DNA of 64,000 nt from Fistulifera solaris (lineage: Eukaryota; Bacillariophyta; Bacillariophyceae; Naviculales; Stauroneidaceae), in the NCBI GenBank assembly GCA_030295235.1, contig AP026132.1, positions 62,001-126,000 of the forward strand, written 5' to 3'. A model generated the notes under the pieces. It ran no database searches. It saw nothing but the letters and a program-made list of their open reading frames with translations, and had not been told where the DNA came from. Positions 1 to 64,000 of this stretch are shown here, in pieces. The position numbers and the translations under genes were made by a program. How positions within the stretch are numbered: the stretch's first letter is position 1; each line of letters starts with the position of its first letter.

Positions 1-220
1 AGTCCTTCCCATCTAACAGTAAAGGGTCTTGGAGAAACAAATGTTCGTATAGCAGCATAAATGAGATTAAGAACCAAAATAATCGGCTGATAAGTCGATG
101 AAGCGGCCTGACGCGCTAAAATGACTCGAGGTTGTCGTGAGACACAAACGAGAGGAAGGATAATTACGTAAGAAAAGTTACCGTACCTGCGGCGGCCTTC
201 TTCGCAGCAGCTCCGGCCAT
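1..220 (-). CDS. 5' end of Lys/Ala-rich protein (partial, first exon)
   Basis: On the minus strand an ATG at 220 opens MAGAAAKKAAA, followed at 186 by a GTACGG donor, so the first coding exon is 220-187 (34 nt). A possible acceptor (TTTACTGTTAG) lies near 13, which would put only the first bases of exon 2 in the window. A short Ala/Lys-rich start followed at once by an intron is common in ribosomal and histone-like genes, but the family cannot be identified from eleven residues. Splicing is inferred from the donor and acceptor only. Confidence 0.4.
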
Positions 221-360
221 GGTTTCTCAGCAACTAAAGATAAAACGATTCCTGTTAAATTGTTTATTGCTATTGTTTGCGAGACAGCTTACGAACATTG
301 CCGCAGAAAATGACAAATAATGCTTGGGTCCATCGTTCATATCGTCGGTGCGACGTAGTT

Positions 361-855
361 CATGACTGAAATGCAGTCGTGGATAATTGAGCTAACACAT
401 TTTGTATATTATAGTAATTGTTAAGGACTGCATTCCGCGAGCGTGTTTCGACGATAAAAACGGATGTACTGCACAAGAGTAATAGTATTATAGTTTTCGT
501 TGATTGCAGCTAAGAAAGAGAAAAATATAGATTGCAGCTAGCGCGAATAGCGTCATACATAAATGTTACTCATGACTGAAATTCAGTCGTGAAAAACGTC
601 GCCTACATTTTGAGCCTACAGTGAATATTGAAAACAACAATCTTCGAAGTAAGGAACCGAGGCGCGCAAGGAAAATGACACTGTAGATAATAATTTATGT
701 GAATAAGAGCAAATGGAGCTTGTGTTGTCTGCAGAATTAACCGAGGATAGGTTGCAGTTTGGTGCATAAAATTATTCCGTAAGACTTATGACTGAAACTC
801 AGTCGTGGCAGATGTCGCTTCTTACAGTACATTTTTTTACGGACCGATAATAGAC
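361..855 (+). repeat. three copies of dispersed repeat family A
   Basis: Copies start at 361, 571 and 787. Each begins with the near-palindrome CATGACTGAAATTCAGTCGT (small variations); the first two are followed about 12-20 nt later by an ACA-TTTTG block and a TA(T/C)AGT box. The third copy has a weaker second block. The same bipartite element recurs at 5430, 13071, 26064, 33809 and 63354, and in reverse orientation inside the 15.6-17 kb satellite. The rest of 221-1014 holds no gene I can support. Confidence 0.75.
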
Positions 856-1014
856 ATCAGACATCACATATCACATCAGCGATCGGCAGCCTTTTTTCCA
901 CTAAACTAAAACAGAAGGATTTGTACAAGTAATTTATTAGTGCGTGGTAAATCGTTATGCATCTAATTTTTATGTTCATCGAATGCCTGTTTCAAAGAAA
1001 TGAAGCTCTAAGCT

Positions 1015-1620
1015 TCAACTGTATTCAGTTGAATCCAGATCTGGGAGGGCGATGCTGGAGACTACATCGAAGTTTGCGAAGCTGGGGCACTCTCGCAATT
1101 TTGACTGTCTTTTTTGATCAAAGGTTCTCTCCGGAGAGAGCTTAGGTCTACAATAGACCGGTGTCTTGTCCATCAATCGCCTGCGAGTAGGAGTTCTTCC
1201 TCTCGCCTCTATCCTGTTGGATGAAGAGAGGCTAAGATCATACTTGATATTATGCGACTTGTTCTCGGGCGGTGATAAAGTGATGCCGTGGTAGCGTTTC
1301 CTCACGTTCGTCAAATCGAAGTTAAGTACGAACGACAAGAGCTTACTGAGTTCTTCATGACATTGAGAAGCCGGTGTGCTCTCTTCTGTGGAGCGCTTCG
1401 GAGATACAGAACGTCTCGGGCAGACTGGTGGCTTATCGACAAATGGCTCGCCAATCAAAGACCATGCCCTCCTTTCGCTTCCTGTGTTCGGACAGCTTTT
1501 CCGAAGCGGTTCATCTGATCTGTGTTTTCGGGCTCCCGAATCGAATCGTTCTGGTCGAATCGGCTGATGATCTGCTGCGAAGGAATCGAAGCGACTCAAA
1601 TTCAAAGAGTGTCGATGCAT
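1015..1620 (-). CDS. basic protein of unknown function, paralog 1
   Basis: A 201-residue uninterrupted frame starts at an ATG at 1620 (MHRH). No known domain was recognised. It contains two versions of one motif, DKPPVCPRRSVSP (around residues 63-75) and DKTPVYCRPKLSP (around 150-162), giving an internal repeat of the form D-K-x-P-V-x-x-R-x-x-x-S-P, and ends LPDLDSTEYS. There is no signal peptide or membrane segment; it is rich in Arg, Ser and Pro. A paralog at 3264-3850 has the same MHRH start, the same two motifs and the same LPDLDST ending, which supports both the reading frame and the start. The S-P sites could be phosphorylation targets, but that is a guess. Confidence 0.6.
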   Translation of the reverse strand: MHRHSLNLSRFDSFAADHQPIRPERFDSGARKHRSDEPLRKSCPNTGSERRAWSLIGEPFVDKPPVCPRRSVSPKRSTEESTPASQCHEELSKLLSFVLNFDLTNVRKRYHGITLSPPENKSHNIKYDLSLSSSNRIEARGRTPTRRRLMDKTPVYCRPKLSPERTFDQKRQSKLRECPSFANFDVVSSIALPDLDSTEYS

Positions 1621-3263
1621 TACAGACCTGATGAAACGAAATGAACGAACAGAAAGCTTTTTATGTGAAAGTTAGTCTGCAGACAACAAGAAGAAACACG
1701 AAAGGAAGATGTGGCGCTGAAATCTGATTCCTTTTTCAATGGTTCCTAAAATCTGAGAAATAGGATCGACGTACTTTTGCATCCTTTGGAGCCATCGCAT
1801 AATCCATCAATTAGCTGGTATTACCCATCACATTTTGCCCTCACCGTCCTTCTTGCCGTTTCTTTCCTATTTCGATGCTGGTTTTCTCGTTTCTTTCCTC
1901 TCCTCCATCTTGCATTGTACAATTGAGCATTGAGACTTATAAGATGAGAGCCAGAAACAGAAAACAAAAGTGCAACTGTATCATTCTCGCCACAAAGGAC
2001 ACGTCGTCAGTACTTGACATTCCGATCAAAAGAGACACTGCTTTCCGTTCTCACTCGTTTTGCTCGTAATCGACGCGCTCCTCCGAGACATTAAGATACC
2101 AGTAGTAAATTGGGATTCATGAGGCACTTTTTACCTCTTGTGAATCTCAGAATATGAATCTTGAATCTTTGTCATGAAGTGAAGAAGATCCAAAACGCAA
2201 CGCGGATCGATAACGCGGAGGAACACTTGGCGTCAAAAAGCAGCTGTGTGCGTGCTTGTCATGCGTCAATCTTCGTCACCCGTACCACATACAGACGTAG
2301 AGCGATGACGTCAATGGGTGTATGACGTATGACAGTAGGCCCATTGAAGAACATGAAAACATGAAGGATGCAACATGCATCACATTGGCACTTTGAGCCG
2401 AAGCGAACGAAGTTAAAAAAAAAACGCATGCAATCCATATTTTGATGAAAAGATTTGCTTGCGAGGAACAGAGACTAGGATACTCAGGCTTCGAGGCTTT
2501 GATGAGGGCGTTTTCGCTCCCTCGCTCATTTAAGCTCTGCGGGCTTTTTCGTCGTGGAAGATTTTTGTGAATCGTCAAAATGCTTACTTGAAACTTTTCA
2601 TGCCCCCGTGTTACAAACCGCAGTGAAAAAGTGAAAGCACCAAAACAGCACGTAGCCTTCTTACAGCAAGAAGCCTTCTATTTGCCTGTTACGAAATAAA
2701 TTTGGGGGTACACCGCACAATTAGCGCGTGATTTTTTGCAGTCTTTACCCAGAAAACAACATATGAGACGCGCTCGCCGTGTGCATGCAACTATTTACAA
2801 AGTATGATCACAGGAATGGAGTGAAGACTATCTCTGGCGATCAGAGAAGACTATGACTTTCATATAAGCGGATACATTGAAGCCATCACTTTCGATGCAA
2901 GCCCATCAGTCAACAATCTCTCTTTTGTAAAATACGGTCTCAATTATGAGTCAGATGCATGCCATGCGTTTGAGCTGTCGGTTCACTGTTTGACTTCTTA
3001 GTGATTCCGAGCAAGATCGGCCTAGAGTGGTGACGAAAGTGAGAACGAGGAAACTTCAGTCACGGACAGGACTGACTTTTTCCTTACGCAATCGTCCGAG
3101 CCGAACGCTTTCCGATGCATAACGCCTTCTTTTTCGGTTCAAGTCGACTCGGCCATGAAGCTGCAATAAGGTCGACTTTTCTCGATACCACCACACCCAA
3201 CAACACGATTCCTCTACGTGCCGCAAGAAAGTCTTGGAGATAACAAAACTTTACTATGATCAT
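1621..3263. other. intergenic, no gene seen
   Basis: Only short overlapping frames without codon bias or recognisable motifs occur here, the longest about 100 residues. No satellite and no copy of repeat families A-C was noticed. Promoter and 3' sequences of the flanking minus-strand paralogs probably lie in this stretch. Confidence 0.5.
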
Positions 3264-3850
3264 TTAACTATTGTCAGTGGAGTCCAAATCTGGCAATGAG
3301 ATGTTGGAGTTATTTACACAACTGGGGGCCTTGTAAGAAATCGAGTGCCTCAGTGACTCGTTTCTTTTCTGTGGGGAGCGTGGAGGTCTGGAATACACCG
3401 GAGTCTTGTCGACGTTTTCCTGGCGCGTCGGTGCTCTTCCTCTCGTAGCTGACGACAAGTGTCTGAGATCTTGCACTTCCGTGTCGGTGTTTTTCTTAAT
3501 TTGCGTCAGTAGAGCGTTTTGAGTGCTGTCGTTGCTTAAGTTGCTCAAGTCCAGGCTGAGGACGAACGATACGATCTTGCCAATTTCTTCCAGGAAGTGG
3601 GACGAGTGTTTCGTGTCTGTCGTTCTTTTGGAGAAACAGAACGTCTCGGGCAGACGGGTGGTTCATCCACAAATGGTTCGCGAAAACGAGACCATTCTCT
3701 CGTATCGCATAGCGTCGTCAACGAAATATGTTTACACAGCGTGTCTGGTTTTGCTTTTCGGGTTTTAGGATCGAATCGCTCGGGTCGAATGGGCCGACGA
3801 TCCGCCCCGAATGAGTCAAAGCGACTTGCTTGAGAAGGATGGCGGTGCAT
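3264..3850 (-). CDS. basic protein of unknown function, paralog 2 (frameshifted)
   Basis: A close relative of the 1015-1620 protein. The N-terminal part reads from ATG 3850 (MHRHPSQASRFDSFGADRRP); after VSP the matching frame continues one register over, through SFVLSLDLSNLSN, DKTPVYSRPPRSP and the ending LPDLDSTDNS. The switch falls at a TTTT run on the plus strand (3626-3629). One more base there would give about 195 residues, close to the 201 of paralog 1. Both internal D-K/E-x-P-V motifs are kept. It is either a frameshifted copy or, more likely given the same pattern in many genes of this window, a homopolymer error. Function unknown. Confidence 0.55.
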
Positions 3851-6011
3851 CTCAAAATTGTTCTGTGAAAGAGGGTATCGAGAATCAAATGCAATTCTAC
3901 GACAATTCGTAGGCGTTCAAGGACGCAGATGAGCAAATCGTTGCGAGTAGGAACAATTTAAAACTGAGAATGTTCTTGCAGTCGAGAACAAAAAGGGATG
4001 ATAACAAATTTAGTCTTTACACGAGGTATGGAGCAGACATCCATCATGCACATCACGTTCGCGCTTTGTTCTTCGTTCTTCTAGTTGGTGATGGCTGATA
4101 GCCAACCGTTGGCATTTGGCATCTGGTTTCGGCCAATAGTTTTCAAGGATCAGGGATCTTTTGTCCAGTGTCCAAAGTCCAAAGCAGCTTCGACTACAGC
4201 TTACAAGATACTATCAATAAGAACATACTTGCCATCTTGCCATCTTGTACGGAATACAGAGTAGTACTGAGTACCTGGTACTGCCCAATCTCAATGCCCG
4301 ATGCCCAATGCCCAGTCCCAGTCTCCATTTGGATTTGGATTATGGATTATGGATTCCCGGTAATGTCTTATTGTTTTATACTCAATCTTCAAATAATGAC
4401 CGGAACAATTTAAGTTGAAGTTGTAGTCCTTTGTCCTTCAAACATAAACGTTAAAGTTGAAGCGGAGTGTAGCAAATTAAGGAACGAAATGACTTTTTTG
4501 CTCATAGTCCATCGGCAAGAGGCCCAAGTAAACGGCAACAAGCAGACATCGAACTGCCCCACGCAATTTTTTTCTTCAAAACCAGCTGGACATCGGTTCT
4601 CTACGTATTTTGCGCGTAGTGTCTTATGGTTTTCTAAAATGGGAGTTTGGCGGAAATGGTGGAAAACAATCTTTCGTTTGCTGATAGTAAATTGTATAAT
4701 GGCCAAACTGTATCTGAAATCTGAATCTTCATAGCGGCGTATCTTTTTTATTAGGAACCAGGAACCATTGTGAATCTCAAAGATCCTGAATCTCAAGAGG
4801 AAGTTCGAATCTATTCGGTTTACCAGGTACAGCGATCGGAACATTCTATCTTTAAATTCCGATGGCTGAATTCTAAACGACAAAGCTCCCGCAGTTTCCT
4901 GCGAACTACGAAAGCAAGAAGGTAGCCTAAACTTGCTACCATCTCGAGAGAGCCGAAAAAGAAGGAGAAGACGTTCCATATTGTTCGCTTTCCCTCTTTA
5001 CGGGAGAAGTTGAGCAAAACCGTGTTTTCATTGTCAATGGCACTTCAAGAGATAAGTCTCTGTCAATTTTGAGAAGAAAAGCAAGACAATTTGTTAGCGC
5101 AGACTGGCTACCATCGAGAGACGAGAGAGAGGGCCGTAAAAGAAGAAGATACGTTCCATGTGTTTGCTGTTTCTCTTTAAACTGAGCAAAACCATGTGTT
5201 CATTATTAGTGGCACCTCAGAGGACAGGTCTCTGTCGCATGACTCCAGATTTTAAGGTTGGGAAGTGAATGACTAATGAATCGCGAACGATCTAAGGATA
5301 GTTATTCTTGTTTCAATTTTTCTTTTCATCACTACGCTCAGCGGTGTCTTGATGAACGCATTAGTACAAAGCAATTTGGAAAAGTTGGATCAATCCGCAA
5401 GCGAGATGCGAGAAAGAAAGATATAGACTCGTGACTGAAATCCAGTCTTGGAGAAGACGGACAACACTTTGTAGCTATAGTAAAAAATTGCGGGTCGTCC
5501 TAACGAGTTTTTGACGTCAATAATAAAGGTTGCAATTCAAAATACAGCTATGAAAGTGTCAACAAATATTTGTTTGTTTGAATCAGATGGATTAGAAGTT
5601 AACAAAAGACGAGAATGTAATAGCATCTTTTTATGGCACTCCCTATAATCATAGGACTGGGGTGCGGGTATGAGGTAAGGTTATGAAACGATAATAATTT
5701 CCGGGTCATTTCTTATCTTCCTAAAGGTTACGAGGCCTGTACGCCTGTACGTAGCATTCGCGTAGAGGAAAGAGGCAATAAAAACGCCACGCGGTTTCCG
5801 CCGCGCCGTTCCAAACACTACTTCACGTCGATCTTGTTTTTTTTATTTTCGGCATTCTCATCTTTTGATGATAGAGAACAATATTCTCTTCGCTTGTTAC
5901 TTTTTTGTGAACGGATAAAGACGAAATCGTTCACTTTTATTCCATATTGTTTGCTTTTATTGTATGATTGGACGATTCTTTCCGCAACAGCGTTGTTTTC
6001 GTGTCCAGAGA
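3851..6011. other. intergenic with a local duplication and a family A copy
   Basis: A diverged direct duplication of about 140 bp occupies roughly 4931-5070 and 5105-5240: both copies contain GCTACCATC, a GA-rich run, ACGTTCCAT, GAGCAAAACC and GTCTCTGTC in the same order. A family A element lies at 5430-5482 with both halves intact, the near-palindrome and then CAACACTTTGTAGCTATAGT. A 189-residue minus frame at 4410-4979 lies over the start of this duplication and is not supported as a gene. Confidence 0.6.
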
Positions 6012-7984
6012 ATGCACATTGCCCGATCACTCGTGACGACTTCCGCCTTGTTTCTCTTTCCTACTACGACTCCTCCCTGTCACGCATTTTCAATTCCAAG
6101 TGTCAATTCTTCTTCCTCGAGTCGCAGTAGTGTCGTCAAAATGAGTTCTACAGCAACAACGACCGACACGGCTGTCGAACAACCATTCTTTTCCTCCTTA
6201 CATGACATTCAAACCACTTTACAGAATTCGTGGCCGCGGCAATTGAATGCAGAAACACCGGACAATCTTCAAAAATCACGTCAATTGGAACGTTTGTCGG
6301 AAGAAGATGACAATCGTCGCAAACGTCCCGTTTTCAATGGACATTATGTGTTGGTGAAACCGACTGGATTGCCTGATGCACGTCTGATCTTGACCTCCGA
6401 ATCGTTGGCGACCGAAACCTTGCATCTCGATCCGCAATTCTTGAAAGAAGATGACTTTGTGCAATTCGTGGCCGGTAATACGGTATTGGCCGAAACCTGG
6501 GCCACGCCGTACGCACTCAGTATTATGGGACAACGGTATACGAACAATTGTCCGTACGGAACCGGCAATGGATACGGCGATGGTCGGGCGATCAGTATTG
6601 CCGAATTTGCCGGTCAAGAATTGCAATTGAAAGGAGCCGGCACGACACCCTTTCATCGGGGAGCGGATGGACGTGCCGTCTTGCGTTCGTCGATTCGAGA
6701 ATTCTTGGCCAGTGAAGCCATGTTTGCGTTGGGCGTGTCAACGACCCGGGCACTCAGTTTAGTGGTCAGTGAGAGTTTGACGGTACAACGACCGTGGTAT
6801 TCCGACAATGCCGTCTTGCAGTTGCCGGCCCTGGATGATCCCCGCTTGGCGAAATATTCACCGGAAGAAAAACAGGCTCTCTTGCAACAATTGCGTCATC
6901 AACAAAAGGCCGATCCCAACATTTTACAAAGTGAACCGTGTGCCATCACGTGTCGAGTCGCGCCCAGTTTTTTGCGCATTGGGCATTTGGATCTCATGGC
7001 GCGGCGGGTGCGAGCGGAAGTTGTGCGGGGCAAAAAGAACTTTGTGGAAAAGTCGTTGGTGCAACAAGAATTGGAGCAATTGATTTGGCATGCTTGTTAC
7101 CGAGAGTTTAAGAGCACTGCGTACGATCCTTTCATTGAGTCGAACGATTTACAATCGGCCGCCCGTGTGTTGTTGGAACAATCGCGACAAAACATTGCCA
7201 CCATGGTCGCGGATTGGATTCGGGTGGGCTTTGCGCAAGGCAATTTCAATGCCGACAATTGTTTGGTAGCCGGACGAACGATGGATTATGGACCTTTCGG
7301 ATGGATGGACGAATACCATCCGTTGTTTGCCAAATGGACCGGTAGTGGAACGCATTTTGGTTTTATGAATCAACCGAATGCGGCGTTAGCGAATTATCAG
7401 GTGCTAGTCGAAAGTGTACAAGCCGCATTGGACGAAGACGAGGATTTTGTCGATAGTTTCGTGCAGCCAGATGTATTCCAGCAAGCGCTGGATCGCATGT
7501 TTCGAACGAAATTGGGTTTTTCGGAGGATGCCGATGTTGCCGATGATTTGTGGGAATCGTTGGAGCCAATGTTGCGCAAATCACGGACGGACTGGACATT
7601 GTTTTGGAGAGAATTGACGTACTTGGCGAACGATAACACATTTCACAATAAGACACCTTCCGAACTGATGGAACGTTTTCTTTCCAGTCCGACCATCCCA
7701 GACGATCGTAGTATCTTTTCGGGAAAGACGCAGTTGTGGCAGTTAATACAACGTCCGACAGTTTGAAACGAATGTATCATGTGAATCCGAAATACGTCTT
7801 GCGCGAATGGATGTTAGTGAATGCTTACGAAAAGGCGTCGCGAGGGGATGAAACTGAATTGCACCGTTTGTATTCATTGATTCAACATCCGTATGACGAA
7901 GGAACTACCGAAGAACAAGAACAGTATTATCGAAAAGCGCCGTTGGAAGTATTAACGAAAGGCGGTACCGGTTTCATGAGCTGA
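6012..7984 (+). CDS. SelO/YdiU-family protein AMPylase, plastid-type leader
   Basis: The SelO pseudokinase family transfers AMP from ATP to protein side chains. Diagnostic blocks are visible in order: YGDGRA, ELQLKGAG, DGRAVLRSSIREFLASEAM, then FNADNCLVAGRTMDYGPFGWMDEY with the metal-binding Asn and Asp, and near the C-terminus MYHVNPKYVLREW. I chose ATG 6012 over the in-frame ATG 5964 because it gives a clean signal peptide ending PPCHA/FSIPSV, the Ala/Phe junction of diatom plastid import; many homologs are mitochondrial. The frame closes with TGA at 7764-7766 and the conserved tail continues one register over. One extra T in the TTT at 7762-7764 would join them into about 657 residues. The C-terminus (GGTGFMS) lacks the Sec or Cys seen in many homologs. 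Confidence 0.88.
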
Positions 7985-9037
7985 TCCAGTTAAGAGTCTT
8001 TTTCCGTCAAGTGCGGATGTGTGTTTGTTGTAATGGGATGTGTTGTATTGAAATAGCAAAACACGCACGCACAGATCGAAAAGACGCGAATACAAATGAT
8101 GACAAAAGCTTTGGGCAACAATGCTCTTGTGTTATACGGAGTACATGAAACGCAAGATAAACCGGCGAATGACAATAATTGCATGCATGTCATGGAATTG
8201 TTTGAGCAGCCGATTTGGATTCCCTTGCAAGTTGGAATGGATTATTTTTTTATTATAGACTTCTTATTTTCATTAAAACCCTTAAAGTATGATGCTGTTG
8301 AGTCAATCATTATTATTTCATTGCGCGTTCGGTGTTTTAACGTCTCTAGAAAATATGGGTGTTTGCTGTTTTCACGTGACTAGAAAATTTGGGCGAATTG
8401 TAGGTTCTGGTGTTTGGTGTTTTCACATCTCCAGAAAATAGGGGTGTGTGATGTTTTCACGTCTCCAGAAAATCTGGGGTTGTGGTGGTTTAACGCTTTA
8501 GCTCTACCTTCTACAAGTACAAGTACCTAGCTACAAAGCACAGAACACAGAACCGCAGGAGGTTTAGGTCACTCCCGCATCCCGCATCATAGTTGGCCAG
8601 TCTTTTCTTCCTCTTTCCTTGTGTCTTGTGTACCGGTACCGGTACTCTTTCTCTACACAACGGAAAGCTTTGGGCCGATTGCTCTCAGAAATAAAGTAGA
8701 AATGGATTTTATAATTATTAACACGATCTCTGCAGGTGAGCGAGAAAATGGGGGCCAAAAAGTCTTTTTTCGTGACTGCGCGTGCCTTTTTCGAAACAGC
8801 AGCCAACGACGAAGCCTCATTTCGCTGCAAGTGAAAAAGAGATTATACATTCCTTGCTCCTTCATTTCCTTTTGTTGCTATCAATCGTTGCTTAATCAAA
8901 ACAAGCCAAGTTAAAAGAGAGACCTTGAAAAGCACATCCTTCCATTTTCATTTCTGAATTATAATTGAAAAAGAATTATCGGAGAAGGCGCCACAAAGAA
9001 TTTTTTTGTTAGTTCCTTCAAAAGTTTATTTTCCGCA
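7985..9037. other. intergenic with short tandem repeat
   Basis: Apart from the tandem repeat at 8334-8496 this stretch holds no coding region I can support. The run to 9037 should contain the promoter of the Cys-repeat gene. Confidence 0.5.
8334..8496 (+). repeat. four tandem ~34-bp units, repeat family C
   Basis: Four units begin at about 8334, 8368, 8419 and 8453, each starting GTTTTMACRT and containing an AGAAAAT core; the last has the full palindrome CCAGAAAATCTGG. Unit 2 carries about 17 extra bases. The same core occurs in the 50-kb repeats and at 56794 and 63477. Confidence 0.75.
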
Positions 9038-11530
9038 ATGCCCCGCCGCAGTCGTCGTGCCGTTTACGATCCTACAATCGAAAATGATCAACTGATGAAA
9101 ACAACGTTGTTTCGAGATGATCCTTTAGCGATCAATGCGGATCCCGAAGATGACATTCGTCAATGGAGTAACGCTTCTTCTTCTGCTGCGGTGATTTCGA
9201 AACGTAAATGGTGTTACATCGTTTCCGCCATCACTACCATCGTGCTCATGGTGGTCGTAGGTGTCGCAGTGCGCAACAATAACAGCAGCAGCGGAAGCAG
9301 TAACACGACAGTCAGCAGTAACAGTAATTCCGGCAACACTGCACCTGTTGCCGCACCGGCTTCCGGTCAAGTTCCTCTGTTGGATCCGCCCATTGCAACT
9401 TTATCGCAGCTCTGTTCTCGTGACCGCGTTCAACAAGCCGATAAACGAGGTCTCTGTGAAGCGGAATGTGCCAAGGCGGCATGTTGTGCTCTCAATTGTG
9501 ATACGGGTGCGAACGTCGCGACGTGTCAAGCGTACGACAAAATTTGTGAAATATTGCTACTGACGGAAATCGTGCCCACCGAGGAAGGTTTAACGATGCC
9601 GCCTGACAATTTGTCACAAGTCTGTGCCTTAGATCAGTTGATGAGTTTACAAGGCTATCAAACCTGTGAAACCATGTGTCAAGTGGCCTCGTGCTGTCAT
9701 TTGCCCATGAGTGATCCGACGAGCTGCAATGTTCCGTATCACACCGAGTGTCTCGCCTATCATTCGGTGTGTGGTGTTCTAGAACACGTGTCGGCACCGG
9801 AACAGAGTACAGCCAAAGAACTCGATTTGCCGTCAGAGGAAATTGCCGTGTGGTGTGCTCTCGAAAATTTGCAAACACTCGAAGGGTACGAAACGTGTCG
9901 CAAGGCGTGTGAACCGGCCAGTTGTTGTACGGCGACACAAGAATCATCGCAAGTAAACTGTTTTCAAGAATACGCGTACGAATGTGACGCCTACGCAGAG
10001 CCCTGTGGTGCATTGTTGCGCGTGGTGCCTCACCCTCCGGACAATTTGCCCGCTCTCTGTGGCGTCGATCAATTGCAAACGGTAGCCGGCTACGAAACCT
10101 GTGAAGACATCTGTGCACGAGCCACGTGTTGTCACGAGGGAATGCAGTTGTCGTGTGCGACCGATCCGTTGTGTATGGAATATCAAGGACCGTGTAGTAT
10201 TTTAGAGACGGCCGTCAAGCCCAGTACGGCGGAAACACCCGTGGCGGCCAATCAAGGAGTGAGTTCGAACCGCATGCATCCGCCTCCGTCGTATATTTCG
10301 GAACAGTGTACGAAAGAAAATATTGCAGCTTCGAACGAAGGACGTCAACGATGTTCCGACATTTGTGTCGAAGCTCTTTGTTGCAATTATCCGAGCAATT
10401 TGCCAGAATTGTCTTGTTTGGCCGGCAATGAAGATGTATGTGCCGAATATTTTTCGTACTGTTCCCTGTTGGATGGAGCCTCGAGTGGAGATGATGCAGA
10501 AAGTCCAATGAAACCACCATCGGAGTGGACGAACGAATACTCTGTTACCGATATTTACACGGCTTGTGCGGACTTGAGCACTCCCGATGGTATTCAACAA
10601 TGTCATGATGTGTGCTCTGAAGCTCGCTGTTGTTACTCGACGGGTACCGATAGTTGCATAGACGACGAGCGCTGCGATGATTTTGATATGTGCTTCAACT
10701 ACAAGGCATTGTCTTACATTCATGAGGATATACCCACCTTGATTGCGAATAATTGTGCGGATCTGGAGAGCTTGGAAGGACTTGAATTATGTGAGGCTTC
10801 TTGTGAACAAGCCGTGTGCTGCTTTGCGGAAGGTGACGCATTGGATTGTGAAGGACTTGATCTGACTTTTTGCAGTCAATATGCCGCGTGTGAAGTCCTG
10901 GTTCGAGAGAACCCGGGTGATCCGGATCAAATGCCCGATCTTATTGGAAAGAATTGTGATGATTTAGTGACTTTGACGGGAATTCAAGTGTGTCAGGCCT
11001 TGTGTGAACCGGCGGTCTGCTGTTACACAAACGACAATACAATTGATTGCCAGGAAGAGGATTTAAATGTTTGCGGATTCGGATACCAAGAATGCGAGAA
11101 CTTGTTTGATTTAGCAGTGGAGGACCGGTATCGAATATCTAACCTGGTTGAACAAAATTGTGCTGATTTGGTGAGCCTGGAAGGTCGCGAATTGTGTGAG
11201 GCCTCTTGCAAGCCGGCCATCTGCTGCTTTGTAGATGGCGCTACAAATGATTGTGAGGGTCGAAGACTGAGTTATTGTGGTCAATATCAAGCATGTGCAG
11301 CCTTCTTTGAAAATGACGAGTTTGGTGAAGATGAGAATGATGTTATCACTGTTCCTGACAACGAGCCCTCACGCGAGCAAATTGAACTGGCGTGTCAAAT
11401 TTCCAACTTGAACTACGAAGCTTGTTTGACTCTTTGCGACAAGGGACGATGTTGTTGGAACAGTGACGAAACCATTTGTTCCAGCGGAATAGATTGTTCG
11501 ACGTATGATTCATGTGCTATTTTGGTGTGA
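9038..11530 (+). CDS. type II membrane protein with ten Cys-rich repeats
   Basis: The 830-residue frame is intact. It has a basic and acidic cytosolic N-terminus, one membrane segment at about residues 58-78 (YIVSAITTIVLMVVVGVAV), a Ser/Asn linker, and then ten imperfect repeats of 50-85 residues to the end. Each repeat follows C-x(7-14)-C-x3-C-x3-CC-x(6-12)-C-x(4-8)-C-x(3-6)-C, for example CEAxCxxAxCC, usually after an LxxxC start. With no basic charge beyond the anchor and about 70 paired cysteines, the repeats should face the secretory lumen or cell surface and be disulfide-bonded. I do not recognise a named domain. A cell-wall, adhesion or protease-inhibitor role would be speculative. Confidence 0.85.
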   Translation: MPRRSRRAVYDPTIENDQLMKTTLFRDDPLAINADPEDDIRQWSNASSSAAVISKRKWCYIVSAITTIVLMVVVGVAVRNNNSSSGSSNTTVSSNSNSGNTAPVAAPASGQVPLLDPPIATLSQLCSRDRVQQADKRGLCEAECAKAACCALNCDTGANVATCQAYDKICEILLLTEIVPTEEGLTMPPDNLSQVCALDQLMSLQGYQTCETMCQVASCCHLPMSDPTSCNVPYHTECLAYHSVCGVLEHVSAPEQSTAKELDLPSEEIAVWCALENLQTLEGYETCRKACEPASCCTATQESSQVNCFQEYAYECDAYAEPCGALLRVVPHPPDNLPALCGVDQLQTVAGYETCEDICARATCCHEGMQLSCATDPLCMEYQGPCSILETAVKPSTAETPVAANQGVSSNRMHPPPSYISEQCTKENIAASNEGRQRCSDICVEALCCNYPSNLPELSCLAGNEDVCAEYFSYCSLLDGASSGDDAESPMKPPSEWTNEYSVTDIYTACADLSTPDGIQQCHDVCSEARCCYSTGTDSCIDDERCDDFDMCFNYKALSYIHEDIPTLIANNCADLESLEGLELCEASCEQAVCCFAEGDALDCEGLDLTFCSQYAACEVLVRENPGDPDQMPDLIGKNCDDLVTLTGIQVCQALCEPAVCCYTNDNTIDCQEEDLNVCGFGYQECENLFDLAVEDRYRISNLVEQNCADLVSLEGRELCEASCKPAICCFVDGATNDCEGRRLSYCGQYQACAAFFENDEFGEDENDVITVPDNEPSREQIELACQISNLNYEACLTLCDKGRCCWNSDETICSSGIDCSTYDSCAILV

Positions 11531-11716
11531 GCAAACTCAAAGAAACAACACGAACTTTTCAAGATCAGATGATGCATAAGGCAAATAATTTCACTGAAAA
11601 CTTTTGTCTAATTTTGTTTACTCGTTTAACATGACAAGAGGGGGAGCGTCGAAGCGTACCGTACCGTTTAAAAAGCACGAGTTGCTTTTCTTTCTTATCC
11701 GATATTTCCGTTCCTG

Positions 11717-13024
11717 TTATGGTCGATACTTGCGATAATATAGGGGAGAGGACCAATACAAGAGCGGAATTAGACCAATCCTTGCAGAATCGAAGCGTTC
11801 TTGCATGCCGTACCACGCCCCCTCGCCTTGCGCCGCATCCTCCTTCATCTCGGTACGACCACCTCCTTGATTCAGCTCGGGGAAATGACTTCTCATATAC
11901 GCCGCCAGATCGGCACGACTTCCACACGTACTCGCATGTCCCGCATCGGGTATCACCCGAACACAGGGATTGGGCAATATTTCCTGTAAACGGATGGCTT
12001 CTTCAGATGACGGCAAGGTCTCATCCCGTTCTCCCACCACGATCAATGTACGTAGATTTGGATGTACATCGGAAAGTGTGTGTAACCGAGTCGTCATGTA
12101 CTGACATCCCGTTTGCAGCCACGCGTGCAACCGCCAATCGAGAGTCGAAGGTGTTACCGTCGGAATGACCAAGGGCAAAGAAAAGGCCACACGACCCATG
12201 TACGCTTCCCGCATGGGATTGTCGATCACACTCGGTAAGGCTTGTGCCGTGAGTATGAGTAGGAGTTGTTGGAACGAGTGTTCATCGGTAAAGAGGGGAA
12301 GCAATTGCAGTAGTCCGGCCGGATAGTTCCACCATGGTAGTTGAGCAACGGGAGGGCCCTCTCGCGCTAATCGAGATCGATCGTAAGAGGTAGCTGGATT
12401 GATCAAGGCAAGGCCTTTTAACAGATCTGACAGCTGATGACTGTCACTGGCTATTTGTAAGGCAACGTTGCAAGCCAGGAGACCCCCAAAAGATTCTCCC
12501 ATTAAGTAGATGGGTCTCCGCATTGTCATTGTTTCTTGTTGAATGTACTGCAGGACGCATTCGGTCAATTGTGCAAAGGAAGAGCGATCGGAGGTCGAAA
12601 TCGTCATACAACGAACATCGAAAATCGTTCCCAGTTCCGGGAATTGTAAAAAAGGACAGAGAAAGGTTCCATCAAAGCCGGGCAAATAAAGTAAGAGTGG
12701 TTTCTCAAACAGTGTATTGTTCTCGTATTCTTCCACTGTGACCGGATACCCGTATTCGAGTAGCGGTGAAATGAATTGAACGCCTTTATTCTCCATTGGT
12801 GACGAGCTGAGCACATCCTCTAGAGCATTTAAAATGTTCTTCGACCGACGACGGTCAAGTTTCTTTTTCTCATTTCTTCGTCGATAATATGACGACGACG
12901 ACGACCATCGACGAGAATGCGTCCGACAAAGTAGGAATCCAGAACAACAGGAAAGACCAACTATTGATACAAATGTCAGCAACGATAGTCGATGTCGTTC
13001 TATCATCCTAAATACATCATTCAT
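11717..13024 (-). CDS. alpha/beta hydrolase, phytyl ester synthase/DGAT-like
   Basis: 435 residues. After an N-terminal hydrophobic segment (LSLLTFVSIVGLSCCSGFLL) and a basic stretch, the hydrolase core opens with LLLYLPGFDGT and continues with FDVRCMTI, RPIYLMGESFGG (nucleophile Ser in G-E-S-F-G), LALINPATSYDRS, GERDETLPS (likely catalytic Asp) and DAGHAS (catalytic His). The LYLPG-x-DGT, IYL-x-G-[DE]-SFGG and NPATS-[FY]-x-RS combination is that of plant phytyl ester synthases, plastid enzymes that esterify phytol and make triacylglycerol. The acyltransferase domain of the plant proteins is not seen. It is divergent from the gene starting at 13355, with family A copies between the two. Substrate is inferred from family only. 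Confidence 0.85.
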   Translation of the reverse strand: MNDVFRMIERHRLSLLTFVSIVGLSCCSGFLLCRTHSRRWSSSSSYYRRRNEKKKLDRRRSKNILNALEDVLSSSPMENKGVQFISPLLEYGYPVTVEEYENNTLFEKPLLLYLPGFDGTFLCPFLQFPELGTIFDVRCMTISTSDRSSFAQLTECVLQYIQQETMTMRRPIYLMGESFGGLLACNVALQIASDSHQLSDLLKGLALINPATSYDRSRLAREGPPVAQLPWWNYPAGLLQLLPLFTDEHSFQQLLLILTAQALPSVIDNPMREAYMGRVAFSLPLVIPTVTPSTLDWRLHAWLQTGCQYMTTRLHTLSDVHPNLRTLIVVGERDETLPSSEEAIRLQEILPNPCVRVIPDAGHASTCGSRADLAAYMRSHFPELNQGGGRTEMKEDAAQGEGAWYGMQERFDSARIGLIPLLYWSSPLYYRKYRP

Positions 13025-13070
13025 TGCGATGCAATAATGACACGACAGTAATAAAGTCGAGCTGCATTTT

Positions 13071-13172
13071 CAGGACTGAAATTCAGTCGCGAAATCCATA
13101 AACCAACACTTTGACCCTATATCGATTCGTCTGCGGAGACACTATAGACTCAAAGTGTTGTCCGTTTTTCGC
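13071..13172. repeat. family A elements in a divergent promoter region
   Basis: The + strand has GGACTGAAATTCAGTCGCG, then CCAACACTTTGACCCTATAT. About 20 nt on, the minus strand carries CGGACAACACTTTGAGTCTATAGT, so two second halves point at each other between two divergent genes (starts 13024 and 13355). Confidence 0.7.
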
Positions 13173-13354
13173 CCAGACACGATTTGTTAGTCTGAATGGG
13201 TACCGGTCAGATGAAGCGGGAAGCACGTGCTTATTTGCGGGTTTCGCGCAAAACCGCAAAAACGAACAAGCCGACAAATAATATAAATTGAAAGATCGAT
13301 CGATGATGGATGCCATAATCAACAATAATTTCACAGAGAGAAACGAAAGCAAGC

Positions 13355-15472
13355 ATGACAACAATACCAACAGAAACAACAATGAAAGATCTTCGCATTG
13401 CTTGTTTACTTCCGTCGGCTACAGACATTTGTGTTGCCCTGGGTTTATCGCACTACATTGTCGGCATCACTCATGAGTGTCACTTTCGTTCTTCCGATGT
13501 ACACATTTTAACGCGCGATGGTTTGCAAGCCGCTGACAAGACACAAATGGAAATTCATTTGCGTGTTCAGGAACAGCAACAAATGTGTCGTATGCCGAAA
13601 GAAGATACGACTTCTTTGAAAGTAAATGAAAGTGTTCCTTCATTGTATCCCATTGATGTGGATACCCTGCGACAAGCAGCTCCCAATTTGATTATTACGC
13701 AAGATTTGTGTACTGTATGCGCTCCTCCGGTATCTCAAGTCAAGGGATTATTGCGGGAAAACGATACGACGCGAATTCTTTCTCTTTCGCCGCAATCATT
13801 AGCCGATGTTCTGCAGACCTTTGTTACTATCGCCACCGCCTGTAGTGTTCCCGAAGGAGGGATTCAATTACGCGATACGTTGCAACAACAGCTGCATGAA
13901 CTAAAAACGATCATTTATTCCTTTCGTCGTCCACAATCATCACCACGGTTACTGTTTTTGGAATGGTTGGATCCCCCCTTTGATGCGGGCCATTGGATAT
14001 TGGATATGATGGAATTTGTCGGTCTTCAAAATGCGTTTGACAATCACCAACAACAACCACGCAAATCAGGTGTTCGCTCATGGGACGATATCACGCATAC
14101 AACAAATCCTGATGTGATCCTGGTTGCGTGTTGTGGCTTCAATGTCGAACGAAATGCACAAGATGCGGTAGCTCATTCGCATCAGTTACAGCGGGTCATC
14201 GCGGCAAGTCGAAAGGTCAGTACTCCCATTTATGCCACCAATGGTGATCGGTATTTCACGTGTCCCGGTCCCCACTTGGTTACGGTTGGGACGGTCTTGC
14301 TCGCCATAGCTGCATACCGTCATGAATATCCGGATATGATTGCTGCCATTCAAGCGATACCATGGGTCCAAGCGTGGTTGCCGGACGATTTGACGGAACA
14401 TTATTTACGTCCTATTACGTTGTCGTCTTCACCAACGGTTCGTTCTGTGGACAAAAACACGATTGCCGACATTGAAGATTGCCCAAACACTGGCTGCGAT
14501 GCTGGAATAGACTGCGGGGATGACACCATAGGACATCCCGAAAAATTCTGCTGGGACAAATTACACGACGAAGCATGTCAAGCAGGAGAAATGAATTACA
14601 AAGACCCCGATTCTGGCTATTCCGTTTTTACCGAATTGGCGCATCGACAGCGGGGCAGATGTTGTGGATCCGGATGTCGTCACTGCCCTTACCATCACAT
14701 TAATGTACGCGACAAGGCAACAAAAATCCAACAACCTGCTTGGCTGTACTTGCCAACCACGGTAGAAGAACATGACGTGTTCACGTCTTTATCGCAAGCT
14801 CACAACAATGTCCGAGTTCTCTTTTTCAGTGGGGGCAAGGATTCTTTTTTGACGATTCGTGCGCTGGCACGTCAAGCCGTACGCTTCCCGTTGGTATTAT
14901 TGACGACATTTGATGCCACTTCCCGCGTGGTCGCACACCAAGAGGTGTCGATCCAGCAGATTCTGCAACAAGCACAGCACCTCCAATTGCCGTTATTGGG
15001 CGTCCCATTGCATCGTCATCATGCCAACTCCAATTCTTTGTCGTAAGTACAACGAATTCAACAAGCATTGGCAGTTATTGAAGAACACGTGGCCAAAGTC
15101 ACTGGTACGACACCAGCTGATGCCATCCATTCTCTGGTATTTGGGGATTTGCATTTGAAACACATCCGCGATTGGCGCAAGGACCAACTGGGTGGATTGT
15201 ACCGGTTGGAATACCCACTCTGGAAAGTGGATTACGCGACATTGGCACAGGATTTGGAGCTGTCGGGTGTCCCGTGTATTGTGAGCAGTTCTACGGTGGA
15301 TACAGTTCAAGTGGGTGAGCGCTATGATGCCTTGTTTCGCGAACGACTCAAGGCAGCGGGAGCGACCATCGATCTCTTTGGTGAGAATGGTGAGTTTCAC
15401 ACGCTTGCTCAAGTCTGGGAAGTGGACTGGAGGTATGCTCTGGGTTACCATACTACTAGGAATAAGATATAG
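13355..15472 (+). CDS. B12/siderophore-binding-like + Cys motif + Dph6-like ATP pyrophosphatase fusion, in-frame TAA
   Basis: Three parts are visible. Residues about 12-350 (IACLLPSATDICVALGL, GITHECHF, LIITQDLCTVCA, YATNGDRYFTCPGP) resemble the BtuF/TroA-type fold that binds cobalamin or siderophores in bacteria. Residues about 414-450 (NYKDPDSGYSVFTELAHRQR, then GRCCGSGCRHCPY) are a conserved Cys motif (DUF5522-like). From about 487, VLFFSGGKDSFLTIRALARQ is the PP-loop of N-type ATP pyrophosphatases such as diphthine-ammonia ligase Dph6. A TAA at 15044-15046 interrupts this last domain; the same frame then continues to 15472 with VFGDLHLKHIRDWR and FGENGEFHT, typical of its second half. No intron of suitable length spans the stop. 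Nonsense allele, readthrough or sequence error are all possible. Confidence 0.75.
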
Positions 15473-15642
15473 ATGAGGGAAGCGTCACGCTATTCTATAT
15501 GATAGACTCACAATAGCTTGCTTCGGCGTATATTAGCCGGTGCGTACGGCAAAGTTGAAAGCAAATCCCGTGTTCATCAGATTGCTTATTTATAATCGAA
15601 TTTTATAAAAGAATTTCTTCCCGATTATATTCTGTCCCAACA

Positions 15643-17045
15643 TATGAACTAACTATCATCTACATTAAAAACGCAACTATTTGCGTCGAAAAGCATCCGT
15701 ATTGTCGACTGTCATTTTTACTATGACGCTAAAGTGTCAGTTCTACGCGATCGCGACTAAATTTCAGTCACTGTAAAAAGAAGAAGACGAAACGCCACCA
15801 AAGTGGTCCTCAAACAAAAGCGCGAAGTGTATAATCAAATGCCATGGAAAAACCAATCTATGAACTAACTATCATCTTCATTCGAAATGCCACTTTTTTG
15901 CGTCGAAAAGCATCCGTATTGTCGACTGCCATTTTTACTACGATGGTAAAGTGTAGGTTTTACGCGATAGCGACTAAATTTCAGTCACTATCAAAAGAAG
16001 AAAACAAAACGCCACCAAAGTAGTCCTCAAACAAAAGCGCGAAGTGTATAATCAAATGCCATGGAAAAACCAATCTATGAACTAACTATCATCTTCATTC
16101 GAAATGCAACTTTTTGCGTCGAAAAGCAATTTTATCGTCGACTGTTATTTTGCACTATGACGCTAAAGTGTTGGTTCTACGCGATCGCGACTAAGTTTCA
16201 GTCACTGTAAAAAGAAGATAACGACATTGAAACGCCACCAAAGCGGTCCTCAAACAAAAGCGCGAAGTGTATAATCAAGTGCCATGGAAACACCAATATA
16301 TGAACTAACTATCATCTTCATTCGAAATGCAACTTTTTGCGTCGAAAAGCAATTTTATCGTAGAATTATTTTGCACTATCACGCTAAAGTGTTGGTTCTA
16401 CGCGATCGCGACTAAATTTCAGTCACTATAAAATAAAAATAAAAATTGAAAGTTTAGCGTTTTTTTACTATAAACAGAAGAAAACGACATTGAAACGCCA
16501 CCAAAGTGGTCCTCACACAAAAGCGCGAAGTGTATAAACAAATGCCATGGAAAAACCAATGTATGAACTTGCTACCATCTTCATTCGAAACGCAACTTTT
16601 TGCTTCGAAAAGCATCCGTTTTCGTTGAGTTCCATTTTTACTATAATGGTAGAGTGTTGGTTGTACGCGATCGCGACTAAATTTCAGTCACTATCAAAAG
16701 AAGAAAACAAAACGCCACCAAAGTGGTTTTCAAACAAAAGCGCGAAGTGTATAATCAAATGCCATGGAAATACCAATATATGGACTAAGTATCATCTTCA
16801 TTCGAAACGCATCTATTTGCGTCAAAAAGCAATTTTATCGTCGACTGCCATTTTTACTATGACGCTAAAGTGTTGGTTCTACGCGATCGCGACTAAATTT
16901 CAGTCACTTGAAACGCCAACGACGCAATGAGAGCACCAAAGCTGTCCACAAACAAGAGCGCGAAGTCTATAATGAAATGCCGTGGAAATACAATCTATGA
17001 ACTAATTATCCTCTTTATTCGAAATGCAACTTTTTGCATTCGAAC
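15643..17045 (-). repeat. ~217-bp satellite, six full units plus a partial, containing family A
   Basis: Units begin with TATGAACTAACTATC-like sequence at 15643, 15859, 16076, 16299, 16562, 16779 and 16996; spacings are 216, 217, 223, 263, 217 and 217 bp. Each unit carries GCGTCGAAAAGCA, ACGCTAAAGTGTTGGTTCTA, CGCGACTAAATTTCAGTCAC and GCGCGAAGTGTATAAT. Read on the minus strand, the central block is GTGACTGAAATTTAGTCGCG, then CCAACACTTTAGCGTCATAGT, the same bipartite element as dispersed family A. Unit 4 has about 45 extra A/T-rich bases. A 127-residue frame inside the array is a by-product of the repeats. Confidence 0.9.
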
Positions 17046-17301
17046 AATCGTTAACGAAGATGAAGTCAGTCATGGATTTGTCCGTTGGTGTTCTTGAATT
17101 CACCCTACACCATTTTTTTAGAGTATAGCTTAATTTGTACTCATATACCGATCGGCTCATTACGCCATTAAACCAAAATCGTGTTAGTCTCTTTTTTGCA
17201 ATGCAATGCAAAATGCATCGCAACGCAATAAAAGCCACGAGACGTGTAGTTTACTTCCTTTTATTCTGTCACCCCTCATTATTTAGTATAATCCTGTTGC
17301 A

Positions 17302-18738
17302 ATGAAAACACACATTGCAGTGACGCCGTTGCGCGATACGCAACAGCAATCACAACCATCATGCACCCCTCCTGAAGCAACGGCGCTGTTGTTGATTGAT
17401 CCGCATTCCAATCGTTTTGAACTCATTCAAGTCAACAATGAATTATCGGACGCAGATATGTTGTCACAAATTTCACGCATCGCGACCCACGGACTCTTTC
17501 GTTCGCAACGATTTGTGGGAATCATCGGAGCGTCGCAAGTGCGCGTCGCTCTTCCGCACGGCATGACGAAACGCGCTTGCCTGCGATGGGCACGATCGAT
17601 CCTCACGACGGATCCGGTGCGTATTATGGTGAGTCCTGTGCATGTGTATGTTGGGTTTGTGTGAGTTGCAGAACAAGGTGGAAGGGAGAATAAATAATGA
17701 ATTTTTTCTTTATTGCTCCATTTCTGACGATTCTTCTCTTGCTTGATTACGTTTCATTGAAAAATATTGAATTGCGCCTTACGCCATAAAATGTTATTGT
17801 ATTTTCATCAGTTGACAAAATATGGATATGATTTGCAGGAATGGTTTTCTATCAGGCCCGATGTATTGATCTTGTTGCTGGACTTGGCTTCTAAACGCTT
17901 CGAACTGGTCGTCATGGATTCCTGTTCGACGGTGGAAGAGTGTTTGCAACAAATTCCTGTACGAGCGAAAGATTCCTTTTTGAAACAACAACAAACCTAT
18001 GTCGGACTCTGTGATCCCATGACGGTGGAACCATGTCAATGGATCGAGGCGAACTCTGCTGCGAAAGAGAATCCACCAATGCCGACCGTGTTCGTAGCGA
18101 TCCCAAAAGGCCAGAGTGCCATAGAGTGTGCCACATTGGCTCGTTCCATTTTGGCAACGAAGGCTGTAGTACAAACGGTATGTTCGTGTGTTTGCATTTT
18201 CTTGTTGCCTATCGCTTCGCCGTATTTCTTCTGACATGTGTCGTTCTTGTCATTATATTAGCTGCACTCGCACGGCTTTCCTGTCCCTACTCTTCCTTCG
18301 GTTTCGAATGCCGTAGTCTTATTGTTGGATCCACACAAAACGCGTCGCATGGAATGTCTTCGACTGGATGGGTTGACGAAAGCGACGGTCGCTCACGTGT
18401 TGGAGTATATTCGTCACACTGCTCGAGAACCGGCGTTGCGCGAACAATCGTACGTCGCTCTCGCGAATGCCACCGGCCAAGTCGCCACATCGTCCTTGTC
18501 GGTCCTAGAGGAATCGAGGACGTGGGTGGCCGTGCCTTTGGGAATTTCGGTGCGCAAATGTCGAGCCATGGCGCGATCCATCTATACGAGTGCTCCTGTC
18601 CAACAAATGGTACGTTTGGGTGTGTTTGCGTATGCTGATTTTTGTTTCTTTGGGAAACTCACGTAATAGAATGTTCTTTTTAAGTTACAACAACATGGAT
18701 TGGATGCGAACGAATGGCGTACGCCGTCGTCCCCGTAA
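17302..18738 (+). CDS. four-exon protein of three tandem homologous domains (unknown)
   Basis: The spliced model is 17302-17628, 17812-18177, 18262-18609 and 18685-18738, about 364 residues, all introns phase 0. Donors are GTGAGT, GTATGT and GTACGT; acceptors are TTCATCAG, TATATTAG and TTTTTAAG. Each of the first three exons encodes one copy of the same domain: a start like LLL(I/L)D-x(5)-RFEL, a middle YVGL/FVGI, and an end like R-x-C-x-x-(W/L/M)-ARSI. Each following exon opens with the same short tail, LTKYGYDLQEW, LHSHGF or LQQHGLDANEW. Introns therefore sit at the same place in every repeat, as expected from exon duplication. No known domain was recognised and no leader peptide is evident. 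Function unknown. Confidence 0.8.
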
Positions 18739-19013
18739 CCGAATCAAGCGCTGAAAGCGTGGGAATGCTTTTCAGGGGATCCAATATGATGCTTTATGTG
18801 CTTGTTTGTAAAAAAATACCCTCAGTGAAGGGAATGATCTGTATAGAGTAATCGCGTCAAGAAAGGAATGAATGCAAAAATGAAGCCAACATTCGTGTTG
18901 AAATTTTCGGCGACCAGGTCGTACTTTACTCGACAGAGTCGCCAGTCGACTCTAACGTTGGAGAGTAGTCTCGTGTCCGTTGAAGAAAGCACCGCCGATA
19001 ATGCTTCGACCGC

Positions 19014-19045
19014 GGGTCATCGGTGCGATCTGTGACCGATGACCC
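19014..19045. other. perfect inverted repeat upstream of nuclease gene
   Basis: GGGTCATCGGT (19014-19024) and ACCGATGACCC (19035-19045) pair exactly around a 10-nt loop, about 140 nt before the ATG at 19183. It could be a protein-binding palindrome or an RNA hairpin in the 5' leader. The rest of 18739-19182 holds nothing recognisable. Confidence 0.5.
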
Positions 19046-19182
19046 TCATTCAAAATAACCAAGATACTCTTTCCTTGCTTTGAGAAACTGTTGTAGTCAA
19101 TCAAACAAAGCAAGAACAAGACAAGTATACCTTTCTTTGTCTCTTTAAATTGCACTCAATTGATTTGAGCAGTAGAAACATC

Positions 19183-20900
19183 ATGAAGTCACATACACAG
19201 GCCCTTTTTCTTTCGTCGGCAGCTTGGTGGACCCTCTCATCCTTCCTCGTCGTCGTCGTACGTGCCGATGACACCAACAGCTCTGCCACCGATGTCTATG
19301 AAGGATGTGATTTAGAGACGTATTATGCCGATCTCTTGTCGCTCGGTACACCGGATACGTGGACGCTGGAACAAATTCGCGATCACTTGACGGAAACACA
19401 TCGCAATATATTACCCTCGTTCCCCACCAACGAACAACCCGATGACATTGTGGCCGCCCTGATTGATTTGTGGCCTGCTTCGGCGCACGGCACCGGCACG
19501 GACGACGAAATTCATTTGATTTATTCCAATACTGCCATTGCCAGTCGTCCGGCGTTGGGACTCGAGAACTGGAGGCCGGAACAATATTGGCCCTTGACGC
19601 GAGGAGTGTCCGTCACGTCGGCGACATATACCGATGTGCATCAGAATGCACCGGCGGATTACAGTGTCTTGGATGATAAGGAAGCCTTGAATCGAAACTT
19701 TGTTGTCTTTTACGGAGAATGCGGTACCGTCAAGGATGCCGAACTTTGTGTATCGCCTGCCAACGTCGAAGCGGCCGAAGATACGTCCCAAGATGGAAAA
19801 GTGTACACACCCGAGGCCAACATGCGCGGTGACATTGCGCGGGGATTGTTTTATGACAATGCTCGTTACGTGTACTTGACCTTGACGGATTGTCCACCCT
19901 TTGCGCAGGGTGAATACGGATACCGTTCGGCGTTGCTGGAATGGCACGCCCAAGATCCGCCCGACGAAGTCGAACAAGCCCGCAACGATCGGGCCTGTCG
20001 TCGTTGGCAAGGAAATCGGAACATTTTTGTCGATTATCCGCAATTGGTGCCGCGTTTGTTTGGAGAACCCGATGTCATTCTGGACGACCAGCAAACGTAC
20101 AATGAATGTGTCGATGCGACGGAAGCCCCGACCGCGTCACCCAACGAATGCAGTGCCATTCAACCGGGTGATATTAGTGTATTTGGTTTCAACTCGGTCG
20201 ATCCGGACCAGATTCTGTTCTTTCCCATTTTCAACATTCCAGCGGGTGTCGGAAGTTTGTTTTTGACGACCAACGCGTGGGATGGAGAAGCACTGTTGCC
20301 GACCGGAAAGACCGTGGAGGTGAGTGTGCGGAGTGCGTGTGATAGTGTTCCTGGAGTGACGCATAAAGCTCATTGCTTTTCTTCTTTTTAAAGTACGTGA
20401 TTCCGGATAGTGGCATTGAGGCTGGTCTTGTATTTGCTTACAATGCCATCATTCTCAACTACACCACCAATGAACCACGCGAGGCGTTTGTGTGGAACGA
20501 ATTGAATGACGAGCCATTTGCCGTGGACAATTTGGGCGATCACTTTCATTTGTACTGTATCAATGCGGACAATGAACCCCATTTCATTTTCAGCCTCGGA
20601 TTCAATAGCGTCAAGGAGTGGAAAGCCGAAGCCTTACCAGCGGCCGAATATGGAAAGTCGAGTGCGTTGCCCGCCCGTCTGAGTGAAGAGGGCAATGTCT
20701 TGTTGCCGGACTTTGCGAATTGGTTCTACAATGGAACCCAAAATGCGAGTGCTACTGTATTGATTCCGGCTTTTTCGGATGCCGCCAACTGGATCAGTAG
20801 CGATCGACCATTCGAAATCGATAGTGGGGCGTCGACTCTCCTGTCGATGCTTGTTTCAGTCGCCTGTGTGTTTGTGTCGGTAGCGTACGCTTGGATGTAA
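19183..20900 (+). CDS. secreted endonuclease I family nuclease, probably GPI- or tail-anchored
   Basis: Two exons, 19183-20319 and 20394-20900, joined across a 74-nt intron (GTGAGT to TTTAAAG), give about 547 residues. The start at 19183 opens a signal peptide ending VVVVRA/DD. The catalytic region shows the EndA/NucM-type order: HLIYSNTAI, WPLTRGV, MRGDIARGLFYDNARYVYL, LLEWHAQDPPDEVEQARND and QGNRNIFVDYPQLV. The family degrades DNA and RNA non-specifically with Mg2+. The usual E-H-x-W-P-x-S block is altered to E-Q-Y-W-P-L-T, so activity should be tested. A second domain after the intron is unassigned. The protein ends in SGAS and a hydrophobic run to the last residue, typical of a GPI signal. 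Nutrient scavenging from extracellular DNA would fit. Confidence 0.85.
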
Positions 20901-21030
20901 GGGAAAAAGAAAAAATGGTAGAAAAACGTAAGAGAAAGAATCTATTTTATACTGTCATTAGGTTTCGTATCTTTGATCTACATTATATTCACAACACCGT
21001 CGCTCGATTGCTGTGTCAATCGAGTTCTTA

Positions 21031-22716
21031 TCAAACAAATCTCGGATCGAGTGATTTTTCAGACATCTTGTGATTGTGATCTTCGCCAATGAGGACGGTT
21101 CGTAACTCTGCCTTGGTCAAAGAGCAGTTCCAAATATTTCTCGCGTGAGACGCATCCAACGATCGATCCCCGGATGCAGTCGTAGGAGGCAAAACGAAAC
21201 GTCCATGAACACGAACAATCCTTCCCTTTGTTTTCAAAGGACGTTGCACGCACAAATGCAATTGCTCTCGTTGGACATCCCATGGTGAAAAGATACCTTC
21301 CAAACATCGGGTGGGAGAATACACTCGGATTTGGTTGGTACTCGCGTCTTCTCGTTGCGGTGGATAGATTTCAATATCGACGCCTTCGGTGTCATCCGGA
21401 ACGAAGCCGAACGAATGCTGCAATACCAAACACAAGAGTGGCTTACGGATCAACTCAGTTCGCGGAACGAGTTGCGCTTTCCGGCACAATTGGATCCAAG
21501 CATTGATAAATAGTTTGGATAAGCCGTGTTGACGATATTGGGGATCCAAGTACACACCCATCAGTGATGACGTTGTGGTTAGAGTATCCTTGCTTTCCGT
21601 CGTCGTCAACAACATATAACCTATTTTTTGACGCGGATGAGACGTGCTCCAAAGAATGAGACGCAAATCGGTGTGGGATCGTCGGTTGGGTTGCGCCGTT
21701 AGAATAAAGGGACCATGGGTTGCCACGACAAAGTGCTTCATGGAAGTAGCATTGTTGTCATTCCATCGTTGTAAAATATGTTCAGGCCACGGTGGTCGTT
21801 CCCGCGATTGCTTTTCCACTGTTATCAAAGGAAACAAATCGTCACAGAGTTTATTGTTTGTTGATTCATCATTATAGCAAGTCATGCACAACTGTCGCAA
21901 TCGATCTAGCAGTTCGTCATTGGGATGAGCTCTCGCCACAATTTCAAAGGATTGTCGATTGTAACGTTGTGCGGGAATCATGTTGGTTTCCAAAAATTCC
22001 ACGGCACGATCGGGTGCCAATTTCCCCAACAGTAGATTGTACGATAAGGTCGTCCATGGCGTAGTGGTATGCGTTGTTTCGTACAACCGCCAAGCATCGT
22101 AGTCGGTCGGTGCGGCGGCTAACGCCGAATTCAATAACGCCACATTTGTGGTGATCGCGTTCGGATGGTGATCGGAGAGCGATAACAGTTGTATTATTTG
22201 ATTCCAAAGCGTTGTTGTTGTAGAATGTCTCGTATCCCCGGGCTGTGGCTCTTGGGAAGACTCCTTTGCTTGTTGCAATTGGAGACTGTAAATTTGTAAC
22301 ACAACATGCCGAGCCGCGAGTGATTCCGGAGACAGGGTCTGCCATACCGAATACGCCCAATCCGCGTACGATTCGCTATGCTGTAAAGTCAAGTTTGATT
22401 GCGAGTAGTAACGATAACACAACTTTATAACGGCCAGCGTCGGTGCTTCCCAAGAACATGGATCGATGAACGACGATTGTTGCCTAATTTGTAATAGTTC
22501 CTCATACGCGTCTACGGGCGATGTACAACTTGAGTGAGACGACCATTGTCGCGTCAATAATATTAGTTGCTGCTGCAGTTGTTTCTCCTGCAATGATTTT
22601 ACGATTTGTTTTTGTTGTGATGGCCTTAATTGTGGCGGAACGGAAAATGAATAAACAAAAGCAAATCCTAAAAGGCCAAAAAGAACAACACGACATGGCC
22701 GCCGCGCAAAGCGCAT
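21031..22716 (-). CDS. plastid-type PPR-like + GNAT acetyltransferase-like protein
   Basis: 561 residues, no interruption. The leader RVVLFGLLGFAFVYS/FSVPP is a signal peptide with Phe at +1, the diatom plastid-import form. The middle (about 80-290) is helical with pentatricopeptide-like pairs, for example TTNVALLNSALAAA and WTTLSYNLLLGKLAPDRAVEF. From about residue 330 comes a GNAT-like domain with SLMGVYLDPQYRQHGLSKLF (acetyl-CoA motif A, R-Q-x-G-x) and ELIRKPLLCLVLQHSFGFVP. The same GNAT region forms most of the divergent gene at 24536, about 1.8 kb away across a satellite. PPR proteins bind organelle RNA; a fusion with GNAT is unusual, so the PPR call is tentative. Confidence 0.65.
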   Translation of the reverse strand: MRFARRPCRVVLFGLLGFAFVYSFSVPPQLRPSQQKQIVKSLQEKQLQQQLILLTRQWSSHSSCTSPVDAYEELLQIRQQSSFIDPCSWEAPTLAVIKLCYRYYSQSNLTLQHSESYADWAYSVWQTLSPESLAARHVVLQIYSLQLQQAKESSQEPQPGDTRHSTTTTLWNQIIQLLSLSDHHPNAITTNVALLNSALAAAPTDYDAWRLYETTHTTTPWTTLSYNLLLGKLAPDRAVEFLETNMIPAQRYNRQSFEIVARAHPNDELLDRLRQLCMTCYNDESTNNKLCDDLFPLITVEKQSRERPPWPEHILQRWNDNNATSMKHFVVATHGPFILTAQPNRRSHTDLRLILWSTSHPRQKIGYMLLTTTESKDTLTTTSSLMGVYLDPQYRQHGLSKLFINAWIQLCRKAQLVPRTELIRKPLLCLVLQHSFGFVPDDTEGVDIEIYPPQREDASTNQIRVYSPTRCLEGIFSPWDVQREQLHLCVQRPLKTKGRIVRVHGRFVLPPTTASGDRSLDASHARNIWNCSLTKAELRTVLIGEDHNHKMSEKSLDPRFV

Positions 22717-22840
22717 CTCTCTTCACATTTACAAAGAATGAAAGAGGTAGTTGTTGAATGAATGATGATAAAATAATAACCACTATACAAAGACGAGGAT
22801 GCGAGGCGATATGCGCTTTTCATTGTTGCACATGTTGCTT

Positions 22841-24345
22841 CGCTTTGAAAGTCTACGCGTGTTTCACGTAGCGCTCGTAGGGAAATTTATCGACAGAGGG
22901 GAAACCCGGATATCGTGTAATTTGGATGACACCATATTTCAGGTCTTTTGTGCATAAATGTCATCGTCGCTTTCACGGACATTCGTATTGTGCGCCAAGG
23001 AACCAATATCTACAGCGCATTGACTGCAATACGAAAAATGCATGAAAGATGCAACGCTTCGAAAGTCTACGCGTGTTTCACGTAGCGCTCGTAGGGAAAT
23101 TTATCGACAGAGGGGAAACCCGGATATCGTGTAATTTGGATGACACCATATTTCAGGTCTTTTGTGCATAAATGTCATCGTCGCTTTCACGGACATTCGT
23201 ATTGTGCGCCAAGGAACCAATATCTACAGCGAATTGACTGCAATACGAAAAATGCATGAAAGATGCAACGCTTCGAAAGTCTACGCGTGTTTCACGTAGC
23301 GCTCGTAGGGAAATTTATCGACAGAGGGGAAACCCGGATATCGTGTAATTTGGATGACACCATATTTCAGGTCTTTTGTGCATAAATGTCATCGTCGCTT
23401 TCACGGACATTCGTATTGTGCGCCAAGGAACCAATATCTACAGCGAATTGACTGCAATACGAAAAATGCATGAAAGATGCAACGCTTCGAAAGTCTACGC
23501 GTGTTTCACGTAGCGCTCGTAGGGAAATTTATCGACAGAGGGAAACCCGGATATCGTGTAATTTGGATGACACCATATTTCAGGTCTTTTGTGCATGAAT
23601 GTCATCGTCGCTTTCACGGACATTCGTATTGTGCGCCAAGGAACCAATATCTACAGCGAATTGACTGCAATACGAAAAATGCATGAAAGATGCAACGCTT
23701 CGAAAGTCTACGCGTGTTTCACGTAGCGCTCGTAGGGAAATTTATCGACAGAGGGGAAACCCGGATATCGTGTAATTAATTTGGATGACACCATTTTTCA
23801 GGTCTTTTGTGCATGAATGTCATCGTCGCTTTCACGGACATTCGTATTGTCTGCCAAGGAACCATTGGCGACAGCAAATTGACAGCAATACGAAAAAATC
23901 ATGAAAGATGCAACGCTTCGAAAGGCTACGCGTGTTTCACGTAGCGCTCGTAGGGAAATTGGTTAGGTTTACGCGCTGCATTGTCTGGTTTTTGTATCCC
24001 ACAGTTGTTACGCATTCACTTAAGTAAAAAATTCAGCGAAAACAATTAACAAATGCAGAAAAGAGGAAAGTTGCTACGCTTCGAAAGTCTACATGACTAT
24101 TATGTGGCTCCCGTAGGAATTTTATTGCGTTGTCGAATTCGGCCACATAAAATCAAAGGTACCACGACCGTGGAAAACCTTTTTCTCTTCTTGATCGTGT
24201 AGCACGAATGTCAATTAGCAATATTAGACTTCAAGGCACACTCAAAACAAATGAATGAATCGATAAAGTTGCTTCGTTTCGAATCTCTACGTGATTTTTA
24301 CGTAGCCCTCGCGTAGGGAACTTTATCGGCAAAGGGGAACCCTTA
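22841..24345 (+). repeat. ~214-bp satellite (five units) and decayed copies, repeat family B
   Basis: Units begin CGCTT(C/T)GAAAGTCTACG at 22841, 23055, 23269, 23483 and 23696, with a partial sixth at 23914 (spacings 214, 214, 214, 213, 218). The first ~75 nt of each hold a hairpin (CTACGCGTG-TTT-CACGTAG) and a GGGGAAACCC stem with a GAAA loop; the rest contains AATGTC/GACATT inverted pairs. More diverged copies lie at about 24077 and 24273. Single copies are dispersed at 30482, 30681, 30891, 54640-54712 (minus) and 63165. It fills the region between two divergent GNAT genes. Confidence 0.9.
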
Positions 24346-24491
24346 AGGTTACTGGACGTTTTGCAAACCGCGTGTTTTTCTTTTCGTCGCGCTCATCGTG
24401 ACGCGACGACGGTGAGGATGAAGTGATGATTGATGACGAATATAATAACACATGAAACATGAACTTCACGGTTCGTGTCTTTCTCTTCGTT

Positions 24492-24503
24492 AAAATATAT
24501 ACC
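24492..24503 (+). promoter_or_regulatory. TATA-like box
   Basis: AAAATATATACC lies about 35 nt before the ATG at 24536. Placement suggests a TATA element with a very short 5' leader; no other core-promoter evidence. Confidence 0.3.
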
Positions 24504-24535
24504 CTTCATCATTGTTCTATGGGTTGATAGTATCG

Positions 24536-25480
24536 ATGACTCAATCATTCACCGATGAAGGCCACAGCATCAAAGAAAGCGACTCTAATCCGCACCAATC
24601 GCAAGTTGTCGAAGAAGAGTCACCCCCCTTGCAAGACAAAGAAGAACCAATAACGAAAATAGAACCTCGTCACAATCAACACGTGAATGGAACAATCAGC
24701 AATACACTAACGCCCCCAAGAATTCCTCGATGGACCGAATTGATGAAGAAACGTCTCGCGAGCAAAGAAAAGAATTTGTTTCACTTGGGAGACACCGAAC
24801 ACTGGCACATTTCGGTACAACCCAATCGCAATTCGTCGTCGCATTCCTTGCGCATGGTCATTCACGACAAAAAGACGCAACACAAATTGGCCTTTGTCTT
24901 GTTGACGACGAATCGCAACCGATCTTCGTTGATGGGATTGTACATTGATCCGAAACACCGAGCACAAGGATGGACACGTCGTATTTTGAGTCTTTGGTTG
25001 CAGTGGTGTATGTACGCCGATCCAAAAATGCATCCACAAACGGAAGTGATCCGCAAACCGCTATTGTGTTGTGTATTGGAACATAGTTTGGGCTTTGTCG
25101 TGTCCTCATCGTCAAGTTTACCGGTTTTTCTGGTACAATCAAACGAAGACCAGCGCATTCATTTGCATTCAATACCACCACAATGTTTGCGCGGTGCCTT
25201 TTCGGCACGGGATATTCAACGAGAGGGATTGGCAGTGCATTGTAGTGTGTGTCTTCGGCGGAATGAACAGCAACAGCCACAAGAAAGCGACAAAAAAGAA
25301 GATCAGTCAGTGAAAGACAAAGTAGACGAAGGCGAAGAACAGCAACCTAGGCGGCGACGAATCCATCTGAATACACGTTTCGAGAGGCTCGAACCATGGA
25401 AAACATCACCCGATGATCCTATTTTACAAACAGCCTTACGGCCGGATCAATTACGCTTGATTCTACTGGGAAAGTTATAG
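24536..25480 (+). CDS. GNAT acetyltransferase-like protein, paralog of the PPR-GNAT gene
   Basis: The first ATG in frame is at 24536 (MTQSF), giving 314 residues. After a charged, disordered start, the GNAT-like part runs from about residue 85: WHISVQPNRNSSSHSLRMVI, LMGLYIDPKHRAQGWTRRIL (R-x-Q-G motif), EVIRKPLLCCVLEHSLGFVV, CLRGAFSARDIQRE and a C-terminal LRPDQLRLILLGKL. Each block has a counterpart in the same order in the gene at 21031-22716 (LMGVYLDPQYRQHG, ELIRKPLLCLVLQHSFGFV, CLEGIFSPWDVQRE, LTKAELRTVLIGE). It has no plastid leader and no PPR-like part, so the two differ in location. An acidic Lys/Glu-rich insert sits near residues 245-275. Substrate unknown. Confidence 0.65.
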   Translation: MTQSFTDEGHSIKESDSNPHQSQVVEEESPPLQDKEEPITKIEPRHNQHVNGTISNTLTPPRIPRWTELMKKRLASKEKNLFHLGDTEHWHISVQPNRNSSSHSLRMVIHDKKTQHKLAFVLLTTNRNRSSLMGLYIDPKHRAQGWTRRILSLWLQWCMYADPKMHPQTEVIRKPLLCCVLEHSLGFVVSSSSSLPVFLVQSNEDQRIHLHSIPPQCLRGAFSARDIQREGLAVHCSVCLRRNEQQQPQESDKKEDQSVKDKVDEGEEQQPRRRRIHLNTRFERLEPWKTSPDDPILQTALRPDQLRLILLGKL

Positions 25481-25528
25481 TTTTAGTATTACCTTCTATT
25501 ATTTACAAATTAATTTCGAATTCCATCA

Positions 25529-25978
25529 TCAACTATTATTCTTCTCAGAGTTTATGGGTTCATGATAATCAGATCGAGCCATTTCAATGCGCACCAGCAA
25601 ATGACCTGGAATCATCGCTTGTGGCAACGAGCGACTGGCTATTTGCGTTTCTTCTGGTTGTTCTGGGTTATCGTTGTAGTCTGAACTTTTAATGATACGT
25701 CGCTCGGTGCAATCCATTAATATTAAATTGTTTCTTTCAAAACGAGAAAACAAGTGTAACGTGAATATCGCAATTCTTCGTCAATAACAAAAATGCACAT
25801 TTCACACGTACAATCGATCCATGCAAGTCAGAATGCCGTACGCTTGTCGACCATCTTTCATCGTACACAACAGATATTTGCCGAGACCGTGATGTTGGAC
25901 CCACGCCAGCGCATCTTCTTCTCTTCTTTCAGCGAGTGAATGTTGTTGCTGAGTTAGCTGCTCTGGAGAAGTGCTCAT
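25529..25978 (-). CDS. NAA38: LSm-domain protein, Naa38/LSMD1-like
   Basis: Two exons on the minus strand, 25978-25812 and 25733-25529, with a 78-nt intron (GTACGT to TTGAAAG), give 123 residues. The junction falls inside a Leu codon and yields DRLNNLILMDC. The Sm1 motif is LGKYLLCTMKDGRQAYGILT and the Sm2 region is IPGHLLVRIEM, preceded by a loop with SLPQAMIPG. That wording (LxxPGH-x-x-x-x-IE) is close to Naa38/LSMD1, the auxiliary subunit of the NatC N-terminal acetyltransferase, rather than canonical LSm1-8. It would act in the cytosol with Naa30 and Naa35. The fit across the splice junction supports the model. Confidence 0.8.
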
Positions 25979-26063
25979 GATTTTGGCTTTGCAGATTTAT
26001 ATACTGTACCAGGTAATGCATGCGATGAATGCGATGAAAATGCGGCGAGATCGACGTAATACT

Positions 26064-26085
26064 CATGACTGAACTGCAGTCGTTT
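26064..26085 (+). repeat. family A palindrome
   Basis: CATGACTGAACTGCAGTCGT; only the palindromic first half is clear. It lies between divergent genes starting at 25978 and about 26287. Confidence 0.6.
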
Positions 26086-26286
26086 TGGATTTGATGCAAA
26101 TAATTCAGTCAGCATTTCTGTCAACGTAGTGCATTAGCACTAACCGCAGGCTGACCGCAGGACCCTGCTATTCGCGGTGTTCTTTCGCCCCTTATGGCAT
26201 CATCTCCACTCACCAGAATGGATCTTTTAATAATAATAATATTATACAAAGAAAACACTCTAGCTCTGTTGAAGCGCAACAGCGTC

Positions 26287-27497
26287 ATGCGCATGTTCTT
26301 TCGGAGTGTTCAGGTTTATTCGCTTGTTTGTTTCCTCTTCTTTCCATTTCCTCAATTTTTATAAACGTCGCGTATGGGTTTTCGTTTGTAAACACCGTCA
26401 CCGATTGGCTTTCGCACCAGCAAGTGGCTTATCAACGTATAACTGCGTCAAATGAGCTGGCACTTTTGCTCCGAAATGACAAAAAGCCGAATGCAACTCA
26501 TTTATTATGGATTCATGCGAATTCGAACAACACCAAACAACTCGTATTGCATTTGATTCCTCTGGAAACATCACTCGACAGTTCCGTCAAATACGAAATG
26601 ACAAATCAAGCCTGTCAATCACCATTCCTATCATTGATTCATTTGCATCAAGATCAATGGGAACGACAAACGAACTTGGTACAGGCCCGTCTGTGGAATG
26701 CCATTGTTCAGACATCGCATCAATACTGTCACGAACGACGCATTTACGCCCGCCAGTGTCGCGTCGAACGCCTATCTTCCCCGCAGGCACAAGCCTTTTT
26801 ACAACAACATCACATGTGGTCCAGTGTGGCCGCCCGATATTCGTACGGGTTGTGGTTCAATGAGACGCTCGTCGCGGTAGCTACCTTTTCGTCGCGACGT
26901 CGCATTCAGCGAGGATCGAAAATCTATCGTTCCCACGAATTGTTACGATTCTGTACCCAATGCAACGTCACGGTCCTTGGTGGATGCTCGAAATTGGTCA
27001 AAGCCTTTGAACGCGATGTTCAACCGGATGATATTGTCACCGTGCTGGATCGGGATTGGACGAGTACACGACACGACAATTGGAAGGGATTTTATTCCGT
27101 TCATACACGAGCCCCATTGCCACTAGCGGTACGGGAAGGACACCGGTATCATCTCATTGGTGCCAGCTACCAGATTCCTGCGAACAGCAGCAAAGCTGGT
27201 TTGCAACGACAATTTGTGCCGTGGTCGGTCTATCAAGAATTAAACGAATGTCAGGATGCACCATCGGCTCAATCCTGTTTGGAATCACACGGCTACCATC
27301 TCTTGTACGATGCCGGTGTTGAACGATTGTTGAAGATTGTTTCAGAAGACTCACTCACCGATATCGCTGTGACTGAACTCTATGATAATTCAATTCCGCA
27401 ATATCCCCCTTCGTATTACAGTCCCAATGCGGGCATTTCCGCCTTGTTGCGTCAAGCTGAAGAACAGTGTAAAGTGAACAACAATGATGTAAAGTAG
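26287..27497 (+). CDS. phage-type domain protein with plastid-like leader
   Basis: The long frame (about 380 residues) lacks an ATG near its 5' end. ATG 26287 in another frame gives MRMFFRSVQVYSLVCFLFF; adding one T to the TTT at 26341-26343 joins it to SISSIFINVAYG/FSFVNTV, a signal peptide with Phe at +1, and a total of about 403 residues. The central block has ARQCRVERLSSPQAQAFLQQ, YSYGLWFNETLVAVATFSSR, ELLRFCTQCNVTVLGGCSKL and IVTVLDRDW. This layout (R-x-G-L-x-x-x-E-L-V, E-L-x-R-F-C, V-x-G-G-x-S-K-L, D-R-x-W) is one I associate with bacteriophage proteins often annotated Hef-like homing endonuclease. Its biochemical role is uncertain. A spliced start (27-nt first exon) is an alternative. 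Confidence 0.6.
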
Positions 27498-27821
27498 AGG
27501 AAGCTCAGCCAAAAGCGGATAGAAAAGAAAAAGTGTATTCGAAATGAAAAGTGAGTATCCAGCAGGGCTCTTCATTATGAAAGCTATATAAAAAACGTGT
27601 AAGAATGTATTTACTATAAAAGGGTCAAAACCGGTTTGATATCACACTTCTTTTCCGTTCGATACTCCTCGCTGCTTCATAAGTTCTTTTTTCTTTGTCA
27701 TTGCATACGCAATGATGATAATCAGATTTGTAATACCCTTATACATGCGGTTTCTTTTGTTTTCTTTTATCAATTACAATCAACAAACCATCATACAACA
27801 ACAGTAACACCGTCGTAAACA

Positions 27822-28769
27822 ATGAAACTGAACAATCAGCTCGGAATCACTTGCCTTATGGTCATTGCCATTGTCGTTTTCACGCTCAACAACAATCGCA
27901 ACAATACGTACCTTCGCTCTCCCGAAACTGCTATCATGCCAGTTGCTACAGCAACAGTCGACATGACACGCCCTCTTCCGATCACTTCGGTACAAACGTG
28001 TCCCAGGAAATCGCTCCCACAAATCCGCCAACTCAAAATCAACAAGAGCCAATCGGGCGAAGATTTTGTTCTATTGCGATGGTTCAATGGGTTGTGTCAG
28101 GGCACCTTTATTGAATTGGGAGCACTCGACGGCATTAAATTCAGCAATTCGTACTTGTTTGAGTTTGCGCTGCAATGGCAGGGATTGTTGGTGGAGATTA
28201 CGCCACCCAGTTTCGCCGCCTTGCAGAAAAATCGTCCCAACAATGTGCTCGTGCACGCGGGTGTGTGTGAACAGCGTCAAACCATTCATTATTACAACAG
28301 TACCGCCAACAAAACGGCCGTGCCGGGGATTGTCGAATTTGCTTCACAGCAATTCCGGCAACGTTGGTGGCCGGATTTGAAAGCGGATTGGAGTAATAGT
28401 GTGGAAATGGAATGCATTCCTTTACAAGAAATCATTGAAGAACATTACCTGCCGGCCATAAAGCTCAAGCAGCACATTCACAATGGCACAAGTCGAGTTG
28501 CGACTGCCACAAACGAAGCTGTGCACTTTGATTTCTTGAGCTTGGATGTGGAAGGAGCCGAAGATCAGGTATTAAGAAGTATCGATTTCGACAAAGTGTC
28601 CTTTGGCATCGTATTGTTGGAAGCCGATGACTACAATGAACTCAAAAACCTAGCCGTTCGCGTCTTTTTTGGAATCGAAAGGATACCTCTTTTGAAAAGT
28701 GAACAAAGAAGTTATTGGTTTGTTCATAGACAATTTGATCAAATCTATCGCCACGTGTTGCATCAATGA
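27822..28769 (+). CDS. FkbM-family methyltransferase, type II membrane protein
   Basis: 315 residues. A signal anchor at about residues 8-23 (GITCLMVIAIVVFTL) places the rest in the Golgi or ER lumen. The methyltransferase opens with QSGEDFVLLRWFNGLCQGTF, then IELGALDGIKFSNSYLFE (SAM-binding motif with acidic residues), LVEITPPSFAALQKNRPNN, and later FDFLSLDVEGAEDQVLRSID, the D-V-E-G signature of FkbM (Methyltransf_21) proteins. Such enzymes O-methylate sugars or other small hydroxyls; in diatoms, polysaccharide methylation would fit. The 3' end is about 100 nt from the end of the convergent ankyrin-like gene. Confidence 0.85.
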   Translation: MKLNNQLGITCLMVIAIVVFTLNNNRNNTYLRSPETAIMPVATATVDMTRPLPITSVQTCPRKSLPQIRQLKINKSQSGEDFVLLRWFNGLCQGTFIELGALDGIKFSNSYLFEFALQWQGLLVEITPPSFAALQKNRPNNVLVHAGVCEQRQTIHYYNSTANKTAVPGIVEFASQQFRQRWWPDLKADWSNSVEMECIPLQEIIEEHYLPAIKLKQHIHNGTSRVATATNEAVHFDFLSLDVEGAEDQVLRSIDFDKVSFGIVLLEADDYNELKNLAVRVFFGIERIPLLKSEQRSYWFVHRQFDQIYRHVLHQ

Positions 28770-28873
28770 AAGTTGGGTAGTAGTAAGATAAATTTTGAAT
28801 ACCAGTATTGGTTTGCTTGTATTAAAAGACAGGTTATTAACGGTATTCGAACCTTTTCTTGAGACTCTTGTCT

Positions 28874-30136
28874 CTACAACACGCCTCGCACTTGTTCCAG
28901 CGCAGAAGGACAAGCTACGAGTAAACAATAGATGAGTGTCAGACGTTCACGTTCCAATTGCACCCGAACTTCTGCTTGTTGATGCCGCTGCAGAGCATTC
29001 GCCACGACGATCCCCGCACGCCCCGCCATTTGTTGTTGTGTCGCGTACTCGATTTGTTGTTCGTCAAAGGGCAGAACCCATCCAGGGGCAAAGCCCGTAT
29101 ACAGTACGGAAGGTGCCGCCTGCCACAAAGGATGAATCCATCGCTTTCCCGACTGTAAGGCTAACTGCAATGGATATTGTCTGTGCTCACTGTCGCGTTG
29201 GAAAGGTGAATACACTTCCAGCAACGGCAGTAACATGCCATCGTGACTGTGATAGGAGGGGCTGGTAGCCCATAGATGCAACGGCGTGGTCTGATCGGGT
29301 ATTTTGAAGGACAGATTGGCTGACTTTGTCGAACGGACTGTTTTCATTGCTGGTAATTCATATTCCGTTTCGTTCATACGCGATAATTGGAACAGTGGTG
29401 TTGCGGACGGTCGCCGCGACAAGATACGCGACTCATCCGGTGCAATATAGCCCTGTAACGACAAAAGCAAATAGGCCACAGGGGCTGGGCAATATCCGTT
29501 CCGCGCCAAAACACACGTCATGTGATGAAAATCGCGCAAGGGTGCTCCTCGTGTCATGGGTTGCGTCGTGGGTACACGACACAAGAGTTGCAGGCGTCGC
29601 AAAAATTCCAGCAGAGGCAACAACTCGGTGCTACGGCGATCGGACGCATGGCCTTGTCGTATGACATGTTGTATCGTTTCGTATTCGTCCGGATGTTGTA
29701 ACATTCGTGTCACGCATTCATGCAGGGTTTCGTAACGAACCGTTTGCCAGGGCAATGGATTCCAGTACGTGGAAAGGAAAACATCCAAGACCGACTGTCC
29801 CAGCTGCGTCCTTCTCGTATAAAAGTAACTTTGATTGATTGTGGATTGTGCGATAGATGTAAGGCTTTGCTGAGCCAATTGCATCACGTATTCAAAGGTT
29901 TTGAGAGGCAAGCCGTGACTGACGGCATAATGTAACGTCGTCCATCCCGTGCTGGTTGTTTCCCACAAAAGGATGTTCAAGGTATCGTTCCTATTCGTTG
30001 ATGTTTCATCTTTAGAACGACAAGCTGCTTGAATCAAATCGGGCAATTGATGAAAGTTCCCCAAACGAATCGCTTGATGCAACAAGGGAACGTAACTGTG
30101 TGCGTCGTGCTTTTCCAGAAGAAGATCGAACAACAT
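28874..30136 (-). CDS. ankyrin-repeat-like protein
   Basis: The first ATG in frame is at 30136 (MLFDLLLEKHDAHSY), giving 420 residues. Ankyrin-like helices are visible near the start (YVPLLHQAIRLGNFHQLPDL), at TGWTTLHYAVSHGLPLKTFE and again at TTPLHLWATSP and YPLQLALQSGKRW; a weak one follows LGQSVLDVF. The order and spacing resemble the divergent ankyrin proteins common in diatom genomes. No enzymatic domain, leader or membrane span is seen. A helical C-terminus rich in Gln/Arg may be a coiled coil. Likely protein-protein interaction; partner unknown. Confidence 0.6.
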   Translation of the reverse strand: MLFDLLLEKHDAHSYVPLLHQAIRLGNFHQLPDLIQAACRSKDETSTNRNDTLNILLWETTSTGWTTLHYAVSHGLPLKTFEYVMQLAQQSLTSIAQSTINQSYFYTRRTQLGQSVLDVFLSTYWNPLPWQTVRYETLHECVTRMLQHPDEYETIQHVIRQGHASDRRSTELLPLLEFLRRLQLLCRVPTTQPMTRGAPLRDFHHMTCVLARNGYCPAPVAYLLLSLQGYIAPDESRILSRRPSATPLFQLSRMNETEYELPAMKTVRSTKSANLSFKIPDQTTPLHLWATSPSYHSHDGMLLPLLEVYSPFQRDSEHRQYPLQLALQSGKRWIHPLWQAAPSVLYTGFAPGWVLPFDEQQIEYATQQQMAGRAGIVVANALQRHQQAEVRVQLERERLTLIYCLLVACPSALEQVRGVL

Positions 30137-30481
30137 GGCTCTTCGTCTCACTTCAACCGCCTATCTCCGAGTATTTTCTCTGAAACAAGAATTATGATAT
30201 TTGAGTTGACTTCTGAAACAATCTCTCCAGAATAATAGCGGCGGAATTTTGGAAGAATGCGAATAAACTTTTTTTACAGTATTTCTTGCGGATGTGATAT
30301 TACTCTACGACACTTAAGGTTATGGATGTTGCTAACGCCTTGTAGGCTTCCATGTAGTCGTCAATTCAATTCTTCTATCTCGATGGCCATCATAACTTTG
30401 TCCAGCAAGAATAGTCAAGTATCATGAAATAACAATCGACATCGATTTTCCTGCAATAAGTAACATGCATGAAAGATGCAA

Positions 30482-30965
30482 CGCTTCGAAAGTCTACGTG
30501 ATTTTACGTAGCTCTCGTAGTGAAATACGGACGAGTACGGAGTAATTATTAACGACAGAGGGAAACCCGGAGTTGGGTAATATCGAACACACCCTTTTTC
30601 GCGTCTTTGCTCATGCGTAAAATGAAACAAAACCAACATTTTTAATTTCAGCATGAAATATGAGACATCCGAAACATACGGTTCCAGAGTCTACGCGTTA
30701 TTTACGTAGCCGCCGTAGGAAATTTATCTCTGCAGGGGAACCCGGAGTTCGTATTATTCACAACCATCCCAGTGATGCATTTACAGTGCACCGATGTCAA
30801 CGTTTTCTTGTCCAATGTGTTGGCTTCGTATCGTAAAGCAATAGTCTCCCTCGATTGGAAAGCAAAACGTTGATGGAACGAATGATACAACGCTTCGAAT
30901 GTCTACGTGATTTTACGTAGCTCTCGTAAAGCAATTTATCGACAGAGGGAAACCCGGATATTGAT
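30482..30965 (+). repeat. three dispersed copies of repeat family B
   Basis: Copies at 30482-30572, 30681-30755 and 30891-30965 carry CTACGTGATTTTACGTAG or CTACGCGTTATTTACGTAG hairpins and a GGGAAACCCGGA or GGGGAACCCGGA block. The first is preceded by GCATGAAAGATGCAACGCTTCG as in the 22.8-kb satellite and has about 20 extra bases inside. They lie upstream of the gene at 31055 in the same orientation. Confidence 0.8.
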
Positions 30966-31054
30966 ATGGAAAAAATTATGAAAAATGCATGTTTTTCATT
31001 TTGTTTCATTTTGTCGCCATTATTCGAAAAACCGTCTTTCATCGCAAGAGCACA

Positions 31055-31585
31055 ATGCCATCACCACCTTCCTCCGAAGATCCGTGGGTGCAAGCGGTGC
31101 AAGCGGGTGATGTGATTCGTCGTCGTATGGCGGAGGAAAACATTCCGCAACATTCGGCGTTCGTACCTCCGGGCATCGGAGAAGGGGTCTTGGCAGCGGC
31201 AGGGACGGCCTTGTTGTCATGGCCATTGCGTCGAGGTCTCTTTCGTCTACTGAATCAACCTAACAATAAACAATTTCAAATCTTTTTGGAATTAGTGGTG
31301 ACACCGCTGCAAGCGTTGGTTGTCGTACAAGCGGGGTTGTTGGTGGGCAGTGTGTGCGGAAGTCATCATTACTTGCAACAGTTTCTTCAATTACAACAAG
31401 AGCAACGAAAAAGAGACCTATTCTCGGAACCTTCCTTCGTCCAAGACGTTTGTCGGGAACTGATGTTGCCCGGTTCAGGTTCGCAGGATAATACGGTCAG
31501 CTCGATTGCGATAACAGGTTGGACGTCACAACAAATATTGCAAACCTATCGACAAGTGCTACAAAATTGTCAAAGAAATGAATAG
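31055..31585 (+). CDS. small protein with two hydrophobic segments (unknown)
   Basis: I chose ATG 31055 (MPSPPSSEDPWVQAVQAGD), giving 176 residues; an in-frame ATG at 30989 would add 22 hydrophobic and basic residues that abut repeat DNA. Two hydrophobic stretches, GVLAAAGTALLSWPL and LELVVTPLQALVVVQAGLLVGSV, could span or lie in a membrane. The C-terminal third is polar and helical (FVQDVCREL, QILQTYRQVLQNCQRNE). No family was recognised. A mitochondrial or other organelle membrane location is possible but not shown by a clear leader. Confidence 0.55.
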   Translation: MPSPPSSEDPWVQAVQAGDVIRRRMAEENIPQHSAFVPPGIGEGVLAAAGTALLSWPLRRGLFRLLNQPNNKQFQIFLELVVTPLQALVVVQAGLLVGSVCGSHHYLQQFLQLQQEQRKRDLFSEPSFVQDVCRELMLPGSGSQDNTVSSIAITGWTSQQILQTYRQVLQNCQRNE

Positions 31586-31662
31586 AAGAATGATGCCCGT
31601 GCACGACTTTATATTTACGATATTGTATTCCCATTTGATATCTCCCAACGACCACACTCTTT

Positions 31663-33605
31663 CTATTGTCCGTAGGATTCTTCAACAAGATGAGAGGCGA
31701 TTCGTTGTCGTAATGACTCGGATAAAGATATGCTACTGGGCGGTGAAGTGGTTGTGTCTGTTGGTGTCTTGAACGACGAAAGCGACGGTGCGGCCGGCAA
31801 AGAAAATTGCCCGGTTGTACTTTCCTCCATGATCAGAAAGGAATCTGTGGCAATAGTACTCTCCTCCATCTTTCGATCCTTGTCGTATGGTAACTCCTCG
31901 TTGTCGTGTGGATTGTGAAGGTGCCGCCGAAGCGATTCGTATCGCTCTTTTCGTTCCGGGTCTTTCCAAATTGAGTAGATCGATGGCTCACTTGATAATG
32001 GGATGGATAGATCGTGGTCCGTAGTTTTGTAGAAGTACGGTTGGGCGTTGGAATAGAACGAATCTTGGTCGTCGTCGTCATCATCTTTCGATGATAACGA
32101 ATCGTTTCGGAAAGGCATTGTGGGCAACTTCGTAGTAGCCAAACGTTCTGGCATAAACTCCGTCAAGTAGATATTATCGTCGTCCATCATGCTGCATTCG
32201 ATATCTCGAGGAGTTCCAGTCAGACTGGAAGCGGCCGATTCGTCATGGTCGACCCGAATTTCGTCAGTCGCTGCTTGACTGAACGATTCACGCGGTTTAC
32301 CGAGATAACTGTCGTCGTCATCACCCTCAAAAGGAGAAATGCACCAGATCCCAATCAGCACCGCCACGATGAAAGCAATCATCAACCCAATGATAGTCAA
32401 TGCCTTGCGTCCTGTTTCACTGATTTGTGGTGCGCCCTTTGTGTGTCCGTTGCTGTGTTCTTTTTCATCGGATGTATCAGTGTTCGAGCTTTGCACGGAA
32501 TCGTTGGGGATATCCATGTTCAACACAATTACTCTGGCAGTAGCTAGAATCGCATCCTCGTCCAAATGAAGTTGCAGTAGTAAGTGATTGGTCAGTGCAA
32601 CACTTTGTTGTTTCCAGATCTCGTCCGAAGCATTGATTCGAATATCTTTCACCGGATCCATATACAAATGCCCTGTGAAACGAAAAAATGCGTCCGCTTC
32701 CTCATATGATCGTGACACTATCTGTAGCGTCACATTGTGGATTTGGGTATCTTTGAGAAAAATGGAATTGCTCAGGTAACGCTCGAGGGCCCGTTGCACC
32801 AACGCATCGAATCCCGAATGCCAGGGTTCTTGCGCCGTCAGCTGCAAATCAAAGCTCTTCAATGTGACAATGTCATAATAAGCTTCCGAGTCGTCACTCG
32901 ACGGCATTTCCGGTGTCAATTCTATTCTGCTAGGAGATAGTGTGGGCGCAGGCGATTCTTTCACAATACTGATGGAAAGTTGAGGGGCTGCTTTCGGAGA
33001 TCGGGTTGTCTCCGGATTTTCTGTAGCCATGCCGGTTTCGACCAGGAGAGATTGTGTGGGTGAAGCCGTCAAAGGAACGGGGACTCTGTTGCAATACTCA
33101 CATAGCTCATAGATGGACGGAGTGACGTCGACGGAGAAACGGTGGGAAACGCTCGGCTGGTGTTCTCGTCATTTTTGCTTTCGTTGCTCTTGTTTTTCTT
33201 TTTCCGCCGCGTGGGAGAAGCAGTAGGAAAGGACGTCGGGAATGACGTTGGGAACGAAGTCGGCGAGGGTGTACTCTTTCGTTTGTTGCTCTTCTTTTCT
33301 TTGTAATAGCGGGTTGGGGATGACGTCGGAGCAGGAGTGCTTCTGTGTTTACTATTCGTCTTTTCATCGTTGCCATCTGGATTGTTCGGGCTTGTGATCA
33401 TTATGTATGAATCAGAATTATATTCAGGATAAATGGATGGAGCAATTGTGGAAGGATAAGCACTTGCGTATTGAAAAAGTTTTCTTTTCCTTTCATTCTT
33501 AATGGTCGCACCCTTCAGTTTATCCCCTCGAAAGGTGCCTGCTTCAATCGAGAGAGACAACGAAACTATCCATATTGCTGTGAGAAACGTTTTGCTGCTG
33601 ATCAT
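31663..33605 (-). CDS. SPT-stalk single-pass membrane protein 1 (cluster member)
   Basis: Starts at ATG 33605 with a signal peptide (FLTAIWIVSLSLSIEAG). A Lys/Pro/Thr/Ser stalk with TSFPTSFPTSFPTASPT follows, then a folded region starting LKSFDLQL and including NVTLQIVS, FFRFTGHLYMDP, EIWKQQSVALT and RVIVLNM, one membrane span (LTIIGLMIAFIVAVLIGIW) and a long acidic Ser-rich cytosolic tail. The stalk frame ends in TGA near 33069; the remainder continues one register over. One extra C in the GGGG run (plus-strand 33079-33082) gives an uninterrupted chain of about 647 residues. It is the first of seven neighbours with this plan. Function unknown; receptor-like or cell-wall-associated roles are possible. 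Confidence 0.7.
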
Positions 33606-33808
33606 GGTCTTATTAGATATCAAGAAAGTAGTTAGCATTCATCAGCCCTTTTTACTTTGCAGTCTGGCAAAATTGTTTCATTCTTGAAAAAGTGAGGAGG
33701 AGATATCAAGGTCAACGCATCGGAACGAAATTTTGAACGGCTTCAATTCGTACTTTTGGTCTACCGTCACGAGTCTACTGTGGCGAAGAGCGAAGGGTGT
33801 AGTCTTGT

Positions 33809-33867
33809 CATGAATGAATTCCAGTCGTGGTAAAATACCGACAACACTTTGGGGGTATAATATAGTC
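33809..33867 (+). repeat. family A element
   Basis: CATGAATGAATTCCAGTCGT, then CCGACAACACTTTGGGGGTATAATATAGT: both halves intact, in the 376-bp gap between two cluster genes. Confidence 0.75.
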
Positions 33868-33981
33868 AAGAACGAAGTTGATTTCGCTAGAATTTCGAGA
33901 GTATTGAGTGATTTTCACTAGTAGAACATTCTTCTATTGTAACATAAAGCTAATGTATTTGGAAGCAGTTTGCGTATTTTC

Positions 33982-35200
33982 TCACATATCCAGCGATTCG
34001 CAAATACTTCTGTCCAAGGTATAGGACATAGCATAGGAGGCATAGTCAGGCAAGTCATCTTTCACTCTTTGTTCGGTGATACTCGATGTGATAGAAGGGG
34101 CGTCTGTATGGTATACGATAATGGTTGCCGAGGGGTTGGTGGATCGAGATGTTCGGGAACTCTTTGATTTATGGGAAGGCGTGTGCGGCTTCACTGGTTC
34201 TGCGGGCACTTGCCTTCGGTGACGGAAGGCCAGGTATATGGCACCGGTACCGATGATCGAGATTAGCACAACACAAACGCAACCAGCGATGACAATCAAA
34301 TGGGTAGTACCTTTCAAGTACGAGTGACCGCCCGCCAACTCATCCAGAACCGCGCTGCTATCCACGAATTTCACGTTCGTTACTCTGACTCGAGAAACTG
34401 CCATGAAGGGACTCTTGTCAAAAGCCGCTTGAAGCGATGGTTGATCCATCATCACTTGTAGTTGCTGGATCCAAATAGCATCTGGATTAATACTTTGATC
34501 GACACCGATATCGTAATAGTAGTATCCGTGATAACGATAGGCACATTCCTTAGTGTCCGGATTGCACGAGACGGTTTGCAATGCGAGTGTAACGTTCTTT
34601 CCTTCCAGTCCGGGTGTACTCAAGGATGCTTCGATATATTGTTCAACAGTGGATTGAATGTGTTCATCATCGAAAGAAGTGCTCCATTTCGGATCGCGCC
34701 ACAAATATAATTCGAACGTTTTCAAAGGAACGGAAAATGTGACGCTTTGTTGCGGCAAAGGAACTTCTTCGACGTCTTGTTTCGGTAAACTATCCTCTAG
34801 GTACGCCGTCGGGCTCAGTGTATCTGCTTTGCGACCCCTTGCACTGTATGCATCACTTGAGTCGTCCGATGGGGATAGTTGTGATTTTTTGGGGGCAGTG
34901 GCGGGTTCCATTTCGTTTTCGGTCCATTCCAATGAGAGGGACTTGGTCTTTTTGTCGGATTTTTGGGTTACGTGTGGGTGCAGGTGACCTAGTAGGACTG
35001 CGACTTTTATCTGATTTCTTTCTTTTCGGGGCATGTGATGGAGTGGAAGTAGGGTAGAACGTTGGACTGCTGATGACAGTCGTCGATCTATCGGCGAGAA
35101 TGCGTTGCTGCCTCGCCTCCGACACGCGCGGTCCTACCGCAAGCGATAGCAAAAGCAGACACCATTGATACCGCTGAAGCGAAAACGAATAGCGACGCAT
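33982..35200 (-). CDS. SPT-stalk single-pass membrane protein 2 (cluster member)
   Basis: ATG 35200 opens a signal peptide (QWCLLLLSLAVGPRVSEA). A stalk with SPTFYPTSTPS and SPTRSPAPTR follows, then the shared domain: PLKTFELYLWRDPKW, NVTLALQTVS, YRYHGYYYYD, IWIQQLQVMM and VSRVRVTNVKF, one membrane span (LIVIAGCVCVVLISIIGTGA) and a short basic/Ser tail. The frame changes within the stalk; removing one base from the TTTTT run at 34960-34964 gives 405 residues without a stop. The domain pairs clearly with those at 31.7 kb and 41.7 kb (LKxF-x-L-x-L, N-V-T-L). Four Cys around CNPDTKEC suggest a disulfide in this copy only. Confidence 0.7.
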
Positions 35201-35511
35201 TGCGATGTACTTTTTAGATCAAAACGTACATAGTGTCTGTAGTTATCGTCAATGTTGCTTCAACTTTCATTTCGGCGTTTGTGATCTTTTTTATTGAATC
35301 TTGTCTGGACACCAAAAAATAGTGCCTGTCTTTCGCGTCTCGTCCGGCGCGCACGATTGGATGACACGAGCGCGAGACCCGCGAAAATTTTCGCATCGGA
35401 ATTTTGAAGATCGTGACTCACGTACTCTTCAGTCAAGGATCGATCTATGCTTCATGTACATGAATATTATTTACCGAGATAAAAATTGGCTCAAAAATCT
35501 CTTTAACGCAT

Positions 35512-36795
35512 TCAAGCACTACGCTTTCGTCGTAAATAATATCCCAAAACATCATTCTCGGGAGATACGGATGCATTTTCTTCACGTCCTTCATCCGTCG
35601 GCAAATTATGGTTGTCTTTTTCATCCTCTACAAAGAGTTCCTTTTCCATGACGACTTGTTCTCGTGGATGGTCACTAATTGTGGTGGGAATAAATTCTGT
35701 CTCTGCCGCGTTCGTCTTTGCCGTATTCATGGGTGGATTGGATGACACAGTTGGCTCGCTGTGTACCACGGCGGGTTCCAGGAACTGCCGAGTCGATTTC
35801 TTCGGCCGCGGCGGAGACGCGGGATCATCATTCTCGGGATCCGAATATCCGTCCATGAGAATACTATCGGTATCAAATTGATGTACGGGAGCCCGAATAG
35901 GACTCGCCGACATGCTATGATGCGTCAACGATTCTTCATCTTCCGAGGGTGTTCGTGTTGTTGTGACGACATAAAAGGAAGATGGGACGACTTTTCCCAT
36001 GGGAGTGGACCATGCGATGGATGCCGCGTCGTCCTGCGTCGTCGGCAATTTGACCGGGTCGGGTGGTAACTGATTGGGTGGTTGTTGCCTTGACGGTTTT
36101 TGCCGATTCCACATCCGCCACACAAAAAATACTAAACACAATATGCCTCCCAGCAGTACGACAGCAATCACGATCCATATCCATTTCGAAGGACTTTTCT
36201 CGTCCAGTTGCTTCGGTGCCGGCGGCAAATACCAAAGCAGTGGTTTGTCTTGCCAGAAAGCATGTAGGGCCACCGTATTGGCCAACGATGTCAATTGCAG
36301 ACGCTGCAATTCCTTTACATCGTCACTGGTGGGAGGCAAGGCCATGAGAGCTTCTCCGATGAACTCGTACACAAAGTACGGCGTTTGCCAACTGATCTGT
36401 GTGGCGGTCAGGGTGATAAAAACATCGATTAAGACCGTATCCGAATAAATGAGTTGCAATTGTTGCGTCAAATAATCACTCAGCTTGTCCGCTAAAACAA
36501 GTTCATCGTCGGGATGTTCAATAAATATCATACGAAAGTGTTGCAATGGCCATGTGGTTCGAAATTGAGTGGTGTTTTGCGTTCGAATAACAACAGTTTC
36601 GGTGTCTTGGGGTGCATTCGTTGCGCGTTTCGTCGGAGACACTGTTGGTGCGAACGAAGCAGCAGTGATTGAATGTGGAGAAGACCGTTCAACTTGCTTT
36701 ACAACCTGCCGCTGTGCTGAAAAGGACGACTCGGCTCGCAAAAACGGAAAAAAGAGGATTATTATGCTCGCATATTGCATTCGTCGAAGCGTCAT
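35512..36795 (-). CDS. SPT-stalk single-pass membrane protein 3 (cluster member)
   Basis: 427 residues in one frame. Signal peptide (YASIIILFFPFLRAESS), short stalk (SFAPTVSPTKR), shared ectodomain (WPLQHFRMIFIEHPDDE, LIDVFITLTATQISW, FVYEFIGEAL, LQLTSLANTVALHAFW), one membrane span (WIWIVIAVVLLGGILCLVFFVW) and a cytosolic tail of about 200 residues rich in Pro, Ser and acidic residues, with SPIRAP and SPPRP sites. The stop-transfer is followed by RMWNRQK. The upstream gap (36796-37265) is a divergent promoter shared with cluster member 4. No catalytic motif is seen. Confidence 0.75.
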   Translation of the reverse strand: MTLRRMQYASIIILFFPFLRAESSFSAQRQVVKQVERSSPHSITAASFAPTVSPTKRATNAPQDTETVVIRTQNTTQFRTTWPLQHFRMIFIEHPDDELVLADKLSDYLTQQLQLIYSDTVLIDVFITLTATQISWQTPYFVYEFIGEALMALPPTSDDVKELQRLQLTSLANTVALHAFWQDKPLLWYLPPAPKQLDEKSPSKWIWIVIAVVLLGGILCLVFFVWRMWNRQKPSRQQPPNQLPPDPVKLPTTQDDAASIAWSTPMGKVVPSSFYVVTTTRTPSEDEESLTHHSMSASPIRAPVHQFDTDSILMDGYSDPENDDPASPPRPKKSTRQFLEPAVVHSEPTVSSNPPMNTAKTNAAETEFIPTTISDHPREQVVMEKELFVEDEKDNHNLPTDEGREENASVSPENDVLGYYLRRKRSA

Positions 36796-37127
36796 TGTAG
36801 GAAAATGAATAATGAACTCTCAATAATTGCGTTGAATTCACTGCACCTCTTTGTAATCTCTACGCTTGTGCGCATGCATTGCGCTCTTCCTTACTTTGTA
36901 TTCTTCTCGTTCCTAGAAAATCTACCGCATTCAACAACAAGGATCCTTAATTCGGAGAGACGAGCGCGGCACTCCTCGAAAGAATTGTCTTTCGTGTCGT
37001 GGGTGCGCGCCCCGGGGCGAGTGGACGACGTTGGGTGCTGTTTTGTTTGTGAAGGCGCACGCGCATCAACGCCTGCGTTGTGCCCGTTGATTTCGGAGGA
37101 CGGACGAGGCGGACTTGAGTGACTATT

Positions 37128-37139
37128 AAGTATAAAACG
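37128..37139 (+). promoter_or_regulatory. TATA-like box
   Basis: AAGTATAAAACG lies about 130 nt before the ATG at 37266 in the divergent promoter region. Tentative; the rest of 36796-37265 shows nothing else recognisable. Confidence 0.25.
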
Positions 37140-37265
37140 TGTTATCGGCTTCACTTAGGCAGTAATGTTTTTCTCAACCTCCCTCCGTTTCTGTTCATCA
37201 CAAAATGAACGCCAACAAAATCGAGTTTCGTTTGTTCTGTTCATATTCTCTCATTTATAAAAATA

Positions 37266-37958
37266 ATGACTACAAAGCGATTTTGCACTCTATTGTGGAT
37301 CAGTCTTGTCAGCTTACCCATGATGACAAAAGCGACTCTAAGGCGGCGCGTGCTAGAAACAGAAGACAACGTAGTGACGACAATACCGACGACGGCTCCT
37401 ACCATTGTACCCACAACAATCGCAGCATCTGCTTCCGATGTTCTGTCGGAAGAGCAGCAATCAACGTTCATATCATTACGAAATTTTTCAATGCATTTGC
37501 AGCCGCCTGTGATGGAAACAGATCGATTAATTCAAAGTATCGAAGCCTACTTGCAGGAAGGATTCTTGTGGGATGTTCAAACCGTCACCTGGGGAGAGGT
37601 GCAACAAGTAGCATCTTCCGAAGCATCGGCGTGGTATTTCTTTGGGGCCGGAGTGTTGCAGCTCGTCGATAAGGTCGATACCAATCCGACGGAACTGATA
37701 CTACAACAAGAGCAAGTTTCCCTCATGAAAGATACCGCACTCTTGGAACATGTACTGCAACAAGATTTCTCCGACTTGAAAGTTCTGCAAGTCCAATTCG
37801 AAGGTGAATCAGCACCACCGAACGATGCCATGTTTTCCAGTGCACTATCGATGGCGCAGACACTCTCGCTCTTGATTTTGAGTGCCCTGGTGCTAATATC
37901 GATTGTTGCCATCGTATGTTTACGTCGTTATTGGAAAATACAAAGCCGAAAGCTGTAA
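37266..37958 (+). CDS. SPT-stalk single-pass membrane protein 4 (short-tail cluster member)
   Basis: 230 residues. Signal peptide (FCTLLWISLVSLPMMTKA), a short TTIPTTAPTIVPTT stalk, the shared domain (ISLRNFSMHLQPP, IQSIEAYLQEGFLW, WYFFGAGVLQLV, LILQQEQVSLMKDTALLEHV, LKVLQVQF), a membrane span (LSLLILSALVLISIVAIVCL) and only a ten-residue basic tail. This and member 6 form a short-tail subgroup, both ending in RRY-x-x-I-x-x-x-K. It is the only plus-strand member apart from the last. ATG 37266 is the first Met of the signal peptide. Confidence 0.75.
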   Translation: MTTKRFCTLLWISLVSLPMMTKATLRRRVLETEDNVVTTIPTTAPTIVPTTIAASASDVLSEEQQSTFISLRNFSMHLQPPVMETDRLIQSIEAYLQEGFLWDVQTVTWGEVQQVASSEASAWYFFGAGVLQLVDKVDTNPTELILQQEQVSLMKDTALLEHVLQQDFSDLKVLQVQFEGESAPPNDAMFSSALSMAQTLSLLILSALVLISIVAIVCLRRYWKIQSRKL

Positions 37959-38038
37959 TTCCTTTGGTCTCCTCATCATTTAAGACACTGCATAAGTCTA
38001 CGGCACGAGCTAGACGAATGCGGAAGCCGAATCAAACA

Positions 38039-39659
38039 TTAAACATTGCTATTAACAGGCCGATTTTTACAAGTGTCTCGTTCATCTAGCTGCTTCGGGT
38101 TCAGCCATAAAGTCGTCTTGGGGGTCGTCTTCGAAGATGTTGAGTTCTTTTCATCGTCGTCGTCTTCCTCTTCTTCATCCTCGTCGTCTTCCTCGTCTTC
38201 CTCGGGAATGGTCTGCGGCCCTTTCCATTCGTAAGGTTCGTGGGTATCCTCTTCCGGCAAAGCTTCGCCCAACTTGGGTCTTGTTATTTGATACCGTCGA
38301 TATACCACCAAAACGCAGAGGACAAAACTAACGATACTCAATAGTCCGGCAATCAATACAAGAAGATTCCGGTCGTCGCTGTTATCAGTCGGCGAACGAT
38401 CCTCATTGTCCTCTTCGCCATTCGCTTCCGACAACGACAAGTCCAAAATCATAAGATTTGGATCGTTCATGCGTTGTTGTAGTTCGGTTTGTATGAAATC
38501 TACGTCTTCGAGCAATCGAGTTTGATCTTCGTGTACTTCTGCAACCGTCACATCTTCAGCTTCTGTTGCTATTATTCCATTCACAAAGCTATAGCCCTGG
38601 GCAGTATTTCGTTGTTTGGTAGGCTCGGGCAATGGAAAGCTAACAGCCTCTAGTCCATCTACCAACAATCCATCAAAGAAGATAGACTCCATACTGTCTC
38701 GTAATTTCCCCGTTTCATTGACGGGGTAAGCCAACGTTAAAACAAAATCCAACAATTCGAGTTCTCTCGTGCTACCGGACGGTGAAGGCGGCTCATTGGA
38801 TGGCTGTGCGGCTGGGGGTCCGTTCGCATCTGTGGGAGATTCGGTCCTTGTTTGTGATGGTCTTGGTAGTTCCCCCGATGGCAGAATCGTTGGAAGCATG
38901 GTAGCGGCCGGAGATAATGTTGGGCCTGTCATCGGCGGTAAGCTAGGGCGGTTGACGGGCTTTTGAGGTGTCGAGGTGGGTTCTCGGTCACTGGGATTAT
39001 CCTCATGATCGCCGTCGCCGTCACCGTCGCCGGAACTGCCGTCTTTGCCGCTACTCTCATTACCCTTGTCCTTCTTCTTCTTCTTCTTCTCAGACTTTTT
39101 ATTGACGCCATTATCGTCGTCATCTTCGTACTCGTCGTCGGGGTCCTTACTTTCGTCTTTACTTGTCGTTTTCTTCTTTTGTGACTTCAATGGTCGGCTA
39201 TTCGGACGTTTGTCGTGTGAATGTTGATCGTCTTCGTCCTCGTTATCGTCGTCTCTCTTTTCCCTTGAAGCTGAGAGGGGGGAGAGAGGGGGATCATCGT
39301 CACGGTCCTCGTCGATATCGTCTTCATCCTTTTCTCGCTTTTTTCCCCTGAAGTGAAGGAGGGCTATTTGTTGACTGATTCTCGTCATCTCCTTTTCCTC
39401 CTTGCGTGCCATGTAGCTGAAAGGTCGGTATTGTCCGACTCTGCTTGTTTTCATGCGTGTCTTCACTGAGTTTCGTTTCGAGTATTATGTCATATGGTAT
39501 TAAACGATTAGGCTCGGACCGTGAGCTGACTCCTCGAAGTGCCTGGAGCCTTCTTCTTCTCCGCGAACTATTACGAGATTCTGCAAATGGAGCAACGTAG
39601 AGCAGGAGCACAACGAGTGTGATGGCTCGGCCGAGTTTGCCGCTTCGTATAGAGAGCAT
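38039..39659 (-). CDS. SPT-stalk single-pass membrane protein 5 (acidic cluster member)
   Basis: ATG 39659 gives a signal peptide (AITLVVLLLYVAPFAES); an in-frame ATG at 39716 is possible. A highly charged region of about 150 residues (DEDDIDEDRDDD, KKKKKKDKG) precedes a Pro/Thr/Ser stalk, then the shared domain (LELLDFVLTLAYPVNE, QGYSFVNGIIAT, FIQTELQQRM, LMILDLSLSE), a membrane span (LLVLIAGLLSIVSFVLCVLVVY) and a tail with a long Asp/Glu run. The frame shifts at GKK; removing one base from the TTTTTT at 39339-39344 yields 539 residues. The charged blocks resemble mineral- or polyamine-binding regions, but no silica-protein motif was recognised. Confidence 0.65.
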
Positions 39660-40148
39660 ATTGTTATTGTGCAATCGCAGGGTTTGTTGTTGACGTAGTG
39701 ATGCATCGCCAAGCATAAAGGGATGATAAATCTCGCCGGCGACAATATCGAAGAGTCACGCAACGAAGAAATATCGTCGATGTCAAAAAGTGGCGAAAAT
39801 TTCATTCCTACAAGGGACACGATTGCGAATTTCGAATGTCATGTAATAAAACGTGATTTAAAATATATAGTACACAATGCTGTAGTACGCTATACCACGG
39901 CACTGAATTGATATCAGCAGAAAATCTTCCAACGGAGCCTTCTTATTTGGGTCGTTTTTACCGCCATGTGAGTAGTAACTAGACTAGAGCTCTCAGCTAA
40001 GGAAGACACTTTTAACATCAGATCAAATTCCTTAGTCTCGTCACGTGAGGTTCATACGGTACATTACTGTTCTGTTGAATTGGTCGACATAAGAATAGAA
40101 GAATGAATGATTATGTTTCAAAGTTTCAAATGATTCTGTGCAAATCTA

Positions 40149-41050
40149 TCATTTCTTGATGGTTTTATATCGTCGATAGCATACAGCAGCAGCGGCGCAA
40201 AAGGTAATGAGGCACACGACTGTAGCAGAAATCATGAGTGCGGCATTCATTTCATCCTCTATTGTGGGCTGAATCAAGTGAGCCGACGGAAGCATGACAT
40301 TCTCTTGCACAATCTGAATGTCTTGCACTCGAATGGTTGCGTCTTCGAGTTCTTGTTGCAGCGCGCTTTCCACAAATGAAAGGTCGGATAATAGCTCTCG
40401 TTGTTGTGTTTGAAGTAACCCCACCAATTCTTTGTTTTCCACAAAAGCACTTCCGTCCGAAAACGAATAGGTCTGAGAGTTGATTTGTGCCGGTGTTGTT
40501 GAAAATTGTATCTCTTTGATGTCAACTAACACCATTCCAAGACGTAAGGTTGTTTCCATACCCTCTTCCAAGCGATCTAAATCGAGCGAGGTTTCCGAGG
40601 TTACGGATATTTGAAAATCGAGCAGAGGCGCTGATAAAAGGATTGAGTCGGGTTTCACGGGAGCTGATGAGCTCAAGGTGAGAGTAGGTTGCTTTGTTGG
40701 TTCTTTCGTTGGATACAGAGTTGGGATTGGTGTTTCCCAGCTGTCGGATTCTTCATCTTCATCTTGATCCCCGTCTTCGTCGTCGTATTCTTCACTCACA
40801 AGGGGTGACCTCGTCGGCGTTATTGTAGGAGCCGGTGTAGAAGAAGCCTTTCCGTCGTCTTTCTTTTGCCTTTGTCTTTTCCTTTGGGAGTAGTACTACG
40901 TTTCGTTCCCGGTGGCAATTTATGGGCGCGGTCAAAAATGTTTTCCCATTGCTCTTCCGAAGGTTTAAGATGCTTCGCCTCCACTAACAACGAGGAGTCA
41001 CATAGCAGGCAACTAGAAAGCCCCAATATTAGCCATTTGTAAGATATCAT
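40149..41050 (-). CDS. SPT-stalk single-pass membrane protein 6 (short-tail cluster member)
   Basis: ATG 41050 opens a signal peptide (YKWLILGLSSCLLCDSSLLVEA). A Lys-rich segment, STPAPTITPTRSP and an acidic run lead to PTLYPTKEPTKQPTL and the shared domain (PLLDFQISVTSETSLDLDRL, QTYSFSDGSAF, QQRELLSDLSFVESALQQEL, IRVQDIQIVQ). A membrane span (ALMISATVVCLITFCAAAAVCY) and RRYKTIKK end the chain. Two frames meet near 40860-40867, an A-rich stretch on the coding strand; one added base gives about 300 residues. It is closest to member 5 in the ectodomain and to member 4 in the tail. Confidence 0.65.
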
Positions 41051-41651
41051 GATGTGTCGACTTCTTGTAACGTTATATCGTTGCCTCTATCCTTCGCAAA
41101 ACAGCTGTTTCCAATGCTTGGACACGAGAGGTGAAAAAAGACGCGCGAAACACATGTTCGTCGCCCGTTGCAGATCAAAATTTTGAGATCACCACAAGAC
41201 ACGAAGTAACACTGTCGTTGCGGTACTGGAAATGGCGCACCTTTCATCTGGATCTCTAATTACTTGAAAGTTAATCTACTGTAACCGAAATGAGTATCCA
41301 GTCCAATCACCAGCACGCGTCAGTGAAGTGTACTGTCACAAAAATTTTCAAATTGATAACATTAAATCTAATTCCTCCTCTTGATTACTTAACAAAAAGT
41401 GTCTAAGTATCATTCTCTGCCTGACACTAAAAAGAACAATCCTTATTTTTCCGTTCAGGGTGTGACTCCCTATTTAGTGCACATCACCTCACCAATTCAC
41501 CACCGCTTTTGCTGACTAAACACGTTTGTAAGACTCCTCCTTCGTCATGCACACAAAAACACCTCCCGAACATCCCGTCCAGACAAAAAAGTGCAACATA
41601 AGATCGATTTTGGAGCGATTCAATTGAACATTCACAAAATAATCCGCGACG
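41051..41651. other. intergenic, divergent promoter region
   Basis: Lies between divergent cluster members 6 and 7. Nothing beyond A/T-rich promoter-like sequence was recognised. Confidence 0.4.
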
Positions 41652-43552
41652 ATGAATTCCCTATCGCGTTTAATAGTGCTAGCAGGGTTATTGCTTCAAG
41701 TGCAAGCAGCACCACGAGGGAGTCCCTTGGGTTCCAGACGTTTGGGTCACAACACCGAGTCCCCTACACCAGCGCCGACGCGGAAAAAGCACCTGTACTC
41801 GATCGTCAACAATCTCAATAATCGATTAGAGGGAGAGGACTCCGACTTTACACCAGCGCCCACTACTTCCCCCACGCCTCCGACGTTTCATGCGAATTGG
41901 GAGCACCAACGCCTACCGCGCATGACAAGAATACTCCGTGGATTGATATCGATGGGGACGATGAGGAAGAAGACGATGGGGACGATGGTGAAACGACACC
42001 TACCGATGTCATCATCACACCAGCCCCAGTTTCTTCTCCTGTAGTGTTCGGCCCGCCGGTTCCTGAGTTTCCCGTTGCTGCACCGGTGCCGGTACGAAGA
42101 ACACGCCGACCAACACCGGTTCCTACGATGCCACCGACAGTCGCTCAAACTGCTTCTCCGACTGTCGCTCAAACCGCTTTTCCGACGGTTGCTCAAACTG
42201 CTTTCCCGACAATCGCTCTACCAGGCGTTTCGGCATCCGCCTTTCCGGGTGTGCCTGGAACGGCCTTTCCAACGCCTCCTGGATTTACGGCAACATCCTA
42301 TCCGACTCTGGATTTATCAAAATACTGGACTCCGGATCCCACAGCTTCTCGAACAGCCGCTCCAACATCGTTTGGTGAAACAGCGTCTCCATCCGAAGCG
42401 CCTTCATCGGCACCGAATATTGGAACATTTGCGCCTGTGCAAATCATTCCGATTGATTTTGGATCCATCGGTCATTTGCCGACCCTTTCGTTTACGTCGC
42501 GTCCCTCGGCCGTTCCTTCCGTGTCTCCCACAACCAGTGCACCTTCTTCGCTACCTACCGTCTCCTCGGCCATGCCAACGGAGGACAAAACGATGTGGAC
42601 ACCGCTCAAAACCTTTGATTTGCAGCTCTCGCGGGATACCCGATGGAACACGCAGTTTGCACCCGATGAATTGCGTCAAGGTTTGGAAACGTACTTGACG
42701 GAATCCATGATGATCTTGTCGGCCGATATGACGAATGTCACGTTGACGATCTTCACTTCGGCATTCAATGAAGACAAATCGGAAGCATGGTTTCGATTTC
42801 AAGGCAAATTGTTTTATCTGCCCAAGAGCGAGGACATGGAAATCAGTTCCGATGAAGTGTGGGCGCAGCAAATCGCATTACTGGAAAACATGGACGCCTT
42901 GCAATGGATCTTGCAAAATCAACCCACCATGGCGGCGGGCTTTGTCACCATCAAACAGTTGGCCTTCTTAGATGGTTCTTCCACACAGACATATGATGGA
43001 TACAGCGGAGGCAGTTCGAGTGCTTTGGATCAAACAACGAAGATAGTGATCGCGGTGGCGGCAATCCTGTTGATTCTGGCGTGCAGTGTAGGAGTCTACA
43101 TTTGCATGTTTTTGGATCCCGAGCCGGAAGAAGAGCCATTGCCCATTCAAACCAAGCTTACTCCGCATACCGACAGTGACTTTTCGGTCGGACTTCCCGG
43201 CAATCCTCATGTACCGGAAGTCACCTTTGATCAGGAATCGCATTCGGAAATGTCCAGCATTACCGAATTACGAGCGGACGATCCGCGACCGGACATCCCC
43301 GGTGCTTCATCGGTTGATGCCATTGCTTCGAATGATTCTCGACTCGTTCCACTTTCATCACTTCCCGCCGATTCCTCGCATCTCAGTGATAATAGTCAAT
43401 ATCGAACGACGGATTCGGTTCAACTGAGTCAAAGCGAATGGTCCATGGCGGCGGGAAACACGGACCCGCCCGCCCATACCAGTGCACTGGGTTCAGAAGG
43501 GTCGGAACACGGATCCGTAGAAGATCTCTACGTGACGTCGGATGCGAAATAG
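41652..43552 (+). CDS. SPT-stalk single-pass membrane protein 7 (cluster member)
   Basis: Signal peptide (LSRLIVLAGLLLQVQA), then a stalk of about 270 residues with SPTPAPT, TPAPTTSPTP and tandem PTVAQTAFPTVAQTAFPT repeats, then the shared domain: PLKTFDLQLSRDTRWNTQF, ELRQGLETYLTESM, NVTLTIFTSAF, AWFRFQGKLFYL, EVWAQQIALLENM and FVTIKQLAFL, a membrane span (IVIAVAAILLILACSVGVYI) and a Ser/Asp-rich cytosolic tail of about 150 residues. The frame changes after PPTF; one extra T at 41886-41888 would join the parts into about 633 residues. The domain is closest to members 1 and 2. Likely O-glycosylated on the stalk and N-glycosylated at NVT. Confidence 0.7.
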
Positions 43553-44219
43553 AAAACATCATATTGACGACTCGCATTTTTCAGCCCTCTTCTGTGATTT
43601 GGAAACAAGTACAGACCATTCCTATAGAGTTCCTCCAGCTATGACAGCACTCGAATGGTTTCCAGCACAGAAAATGCCTTATTTTAGTTTATTTGGATGA
43701 ATACTAACTAATTACTATAATCGTGATGATTGTTATAGAAGTACGTTTGCTATTGTTCCGCTCTAGAGGAGTGTTAAGGGAACTTTAAAAAATCCATAGC
43801 ATGAGTCTTTACGTGTGCCATTCAAGGCTCGGGTAAGTTTGTAGTGCATGCATGAACTGCATGAGTGCAGGCATAAAATGCATATTCAAAGTAGATTGGG
43901 GTTTTCCTTGTTGTTCCTAGCTGTGTGAGGTGGCAGGGGGATGAGCTAAATAAATAATTTTTCATCGTTGATTTGTCTTACTGGCTATCAAGACTATCTA
44001 TTAATCAGTAGATTACCTTTTATTTGGCAAGATTGACAGTTACCGACTGTGAATCAAAGAGTAGTCGGGAGGCCTTTCGTCATTTTTTTCTCCGTCCGCA
44101 ACGTCGATGATTGTGTTGCTTCATTCGTTGTCGCGCATAATAATAACAACGAGATTATTCTGCGAGAGTTCCTTCCTTGACAAGGAAAGGAATATTGACT
44201 ATTATTAATCTTTCTTATC
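43553..44219. other. intergenic, no gene seen
   Basis: A/T-rich 667-bp gap between the last cluster member and the LRR gene. A GCATGCATGAACTGCATGAGTG-like stretch around 43847 is locally repetitive; nothing else was recognised. Confidence 0.4.
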
Positions 44220-46586
44220 ATGAATCACACAATTCCAATTGAAAGTGAAGAAGCTTCCGCGAGTCTCTCGACTTCGGATCTTTCGGGCGCCGTCAATGCG
44301 ACAGCCTTTGACGACGACAAAATGGAAGATGTCGAAGTCGGAGGCAATGAAACGATTGCTCCGGAAGAACCGGCCATGACGCAGGGAAATACGTTAGTCG
44401 ATGTTCCCGGAACAATGAATAAAGGCATTCGTGCGGGTTCGATTCGTCGTTGGGTTTATGTTACGGCAATTGTATTGATTGTGTTGGCGATTGTAATTGG
44501 TATTGCGGCGAGTGTTTCGAACAATAATAACAAAACATCCGCTTCTTCTTCCGGATCCTTTCCTAACCCTTCGCCCGTGGCGTCTCCGGTGTCATCTCCC
44601 GTGACTTCTCCCACTGCGGCTTCGCCCGTCGCACCGACATCATCGACGGCTCCGCGACAAGCTACATATGAAGAAGTCGTGACGTTTCTTTCGTCGCGCG
44701 GGGTCTCGAACGAAGACGAGTTGCGTAGCCGCGGAAGTCATCAGCACGATTCGGCCGTCTTTTGGCGAATCATGATCCTCTCAACTTGCCCTTGCCGTCC
44801 AGTACCGATCTCAGTGATCCGCAAGTCGAACACTATGTCACGCGCTACGTGATGACATTGTTGCATCACGGATTGGATGGATACAATTGGACATTTCAGC
44901 TCAATTATATGAGTGAGCTCGAAATGTGTTACTGGAATGGTATGAAAGCGTCCTTTCAGCCCGATTTTATTCCTGTTCCGGAAGCGGGAGGAGTGTTTTG
45001 TTTGAATGGGACCCAAACGCCCGTGGCTTTGGATTTGGGTGAGTGATTGGTGGAGATCTTGTATCTTGCACACGCTTTTTGTATTCTAACAGTCTGTCTC
45101 ACTATCTCTTTATATATCTAGAATACAACAAACTCAAGGGAACGATTCCGACGGAACTAGGATTGCTCACCAAGTTGGTGTTTTTGGATTTCGAATTCAA
45201 CGAAATCAACGGGACGATACCTACAGAACTGTGTCAATTGACCGATTTAGAGCATCTTTCTTTGCGAGGGAACTACTTGACGGGCTCGTTGCCGAGTTGT
45301 ATGGGGCAGTGGTCGAAATTGGCGTATCTAGACGTCGAAGTCAATCAGTTGGATGGATCGTTCCCTCAAGGCGATGCGCTTTGCAATATGAAAGAGTTGG
45401 ATACCGTCGTCCTTCAACGCAACTTGTTCAGTGGAGCGCTTCCAACTTGTATGGGACAGTGGACGCGTTTGAATGGCTTTTTTGCTTCCGAAAATTTCTT
45501 TACAGGTAGTCTACCGTCGGAATTGGCGTTATTGCCCAATGTGTCACACTTTCTTGTGGATGACAATGAGTTGACGGGCAATCCGAATACGGTCTTCAGT
45601 GACATGCCCACTTTGAAGTTCTTATACTTGGACAATAATCAGTTTACGGGGGTGATTGATTCTACCTTTGTTGCCAACTCACCCAATTTGACGGCCTTGG
45701 ATATATCGCACAACAATTTCACCTTGGATCCTGCCTCGCCCGTTTTCCCTCTCCATTTGTTGCAGCATCCGACACTTCAGATTCTCGATGCTTCGACGAA
45801 TCTTCTCAACGGTAGCTTGCCTTCGACCGAGTTGCAGGCCAACAGCGCACTGCTCTTCTTGTCGCTGCACTCAAATGCACTGAGAGGAAGTATTCTCGAC
45901 AACTGCACCAATTCAGTGAATTGGCGCACTTGGATTTGTCTTTGAACAGCTTCACGGGTGCTTTACCGGATCAGTTGTTTTCCATGAGACTACTGAATCT
46001 ATTCTTGAGTGAAAATCCGGGGTTGCAATCCGGTCTTCTTCCAGACTCCATTTTGACCAATCATACCGGCTTCCGTGAACTTTCCTTGCGCAACACGCAA
46101 CGCACGGGACCCTTACCCTCGTTGGCTGGTTTCAGTGATTTGGTGCTGTTGGATTTAGGAGGAAATGGCTTTACAGGTGCAATACCTACACAGTACTCTG
46201 AATTGACCGATTTGCGGTATTTGTTGTTGAATGGCAATCCGGGCTTGAGTGGTTCCATTCCGGCCATGAGCCAGTCTCCCGGCTTGCAAATTGCGCTGTT
46301 GGATAACACGGATATTTACGGCGACTTTTCCAGCCTTTGCGCTTTGACGGCCTTTACGGAACTCGATGCGTCGGCCGTGTTGGGCGACAGTGCTTTGATT
46401 GTGAACTGCAACACGACAGCAGGCGAGGTATCGAATTGTGCGTGTTGCAAGTGCTGCCATCGTCCGGGAGGATGTTCGAATCCGGTCGTAGCTAGTTTGG
46501 ATTGGACGTGGGAACAAAGAATGTCTCAGACAGTGCGCGATTTTTCAGTAAACGAGACGCTCTTGTTGGATTTTGAAGAGTTGTAA
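44220..46586 (+). CDS. leucine-rich-repeat type II membrane protein
   Basis: Begins with an acidic cytosolic part, a membrane span (WVYVTAIVLIVLAIVIGIAA), then a Ser/Pro stalk (PVASPVSSPVTSPTAASP). A capping region (YEEVVTFLSSRGVS, LANHDPLNLPL, LEMCYWNG) precedes the LRRs, with LxxLxxLxLxxNxLxGxIP repeats such as NKLKGTIPTELGLLTKLVFL. An 83-nt intron (45039-45121) splits the first repeat and joins as LDLEYNKLKG. The frame breaks at TTTT 44760-44763 and near 45893-45898; one base added at each restores about 761 residues. A Cys-rich cap (CACCKCCHRPGGC) follows the LRRs. No kinase domain. Diatom genomes hold many such proteins, possibly surface receptors or adhesins. Confidence 0.8.
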
Positions 46587-47250
46587 TGTATTTGTTGCGC
46601 ATTTGAAAGCGATGGATGACTTGATCGTGTTAAAAAAGACTTTTGGAACTCATTAACTAGTTTAATTAATCTTGAATCAAGCCGAGAAGATTACCGGGTA
46701 TATTGTTATTACATTTTGAAATATCTTAAATCGTAGGGCGTCCTATCATCTGCTGGCAGATTCCCGTTGGGAAAGCGAGGTGGGCTACTCGAGAGCTAGA
46801 TCTAGTAGTTAGTGGGTACAATAACCGCCGCTTAATATGTCTAAATCGGTAGACGATAACAGATGTCAATCCTCGACGAGCTACAGAGACAATTAGTGGA
46901 AGTTTGTTCGTTCCAGAGGCCCAAACAACATGCACTAGCTGGGTCTAAGGCGTCATCCCGGTTATAAAAAACGAATCCGTGATTGGACGAGCTACCACTG
47001 TGGAAAAGAAAGTAACGGGTGAACGCGTGACTGAGACTTCCCACTTATACCGACCAGCTGGGACCACCAACTTCTTGACCACAATCATCTCGATCGATGC
47101 AGGGAAGGTTATGGACGTCAAGGAGATGGACGTAAAGCATAAGGGGAGAAGGGAGAACGTTAAAATTCTGCCTATAGTACAAATTCTACGTAGCGTCTAC
47201 GAAGACGCAGAATTTCAACGCCGTTTCCATACGCAGTTTGATTCTAGGAC
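46587..47250. repeat. first copy of a decayed 46-50 kb repeat
   Basis: About 46895-47085 shares ordered landmarks with 48960-49040 and 49565-49765: TTCG-ATC-AGAGGCCC-AACA, TCCC-GTTATA, CGAATCCGTG, ACTGTG-AAAAGAAAGT and CCACCAACTTCTTGACCAC. A short CCACCAACTTCTTGACCAC copy also occurs at 49440. A 147-residue frame at 46979-47422 lies over this repeat and the transposon end and is not supported as a gene. Confidence 0.55.
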
Positions 47251-47589
47251 CATAGGAGTAAGTAGAAACCCTGGGATGGAGATATGTCTGTTCTCGACCG
47301 TTTTTTACGCCATACTCCGTCTTGTGAGCTTATCTGTCACTGTACATAGTGCGACATCGGTCAAAATGAGTCGAATATCGATCTTTGAAAATGCTGGGAC
47401 GAAGTTAAATATATCTCCATAGTACTCAACGTGACGGTACTTGACAGGCACTTATAGTGTACTTAAGTAGTATTTTTACTATCGGGCATTATACTTCGGT
47501 TGTCCAGTGACTCTACTTACTTAAACGTTTTAAAATATATGCCCCATGTGTTTTCCACGACTCAGCATGTACTGTCTTGTATCGAAAAA

Positions 47590-47770
47590 ATGTCTCCCAT
47601 AAAAGGAGACGAAGTCTCCCATAGGAAGACGAAGTTTCCCGTTTAGGAGACGAAGTCTCCCGTTTAGGAGACGAAGTCTCCCGTTTAGAGACGAAGTCTC
47701 CCATTTAGAGACGAAGTCTCCCATTGGGAGACGAAGTCTTCGTTGGGAAAGTTGGGAGTTGGGAGACGAA
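47590..47770. repeat. seven 20-22-bp hairpin units (GAGACGAAGTCTC)
   Basis: Each unit has the palindrome GGAGACGAAGTCTCC (stem with a GAA loop) separated by CCCRTTTA-like spacers. Lies inside the TIR element. Confidence 0.85.
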
Positions 47771-48275
47771 AATGCCTCAATTGAATCAACAGAGCACGTT
47801 GATCCGGTAGAGAGAGAGAGAGAGAGAGCTGCTTTGAGAGAAACGTCGAGCAACGGGCGGTCCTCCGGTAAGAGGCCGTTTGGGCCGAGGAGATATTGGG
47901 TACGTAATTCGTCGCCTAACGTTGCGACCTCGGCCTTTTCCTGCCTGCCGCGTCGATTTCATGGAGAATACTGTTTTGACGTAACCAAAGCGCACGAATA
48001 ATGGTAAAAACAGCTCTTGTTCCAATCTGGTTCATTTAGAGGGGCGGAGCCGAAGGAAGGTATGAATAATGCGGCATGTGCCCTCAAGTCGAGGAGGAGT
48101 CGTCATTCGTCATCGTCGTTTGTCCTTGATGATTTTTTCGGAAATAATAAGCGCGCAAAATACCAATACCTTTCGCTACTCTTTTGTATGAGAGAAACAA
48201 CGTTTTTCGCGAAGAAAAGCAATATGTCTTCGAAAGAAGACATCGTGTATGAACGAAATGTCTTCGATTTTGTGT

Positions 48276-48405
48276 AGACGAAGACGAAGACGAAGTCTCC
48301 CATAGCGAAGACGAAGTCTCCTATAGCGAAGACGAAGTCTCCAGTAGCGAAGACGAAGTCTCCCATTGGGAGACGAAGTCTTCGTTCGGAGACGATGTCT
48401 TCGCT
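48276..48405. repeat. second GACGAAGTCTCC array
   Basis: About five 21-bp units of the form CGAAGACGAAGTCTCC with ATAG spacers, related to the 47.6-kb array. Also inside the TIR element; both arrays look like internally expanded hairpins. Confidence 0.8.
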
Positions 48406-48652
48406 AGTACTAAAAATATATTTACTTATTTAGCTTCGATATAGTATTGTATAGGCTTAAATATCGAAAAGTCATTACATTGACAAATGCTACAAAAATG
48501 TACTATCTTTGATTCCCGTTTCTTTGACCCTTGTCCGAAGTAATAATGTGACTGTGGATTTTAAGTACAATGGGAGACATAGTTAACTTCGTCCCTGCAC
48601 CGTGTAATTATCACGGCAAAATGATCGATCTTTGCATGTCAACAACATAATC

Positions 48653-48747
48653 AAAGTATGGTCCGACCTTTGGCCGTCATTGCAAATCTTTCTTTCTTAA
48701 TATTTCAAAACAATTTAGTATCACGGCCAAGGGTCGGACCATACTTT
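48653..48747. repeat. 95-bp element with 25-bp inverted arms
   Basis: Arms 48653-48677 and 48723-48747 (starting AAAGTATGGTCCGACC) pair with one mismatch around a 45-nt A/T-rich loop. It could be a small nested foldback element. No target duplication was found beside it. Confidence 0.65.
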
Positions 48748-48949
48748 CGTATTAAGGTAGGCCCACTAAGGTCAGCCTTTTGTCGTGCTGTTACGCGGTG
48801 AAAAAATCGCAGCAGCAGCGCAAAAGGGTCTGACGACGGACAAACGTTGGTTTAAGCGGTGAAACTATCAACGGTTGAAAACAGACATATCTTCATCCCA
48901 GGGTTTCTACTTACTCCTATGCTAGGACAATCAATGCCTATCTCAGCTT

Positions 48950-49860
48950 TTACTATGTCCGGTTTGTTCGATCTAGGCCCGAACAGAAATCGATTAACGC
49001 ATCACCCCGGTCACAGACCGACTTCGTGATTGAACAATGTCTTATGTAGGATTTGTACGTGATACCAAGACGCGAACCGTGAATACAGCACACTAAGTTC
49101 CGTCTGCCAGAAAAAAACGAAAAAATCGGCGTGACTAAAACGTGTGACTAGATTTTATTTTATTTTTCCTCTCAAGGGAAGGGGGTTGAATGGCCAATGC
49201 CTAAATTTTTTGACTGATGTAAGTGACGTCTCTAGCTAGACTACAATCGCAAAAAAAATGATGAGGTCGATTCTTTGCTTGCCGTAATTTTTACGTAGGT
49301 TTTGTACTTTGTACCAGAGGGTGCAGAGAACTTTTTTCGTCGCTTAACCATTAGTACAAATAATGGACTAAATGGCTAATGGCCCAACGGAATGATGATT
49401 AATTATCCCACGTGGGATCGCATGGTGACCGGAAGACTTACCACCAACTTCTTGACCACTAACGATTAATGTAACTCGATTGTAATCAAGCATAATCTCT
49501 AAAGCTACGTAACACAAGGGGAAAAGAGTGTCGGTTCTCTGTTGAAGTATTATTTTATCCAGTTTTTTCGATCTCTAAAGAGGCCCGAACAGATATCGAC
49601 TAAGAATACCGTACTGGTAATCATCATCTTCTCGGTATCCCAGTTATAGGAAACAAATCCGTCCACTGTGCAAAAGAAAGTCGTGCGAGGAGGTGTGACT
49701 GCGGCGTTCCAGTTATACCGAGCAGCTAGGGGCTGGGGCCACCAACTTCTTGACCACCAACCTGTTTTATTGGTGTAAGGGCTTCTCGAAGAGAATTTTT
49801 GGAAAAGTAGCTCGATTGAAGCCAATCATCATTTATTACATCCTGGGTCGAAAATCAACT
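48950..49860. repeat. further decayed copies of the 46-50 kb repeat
   Basis: Copies at about 48960-49040 and 49565-49765 match the 46895-47085 stretch in order (GGCCCGAACAG, TCCCAGTTATA, CACTGTGCAAAAGAAAGT, CCACCAACTTCTTGACCACC). Coding capacity is absent. The whole 46.6-50.8 kb interval looks like an accumulation of old mobile DNA. Confidence 0.5.
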
Positions 49861-50034
49861 GAATTTCGACTCAAAAGACACAAAAGCTCAAGTTCGTGAC
49901 TAATGATTGGATTAAATCATGAAAACGTATTCTACATGTCGCACCTTATAGTATCGTCGTATTTAATCAATCTTAGTTGAGATGGACTGCAAATGTTGCT
50001 CTAGATAGCGTGTTTTGATCATCTGACAGATATT

Positions 50035-50690
50035 CTGTGATGGTCCAGAAATTCTATCCCAGCTCTATCGACTTTACCGACGTGCTGTGCACGTTCCAAA
50101 ACCTCATGCCGTGGTGTTTACGGATCATAATGACATGTGGAACACTTTTCCCGCAGTCCTGGACACGCTGATTTGGATCACAACGAAAGAAAGTGGACGT
50201 TCCAGAAAATCTGGAAATTGTTCTATTCTCAGACAGTAATTCTGTGATGGTCCAGAAATTCTGGACCAGCTCTATCGACTTTACCGACATGCTGTGCACG
50301 TTCCAAAACCTCATGCCGTGGTGTTTACGGATCATAATGACATGTGGAACACTTTTCCGCAGTCCTGGACACGCTGATTTGGATCACAACGAAAGAAAGT
50401 GGACGTTCCAGAAAATCTGGAAATTGTTCTATTCTCAGACAGTAATTCTGTGATGGTCCAGAAATTCTGGACCAGCTCTATCGACTTTACCGACATGCTG
50501 TGCACGTTCCAAAACTTCAGGCCGTGGTGTTAATGGATCATAACGACATGTGGTACACGTTTCCGCAGTCCTGGAGACGGTGATTCGGATCACAACGAAA
50601 GAAAGTGGATGTTCCAGAAAATCTGGAAATTGTGTTTTGATCAGACAGAAATTCTGTGATGGTCCAGAAATTCTGGACCAGTTCTTGGTT
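50035..50690 (+). repeat. ~206-bp satellite, three units and a partial, family C
   Basis: CTGTGATGGTCC begins at 50035, 50242, 50448 and 50654 (spacings 207, 206, 206). Units hold two palindromes, GGTCCAGAAATTCTGGACC and TTCCAGAAAATCTGGAA, and are nearly identical, so they are recent. The array ends about 190 bp before the NDUFAF6-like start. Confidence 0.9.
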
Positions 50691-50879
50691 TTTTCGGTTT
50701 TTCGATTTTCGATCCCACCGAAATGCTGTGCACGACAGACCGCTAATTATAGAGTGTGTACTGGTATGACAAAAGTGACGACGGCGGTATTCTGGTGCGG
50801 CGGTTCCTTTCTTGTTGCTTGTTGATGGTTGTAGATCGGTCAAGCTTCATTGCATTATTTCATTTTTCGCCAGGCAAAC

Positions 50880-51903
50880 ATGATGGCGGCGGGTCGTTCG
50901 ACAATGTTGCGTCTCTATTCTGTGACGACGACGACGCGCCGCGTTGCTTGCTATTATTCAACACAATCATCACACAATAACCAATCAAACAAGAAGGACG
51001 ATTTGCAACACGCGATTCAAATGGTACGAACGTACGATCCGGCGGGTTATTTGCCCGGTCAATTGCTTCCCACAAGCACCATGCAAGAAGGATATTATGC
51101 CGTCCGGAGTTTTTGGGTCGAAACGGGCTTACGAAAACAATCCTCCTTTGGTAGCATTGCAGTCACATCGCCTCAGGAATATTTGAACGCCTGGAAAGAT
51201 GGTATTACTGCTGTCTTCGATGACAACAACCGAGACGAATTTTTGTCACATCCCACATTACGGCTTTTACATTCCTTGCGTCCCCATTTTCCCTCCTCGG
51301 ATCCGTTTTTGCAAGTGTTGGAGGCCCGGCAATACGAATTAGAAAGTCCCCAATTTCAAACGTTAGAAGAAGTGAAACAACACGCCAGACGATCGTGTGG
51401 GAATTTGTTGTCCTTGGTTCTGTTCACGGGCGACAAAACACCTTTCACCCGTCCGTACAGTCATCAAGCGGCGCAGTGTTTGGGACAAGCGCACGGTCTC
51501 GTTCAAGCGTTGCGGACCAGTATTCCCGTCTTGTCGAATACGGGACGATTGTTGTTGCCGCAGGATTTGTTGCAACAAGAAGGTGTCGCGAGTCCACGGT
51601 ATTTGTTGTCGGCCTTGAGTCAAGGCGATGAAGCGGGGACGGCGGCACTGGCGCGGGTCGTGGAACGCATGGCGGTGGAAGCGCGACAGTCTCTTCACAA
51701 AAGCACGACAATGGCAAGATCAAGTCCGGGAGGAATCGTCATCGGCCGTTTTGTTGCCCAGTCATGCCCTGGAAACGTATTTGGATCGTTTGGCGGCGAA
51801 ACAATATCGTCTCACGGATCGGAGTCTGCGGAATGTGAGCTGGATGGAACATGCGCAATGTTCGTTTCGCATGATTCGTGGTTACTACAATCGGACGTAT
51901 TAG
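50880..51903 (+). CDS. NDUFAF6: squalene/phytoene-synthase-fold complex I assembly factor, NDUFAF6-like
   Basis: ATG 50880 (or 50883) begins a mitochondrial presequence (MMAAGRSTMLRLYSVTTTTR). The core shows AIQMVRTYDPAGYLPGQLLP, YYAVRSFWVETG, SCGNLLSLVLF, QCLGQAHGLVQALRTSIPVL and RLLLPQDLLQQEGV. This order matches NDUFAF6, a catalytically dead relative of squalene/phytoene synthases needed to build respiratory complex I; the DxxxD metal sites of true synthases are not seen. Near residue 273 the reading changes register; removing one A from AAAA at 51699-51702 leads into ARQWQDQVREESSSAVLLP, SHALETYLDRL and MIRGYYNRTY, the expected C-terminus, for about 340 residues. Confidence 0.8.
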
Positions 51904-52210
51904 ACACAGAAAGAGAAGATATTCGAATGGCAAGTCTCCTTACTCGCCGCCACGCCTTCCGTTAACCAACCAACCTTTTTTTCATTACAAACGGTCCTAG
52001 CTGTGTTCGGTGTTATTCAGGTACTTTGCAGAGATGTACGCAACCTCGTGATTCTTTGTGGATAAATTCAGGGTCCACGTAAAGACAACTTGCTACGGAA
52101 CTATTATGGAAGCAAAACAAAAATCATCATTCATTCGGTTATTATATCGTAACGGTGAAGAAAGGACATAGTTTGATCAAGAATATCTCTGCAAACAACC
52201 ATACACTCCT
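51904..52210. other. short convergent intergenic gap
   Basis: 3' ends of two convergent genes meet across this gap. No structure was noticed. Confidence 0.4.
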
Positions 52211-53318
52211 TCAACCTGACGTTAAGTCACAATTGTATGTTGGCGACGTGCCAAAACGTTCAATGAGTATGTCGACTGCTCCTGGCACCCGGTAAAAACA
52301 AACTGTACAGTCCTTTAGAGCGTGGAATACTTCGGAAGGATGGCCCAGAGTAGGACCATCGGGTAAAGGCTGTCGGACAAGAGGATCTGGACGTACAAGA
52401 GGTTTTGGATCAATAAGAGCAGGAAGCATGGAGGGATTATTGGTGTGAATCATGTTCAGTAGCCATTTGCATTGGTCTCGTTGACTTTCAAAGTCTTCAC
52501 GAATAAGTGCCTTGATCATTGCATATTCTTCTTCGGTGCGGCCTTTTTGTTTCCAATGCACGGTGAAAGAACTGCACAGCAGCCTCGTGGGCTGCTACGA
52601 TTCGAAGTTTTATGATAGCAAGTGCGACGAGAAATGGGGCTCTCACCTCGTGCGGATTTCTTGTTGAAAGAATACCCTCGATTACATTCGAGTATCGACA
52701 ACCGGGTTGACGGTGATAAACCCATTCCCCTTCGCTGCTCGGCCAATTTTCACGTACCGCGGTGACTTTCAAAGCAATAGCGCTGTCTAAATACATCCAG
52801 GTGTGAATGAACGTATACGCATCGTCGTCCCGGTTTAGGGACAGTAGAACGAAAGGCACTTGCAAACGTGTCCCGTAGCGGTCTAATATGCCCAACCGGA
52901 GATGCTCCAAGTGATGGTACAGACACAATTCCCAAACCTCTTTGACATCATGGCTTTGAGTGGCGGCGCCCCAATACAACCTCGCCAAGTCGTGGGTAGC
53001 TTCCAGGTATGGCAACGCGCGTGGCACGCTCCAAAAGTTTCCAACTTCTGTTTCAAAAGCATTTCCCTCAGGCGCGGAGCGGAGAATTTCTGCCTCATCT
53101 TGGACTCTCTTTTTCGTTTCGTCGATATACACACAGACGGTGCGATGCGTCGCGTAGTGCTGCTTTTGGCAGGTTTTGTTGCAATACCAAGCTACAAAAC
53201 AACGTGAGCATCGCAACAAAGTCGTACTAGGTGTTTCCATGCACTGTGAACAACAAGGCTTTTCGCGCAAATTAGGATCCCTTCCATCGTATACGGGAGA
53301 TGGGGCTTTGTCGGCCAT
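52211..53318 (-). CDS. MYND zinc-finger protein
   Basis: Starts at ATG 53318. Residues about 22-62 form the MYND finger: CCSQC, LLRCSRCFVAWYCNKTCQKQ, HYATHRTVC, with the full C-x2-C...C-x2-C...C-x3-C...H-x3-C set. The rest is helical and resembles uncharacterised C-terminal regions of algal MYND proteins (ARLYWGAATQSHDVKEVWEL, EYAMIKALIREDFE, HALKDCTVCFYR). Two frames meet near 52544; removing one T from TTTTT at 52544-52548 (plus strand) gives ALETKGRTEEEYAMIK and 368 residues. MYND fingers bind Pro-rich peptides; no SET domain is present, so it is not obviously a methyltransferase. Confidence 0.75.
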
Positions 53319-53736
53319 TCTACTGGTCTATTGATTTCTGATTAATATTATACGGAGTAGTTCCTGTTTTGTGATGGTGACAAAGCGTTGTTTTAAAGCA
53401 ATGACAAAGAATTATTTTTGGCGCATCGTGGGCGCTTCACGGAGAAGCCGGAGTCTTTTCGTCTACATAAACTCTTGACGCGGAGAGTCTCGACTCTAAG
53501 TATCATGGAACGCTCATGCTGGCTTCCATTAAATAAGGAAACACACACATCTGCTTAAATTGCCTTAAAGTTAGACGCTTGACAAACGAAGAATGAAATT
53601 ATGTTATACTTTCTTAGGTTTATTGTATCGAAGAGACTTGGTTCGTCGACCTATTTATGTATAATGTTTTTACGCTCTAAACGATAGAATGAATCCTTAG
53701 CTCCTTAGCTTTCGTTAAATTGCTCCTCCGCCTACA
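53319..53736. other. intergenic, no gene seen
   Basis: 418-bp gap between two minus-strand genes. Promoter of the MYND gene and 3' region of the PITH gene; nothing else recognised. Confidence 0.4.
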
Positions 53737-54405
53737 TTACATGATATTATGATTCGCCAATTCATCTCCCGGCACTTTATGATCTTCTGGCATTCCTTGT
53801 GCTTCATAAACAGCTTCTACAATCATGCGTTTGGCTTTGGTACCTTTACCTTTGAGACCAATGTACGTAATTTCTGTTCCTCCATTCTCTTCGTCTTCGT
53901 CGTCATCATTGCTGTTATAATTGGTTTCGACGTATATACTAAGTGACGAAATATTTTGAAATCGCCCCGCCGGACGACAAGGATAATCAATCGTTCCTCC
54001 TTCCACGTGATGCGGTGGCAACAATTCCAAAATCTGTTGCGGCGGCAAATCATCGTGCATCATGTCAAAATCCAAATCTTCTCGATTCGTAAACAACCGT
54101 ATCTTGCGCGGAGCGGCGGTACGATTCGTTGACGTAGCAGTCGTGCAGATGCAAATGGACTGGACGGTCACTGCTTCCGTAAACGGAATCGTCAATAACA
54201 ATTCCGGATCGTCCGATGGCGACTGCAACGAAGGTGTCGAGGACAATCGGTCCTCGTGATATTTGAGAATTTCTCGTCCACTCCCCGGCACGACTTCATT
54301 GAGACAGATCACACGAGGAATATCCATATATTGTCGCAAACTCAATCCCAAATCATCCGTGTGATCGTGATCGTGTGAATGGCCTTGACATTCGGGAGGA
54401 TCCAT
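53737..54405 (-). CDS. PITHD1: PITH-domain protein (PITHD1/TXNL1-C-like)
   Basis: 222 residues. Starts with a His/Asp-rich stretch (CQGHSHDHDHTDDLG), as in PITHD1. The PITH domain follows: LNEVVPGSGREILKYHEDRL, ELLLTIPFTEAVTVQSICI, APRKIRLFTNREDLDFD, and the end GGTEITYIGLKGKGTKAKRM plus VYEAQGMPEDHKV. The domain interacts with the 26S proteasome in other eukaryotes; no thioredoxin domain is attached. The start is clear. A family B element in the same orientation lies about 240-310 bp upstream. Confidence 0.92.
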   Translation of the reverse strand: MDPPECQGHSHDHDHTDDLGLSLRQYMDIPRVICLNEVVPGSGREILKYHEDRLSSTPSLQSPSDDPELLLTIPFTEAVTVQSICICTTATSTNRTAAPRKIRLFTNREDLDFDMMHDDLPPQQILELLPPHHVEGGTIDYPCRPAGRFQNISSLSIYVETNYNSNDDDEDEENGGTEITYIGLKGKGTKAKRMIVEAVYEAQGMPEDHKVPGDELANHNIM

Positions 54406-54639
54406 TTTGGGGGGTCGTTATGAGGAGTCAATGATTGTGTATTGTGATGATGTTCTGAGGTTTTGCTGGCGTATAAACACGGTAACTGCTTCTCTCGGGC
54501 TTTGTTTCGTATAAGACTACAAGTAATTGCTTGCAATATTTGTTGTTTGCTGTTCGTTTCTTGGTTTTTTGCCCAACAGAAGATACACATCATGGTTCGC
54601 ATCGCATGATATAAGATATAACGCGACGCTCGATAAACC

Positions 54640-54712
54640 ATCTCCGGGTTCCCCTCTGTCGATAAATTTCCTTACGGGGGCCTACGTGAAATACACGTAG
54701 ACTTTTGAAGTG
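54640..54712 (-). repeat. dispersed copy of repeat family B
   Basis: Minus-strand CTACGTG-TATTT-CACGTAG hairpin, then AAATTTATCGACAGAGGGGA and ACCCGGAG. Upstream of the PITH gene in the same orientation. The remaining 54713-55278 holds no gene that I can support. Confidence 0.75.
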
Positions 54713-55278
54713 TTTCATCTGTTGTCTTGTTCGTGTTGGTTGTTTCAATTGATGCCGAATATTCTAGTGTATGGACTCTCTGTATGCCTGTTGATGGCTG
54801 TTGCGATGCAAGTTGTCGATGTCGGACCTCAATTTGTATTGAGATCGACTTCGATAAGTTTCGATTGCAGACTGCATCGATAAAAATCCTACGATGGCTA
54901 GCTGCATTTTCCGTAGAGTTTCGATGCGCTGTATCTTGCATTTTTTCTGTTTTGATTTCAAACTGCATGCAATCATCGTTTACTAGTGTGAATGAGCGAT
55001 GTAAGTTCAGGGCTTAATGACATTGCTGTCAAACAATTCGAAGGTTACGTATTCAATGGAAGGTCAAAATTCAGAAGCCCTCTTTCGTTATTAATGCTTA
55101 ACCCTAAACTTCCCGGCCTCACTCACAGTAAGGTTATACAAGTAGACGCCTCCAAAAAGACAGATGATGCGATGATGATTCATGATTCGCAGTCGTTGAT
55201 ACCAAAAAGCTTTTCTTCCTATTCGTCTATTTATTTTGTTCTTAGCAAATCACAATACCCTACAACTATAATTCAAAA

Positions 55279-55638
55279 ATGTCCTCCATTCCCGGATCCG
55301 CACACGTCAACTTGTCACTCGGAGGACTCGTCCTCGCCGGCGGTATCGTCGGTTACGTCAAAAAGGGCAGTCGCATGAGTCTCATTTCGGGCATCACCGT
55401 CGGTTCTCTTTTGTTGGGTTCCGGATATTTGATTGCCAAGACGGATCAAGTGTACGAAGGACACGTCTTGGCGACGACCACTTCTTCCATTTTGGCGTTG
55501 GCCATGGGACAGCGCTTTATGGCGACGGGGAAATTCATGCCCGCCGGATTGGTGGCGGCGCTCGGGGCCGGGGCGTGTGCGTACAATTATCACAAATCGA
55601 AAGAATGGGCTCCCGCATCATCCGTGAAGGAGGAGTAA
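55279..55638 (+). CDS. TMEM14/UPF0136 family membrane protein
   Basis: 119 residues and four hydrophobic segments: LSLGGLVLAGGIVGYVKKGS, MSLISGITVGSLLLGSGYLI, LATTTSSILALAMGQRF and MPAGLVAALGAGACAY. The spacing and the GGxxGYxKxGS, SLxxG and GRF-like MATGKFMPAG wording match the TMEM14 family, small proteins of mitochondrial or plastid inner membranes; the plant FAX proteins, which export fatty acids from plastids, belong to the same superfamily. No cleavable leader is visible. Full length for the family. Confidence 0.88.
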   Translation: MSSIPGSAHVNLSLGGLVLAGGIVGYVKKGSRMSLISGITVGSLLLGSGYLIAKTDQVYEGHVLATTTSSILALAMGQRFMATGKFMPAGLVAALGAGACAYNYHKSKEWAPASSVKEE

Positions 55639-55842
55639 TTGATGTGATTACGAACGTCGTGTTGGAAGCTCTGGGAGGCTGCAGTATCGACGTTCATGTG
55701 TTGCCTGGTAACGACACGTCTCAAATACTCCGTATTACTTTCGTGCAGGATTTCAAGGCAAACAAGGCACGAAGGGAACAACATCAATTTTACATAATAT
55801 ACTTTGTTAATTGGATTTGCCAGAAATTACAGATACTTTCGA

Positions 55843-56421
55843 TCACAGACTCACAGTGTCCTGATATACAAGTGTGTCGATGAAACCAGGAAAGCCCGAA
55901 AAGGTCACCCATTCGTCAGTGCCGAGCAGAAAGCTACCCCTGTCATTATCAACATCGATTTCTTCCTCACTCGAAATGGTGGTTGGAGCCGCCGTCCCAT
56001 TTTCATCCTCCGTTTCCTCTCTGAGTAGAAATCTAGCCCAGGAGAACGATGGGCTTTCCAGTCTCTCGCTGTTTCGCTCGGCCGAAAGAACAATACGATC
56101 GGGAATAATATCGTCCATTGTTAATCCGTCCATGATTGATTCCCAATTTGCTTCGTCTAGTGTTGCTGACTTGGACGAAGATGACGAACTCAACGTAGAA
56201 ACATCGTCGGCAAAAGCTGTTGGTGGTTCGACGACCGTTCGACTTCCTTCTGTTGTGCTACGGGTAACTGCTGCGTATTGTCTATTCAAAGGATGATCCT
56301 TGGAGAAAAATGAAGTAGATTGGAGTTCAATGGGTTGCGTTGTCAGTGGGTTGGAAGCAGCAGAACGTGCCTTGGCCGTCACCAGGACTGGTGTGCATGA
56401 ATTGACACTGTAAAGTCGCAT
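55843..56421 (-). CDS. small acidic/Ser-rich protein of unknown function
   Basis: 192 residues from ATG 56421. No domain recognised. The N-terminus (MRLYSVNSCTPVLVTAKARS) is basic and Ser/Ala-rich, so an organelle presequence is possible. The middle has a poly-Ser run (LSSSSSSKS) and acidic patches; a conserved-looking segment near the C-terminus is ESPSFSWARFLLREETED. The 3' end overlaps no other gene. Codon usage resembles the neighbours, but no homolog is recognised, so it is a probable gene only. Confidence 0.5.
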   Translation of the reverse strand: MRLYSVNSCTPVLVTAKARSAASNPLTTQPIELQSTSFFSKDHPLNRQYAAVTRSTTEGSRTVVEPPTAFADDVSTLSSSSSSKSATLDEANWESIMDGLTMDDIIPDRIVLSAERNSERLESPSFSWARFLLREETEDENGTAAPTTISSEEEIDVDNDRGSFLLGTDEWVTFSGFPGFIDTLVYQDTVSL

Positions 56422-56724
56422 GTTGAAAATTATAACAATATGTTGATGTCACCCGCTCAATTGTTTCCTTCAGCGTGGAAAATGTGGGACGCTAACGTGA
56501 TTGGGGTGCTCGAGCCTCCCATGTTGTAGAGAACGCACTCGGAGTAGATAGCAATCGTGAAGCACCTCTTGTGTGCGGTTCATGTTACTCCCCACGCCTG
56601 CAGACAAGTCAAAATAATAATGAACTTCTATTCCGGCGATGTGGCGAAGTTTGTTAACAAAAAGTGGCATATCATTGTTTGCGATGTTGGCTTGGCAGGT
56701 TTTTTGGGTAGAGGTAATATAAAC

Positions 56725-56835
56725 ACCACCTGGGTCACGGTACGCGTCGACATCACATTCCCATATTTTCTGGGTACGTGTCGACAACAATTTCCAGATT
56801 TTCTGGGTACTAGAGTACGAACGTAGTGTCGACAT
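56725..56835 (-). repeat. family C palindromes upstream of a lumenal-protein gene
   Basis: CCAGATTTTCTGG at 56794-56806, with a related CCATATTTTCTGGG at 56761 and three GTCGACA boxes (near 56747, 56780 and 56828), about 100-200 nt before the ATG at 56932. Confidence 0.55.
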
Positions 56836-56931
56836 CACATATTATCATTGCCAAAATTTCGGCGTGGATGCATCAGTTTGAATAAGCACAGGGAATGTGT
56901 TGTTGTTATCAAAAGTGCAAAGCAGCAAATA

Positions 56932-57729
56932 ATGATAATGAGATTGCTTCTGACTTTGTTGTGTTGCTGGAGTATTTCTGGCTATCAGCCTTCGCAACGT
57001 AAATCTTCATCGGCATCGCTGCCGATCGATGACGCTGCAGGCGTTTTACCAATTTCTTCGCGACGACGCTTGTTCGGTCAGCTCACAACGACTCTAACGG
57101 CAATTTCGGTGCTCACTACTGCCCGACCTGCTTTCGCGGCTACTTTTACACCCGGAGGTACATTGGTCGATCGACCCGTCGGCGTCACCATCAACAATCC
57201 CGAAGCATCCCCAACGCGCGCGTTTGACAATAGCAACGTCTTGTTCCAACAAGATTATTTCTTCAAATTCGGAACGGCCGCTCCTTGGATTGATGAAAAC
57301 AATCGGTTGGAGTTTCCAACCCAAATGCCGTTTGTCCGAGTGCAACAACGCTACGATGCTTTGCAGAAATATGGGACACGCGTGCAACGTGGTTTAGAAC
57401 AAGTCGAGAATTTATTGTCAACAAAGAATACAGAAGGAACTGAGTTGGAAGCCGATCATCCCATTTACGCGTTACGTGCACTCGGATTGTTGGCGAATAG
57501 TTTCTGTGCGTCCGAAAATACGGGGACGACCAACGAACTCTTGTTGGCGCGGTATTATGTCAATGAAATTTATCTCGGAATCAACGATATTCGGATGAAT
57601 CCTGAACGAGCCGAACAGGCGCATCGATCGTGTCTCAAAGCGGCAAACTCTTATTTGAATATGCTGAATCGAGTCATTACGCCGAAGGTGGGTGAGCCCT
57701 TTGTTTTGCTAGATATCAAGGATGCTTGA
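56932..57729 (+). CDS. thylakoid-lumen protein with twin-arginine leader
   Basis: ATG 56932 (or 56938) gives a signal peptide ending SISG/YQPSQ, then a transit stretch with SSRRRLFGQLTTTLTAISVL and ARPAFA/ATF: a tripartite leader that would take the protein through ER, plastid and, by the Tat route, into the thylakoid lumen. The mature part (about 200 residues) is mostly helical: DNSNVLFQQDYFFKFGTA, LQKYGTRVQRGLEQVENLL, HPIYALRALGLLANSF, LLARYYVNEIYLGIND and CLKAANSYLNMLNRV. A four-helix lumenal fold like PsbQ or Psb31 is plausible, but the family is not firmly recognised. It is near other photosynthesis-related precursors. Confidence 0.7.
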   Translation: MIMRLLLTLLCCWSISGYQPSQRKSSSASLPIDDAAGVLPISSRRRLFGQLTTTLTAISVLTTARPAFAATFTPGGTLVDRPVGVTINNPEASPTRAFDNSNVLFQQDYFFKFGTAAPWIDENNRLEFPTQMPFVRVQQRYDALQKYGTRVQRGLEQVENLLSTKNTEGTELEADHPIYALRALGLLANSFCASENTGTTNELLLARYYVNEIYLGINDIRMNPERAEQAHRSCLKAANSYLNMLNRVITPKVGEPFVLLDIKDA

Positions 57730-57856
57730 AGACAAGCGCGAAGTAGTGAAAAACAAGTTCATATGCTAAGGAGTTAAACGAACCATTAATCACGCAAGGT
57801 CTTTCTATTTAATAGTTATCTTTGTACAGTCTCTATTTCGGGTGTCGCAACTCAGT

Positions 57857-58483
57857 TTAAACGAGGAAACCCAAGTCACCGCCGTTTTTCTTGGCCAATT
57901 TCACCAAATTCGTTCGTAACGTCCGAGGTGCTTCGGCCAACCATTCCTCCATGTCAATGGATCCATTCTCGTCACGATCGGCACGGGCAAAGATACCCTT
58001 TAGTTGTTTTTCCTTCAAGAAGGCACCGAATCCCAATGCTTTTAACGCGACGACGAGTTCGTCTTCTTCAATGACACCATTCTTGTTGATATCGGCCAAT
58101 TCAAACAATTTTCGCAGCATCGTTTGACCGAATTCTGTTTCCGCGGTATCCACGAAACGACCAATAACGTCCGAGTGAAGGGAAATGGCGTTGCCGCGGA
58201 TCTTGTTGAGACGTTCCTCTCCCAATACGCCCTTGGCGGCAAGAACAACGGGAGAGAAGATGCCGTTCTTGTGATGATCATCCGCTTTCTTCTTGGGTGC
58301 ATTCTTTTTGGGTGGTTCTTGTGGAACTAAATTGTGGTCGTGGTCAGCTGTGGCCACAGAAGAAAAGACGATGCTGCTCGGTGGTGCAACCACCGAATGA
58401 GGTCGGATCACAAAGGCGGACGACATCATCATGGCGGAAGAAGCCATGATTGTCGCAATCAGATTCAGGTTTTTGCGGTTCAT
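57857..58483 (-). CDS. plastid-targeted EF-hand calcium-binding protein
   Basis: I chose ATG 58483 because it opens a typical diatom plastid leader: IATIMASSAMMMSSA/FVIRP with the Ala/Phe cleavage. An in-frame ATG at 58633 adds an unrelated 50 residues. The 208-residue protein has a Lys/Pro-rich linker, a helix (GIFSPVVLAAKGVLGEERLN) and then two EF-hands with intact ligands, DINKNGVIEEDE and DRDENGSIDMEE, separated by ALKALGFGAFLKEKQLKGIF. It could sense stromal calcium. A degenerate paralog is encoded divergently at 59432. No enzymatic domain. Confidence 0.82.
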   Translation of the reverse strand: MNRKNLNLIATIMASSAMMMSSAFVIRPHSVVAPPSSIVFSSVATADHDHNLVPQEPPKKNAPKKKADDHHKNGIFSPVVLAAKGVLGEERLNKIRGNAISLHSDVIGRFVDTAETEFGQTMLRKLFELADINKNGVIEEDELVVALKALGFGAFLKEKQLKGIFARADRDENGSIDMEEWLAEAPRTLRTNLVKLAKKNGGDLGFLV

Positions 58484-59431
58484 CGTGTTTGTTTTGTAAA
58501 GAGGAGTATTTGTAAAAGAATAATGTTTGTTTTGCAACTGGTTTGTTTTTGTGAGAACAAGAACAAAAGGTGAACCGAGGAAGCAAAATCGCTGAATATT
58601 GATGCTGACGGAAGCTTGTTGTTGGCGAAACACGAGCCAGAAAAAGTGCTCACTTTGTGAGAAACTGACTCATCCGCTTCCGAAATATGACGCCTTCCTT
58701 CCCATTTCCAATTCGTGAAGTCGTGAAGGTTCATCGACTATTGAGCATTATGCAGGCAGCCGTCTGCAGTTGCGGTTCGGATTACGTGGAATGTACACCT
58801 CAGTGCGGATTATCGACAAGTGTTTCTATTTTTTTTTTTACTTCTTTGTGACTCTGATTCAGAAACAAGAAGAGGACACGTCAGATGTAGAGTGCAACCA
58901 GCAGTAGGATTTTTCTGAGTAATACTCGGTTAGACTTCTCTCGCTGTTCCTCACGCTTCCATGCCTTCGTCACCGTGCCAAGCACGGAAAGGCGTGCAAA
59001 GTGCAAAATGAGGATTATATGTTATGGAAACAAAAGCTAACAATGACACAACAACATGGAAATCCTACACGGGATTTATCTATTGACTCATGACCATCCT
59101 CTAGCTCGTTTCTCACTCATGCGCATCGGTACCCAGTCTTTAAGTAAAATTAATCGTTACATAGTCACACCCGTTTCACGATTCCTCTCGCGTTTGAAAA
59201 TTCGAATTCTGACTCCGCGCTTGCAGTTCACTCATCACTCATCACTCATCAGCGTGTCTGACACACGACAAAGCAAGATCGGCATGATGATGTTGAAAAT
59301 GGTCAGCAAAACGGAAGGAATAAGCATGAACGAGTGATGGCTTGTGCCAGCCATGGTTTCATAATCCATTGCGAATACCTTGCTTCCATCACATCTTCAT
59401 AACAAGTCTTCACAAAAAAAATATCAGCAAA
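58484..59431. other. divergent promoter region between EF-hand paralogs
   Basis: About 950 bp without supported genes. Short direct repeats (ACTCATC) occur near 59228-59247; family A-C elements were not seen here. Confidence 0.4.
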
Positions 59432-59902
59432 ATGACCTTGATTTTCTTCATCACTTTACTCTTTTGACCCTTCACAGAACATCTGGTTTCGTGTCAACGG
59501 CGCCCAGAAATAGGCACGCATTCGGTTTTTTCGGCTGTCACGCGCCATGAAGAAGGACGCCCGGTTCCAGTGGTTATGCATATACAAGAACTGCTTGGTC
59601 GGCACCGCTGGCAGCAGCTCCAATTGGATCATCATTCGCACTTGATTGTTGGTCTGGAAAATGCCAATCCCGAGTTCGGCCGCAATGTTTTGTCACAATT
59701 ATTTGACTCGAGTGCCACTCCTGGCATGAGTGAGTCGCAACTGGATCGGGCACTGCGTTCCCTGGGATATGTCTGGTTGCGTCAACAACAACTGAACAAA
59801 GTATTCCCTCACGCAAAAACGGTCAAGGCCCGTGATCTGAAGCGTCTTTTGGTAGGAAATCCGCATCGACTGAGAAATGCGCTCCTCAACTTGGCGGCGT
59901 AA
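59432..59902 (+). CDS. degenerate EF-hand paralog without calcium ligands
   Basis: The C-terminal two-thirds reads in one frame: GRPVPVVMHIQELLGRHRWQ, EFGRNVLSQLFDSSATPGMS, ALRSLGYVWLRQQQLNKVFP and RLRNALLNLAA. It aligns end to end with the EF-hand gene at 57857 (SPVVLAAKGVLG, EFGQTMLRKLFELADINKNG, ALKALGFGAFLKEKQLKGIF), but both loops have lost their acidic ligands. ATG 59432 gives MTLIFFITLLF then a stop; adding one T at 59462-59465 and removing one at 59526-59531 yields a leader with TSG/FVSTAPR and 156 residues. The start model therefore depends on two homopolymer corrections. A calcium-independent role or decay is possible. Confidence 0.55.
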
Positions 59903-60020
59903 TCCATTTTTGAAGGTTATTGACGCGAAAATTGGCATCGTAAAATTAACTGAATAACTAGTAGTGTAATTTGTAAAGTGAGCAATGATTATCTTTGTCT
60001 CTGTTCTTGTTATTTGTGAA

Positions 60021-60899
60021 TTAAACAGTCGAACGACGCTCTTTGGCTCGCAGCTTGAGTCCGGTCACTGGAGCAGGAATGGCTTGAAACGACGACATGA
60101 CTTTTTGAATTTGCTCTTCACTGCCCTTTTTCCATCGTAACGCCGACGCCGATCCGACCAAAAGAACCGCCTGCTGGGAACCGAAGGGGATGGTGGCGAC
60201 AATACGAGCCCGTCGTGGAATCTCCGATTGTGTGCTTTGACTGAGAGTCGAGAATGACACGTCCATGACTTTATACGAGGACCCGTTGTTTCCCTGAATC
60301 AGACTCGATGACTTGACTTTCACATCCGTGGGTGACCCGTAAAACGAGAAGCGACCCGTGGGTGCAAATAAATCATTCAAAAAGAAAGCATCATTCAATT
60401 GAGCGAGCGATTGACCCGATGTTTTTCGCGAAACCGCCAGGAAAGCACCATCGCCGGTACTCGGATCACGACACTCGACATCAAATACAGTACCCGTTTG
60501 CAACGGCCACGGAGAGGAAAAGGATGCTAGAATGGGCACCATGTTGTCACCACCGCTCACCAGTATTTCGGCCAAGACATCTCCGGATCGGGGGTCACGA
60601 GACACTTCACTGCCGTCCCGAAGAACGACACCGGTCTCGGGCCTCGATTTACCCGCCTGTCCACTGACTCCCATGGGATTGGACACAAAGCCATTGCGCA
60701 GATAGTCGTCGACATTGAGGCGATCCGGAATTTCTTTGTCTTCGGCGTTCACTGGTGTCGACACGAACGTCGTGATAGCACCGGTCGTGAATGCCCCGAT
60801 GGCCTGACGTCGATTGCACAGAGACGATAAGGCGACAACTGTGGAAGGCGCCACGTAGAGCGCATTAAGAAGAAAGATGGTCCTTTGCATGAATTTCAT
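60021..60899 (-). CDS. thylakoid-lumen PsbP-like protein
   Basis: 292 residues. Leader: IFLLNALYVAPSTVVALSS (signal peptide), CNRRQAIGAFTTGAITTFVS (twin-arginine) and VNA/EDKE as lumenal cleavage. The mature part contains FVSNPMGVSGQAGKSRPETG, FSSPWPLQTGTVFDVECRD, GDGAFLAVSR and a C-terminal VMSSFQAI, the layout of PsbP-related lumenal proteins of red-lineage algae. The family helps photosystem II or other thylakoid complexes assemble; the exact role of this member is unknown. It shares the 61-kb intergenic region with the divergent sulfotransferase gene. Confidence 0.72.
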   Translation of the reverse strand: MKFMQRTIFLLNALYVAPSTVVALSSLCNRRQAIGAFTTGAITTFVSTPVNAEDKEIPDRLNVDDYLRNGFVSNPMGVSGQAGKSRPETGVVLRDGSEVSRDPRSGDVLAEILVSGGDNMVPILASFSSPWPLQTGTVFDVECRDPSTGDGAFLAVSRKTSGQSLAQLNDAFFLNDLFAPTGRFSFYGSPTDVKVKSSSLIQGNNGSSYKVMDVSFSTLSQSTQSEIPRRARIVATIPFGSQQAVLLVGSASALRWKKGSEEQIQKVMSSFQAIPAPVTGLKLRAKERRSTV

Positions 60900-61526
60900 G
60901 GCGATGGTTTTGGATACGATTATTATGCTTTCTCATCCGAAGAGATCGGCTTTTATGTTGTCATCGAAAATGAGAAGTTGGCTGACGTGTGCGCGTTGCG
61001 CGTGCAAAGCGAACTCATGACTCAAATATTTAAGGACGAATTCGCATAAGTCACGAGGCGTAGGTCATCTTGATTTTGATAGATTGACTATAGATTTCCA
61101 ACAAAAACGGAGTAGCTATCAAACAAAATAAAAAGGCAGTTCTGCATCTAACTTCGGTCTTCTAATAGTCAAAACAAAGAGTACATTAGAAATTTCGTGC
61201 GAAACGTTCGTTGTAGCTCCTCTTTAAGTGAGCCCTTGAGCGAAGTAGGTGGAAACTGGAAACATTGCAAATGTAGTGACAAAGCTGGACTTTTTGCGTC
61301 GTTTTCCTTCTGCGCTCGCTCTCGTGCTCCGGAGCTTAGGTTTTACTCTATACCATAACTGTAGCTTGACGAGGAACGCAAAAGTCAATCTTCCCACCAA
61401 AGATTTAAGAGAAACGTGAAGTTGGGGTTCTCGAAAATCTTTGCGCACCCAACCGATCATGAGATATGTGGGATTTTCGAAAAGCATATTGCTACGGAAA
61501 CAAACAATTTCAAATTCATCCTTCCC
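60900..61526. other. divergent intergenic region
   Basis: About 630 bp between the PsbP-like and sulfotransferase-like starts. No repeat-family copy or structured site was noticed; a 146-residue minus frame at 61224-61664 overlaps the start of the sulfotransferase gene and looks spurious. Confidence 0.4.
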
Positions 61527-62692
61527 ATGCGAGTCATCATCCCCAAAATTGCCGGTACCCTCACCGTTGCCGGTATGATTGCCCTGCGATCGTGGTCGGA
61601 CTACGCGAATCATTTTGTGGAGCACAGGGTCGACAAGACTCCGCCGCTCCGACTCGTCTTTCACGTCGGGCCGGGAAAAATGGGCAGTTCCACGCTGCAG
61701 AAAGCACTAAGTATGACAACCTTGTCCGACGATGGATGGATTTCGTATAGTCACATTCAACTGGGTGCATTGAATCGCTGTTTGGCTCGAAAGACGTGCA
61801 CATTGCAGCAAATGGATCGATTTCGAGCCTTTGTTGTTCAAGCGGAACAAGATCGTCGACACATTGTATTGAGTACCGAGACGTGGTTCAGTGTCTCCAA
61901 AGAATTGCGATGGTATCAAGAATTGTTTCGCGACACATTGTATCAAGTCTCCATTGTGGTGGCGTATCGACGTTATTACGATTGGTTGCCCAGTCGTTAT
62001 TATCAACTGAATCGCTTTCGATGCCGACCCAATCCCGCCAATCAAGGACGGAACAATGTCAACTTAGGACGTCCCATTCCTCCCTTGCACGAGTATTTGA
62101 GTCACACGCCGTTTGATCACCCGACAGTCCGCAAAATCGAGCGTGTTTCCCCGTATTTTGATCGTATCGAAGTCATCAACATGGAACGAGGGAATTTACT
62201 GGAACGGTTCTTTTGTGAAATACTCGATGCTAGCAAAACGTGTCAAAAACTGCAAGCAGGTCATTCTCCGTCCGCTGCAAATCAAGGCAAGACGCTCACA
62301 TTCGATCGTCTTTCACAATATTTGATCGAACATAATCGGGTGAATTCGTCCCAAATTGATGATTTGCTGACAGAATTACGGATCAAAGTTCCCAATTACG
62401 GAAAAGCCTCGAAAGAGTGTGCGGCATTGTCATTCATATTAGAGGAGCAAGAGAGGCTTAGCAATGATTCGAACCTAAAAAGGCTTCACTGATTTGTCCG
62501 CCTCGCAACGTCACCGATCGACTGTTTCACTTCAGTGCCGAAACCGAACGCGCTTTGTTTCCCCTTGAATTTTCCCATGAGGCAATGTGGAATGATTTTG
62601 CATCGAAATTGAATACAACTTTGTTTTGTGATGTTGATTTACAGGCTTATTTGCTTGCTAATGAAGCAGCGGGTGATGAAAACGCGCGTTAA
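61527..62692 (+). CDS. sulfotransferase-like P-loop protein, type II membrane
   Basis: First ATG in frame is 61527 (MRVIIPKIAGTLTVAGMIAL), a signal anchor. LRLVFHVGPGKMGSSTLQKA is the 5'-PSB loop that binds PAPS in sulfotransferases (usual form H-x-G-P-x-K-T-G-T-T; here K-M-G-S-S). VVAYRRYYDWLPSRYYQ is the second, 3'-phosphate-binding region with Arg and Ser. Such proteins sulfate carbohydrates in the Golgi. The frame stops at 62490-62492, but KASLICPPRNVTDRLFHF and FSHEAMWNDF continue in the next register; one extra A in AAAAA at 62477-62481 would give 388 residues. Substrate unknown; sulfated polysaccharides are abundant in diatoms. Confidence 0.72.
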
Positions 62693-63599
62693 AATGGGCC
62701 GTGAAATTATTAGTAAGTCAACGGTTGACGTACAGGGTCCTTTGGTACATTTTGAACGGTGTCATCGTCGGAGGCGAGCTCGAGGACAAGAAGGATCAAG
62801 AAAAATATTGTACAAGTATCAAACTATTCTTCTCCTCATCTCAAACAACAACGAACTAATTTACTCAAACTAGTAATTGGATTATTGCCTTAAGTGGTCA
62901 TTGTCAGGGCCGTAGTTGTAGTCGTGCAAAAACTTATCAAGTCTATGACTTCGGGACTGAAAACCGGTTGAGTCGTCGTCAAAAAAAGTATTCTACAATC
63001 TGTATGATAGTCAATAGAGCGACAACAACATAAAAAGCGTGATTTCTTTTAACAACAACATCCGGGTCAACGAGACTACTACAATCATAACTAAATAATT
63101 AATGAAGCTTGTTCAACAGTTTGCACACATAAACGACAATCACAACCAATGCAAAATCAAAGAGGCACTTCGAAAGTCTACGTAGGAGCTTAGTAACCGG
63201 AACTTTTCGAATCGAATATCGTCGATTCTCGGGTCCGAAAGCTGCCAAAGCCTAACTTATTGCAACAACCATTGTATTGACGATCAATGGAAGTCAAGAT
63301 ATTCTGCGAAACGAACAAATTGTATGTACCATTGTCGCTGGAAAAATTTGATTCATGATTGGAGTGCAGTCGTGGATAATTTCGTATACACTTTCAGCTA
63401 TAGTCAATTCAGCGTGCTTACGTCAAGACAGACGGAAATTCTGAATTTGTCTACTATGGACGTGCGGTGTAACGTACCCAGAAAATCTGGGAGATTCTAC
63501 ATGTTCGCGTAAATAATAACGCAAGACGAAAAACAACATCTCAAAAGGCTGCTACCAGTACAGGGCGAGACTTTTTGTTGAATTGATACTTTCATCATA
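62693..63599. other. intergenic with copies of repeat families A, B and C
   Basis: Contains a truncated family B copy at about 63165-63192 (CACTTCGAAAGTCTACGTAG), a full family A element at 63354-63408 (CATGATTGGAGTGCAGTCGT, then ACACTTTCAGCTATAGT) and a family C palindrome CCCAGAAAATCTGGG at 63477-63491. All three families therefore occur within about 330 bp, shortly upstream of the Nudix gene. Confidence 0.7.
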
Positions 63600-64000
63600 A
63601 TGCACAAGTTCTTGTTGCCATTTCTAGTTTTATTCCTGCACAGTGTTCGTATTCCAGCGTTCCGTGGCTCTCGTAGGACAAAAAGAAACATGGTTGTGAT
63701 GCACGCTTCATCGTTGACTACCACAATGATTCCTCGTGCGGCCGTTTCGGTCGTCGTACACTGTCAATGGTCTTCGCAAAACTACTATTTATTGGTGCAG
63801 CGAGGAAAGGAACCCGCGAAAGGCAAATGGTCCTTTCCGGGTGGCAAAATTGAATGGGGGGAATCGACACTGGCGGCGGCGGTCCGCGAATTACGCGAAG
63901 AAACGAAATGGGCCACCCATCATCATCCACTCGAATGGTATCCCGGTACGGTGTGTACGAGTGACTCGATTGGATCGACGTATCATTATTTGATAGCACA
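63600..64000 (+). CDS. Nudix hydrolase, plastid-type leader (3' end outside window)
   Basis: The reading frame starts at ATG 63600 and runs off the end, 133 complete codons. The leader FLLPFLVLFLHSVRIPA/FRGS is a signal peptide with Ala/Phe, as in diatom plastid precursors. The Nudix fold follows: RAAVSVVVHCQWSSQNYYLL, RGKEPAKGKWSFPGG, and the Nudix box GGKIEWGESTLAAAVRELRE-ET, which satisfies G-x5-E-x7-R-E-U-x-E-E. The family hydrolyses nucleoside diphosphates linked to another moiety (for example ADP-ribose, NADH or oxidised dNTPs); the substrate cannot be told from the box. Internal ATGs at 63690 and 63699 would give versions without a leader. Confidence 0.85.
   Translation, partial: MHKFLLPFLVLFLHSVRIPAFRGSRRTKRNMVVMHASSLTTTMIPRAAVSVVVHCQWSSQNYYLLVQRGKEPAKGKWSFPGGKIEWGESTLAAAVRELREETKWATHHHPLEWYPGTVCTSDSIGSTYHYLIA

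Follow-up and report, generated by a model that had tools for sequence, protein, structure and literature searches.

Seven neighbouring genes of Fistulifera solaris, lying on strands -,-,-,+,-,-,+ at 31663-43552 of the window (the whole 64,000-nucleotide stretch that was analysed), raise the question of what kind of membrane proteins they encode and what the outer domain of these proteins may do. The initial annotation had read one plan in all of them, and this was confirmed at the coordinates below: a signal peptide, a P/T/S-rich stalk, a domain of ~120 residues, a membrane span and a tail follow one another in each gene.

Layout of the cluster and its homeologous copy

Gene 1, 31663..33638, minus strand: signal peptide, P/T/S- and Lys-rich stalk, domain and span, with two ORFs overlapping near 33069-33072; tail of 226 aa, acidic and Ser/Thr-rich.
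Gene 2, 33982..35200, minus strand: same plan as gene 1; tail of 86 aa, not acidic (9 D+E versus 11 K+R).
Gene 3, 35512..36795, minus strand: same plan, single open frame; tail of 203 aa, acidic.
Gene 4, 37266..37958, plus strand: same plan, single open frame; tail of 12 aa, basic.
Gene 5, 38039..39716, minus strand: signal peptide, long Lys/Asp/Ser-rich stalk without PTxxPT, domain and span; tail of 87 aa, acidic.
Gene 6, 40149..41050, minus strand: same plan, frame change near 40865; tail of 10 aa, basic.
Gene 7, 41652..43552, plus strand: signal peptide, long PT-rich stalk, domain and span; tail of 149 aa, acidic and Ser-rich.

All seven genes encode a hydrophobic stretch near the N-terminus, with a mean Kyte-Doolittle value of 2.3-3.0 over 10 residues, and the main frame of each holds exactly one segment of membrane-span strength, defined as a mean Kyte-Doolittle of at least 1.6 over 19 residues. 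The gap from the end of the domain to the span is 13-38 residues in every gene, so that the domain is near the membrane in all seven, and we infer from the signal peptide that it is extracellular. P, S and T together make up 26-40% of the stalk frames, overlapping frames being counted as they stand. The PTxxPT motif had been ascribed to every stalk; it was found in six genes, gene 5 being the exception, versus none of the 15 other window ORFs of at least 300 aa. The tails had been described as either long and acidic or Ser-rich, or very short, which holds for genes 1, 3, 5 and 7 (acidic) and for genes 4 and 6 (very short) but not for gene 2, whose tail is not acidic. The tails were compared in 10 of the 21 possible pairs; a long common segment turned up in just one of these, genes 2 and 7, and it is not adjacent to the span.

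The whole cluster is present twice, the second time in a homeologous block on contig C16. In the window copies, the reading frame changes within the stalk in genes 1, 2, 5, 6 and 7. Genes 1, 2 and 6 stay open across these breaks in their C16 copies, genes 2 and 6 as one open frame, and the change in gene 5 corresponds to a one-base difference from C16 near 39344. The C16 block carries breaks of its own at the 3' end of gene 1 and in genes 4, 5 and 7, and the 5' part of gene 7 changes frame in both copies. Introns were considered as the cause, and many frame-keeping GT-AG pairs are possible (53, 74, 62, 1 and 44 for genes 1, 2, 5, 6 and 7); yet because genes 1, 2 and 6 read through on C16 without any, copy-specific indels, probably of the assembly, appear likelier.

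Comparison with silica-related membrane proteins

The type I layout of the cluster proteins is shared with silicanin-1 (Sin1), a membrane protein of the silica deposition vesicle (SDV), and with the Silicalemma Associated Proteins (SAPs), which likewise combine a signal peptide, a low-complexity lumenal stretch and one span (PMC5525289, PMC5647440). It is conceivable, if doubtful, that the seven are silicalemma proteins of this kind, whose stalk and domain would lie in the SDV lumen and join the biosilica after cleavage while the cytoskeleton reads the tail. RXL sites are reported for Sin1 and SAPs (PMC5525289, PMC5647440), and the tripeptide follows soon after the signal peptide in five of the seven window copies; this is about twice chance, as shuffling alone predicts ~2.5 of seven, and two of the four homeologs tested carry it. 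Five lysines clustered within 12-14 residues target silaffins (PMC9650480), and similar clusters (at least 5 K in 14 residues) occur in the stalks of genes 1, 5 and 6 versus 0 of the 15 other ORFs, a small background that is not matched for secretion. The remaining four stalks have none, and the clusters present are more mixed than the Ser/Gly-spaced ones of cingulins, which argues against a silicalemma role. The conserved element also appears to be placed differently: in the SAPs it is a cytoplasmic segment of 28 residues adjoining the span (PMC5647440), whereas in the cluster proteins it is lumenal. The lumenal part of Sin1 is NQ-rich, spans 341 residues and has 18 conserved cysteines (PMC5525289); no such region was seen in the cluster, where each of the 14 ectodomains holds 0-2 cysteines.

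Kinship and predicted fold of the ectodomains

The seven genes and their homeologs carry a related ectodomain, weakly so in gene 3. Compared by sequence, the domains form two subgroups, A (genes 1, 2 and 7) and B (genes 4, 5 and 6), with gene 3 separate. They are listed with the E-value of leave-one-out recovery and with dN and dS between the window and C16 copies.

Gene 1 ectodomain and linker to the span, 32410..32874, minus strand: subgroup A; E 4.5e-16; dN 0.137, dS 0.42.
Gene 2 ectodomain and linker, 34309..34740, minus strand: subgroup A; E 1.8e-15; dN 0.108, dS 0.385.
Gene 3 ectodomain, divergent, 36187..36570, minus strand: E 1e-3; dN 0.061, dS 0.501.
Gene 4 ectodomain and linker, 37461..37853, plus strand: subgroup B; E 1.1e-11; dN 0.072, dS 0.52.
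Gene 5 ectodomain and linker, 38372..38773, minus strand: subgroup B; E 1.9e-9; dN 0.039, dS 0.314.
Gene 6 ectodomain and linker, 40248..40646, minus strand: subgroup B; E 3.2e-12; dN 0.075, dS 0.426.
Gene 7 ectodomain and linker, 42590..43036, plus strand: subgroup A; E 1.3e-25; dN 0.006, dS 0.242.

An HMM of the seven ectodomains had been proposed as a check. Leave-one-out HMMs recovered all seven, six of them at E 1.9e-9 to 1.3e-25. The weakest member of the family is gene 3, with an E-value of just 1e-3; it scored 14.9 bits, whereas none of 500 shuffles exceeded 7.2 and none of 351 decoy ORFs exceeded 4.6. It matches subgroup A at E 0.0083, with 1 of 100 column shuffles equally good, and genes 4, 5 and 6 at chance level (E 0.27-0.67; 21 of 100 shuffles equally good against genes 5+6), and the last strand of its domain is not obvious. 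Between the homeologous copies, dN/dS of the domains is low, at 0.025-0.33, gene 7 being the most constrained of the seven.

The SEA domain is known best from animals, and divergent SEA domains were reportedly studied by Pei and Grishin in 2017. For the outer domain of the cluster proteins, a fold similar to that of SEA domains in animal mucins and adhesion receptors is predicted. AF2 models of two of the seven domains, those of gene 7 (42590-42998; pLDDT 90.8, pTM 0.85) and gene 6 (40248-40646; pLDDT 84.8, pTM 0.76), have the same order of elements with a broken second helix, and together with the leave-one-out kinship they support the common fold, reminiscent of SEA modules, that the initial annotation had inferred. 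In both lists of structural neighbours, SEA, MAD and IA-2 chains appear repeatedly among the highest-ranking entries, MUC16 SEA chains being among the neighbours listed, and ferredoxin-like domains of unrelated proteins score equally high. The latter would fit a ferredoxin-like, ligand-binding receptor ectodomain unrelated to SEA by descent, its SEA likeness being convergence, which we consider unlikely. Sequence searches gave no link to SEA: Pfam scans at thresholds of E <= 1 and E <= 10, run with HMMER filters on, did not return PF01390, a genome search with PF01390 gave no signal anywhere with controls equally silent, and the seven-row profile, searched against PDB sequences, returned four rows at chance (best E 0.29; S-layer, beta-lactamase). 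Nor was a GSVVV-type autoproteolysis motif present in the beta2-beta3 loop of the 14 ectodomains scanned, the loop position being read from the gene 6 model. Only gene 6 and its homeolog have GSxx[VIA] within the domain itself (GSAFV, residues 65-69), at a position that is a strand in the model; the gene 7 match, at residue 141, falls in the linker beyond the domain. Against convergence, the membrane-adjacent position, the P/T/S stalk and the single span all agree with SEA proteins, as does the recurrence of SEA, MAD and IA-2 chains in both lists. From the animal SEA-domain transmembrane mucins (MUC1, MUC16) the diatom proteins differ in having no autoproteolysis motif in that loop, in the Pfam SEA match not seen here and in their host, and animal mucin stalks are much longer than these. 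Protocadherin-15 MAD12, cadherin-23 MAD28, IA-2/ICA512 and phogrin are likewise SEA-like membrane-adjacent domains, but belong to animal receptors that have either cadherin repeats or a tail resembling a phosphatase, neither of which was seen in the cluster.

The plan had been said to match no named family, and its members might have proved to belong to different known ones; no entry of Pfam, NCBIfam or PHROGs passed the cut-off. The best Pfam/NCBIfam rows below cut-off were at E 0.0019 (gene 5, low-complexity) and 0.0022 (DUF6338 on gene 3); the remaining ones lie mostly on membrane spans, and none was counted as evidence. Single-sequence searches of the whole genome revealed no further copy beyond the C16 block. 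Weak matches on C24 (E 0.34, overlapping an ORF that resembles isopropylmalate synthase by eye) and on C11 and C12 (E 0.13 and 0.19, in ORFs that look thioredoxin-like) were taken as chance, and those on C6 (E 2.85) and C1 (E 0.137) contain stop codons. With the gene 7 domain as the only query, no pattern matched in viral contigs, and seven stretches of prokaryote genomes fitted a pattern, none of which was confirmed. That genes 1, 2 and 7 and genes 4, 5 and 6 are unrelated families that happen to adjoin, with gene 3 a third, is very improbable and already disfavoured: subgroup A matches genes 5+6 alone weakly (probability 4.8%, E 0.0084), gene 3 is at chance against subgroup B and single-sequence searches do not cross between subgroups, but leave-one-out scores exceed those of shuffles and decoys in all seven, by a wide margin except in gene 3, the models of one member per group (genes 7 and 6) agree in element order, and the seven genes are adjacent.

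A possible link between the cell coat and the cytosol

We favour, at a probability of about 0.5, a tandemly duplicated diatom family of type I membrane proteins with a membrane-proximal SEA-like module, linking the outer side to the cytosol. Animal transmembrane mucins and IA-2-like receptors have the same layout. The analysis suggests that these membrane-spanning proteins tie the cell interior to the coat or silica wall outside it. The P/T/S stalk would be O-glycosylated and project into the cell coat or wall, and the SEA-like domain beside the membrane would form a compact connector sensitive to proteases or force. Long cytosolic tails may recruit signalling or cytoskeletal partners, and the two members with tails of 10-12 residues may act as partners or pure anchors. 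The proteins would thereby connect the envelope or silica side of the membrane, which may be the plasma membrane or the silicalemma, with the cytosol, possibly being shed by cleavage near the membrane. A more elaborate scheme is speculative and decidedly improbable as a whole: diatoms would have their own transmembrane-mucin-like system, made up of the seven clustered SEA-like proteins, placed either on the silicalemma or, beneath the frustule, on the plasma membrane. In this scheme glycosylated or lysine-rich stalks would grip the silica or the organic coat, the tails would signal its state to the cytoskeleton, and the SEA-like domain would be a breaking point operated by force or protease, as in Notch and the mucins.

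Few transmembrane candidates (silicanins, SAPs) are known for communication between the cytoplasm and the silica or coat across a diatom membrane, and the cluster adds a compact candidate set with a foldable ectodomain that is kept in both homeologs. Editing of both homeologs by Cas9 ribonucleoprotein is reported for F. solaris (PMC13276009), and the question is therefore testable. The open-licence literature yielded no paper on a SEA domain in diatom transmembrane proteins; a SEA-like module in a diatom, if true, would widen the known range of the domain.

Protein plan and the shared ectodomain

The cluster lies at 31663-43552 of the window (bases 62001-126000 of contig C15) and comprises seven genes on mixed strands. 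In all seven, an N-terminal hydrophobic signal-like stretch is followed by a stalk with a Pro+Ser+Thr content of 26-40%, a domain of ~120 residues and, 13-38 residues on, one membrane-strength segment. The initial annotation had proposed this plan for every member; it holds throughout except for PTxxPT, which is present in six of the seven genes versus none of 15 other window ORFs of at least 300 aa. The tails, 10 to 226 residues long, had been described as either long and acidic/Ser-rich or very short. This fits genes 1, 3, 5 and 7 (acidic) and genes 4 and 6 (12 and 10 residues, both basic) but not gene 2, whose tail is not acidic. Short motifs recur in the tails:

34100-34050, minus strand, SSITE-R motif in the gene 2 tail
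43230-43300, plus strand, SSITE-R motif in the gene 7 tail
37917-37958, plus strand, RRY motif directly after the span of gene 4
38280-38300, minus strand, RRY motif directly after the span of gene 5
40149-40181, minus strand, RRY motif directly after the span of gene 6

The SSITE-R match was the strongest among 10 tail pairs compared (1 of 1000 shuffles as good), and the best RRY pair, genes 5 and 6, was equalled by 19 of 1000 shuffles, the other two pairs being not significant.

The common ectodomain, first aligned by eye, was recovered by leave-one-out HMMs, each built from the six remaining genes plus their homeologs: every held-out domain (7/7) scored above all 500 of its shuffles and all 351 decoy window ORFs. 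Six members gave E-values between 1.3e-25 (gene 7) and 1.9e-9 (gene 5), and that of gene 3 was only 1e-3. Profile-profile comparison placed the members in two subgroups, genes 1, 2 and 7 and genes 4, 5 and 6, which matched each other over 115 columns (E 1.1e-4, probability 57%). Against genes 5 and 6 alone, the first subgroup reached only E 0.0084, with none of 100 column shuffles as good, and gene 7 alone against genes 3, 4, 5 or 6 gave E 0.03-0.14. Gene 3 matched the first subgroup (E 0.0083, equalled by 1 of 100 shuffles) and none of genes 4, 5 or 6 (E 0.27-0.67), and the last strand is not obvious in its domain. Judged by these sequence scores, membership of a shared domain is firm for six proteins and probable for gene 3.

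Scans of the cluster proteins against Pfam, NCBIfam and PHROGs gave no match that passed the cut-off, and PDB sequences matched the domain profile at chance level only, in agreement with the earlier statement that no named family was known. In the open-licence literature, no paper was found on SEA domains in diatom transmembrane proteins. The cluster represents a real, conserved and apparently unnamed family with a predicted SEA-like fold.

Homeologous copies, constraint and reading frames

The same seven genes, in conserved order and orientation, occur at ~75500-87740 of a second contig, C16, with 82-87% DNA identity. The duplication extends beyond the cluster (first two entries; the third is a separate ORF of the window):

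28812-47011, duplicated neighbourhood corresponding to C16 73003-91244 (82-87% identity), including an ankyrin-like ORF and a leucine-rich-repeat (LRR) gene
44199-46586, the LRR gene adjoining the cluster, apparently membrane-anchored, with a Ser/Pro-rich stretch; split over several frames and also on C16
19084-20388, outside the duplicated stretch described here, 435-aa ORF whose product starts with a hydrophobic stretch, contains an Endonuclease I domain (Pfam E 3.9e-14) and may be a secreted nuclease

Single-sequence searches of the 51.7-Mb, 61-contig genome with all seven domains found no further copy; such searches fail to cross the two subgroups, and therefore distant relatives may be missed. 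Weak matches on contigs C11 and C12 also resemble a homeologous pair. These duplicated blocks suggest an allodiploid diatom genome, as in Fistulifera solaris, whose chromosomes are described as 42 homeologous pairs (PMC5935921).

Taking genes 1 to 7 in order, ectodomain dN/dS between homeologs was 0.33, 0.28, 0.12, 0.14, 0.12, 0.18 and 0.025 (Nei-Gojobori script, ectodomain plus linker, without significance test). The pre-domain part was looser than the domain in six of seven genes (0.41-0.59), gene 1 being the exception (0.25 vs 0.33). The tails of genes 7 and 2 are also constrained (dN/dS 0.018/0.234 and 0.041/0.254).

No frame break falls within the ectodomain of any of the seven genes, in either copy. 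The stalk frame changes in the window copy of five:

near 33082, minus strand, gene 1
near 34970, minus strand, gene 2
near 39344, minus strand, gene 5
near 40865, minus strand, gene 6
41822-42041, plus strand, gene 7

The simplest reading is that these are probably assembly indels. The C16 copies of genes 1, 2 and 6 are open across the break positions. For genes 1, 2, 5 and 6 the two contigs differ by one base at or close to the break, and for genes 1, 5 and 6 this difference is in or beside a single-base run. C16 has breaks of its own: gene 1 is interrupted at its 3' end, and genes 4, 5 and 7 are also broken. Less probably, single gene copies may be decaying. Gene 7 has a frame change in the stalk region on C16 too, so its 5' structure is provisional.

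Possible cleavage and candidate membranes

SEA domains are reported to share a ferredoxin-like sandwich with low sequence conservation (PMC6586460), and to act as modules for oligomerisation and contact with the matrix, the IA-2 ectodomain being described as SEA-related (PMC3174154). The reported cleavage site is the beta2-beta3 loop, cut through autoproteolysis or by furin (PMC6954182). Within the cluster domains, an autoproteolysis motif occurs only in gene 6, where the model places it in a strand rather than the loop, and none of the 14 ectodomains (both copies) has an R-x-[KR]-R site; if these proteins are cut, another protease would do so. The SEA-like domain of Notch is described as lacking an autoproteolytic site; in chimeric receptors, SEA-like domains next to a structured neighbour served as proteolytic switches, whereas those without such a neighbour (MUC1, IA-2) were cut constitutively (PMC6586460).

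A stalk, a membrane-proximal SEA-like domain, a span and a tail form the layout of a membrane-tethered envelope protein, for which the plasma membrane under the frustule and the silicalemma are possible locations. The case for the silicalemma is not strong: the proteins broadly resemble silicanin-1 (Sin1) and the Silicalemma Associated Proteins (SAPs), three of seven stalks carry lysine clusters, and an RXL tripeptide follows the signal peptide in five of seven window copies, but shuffles alone expect about 2.5 of seven and only two of four homeologs tested have it. Since Sin1 has a lumenal part rich in Cys and NQ and the conserved segment of the SAPs is cytoplasmic, the cluster proteins do not fall among the silicanins, and SAP membership is not supported.

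The family is of interest as a set of candidate membrane proteins whose contact with the envelope or silica can be tested and, if the genome is that of Fistulifera solaris, because both homeologs of a gene have reportedly been edited in this species (PMC13276009).
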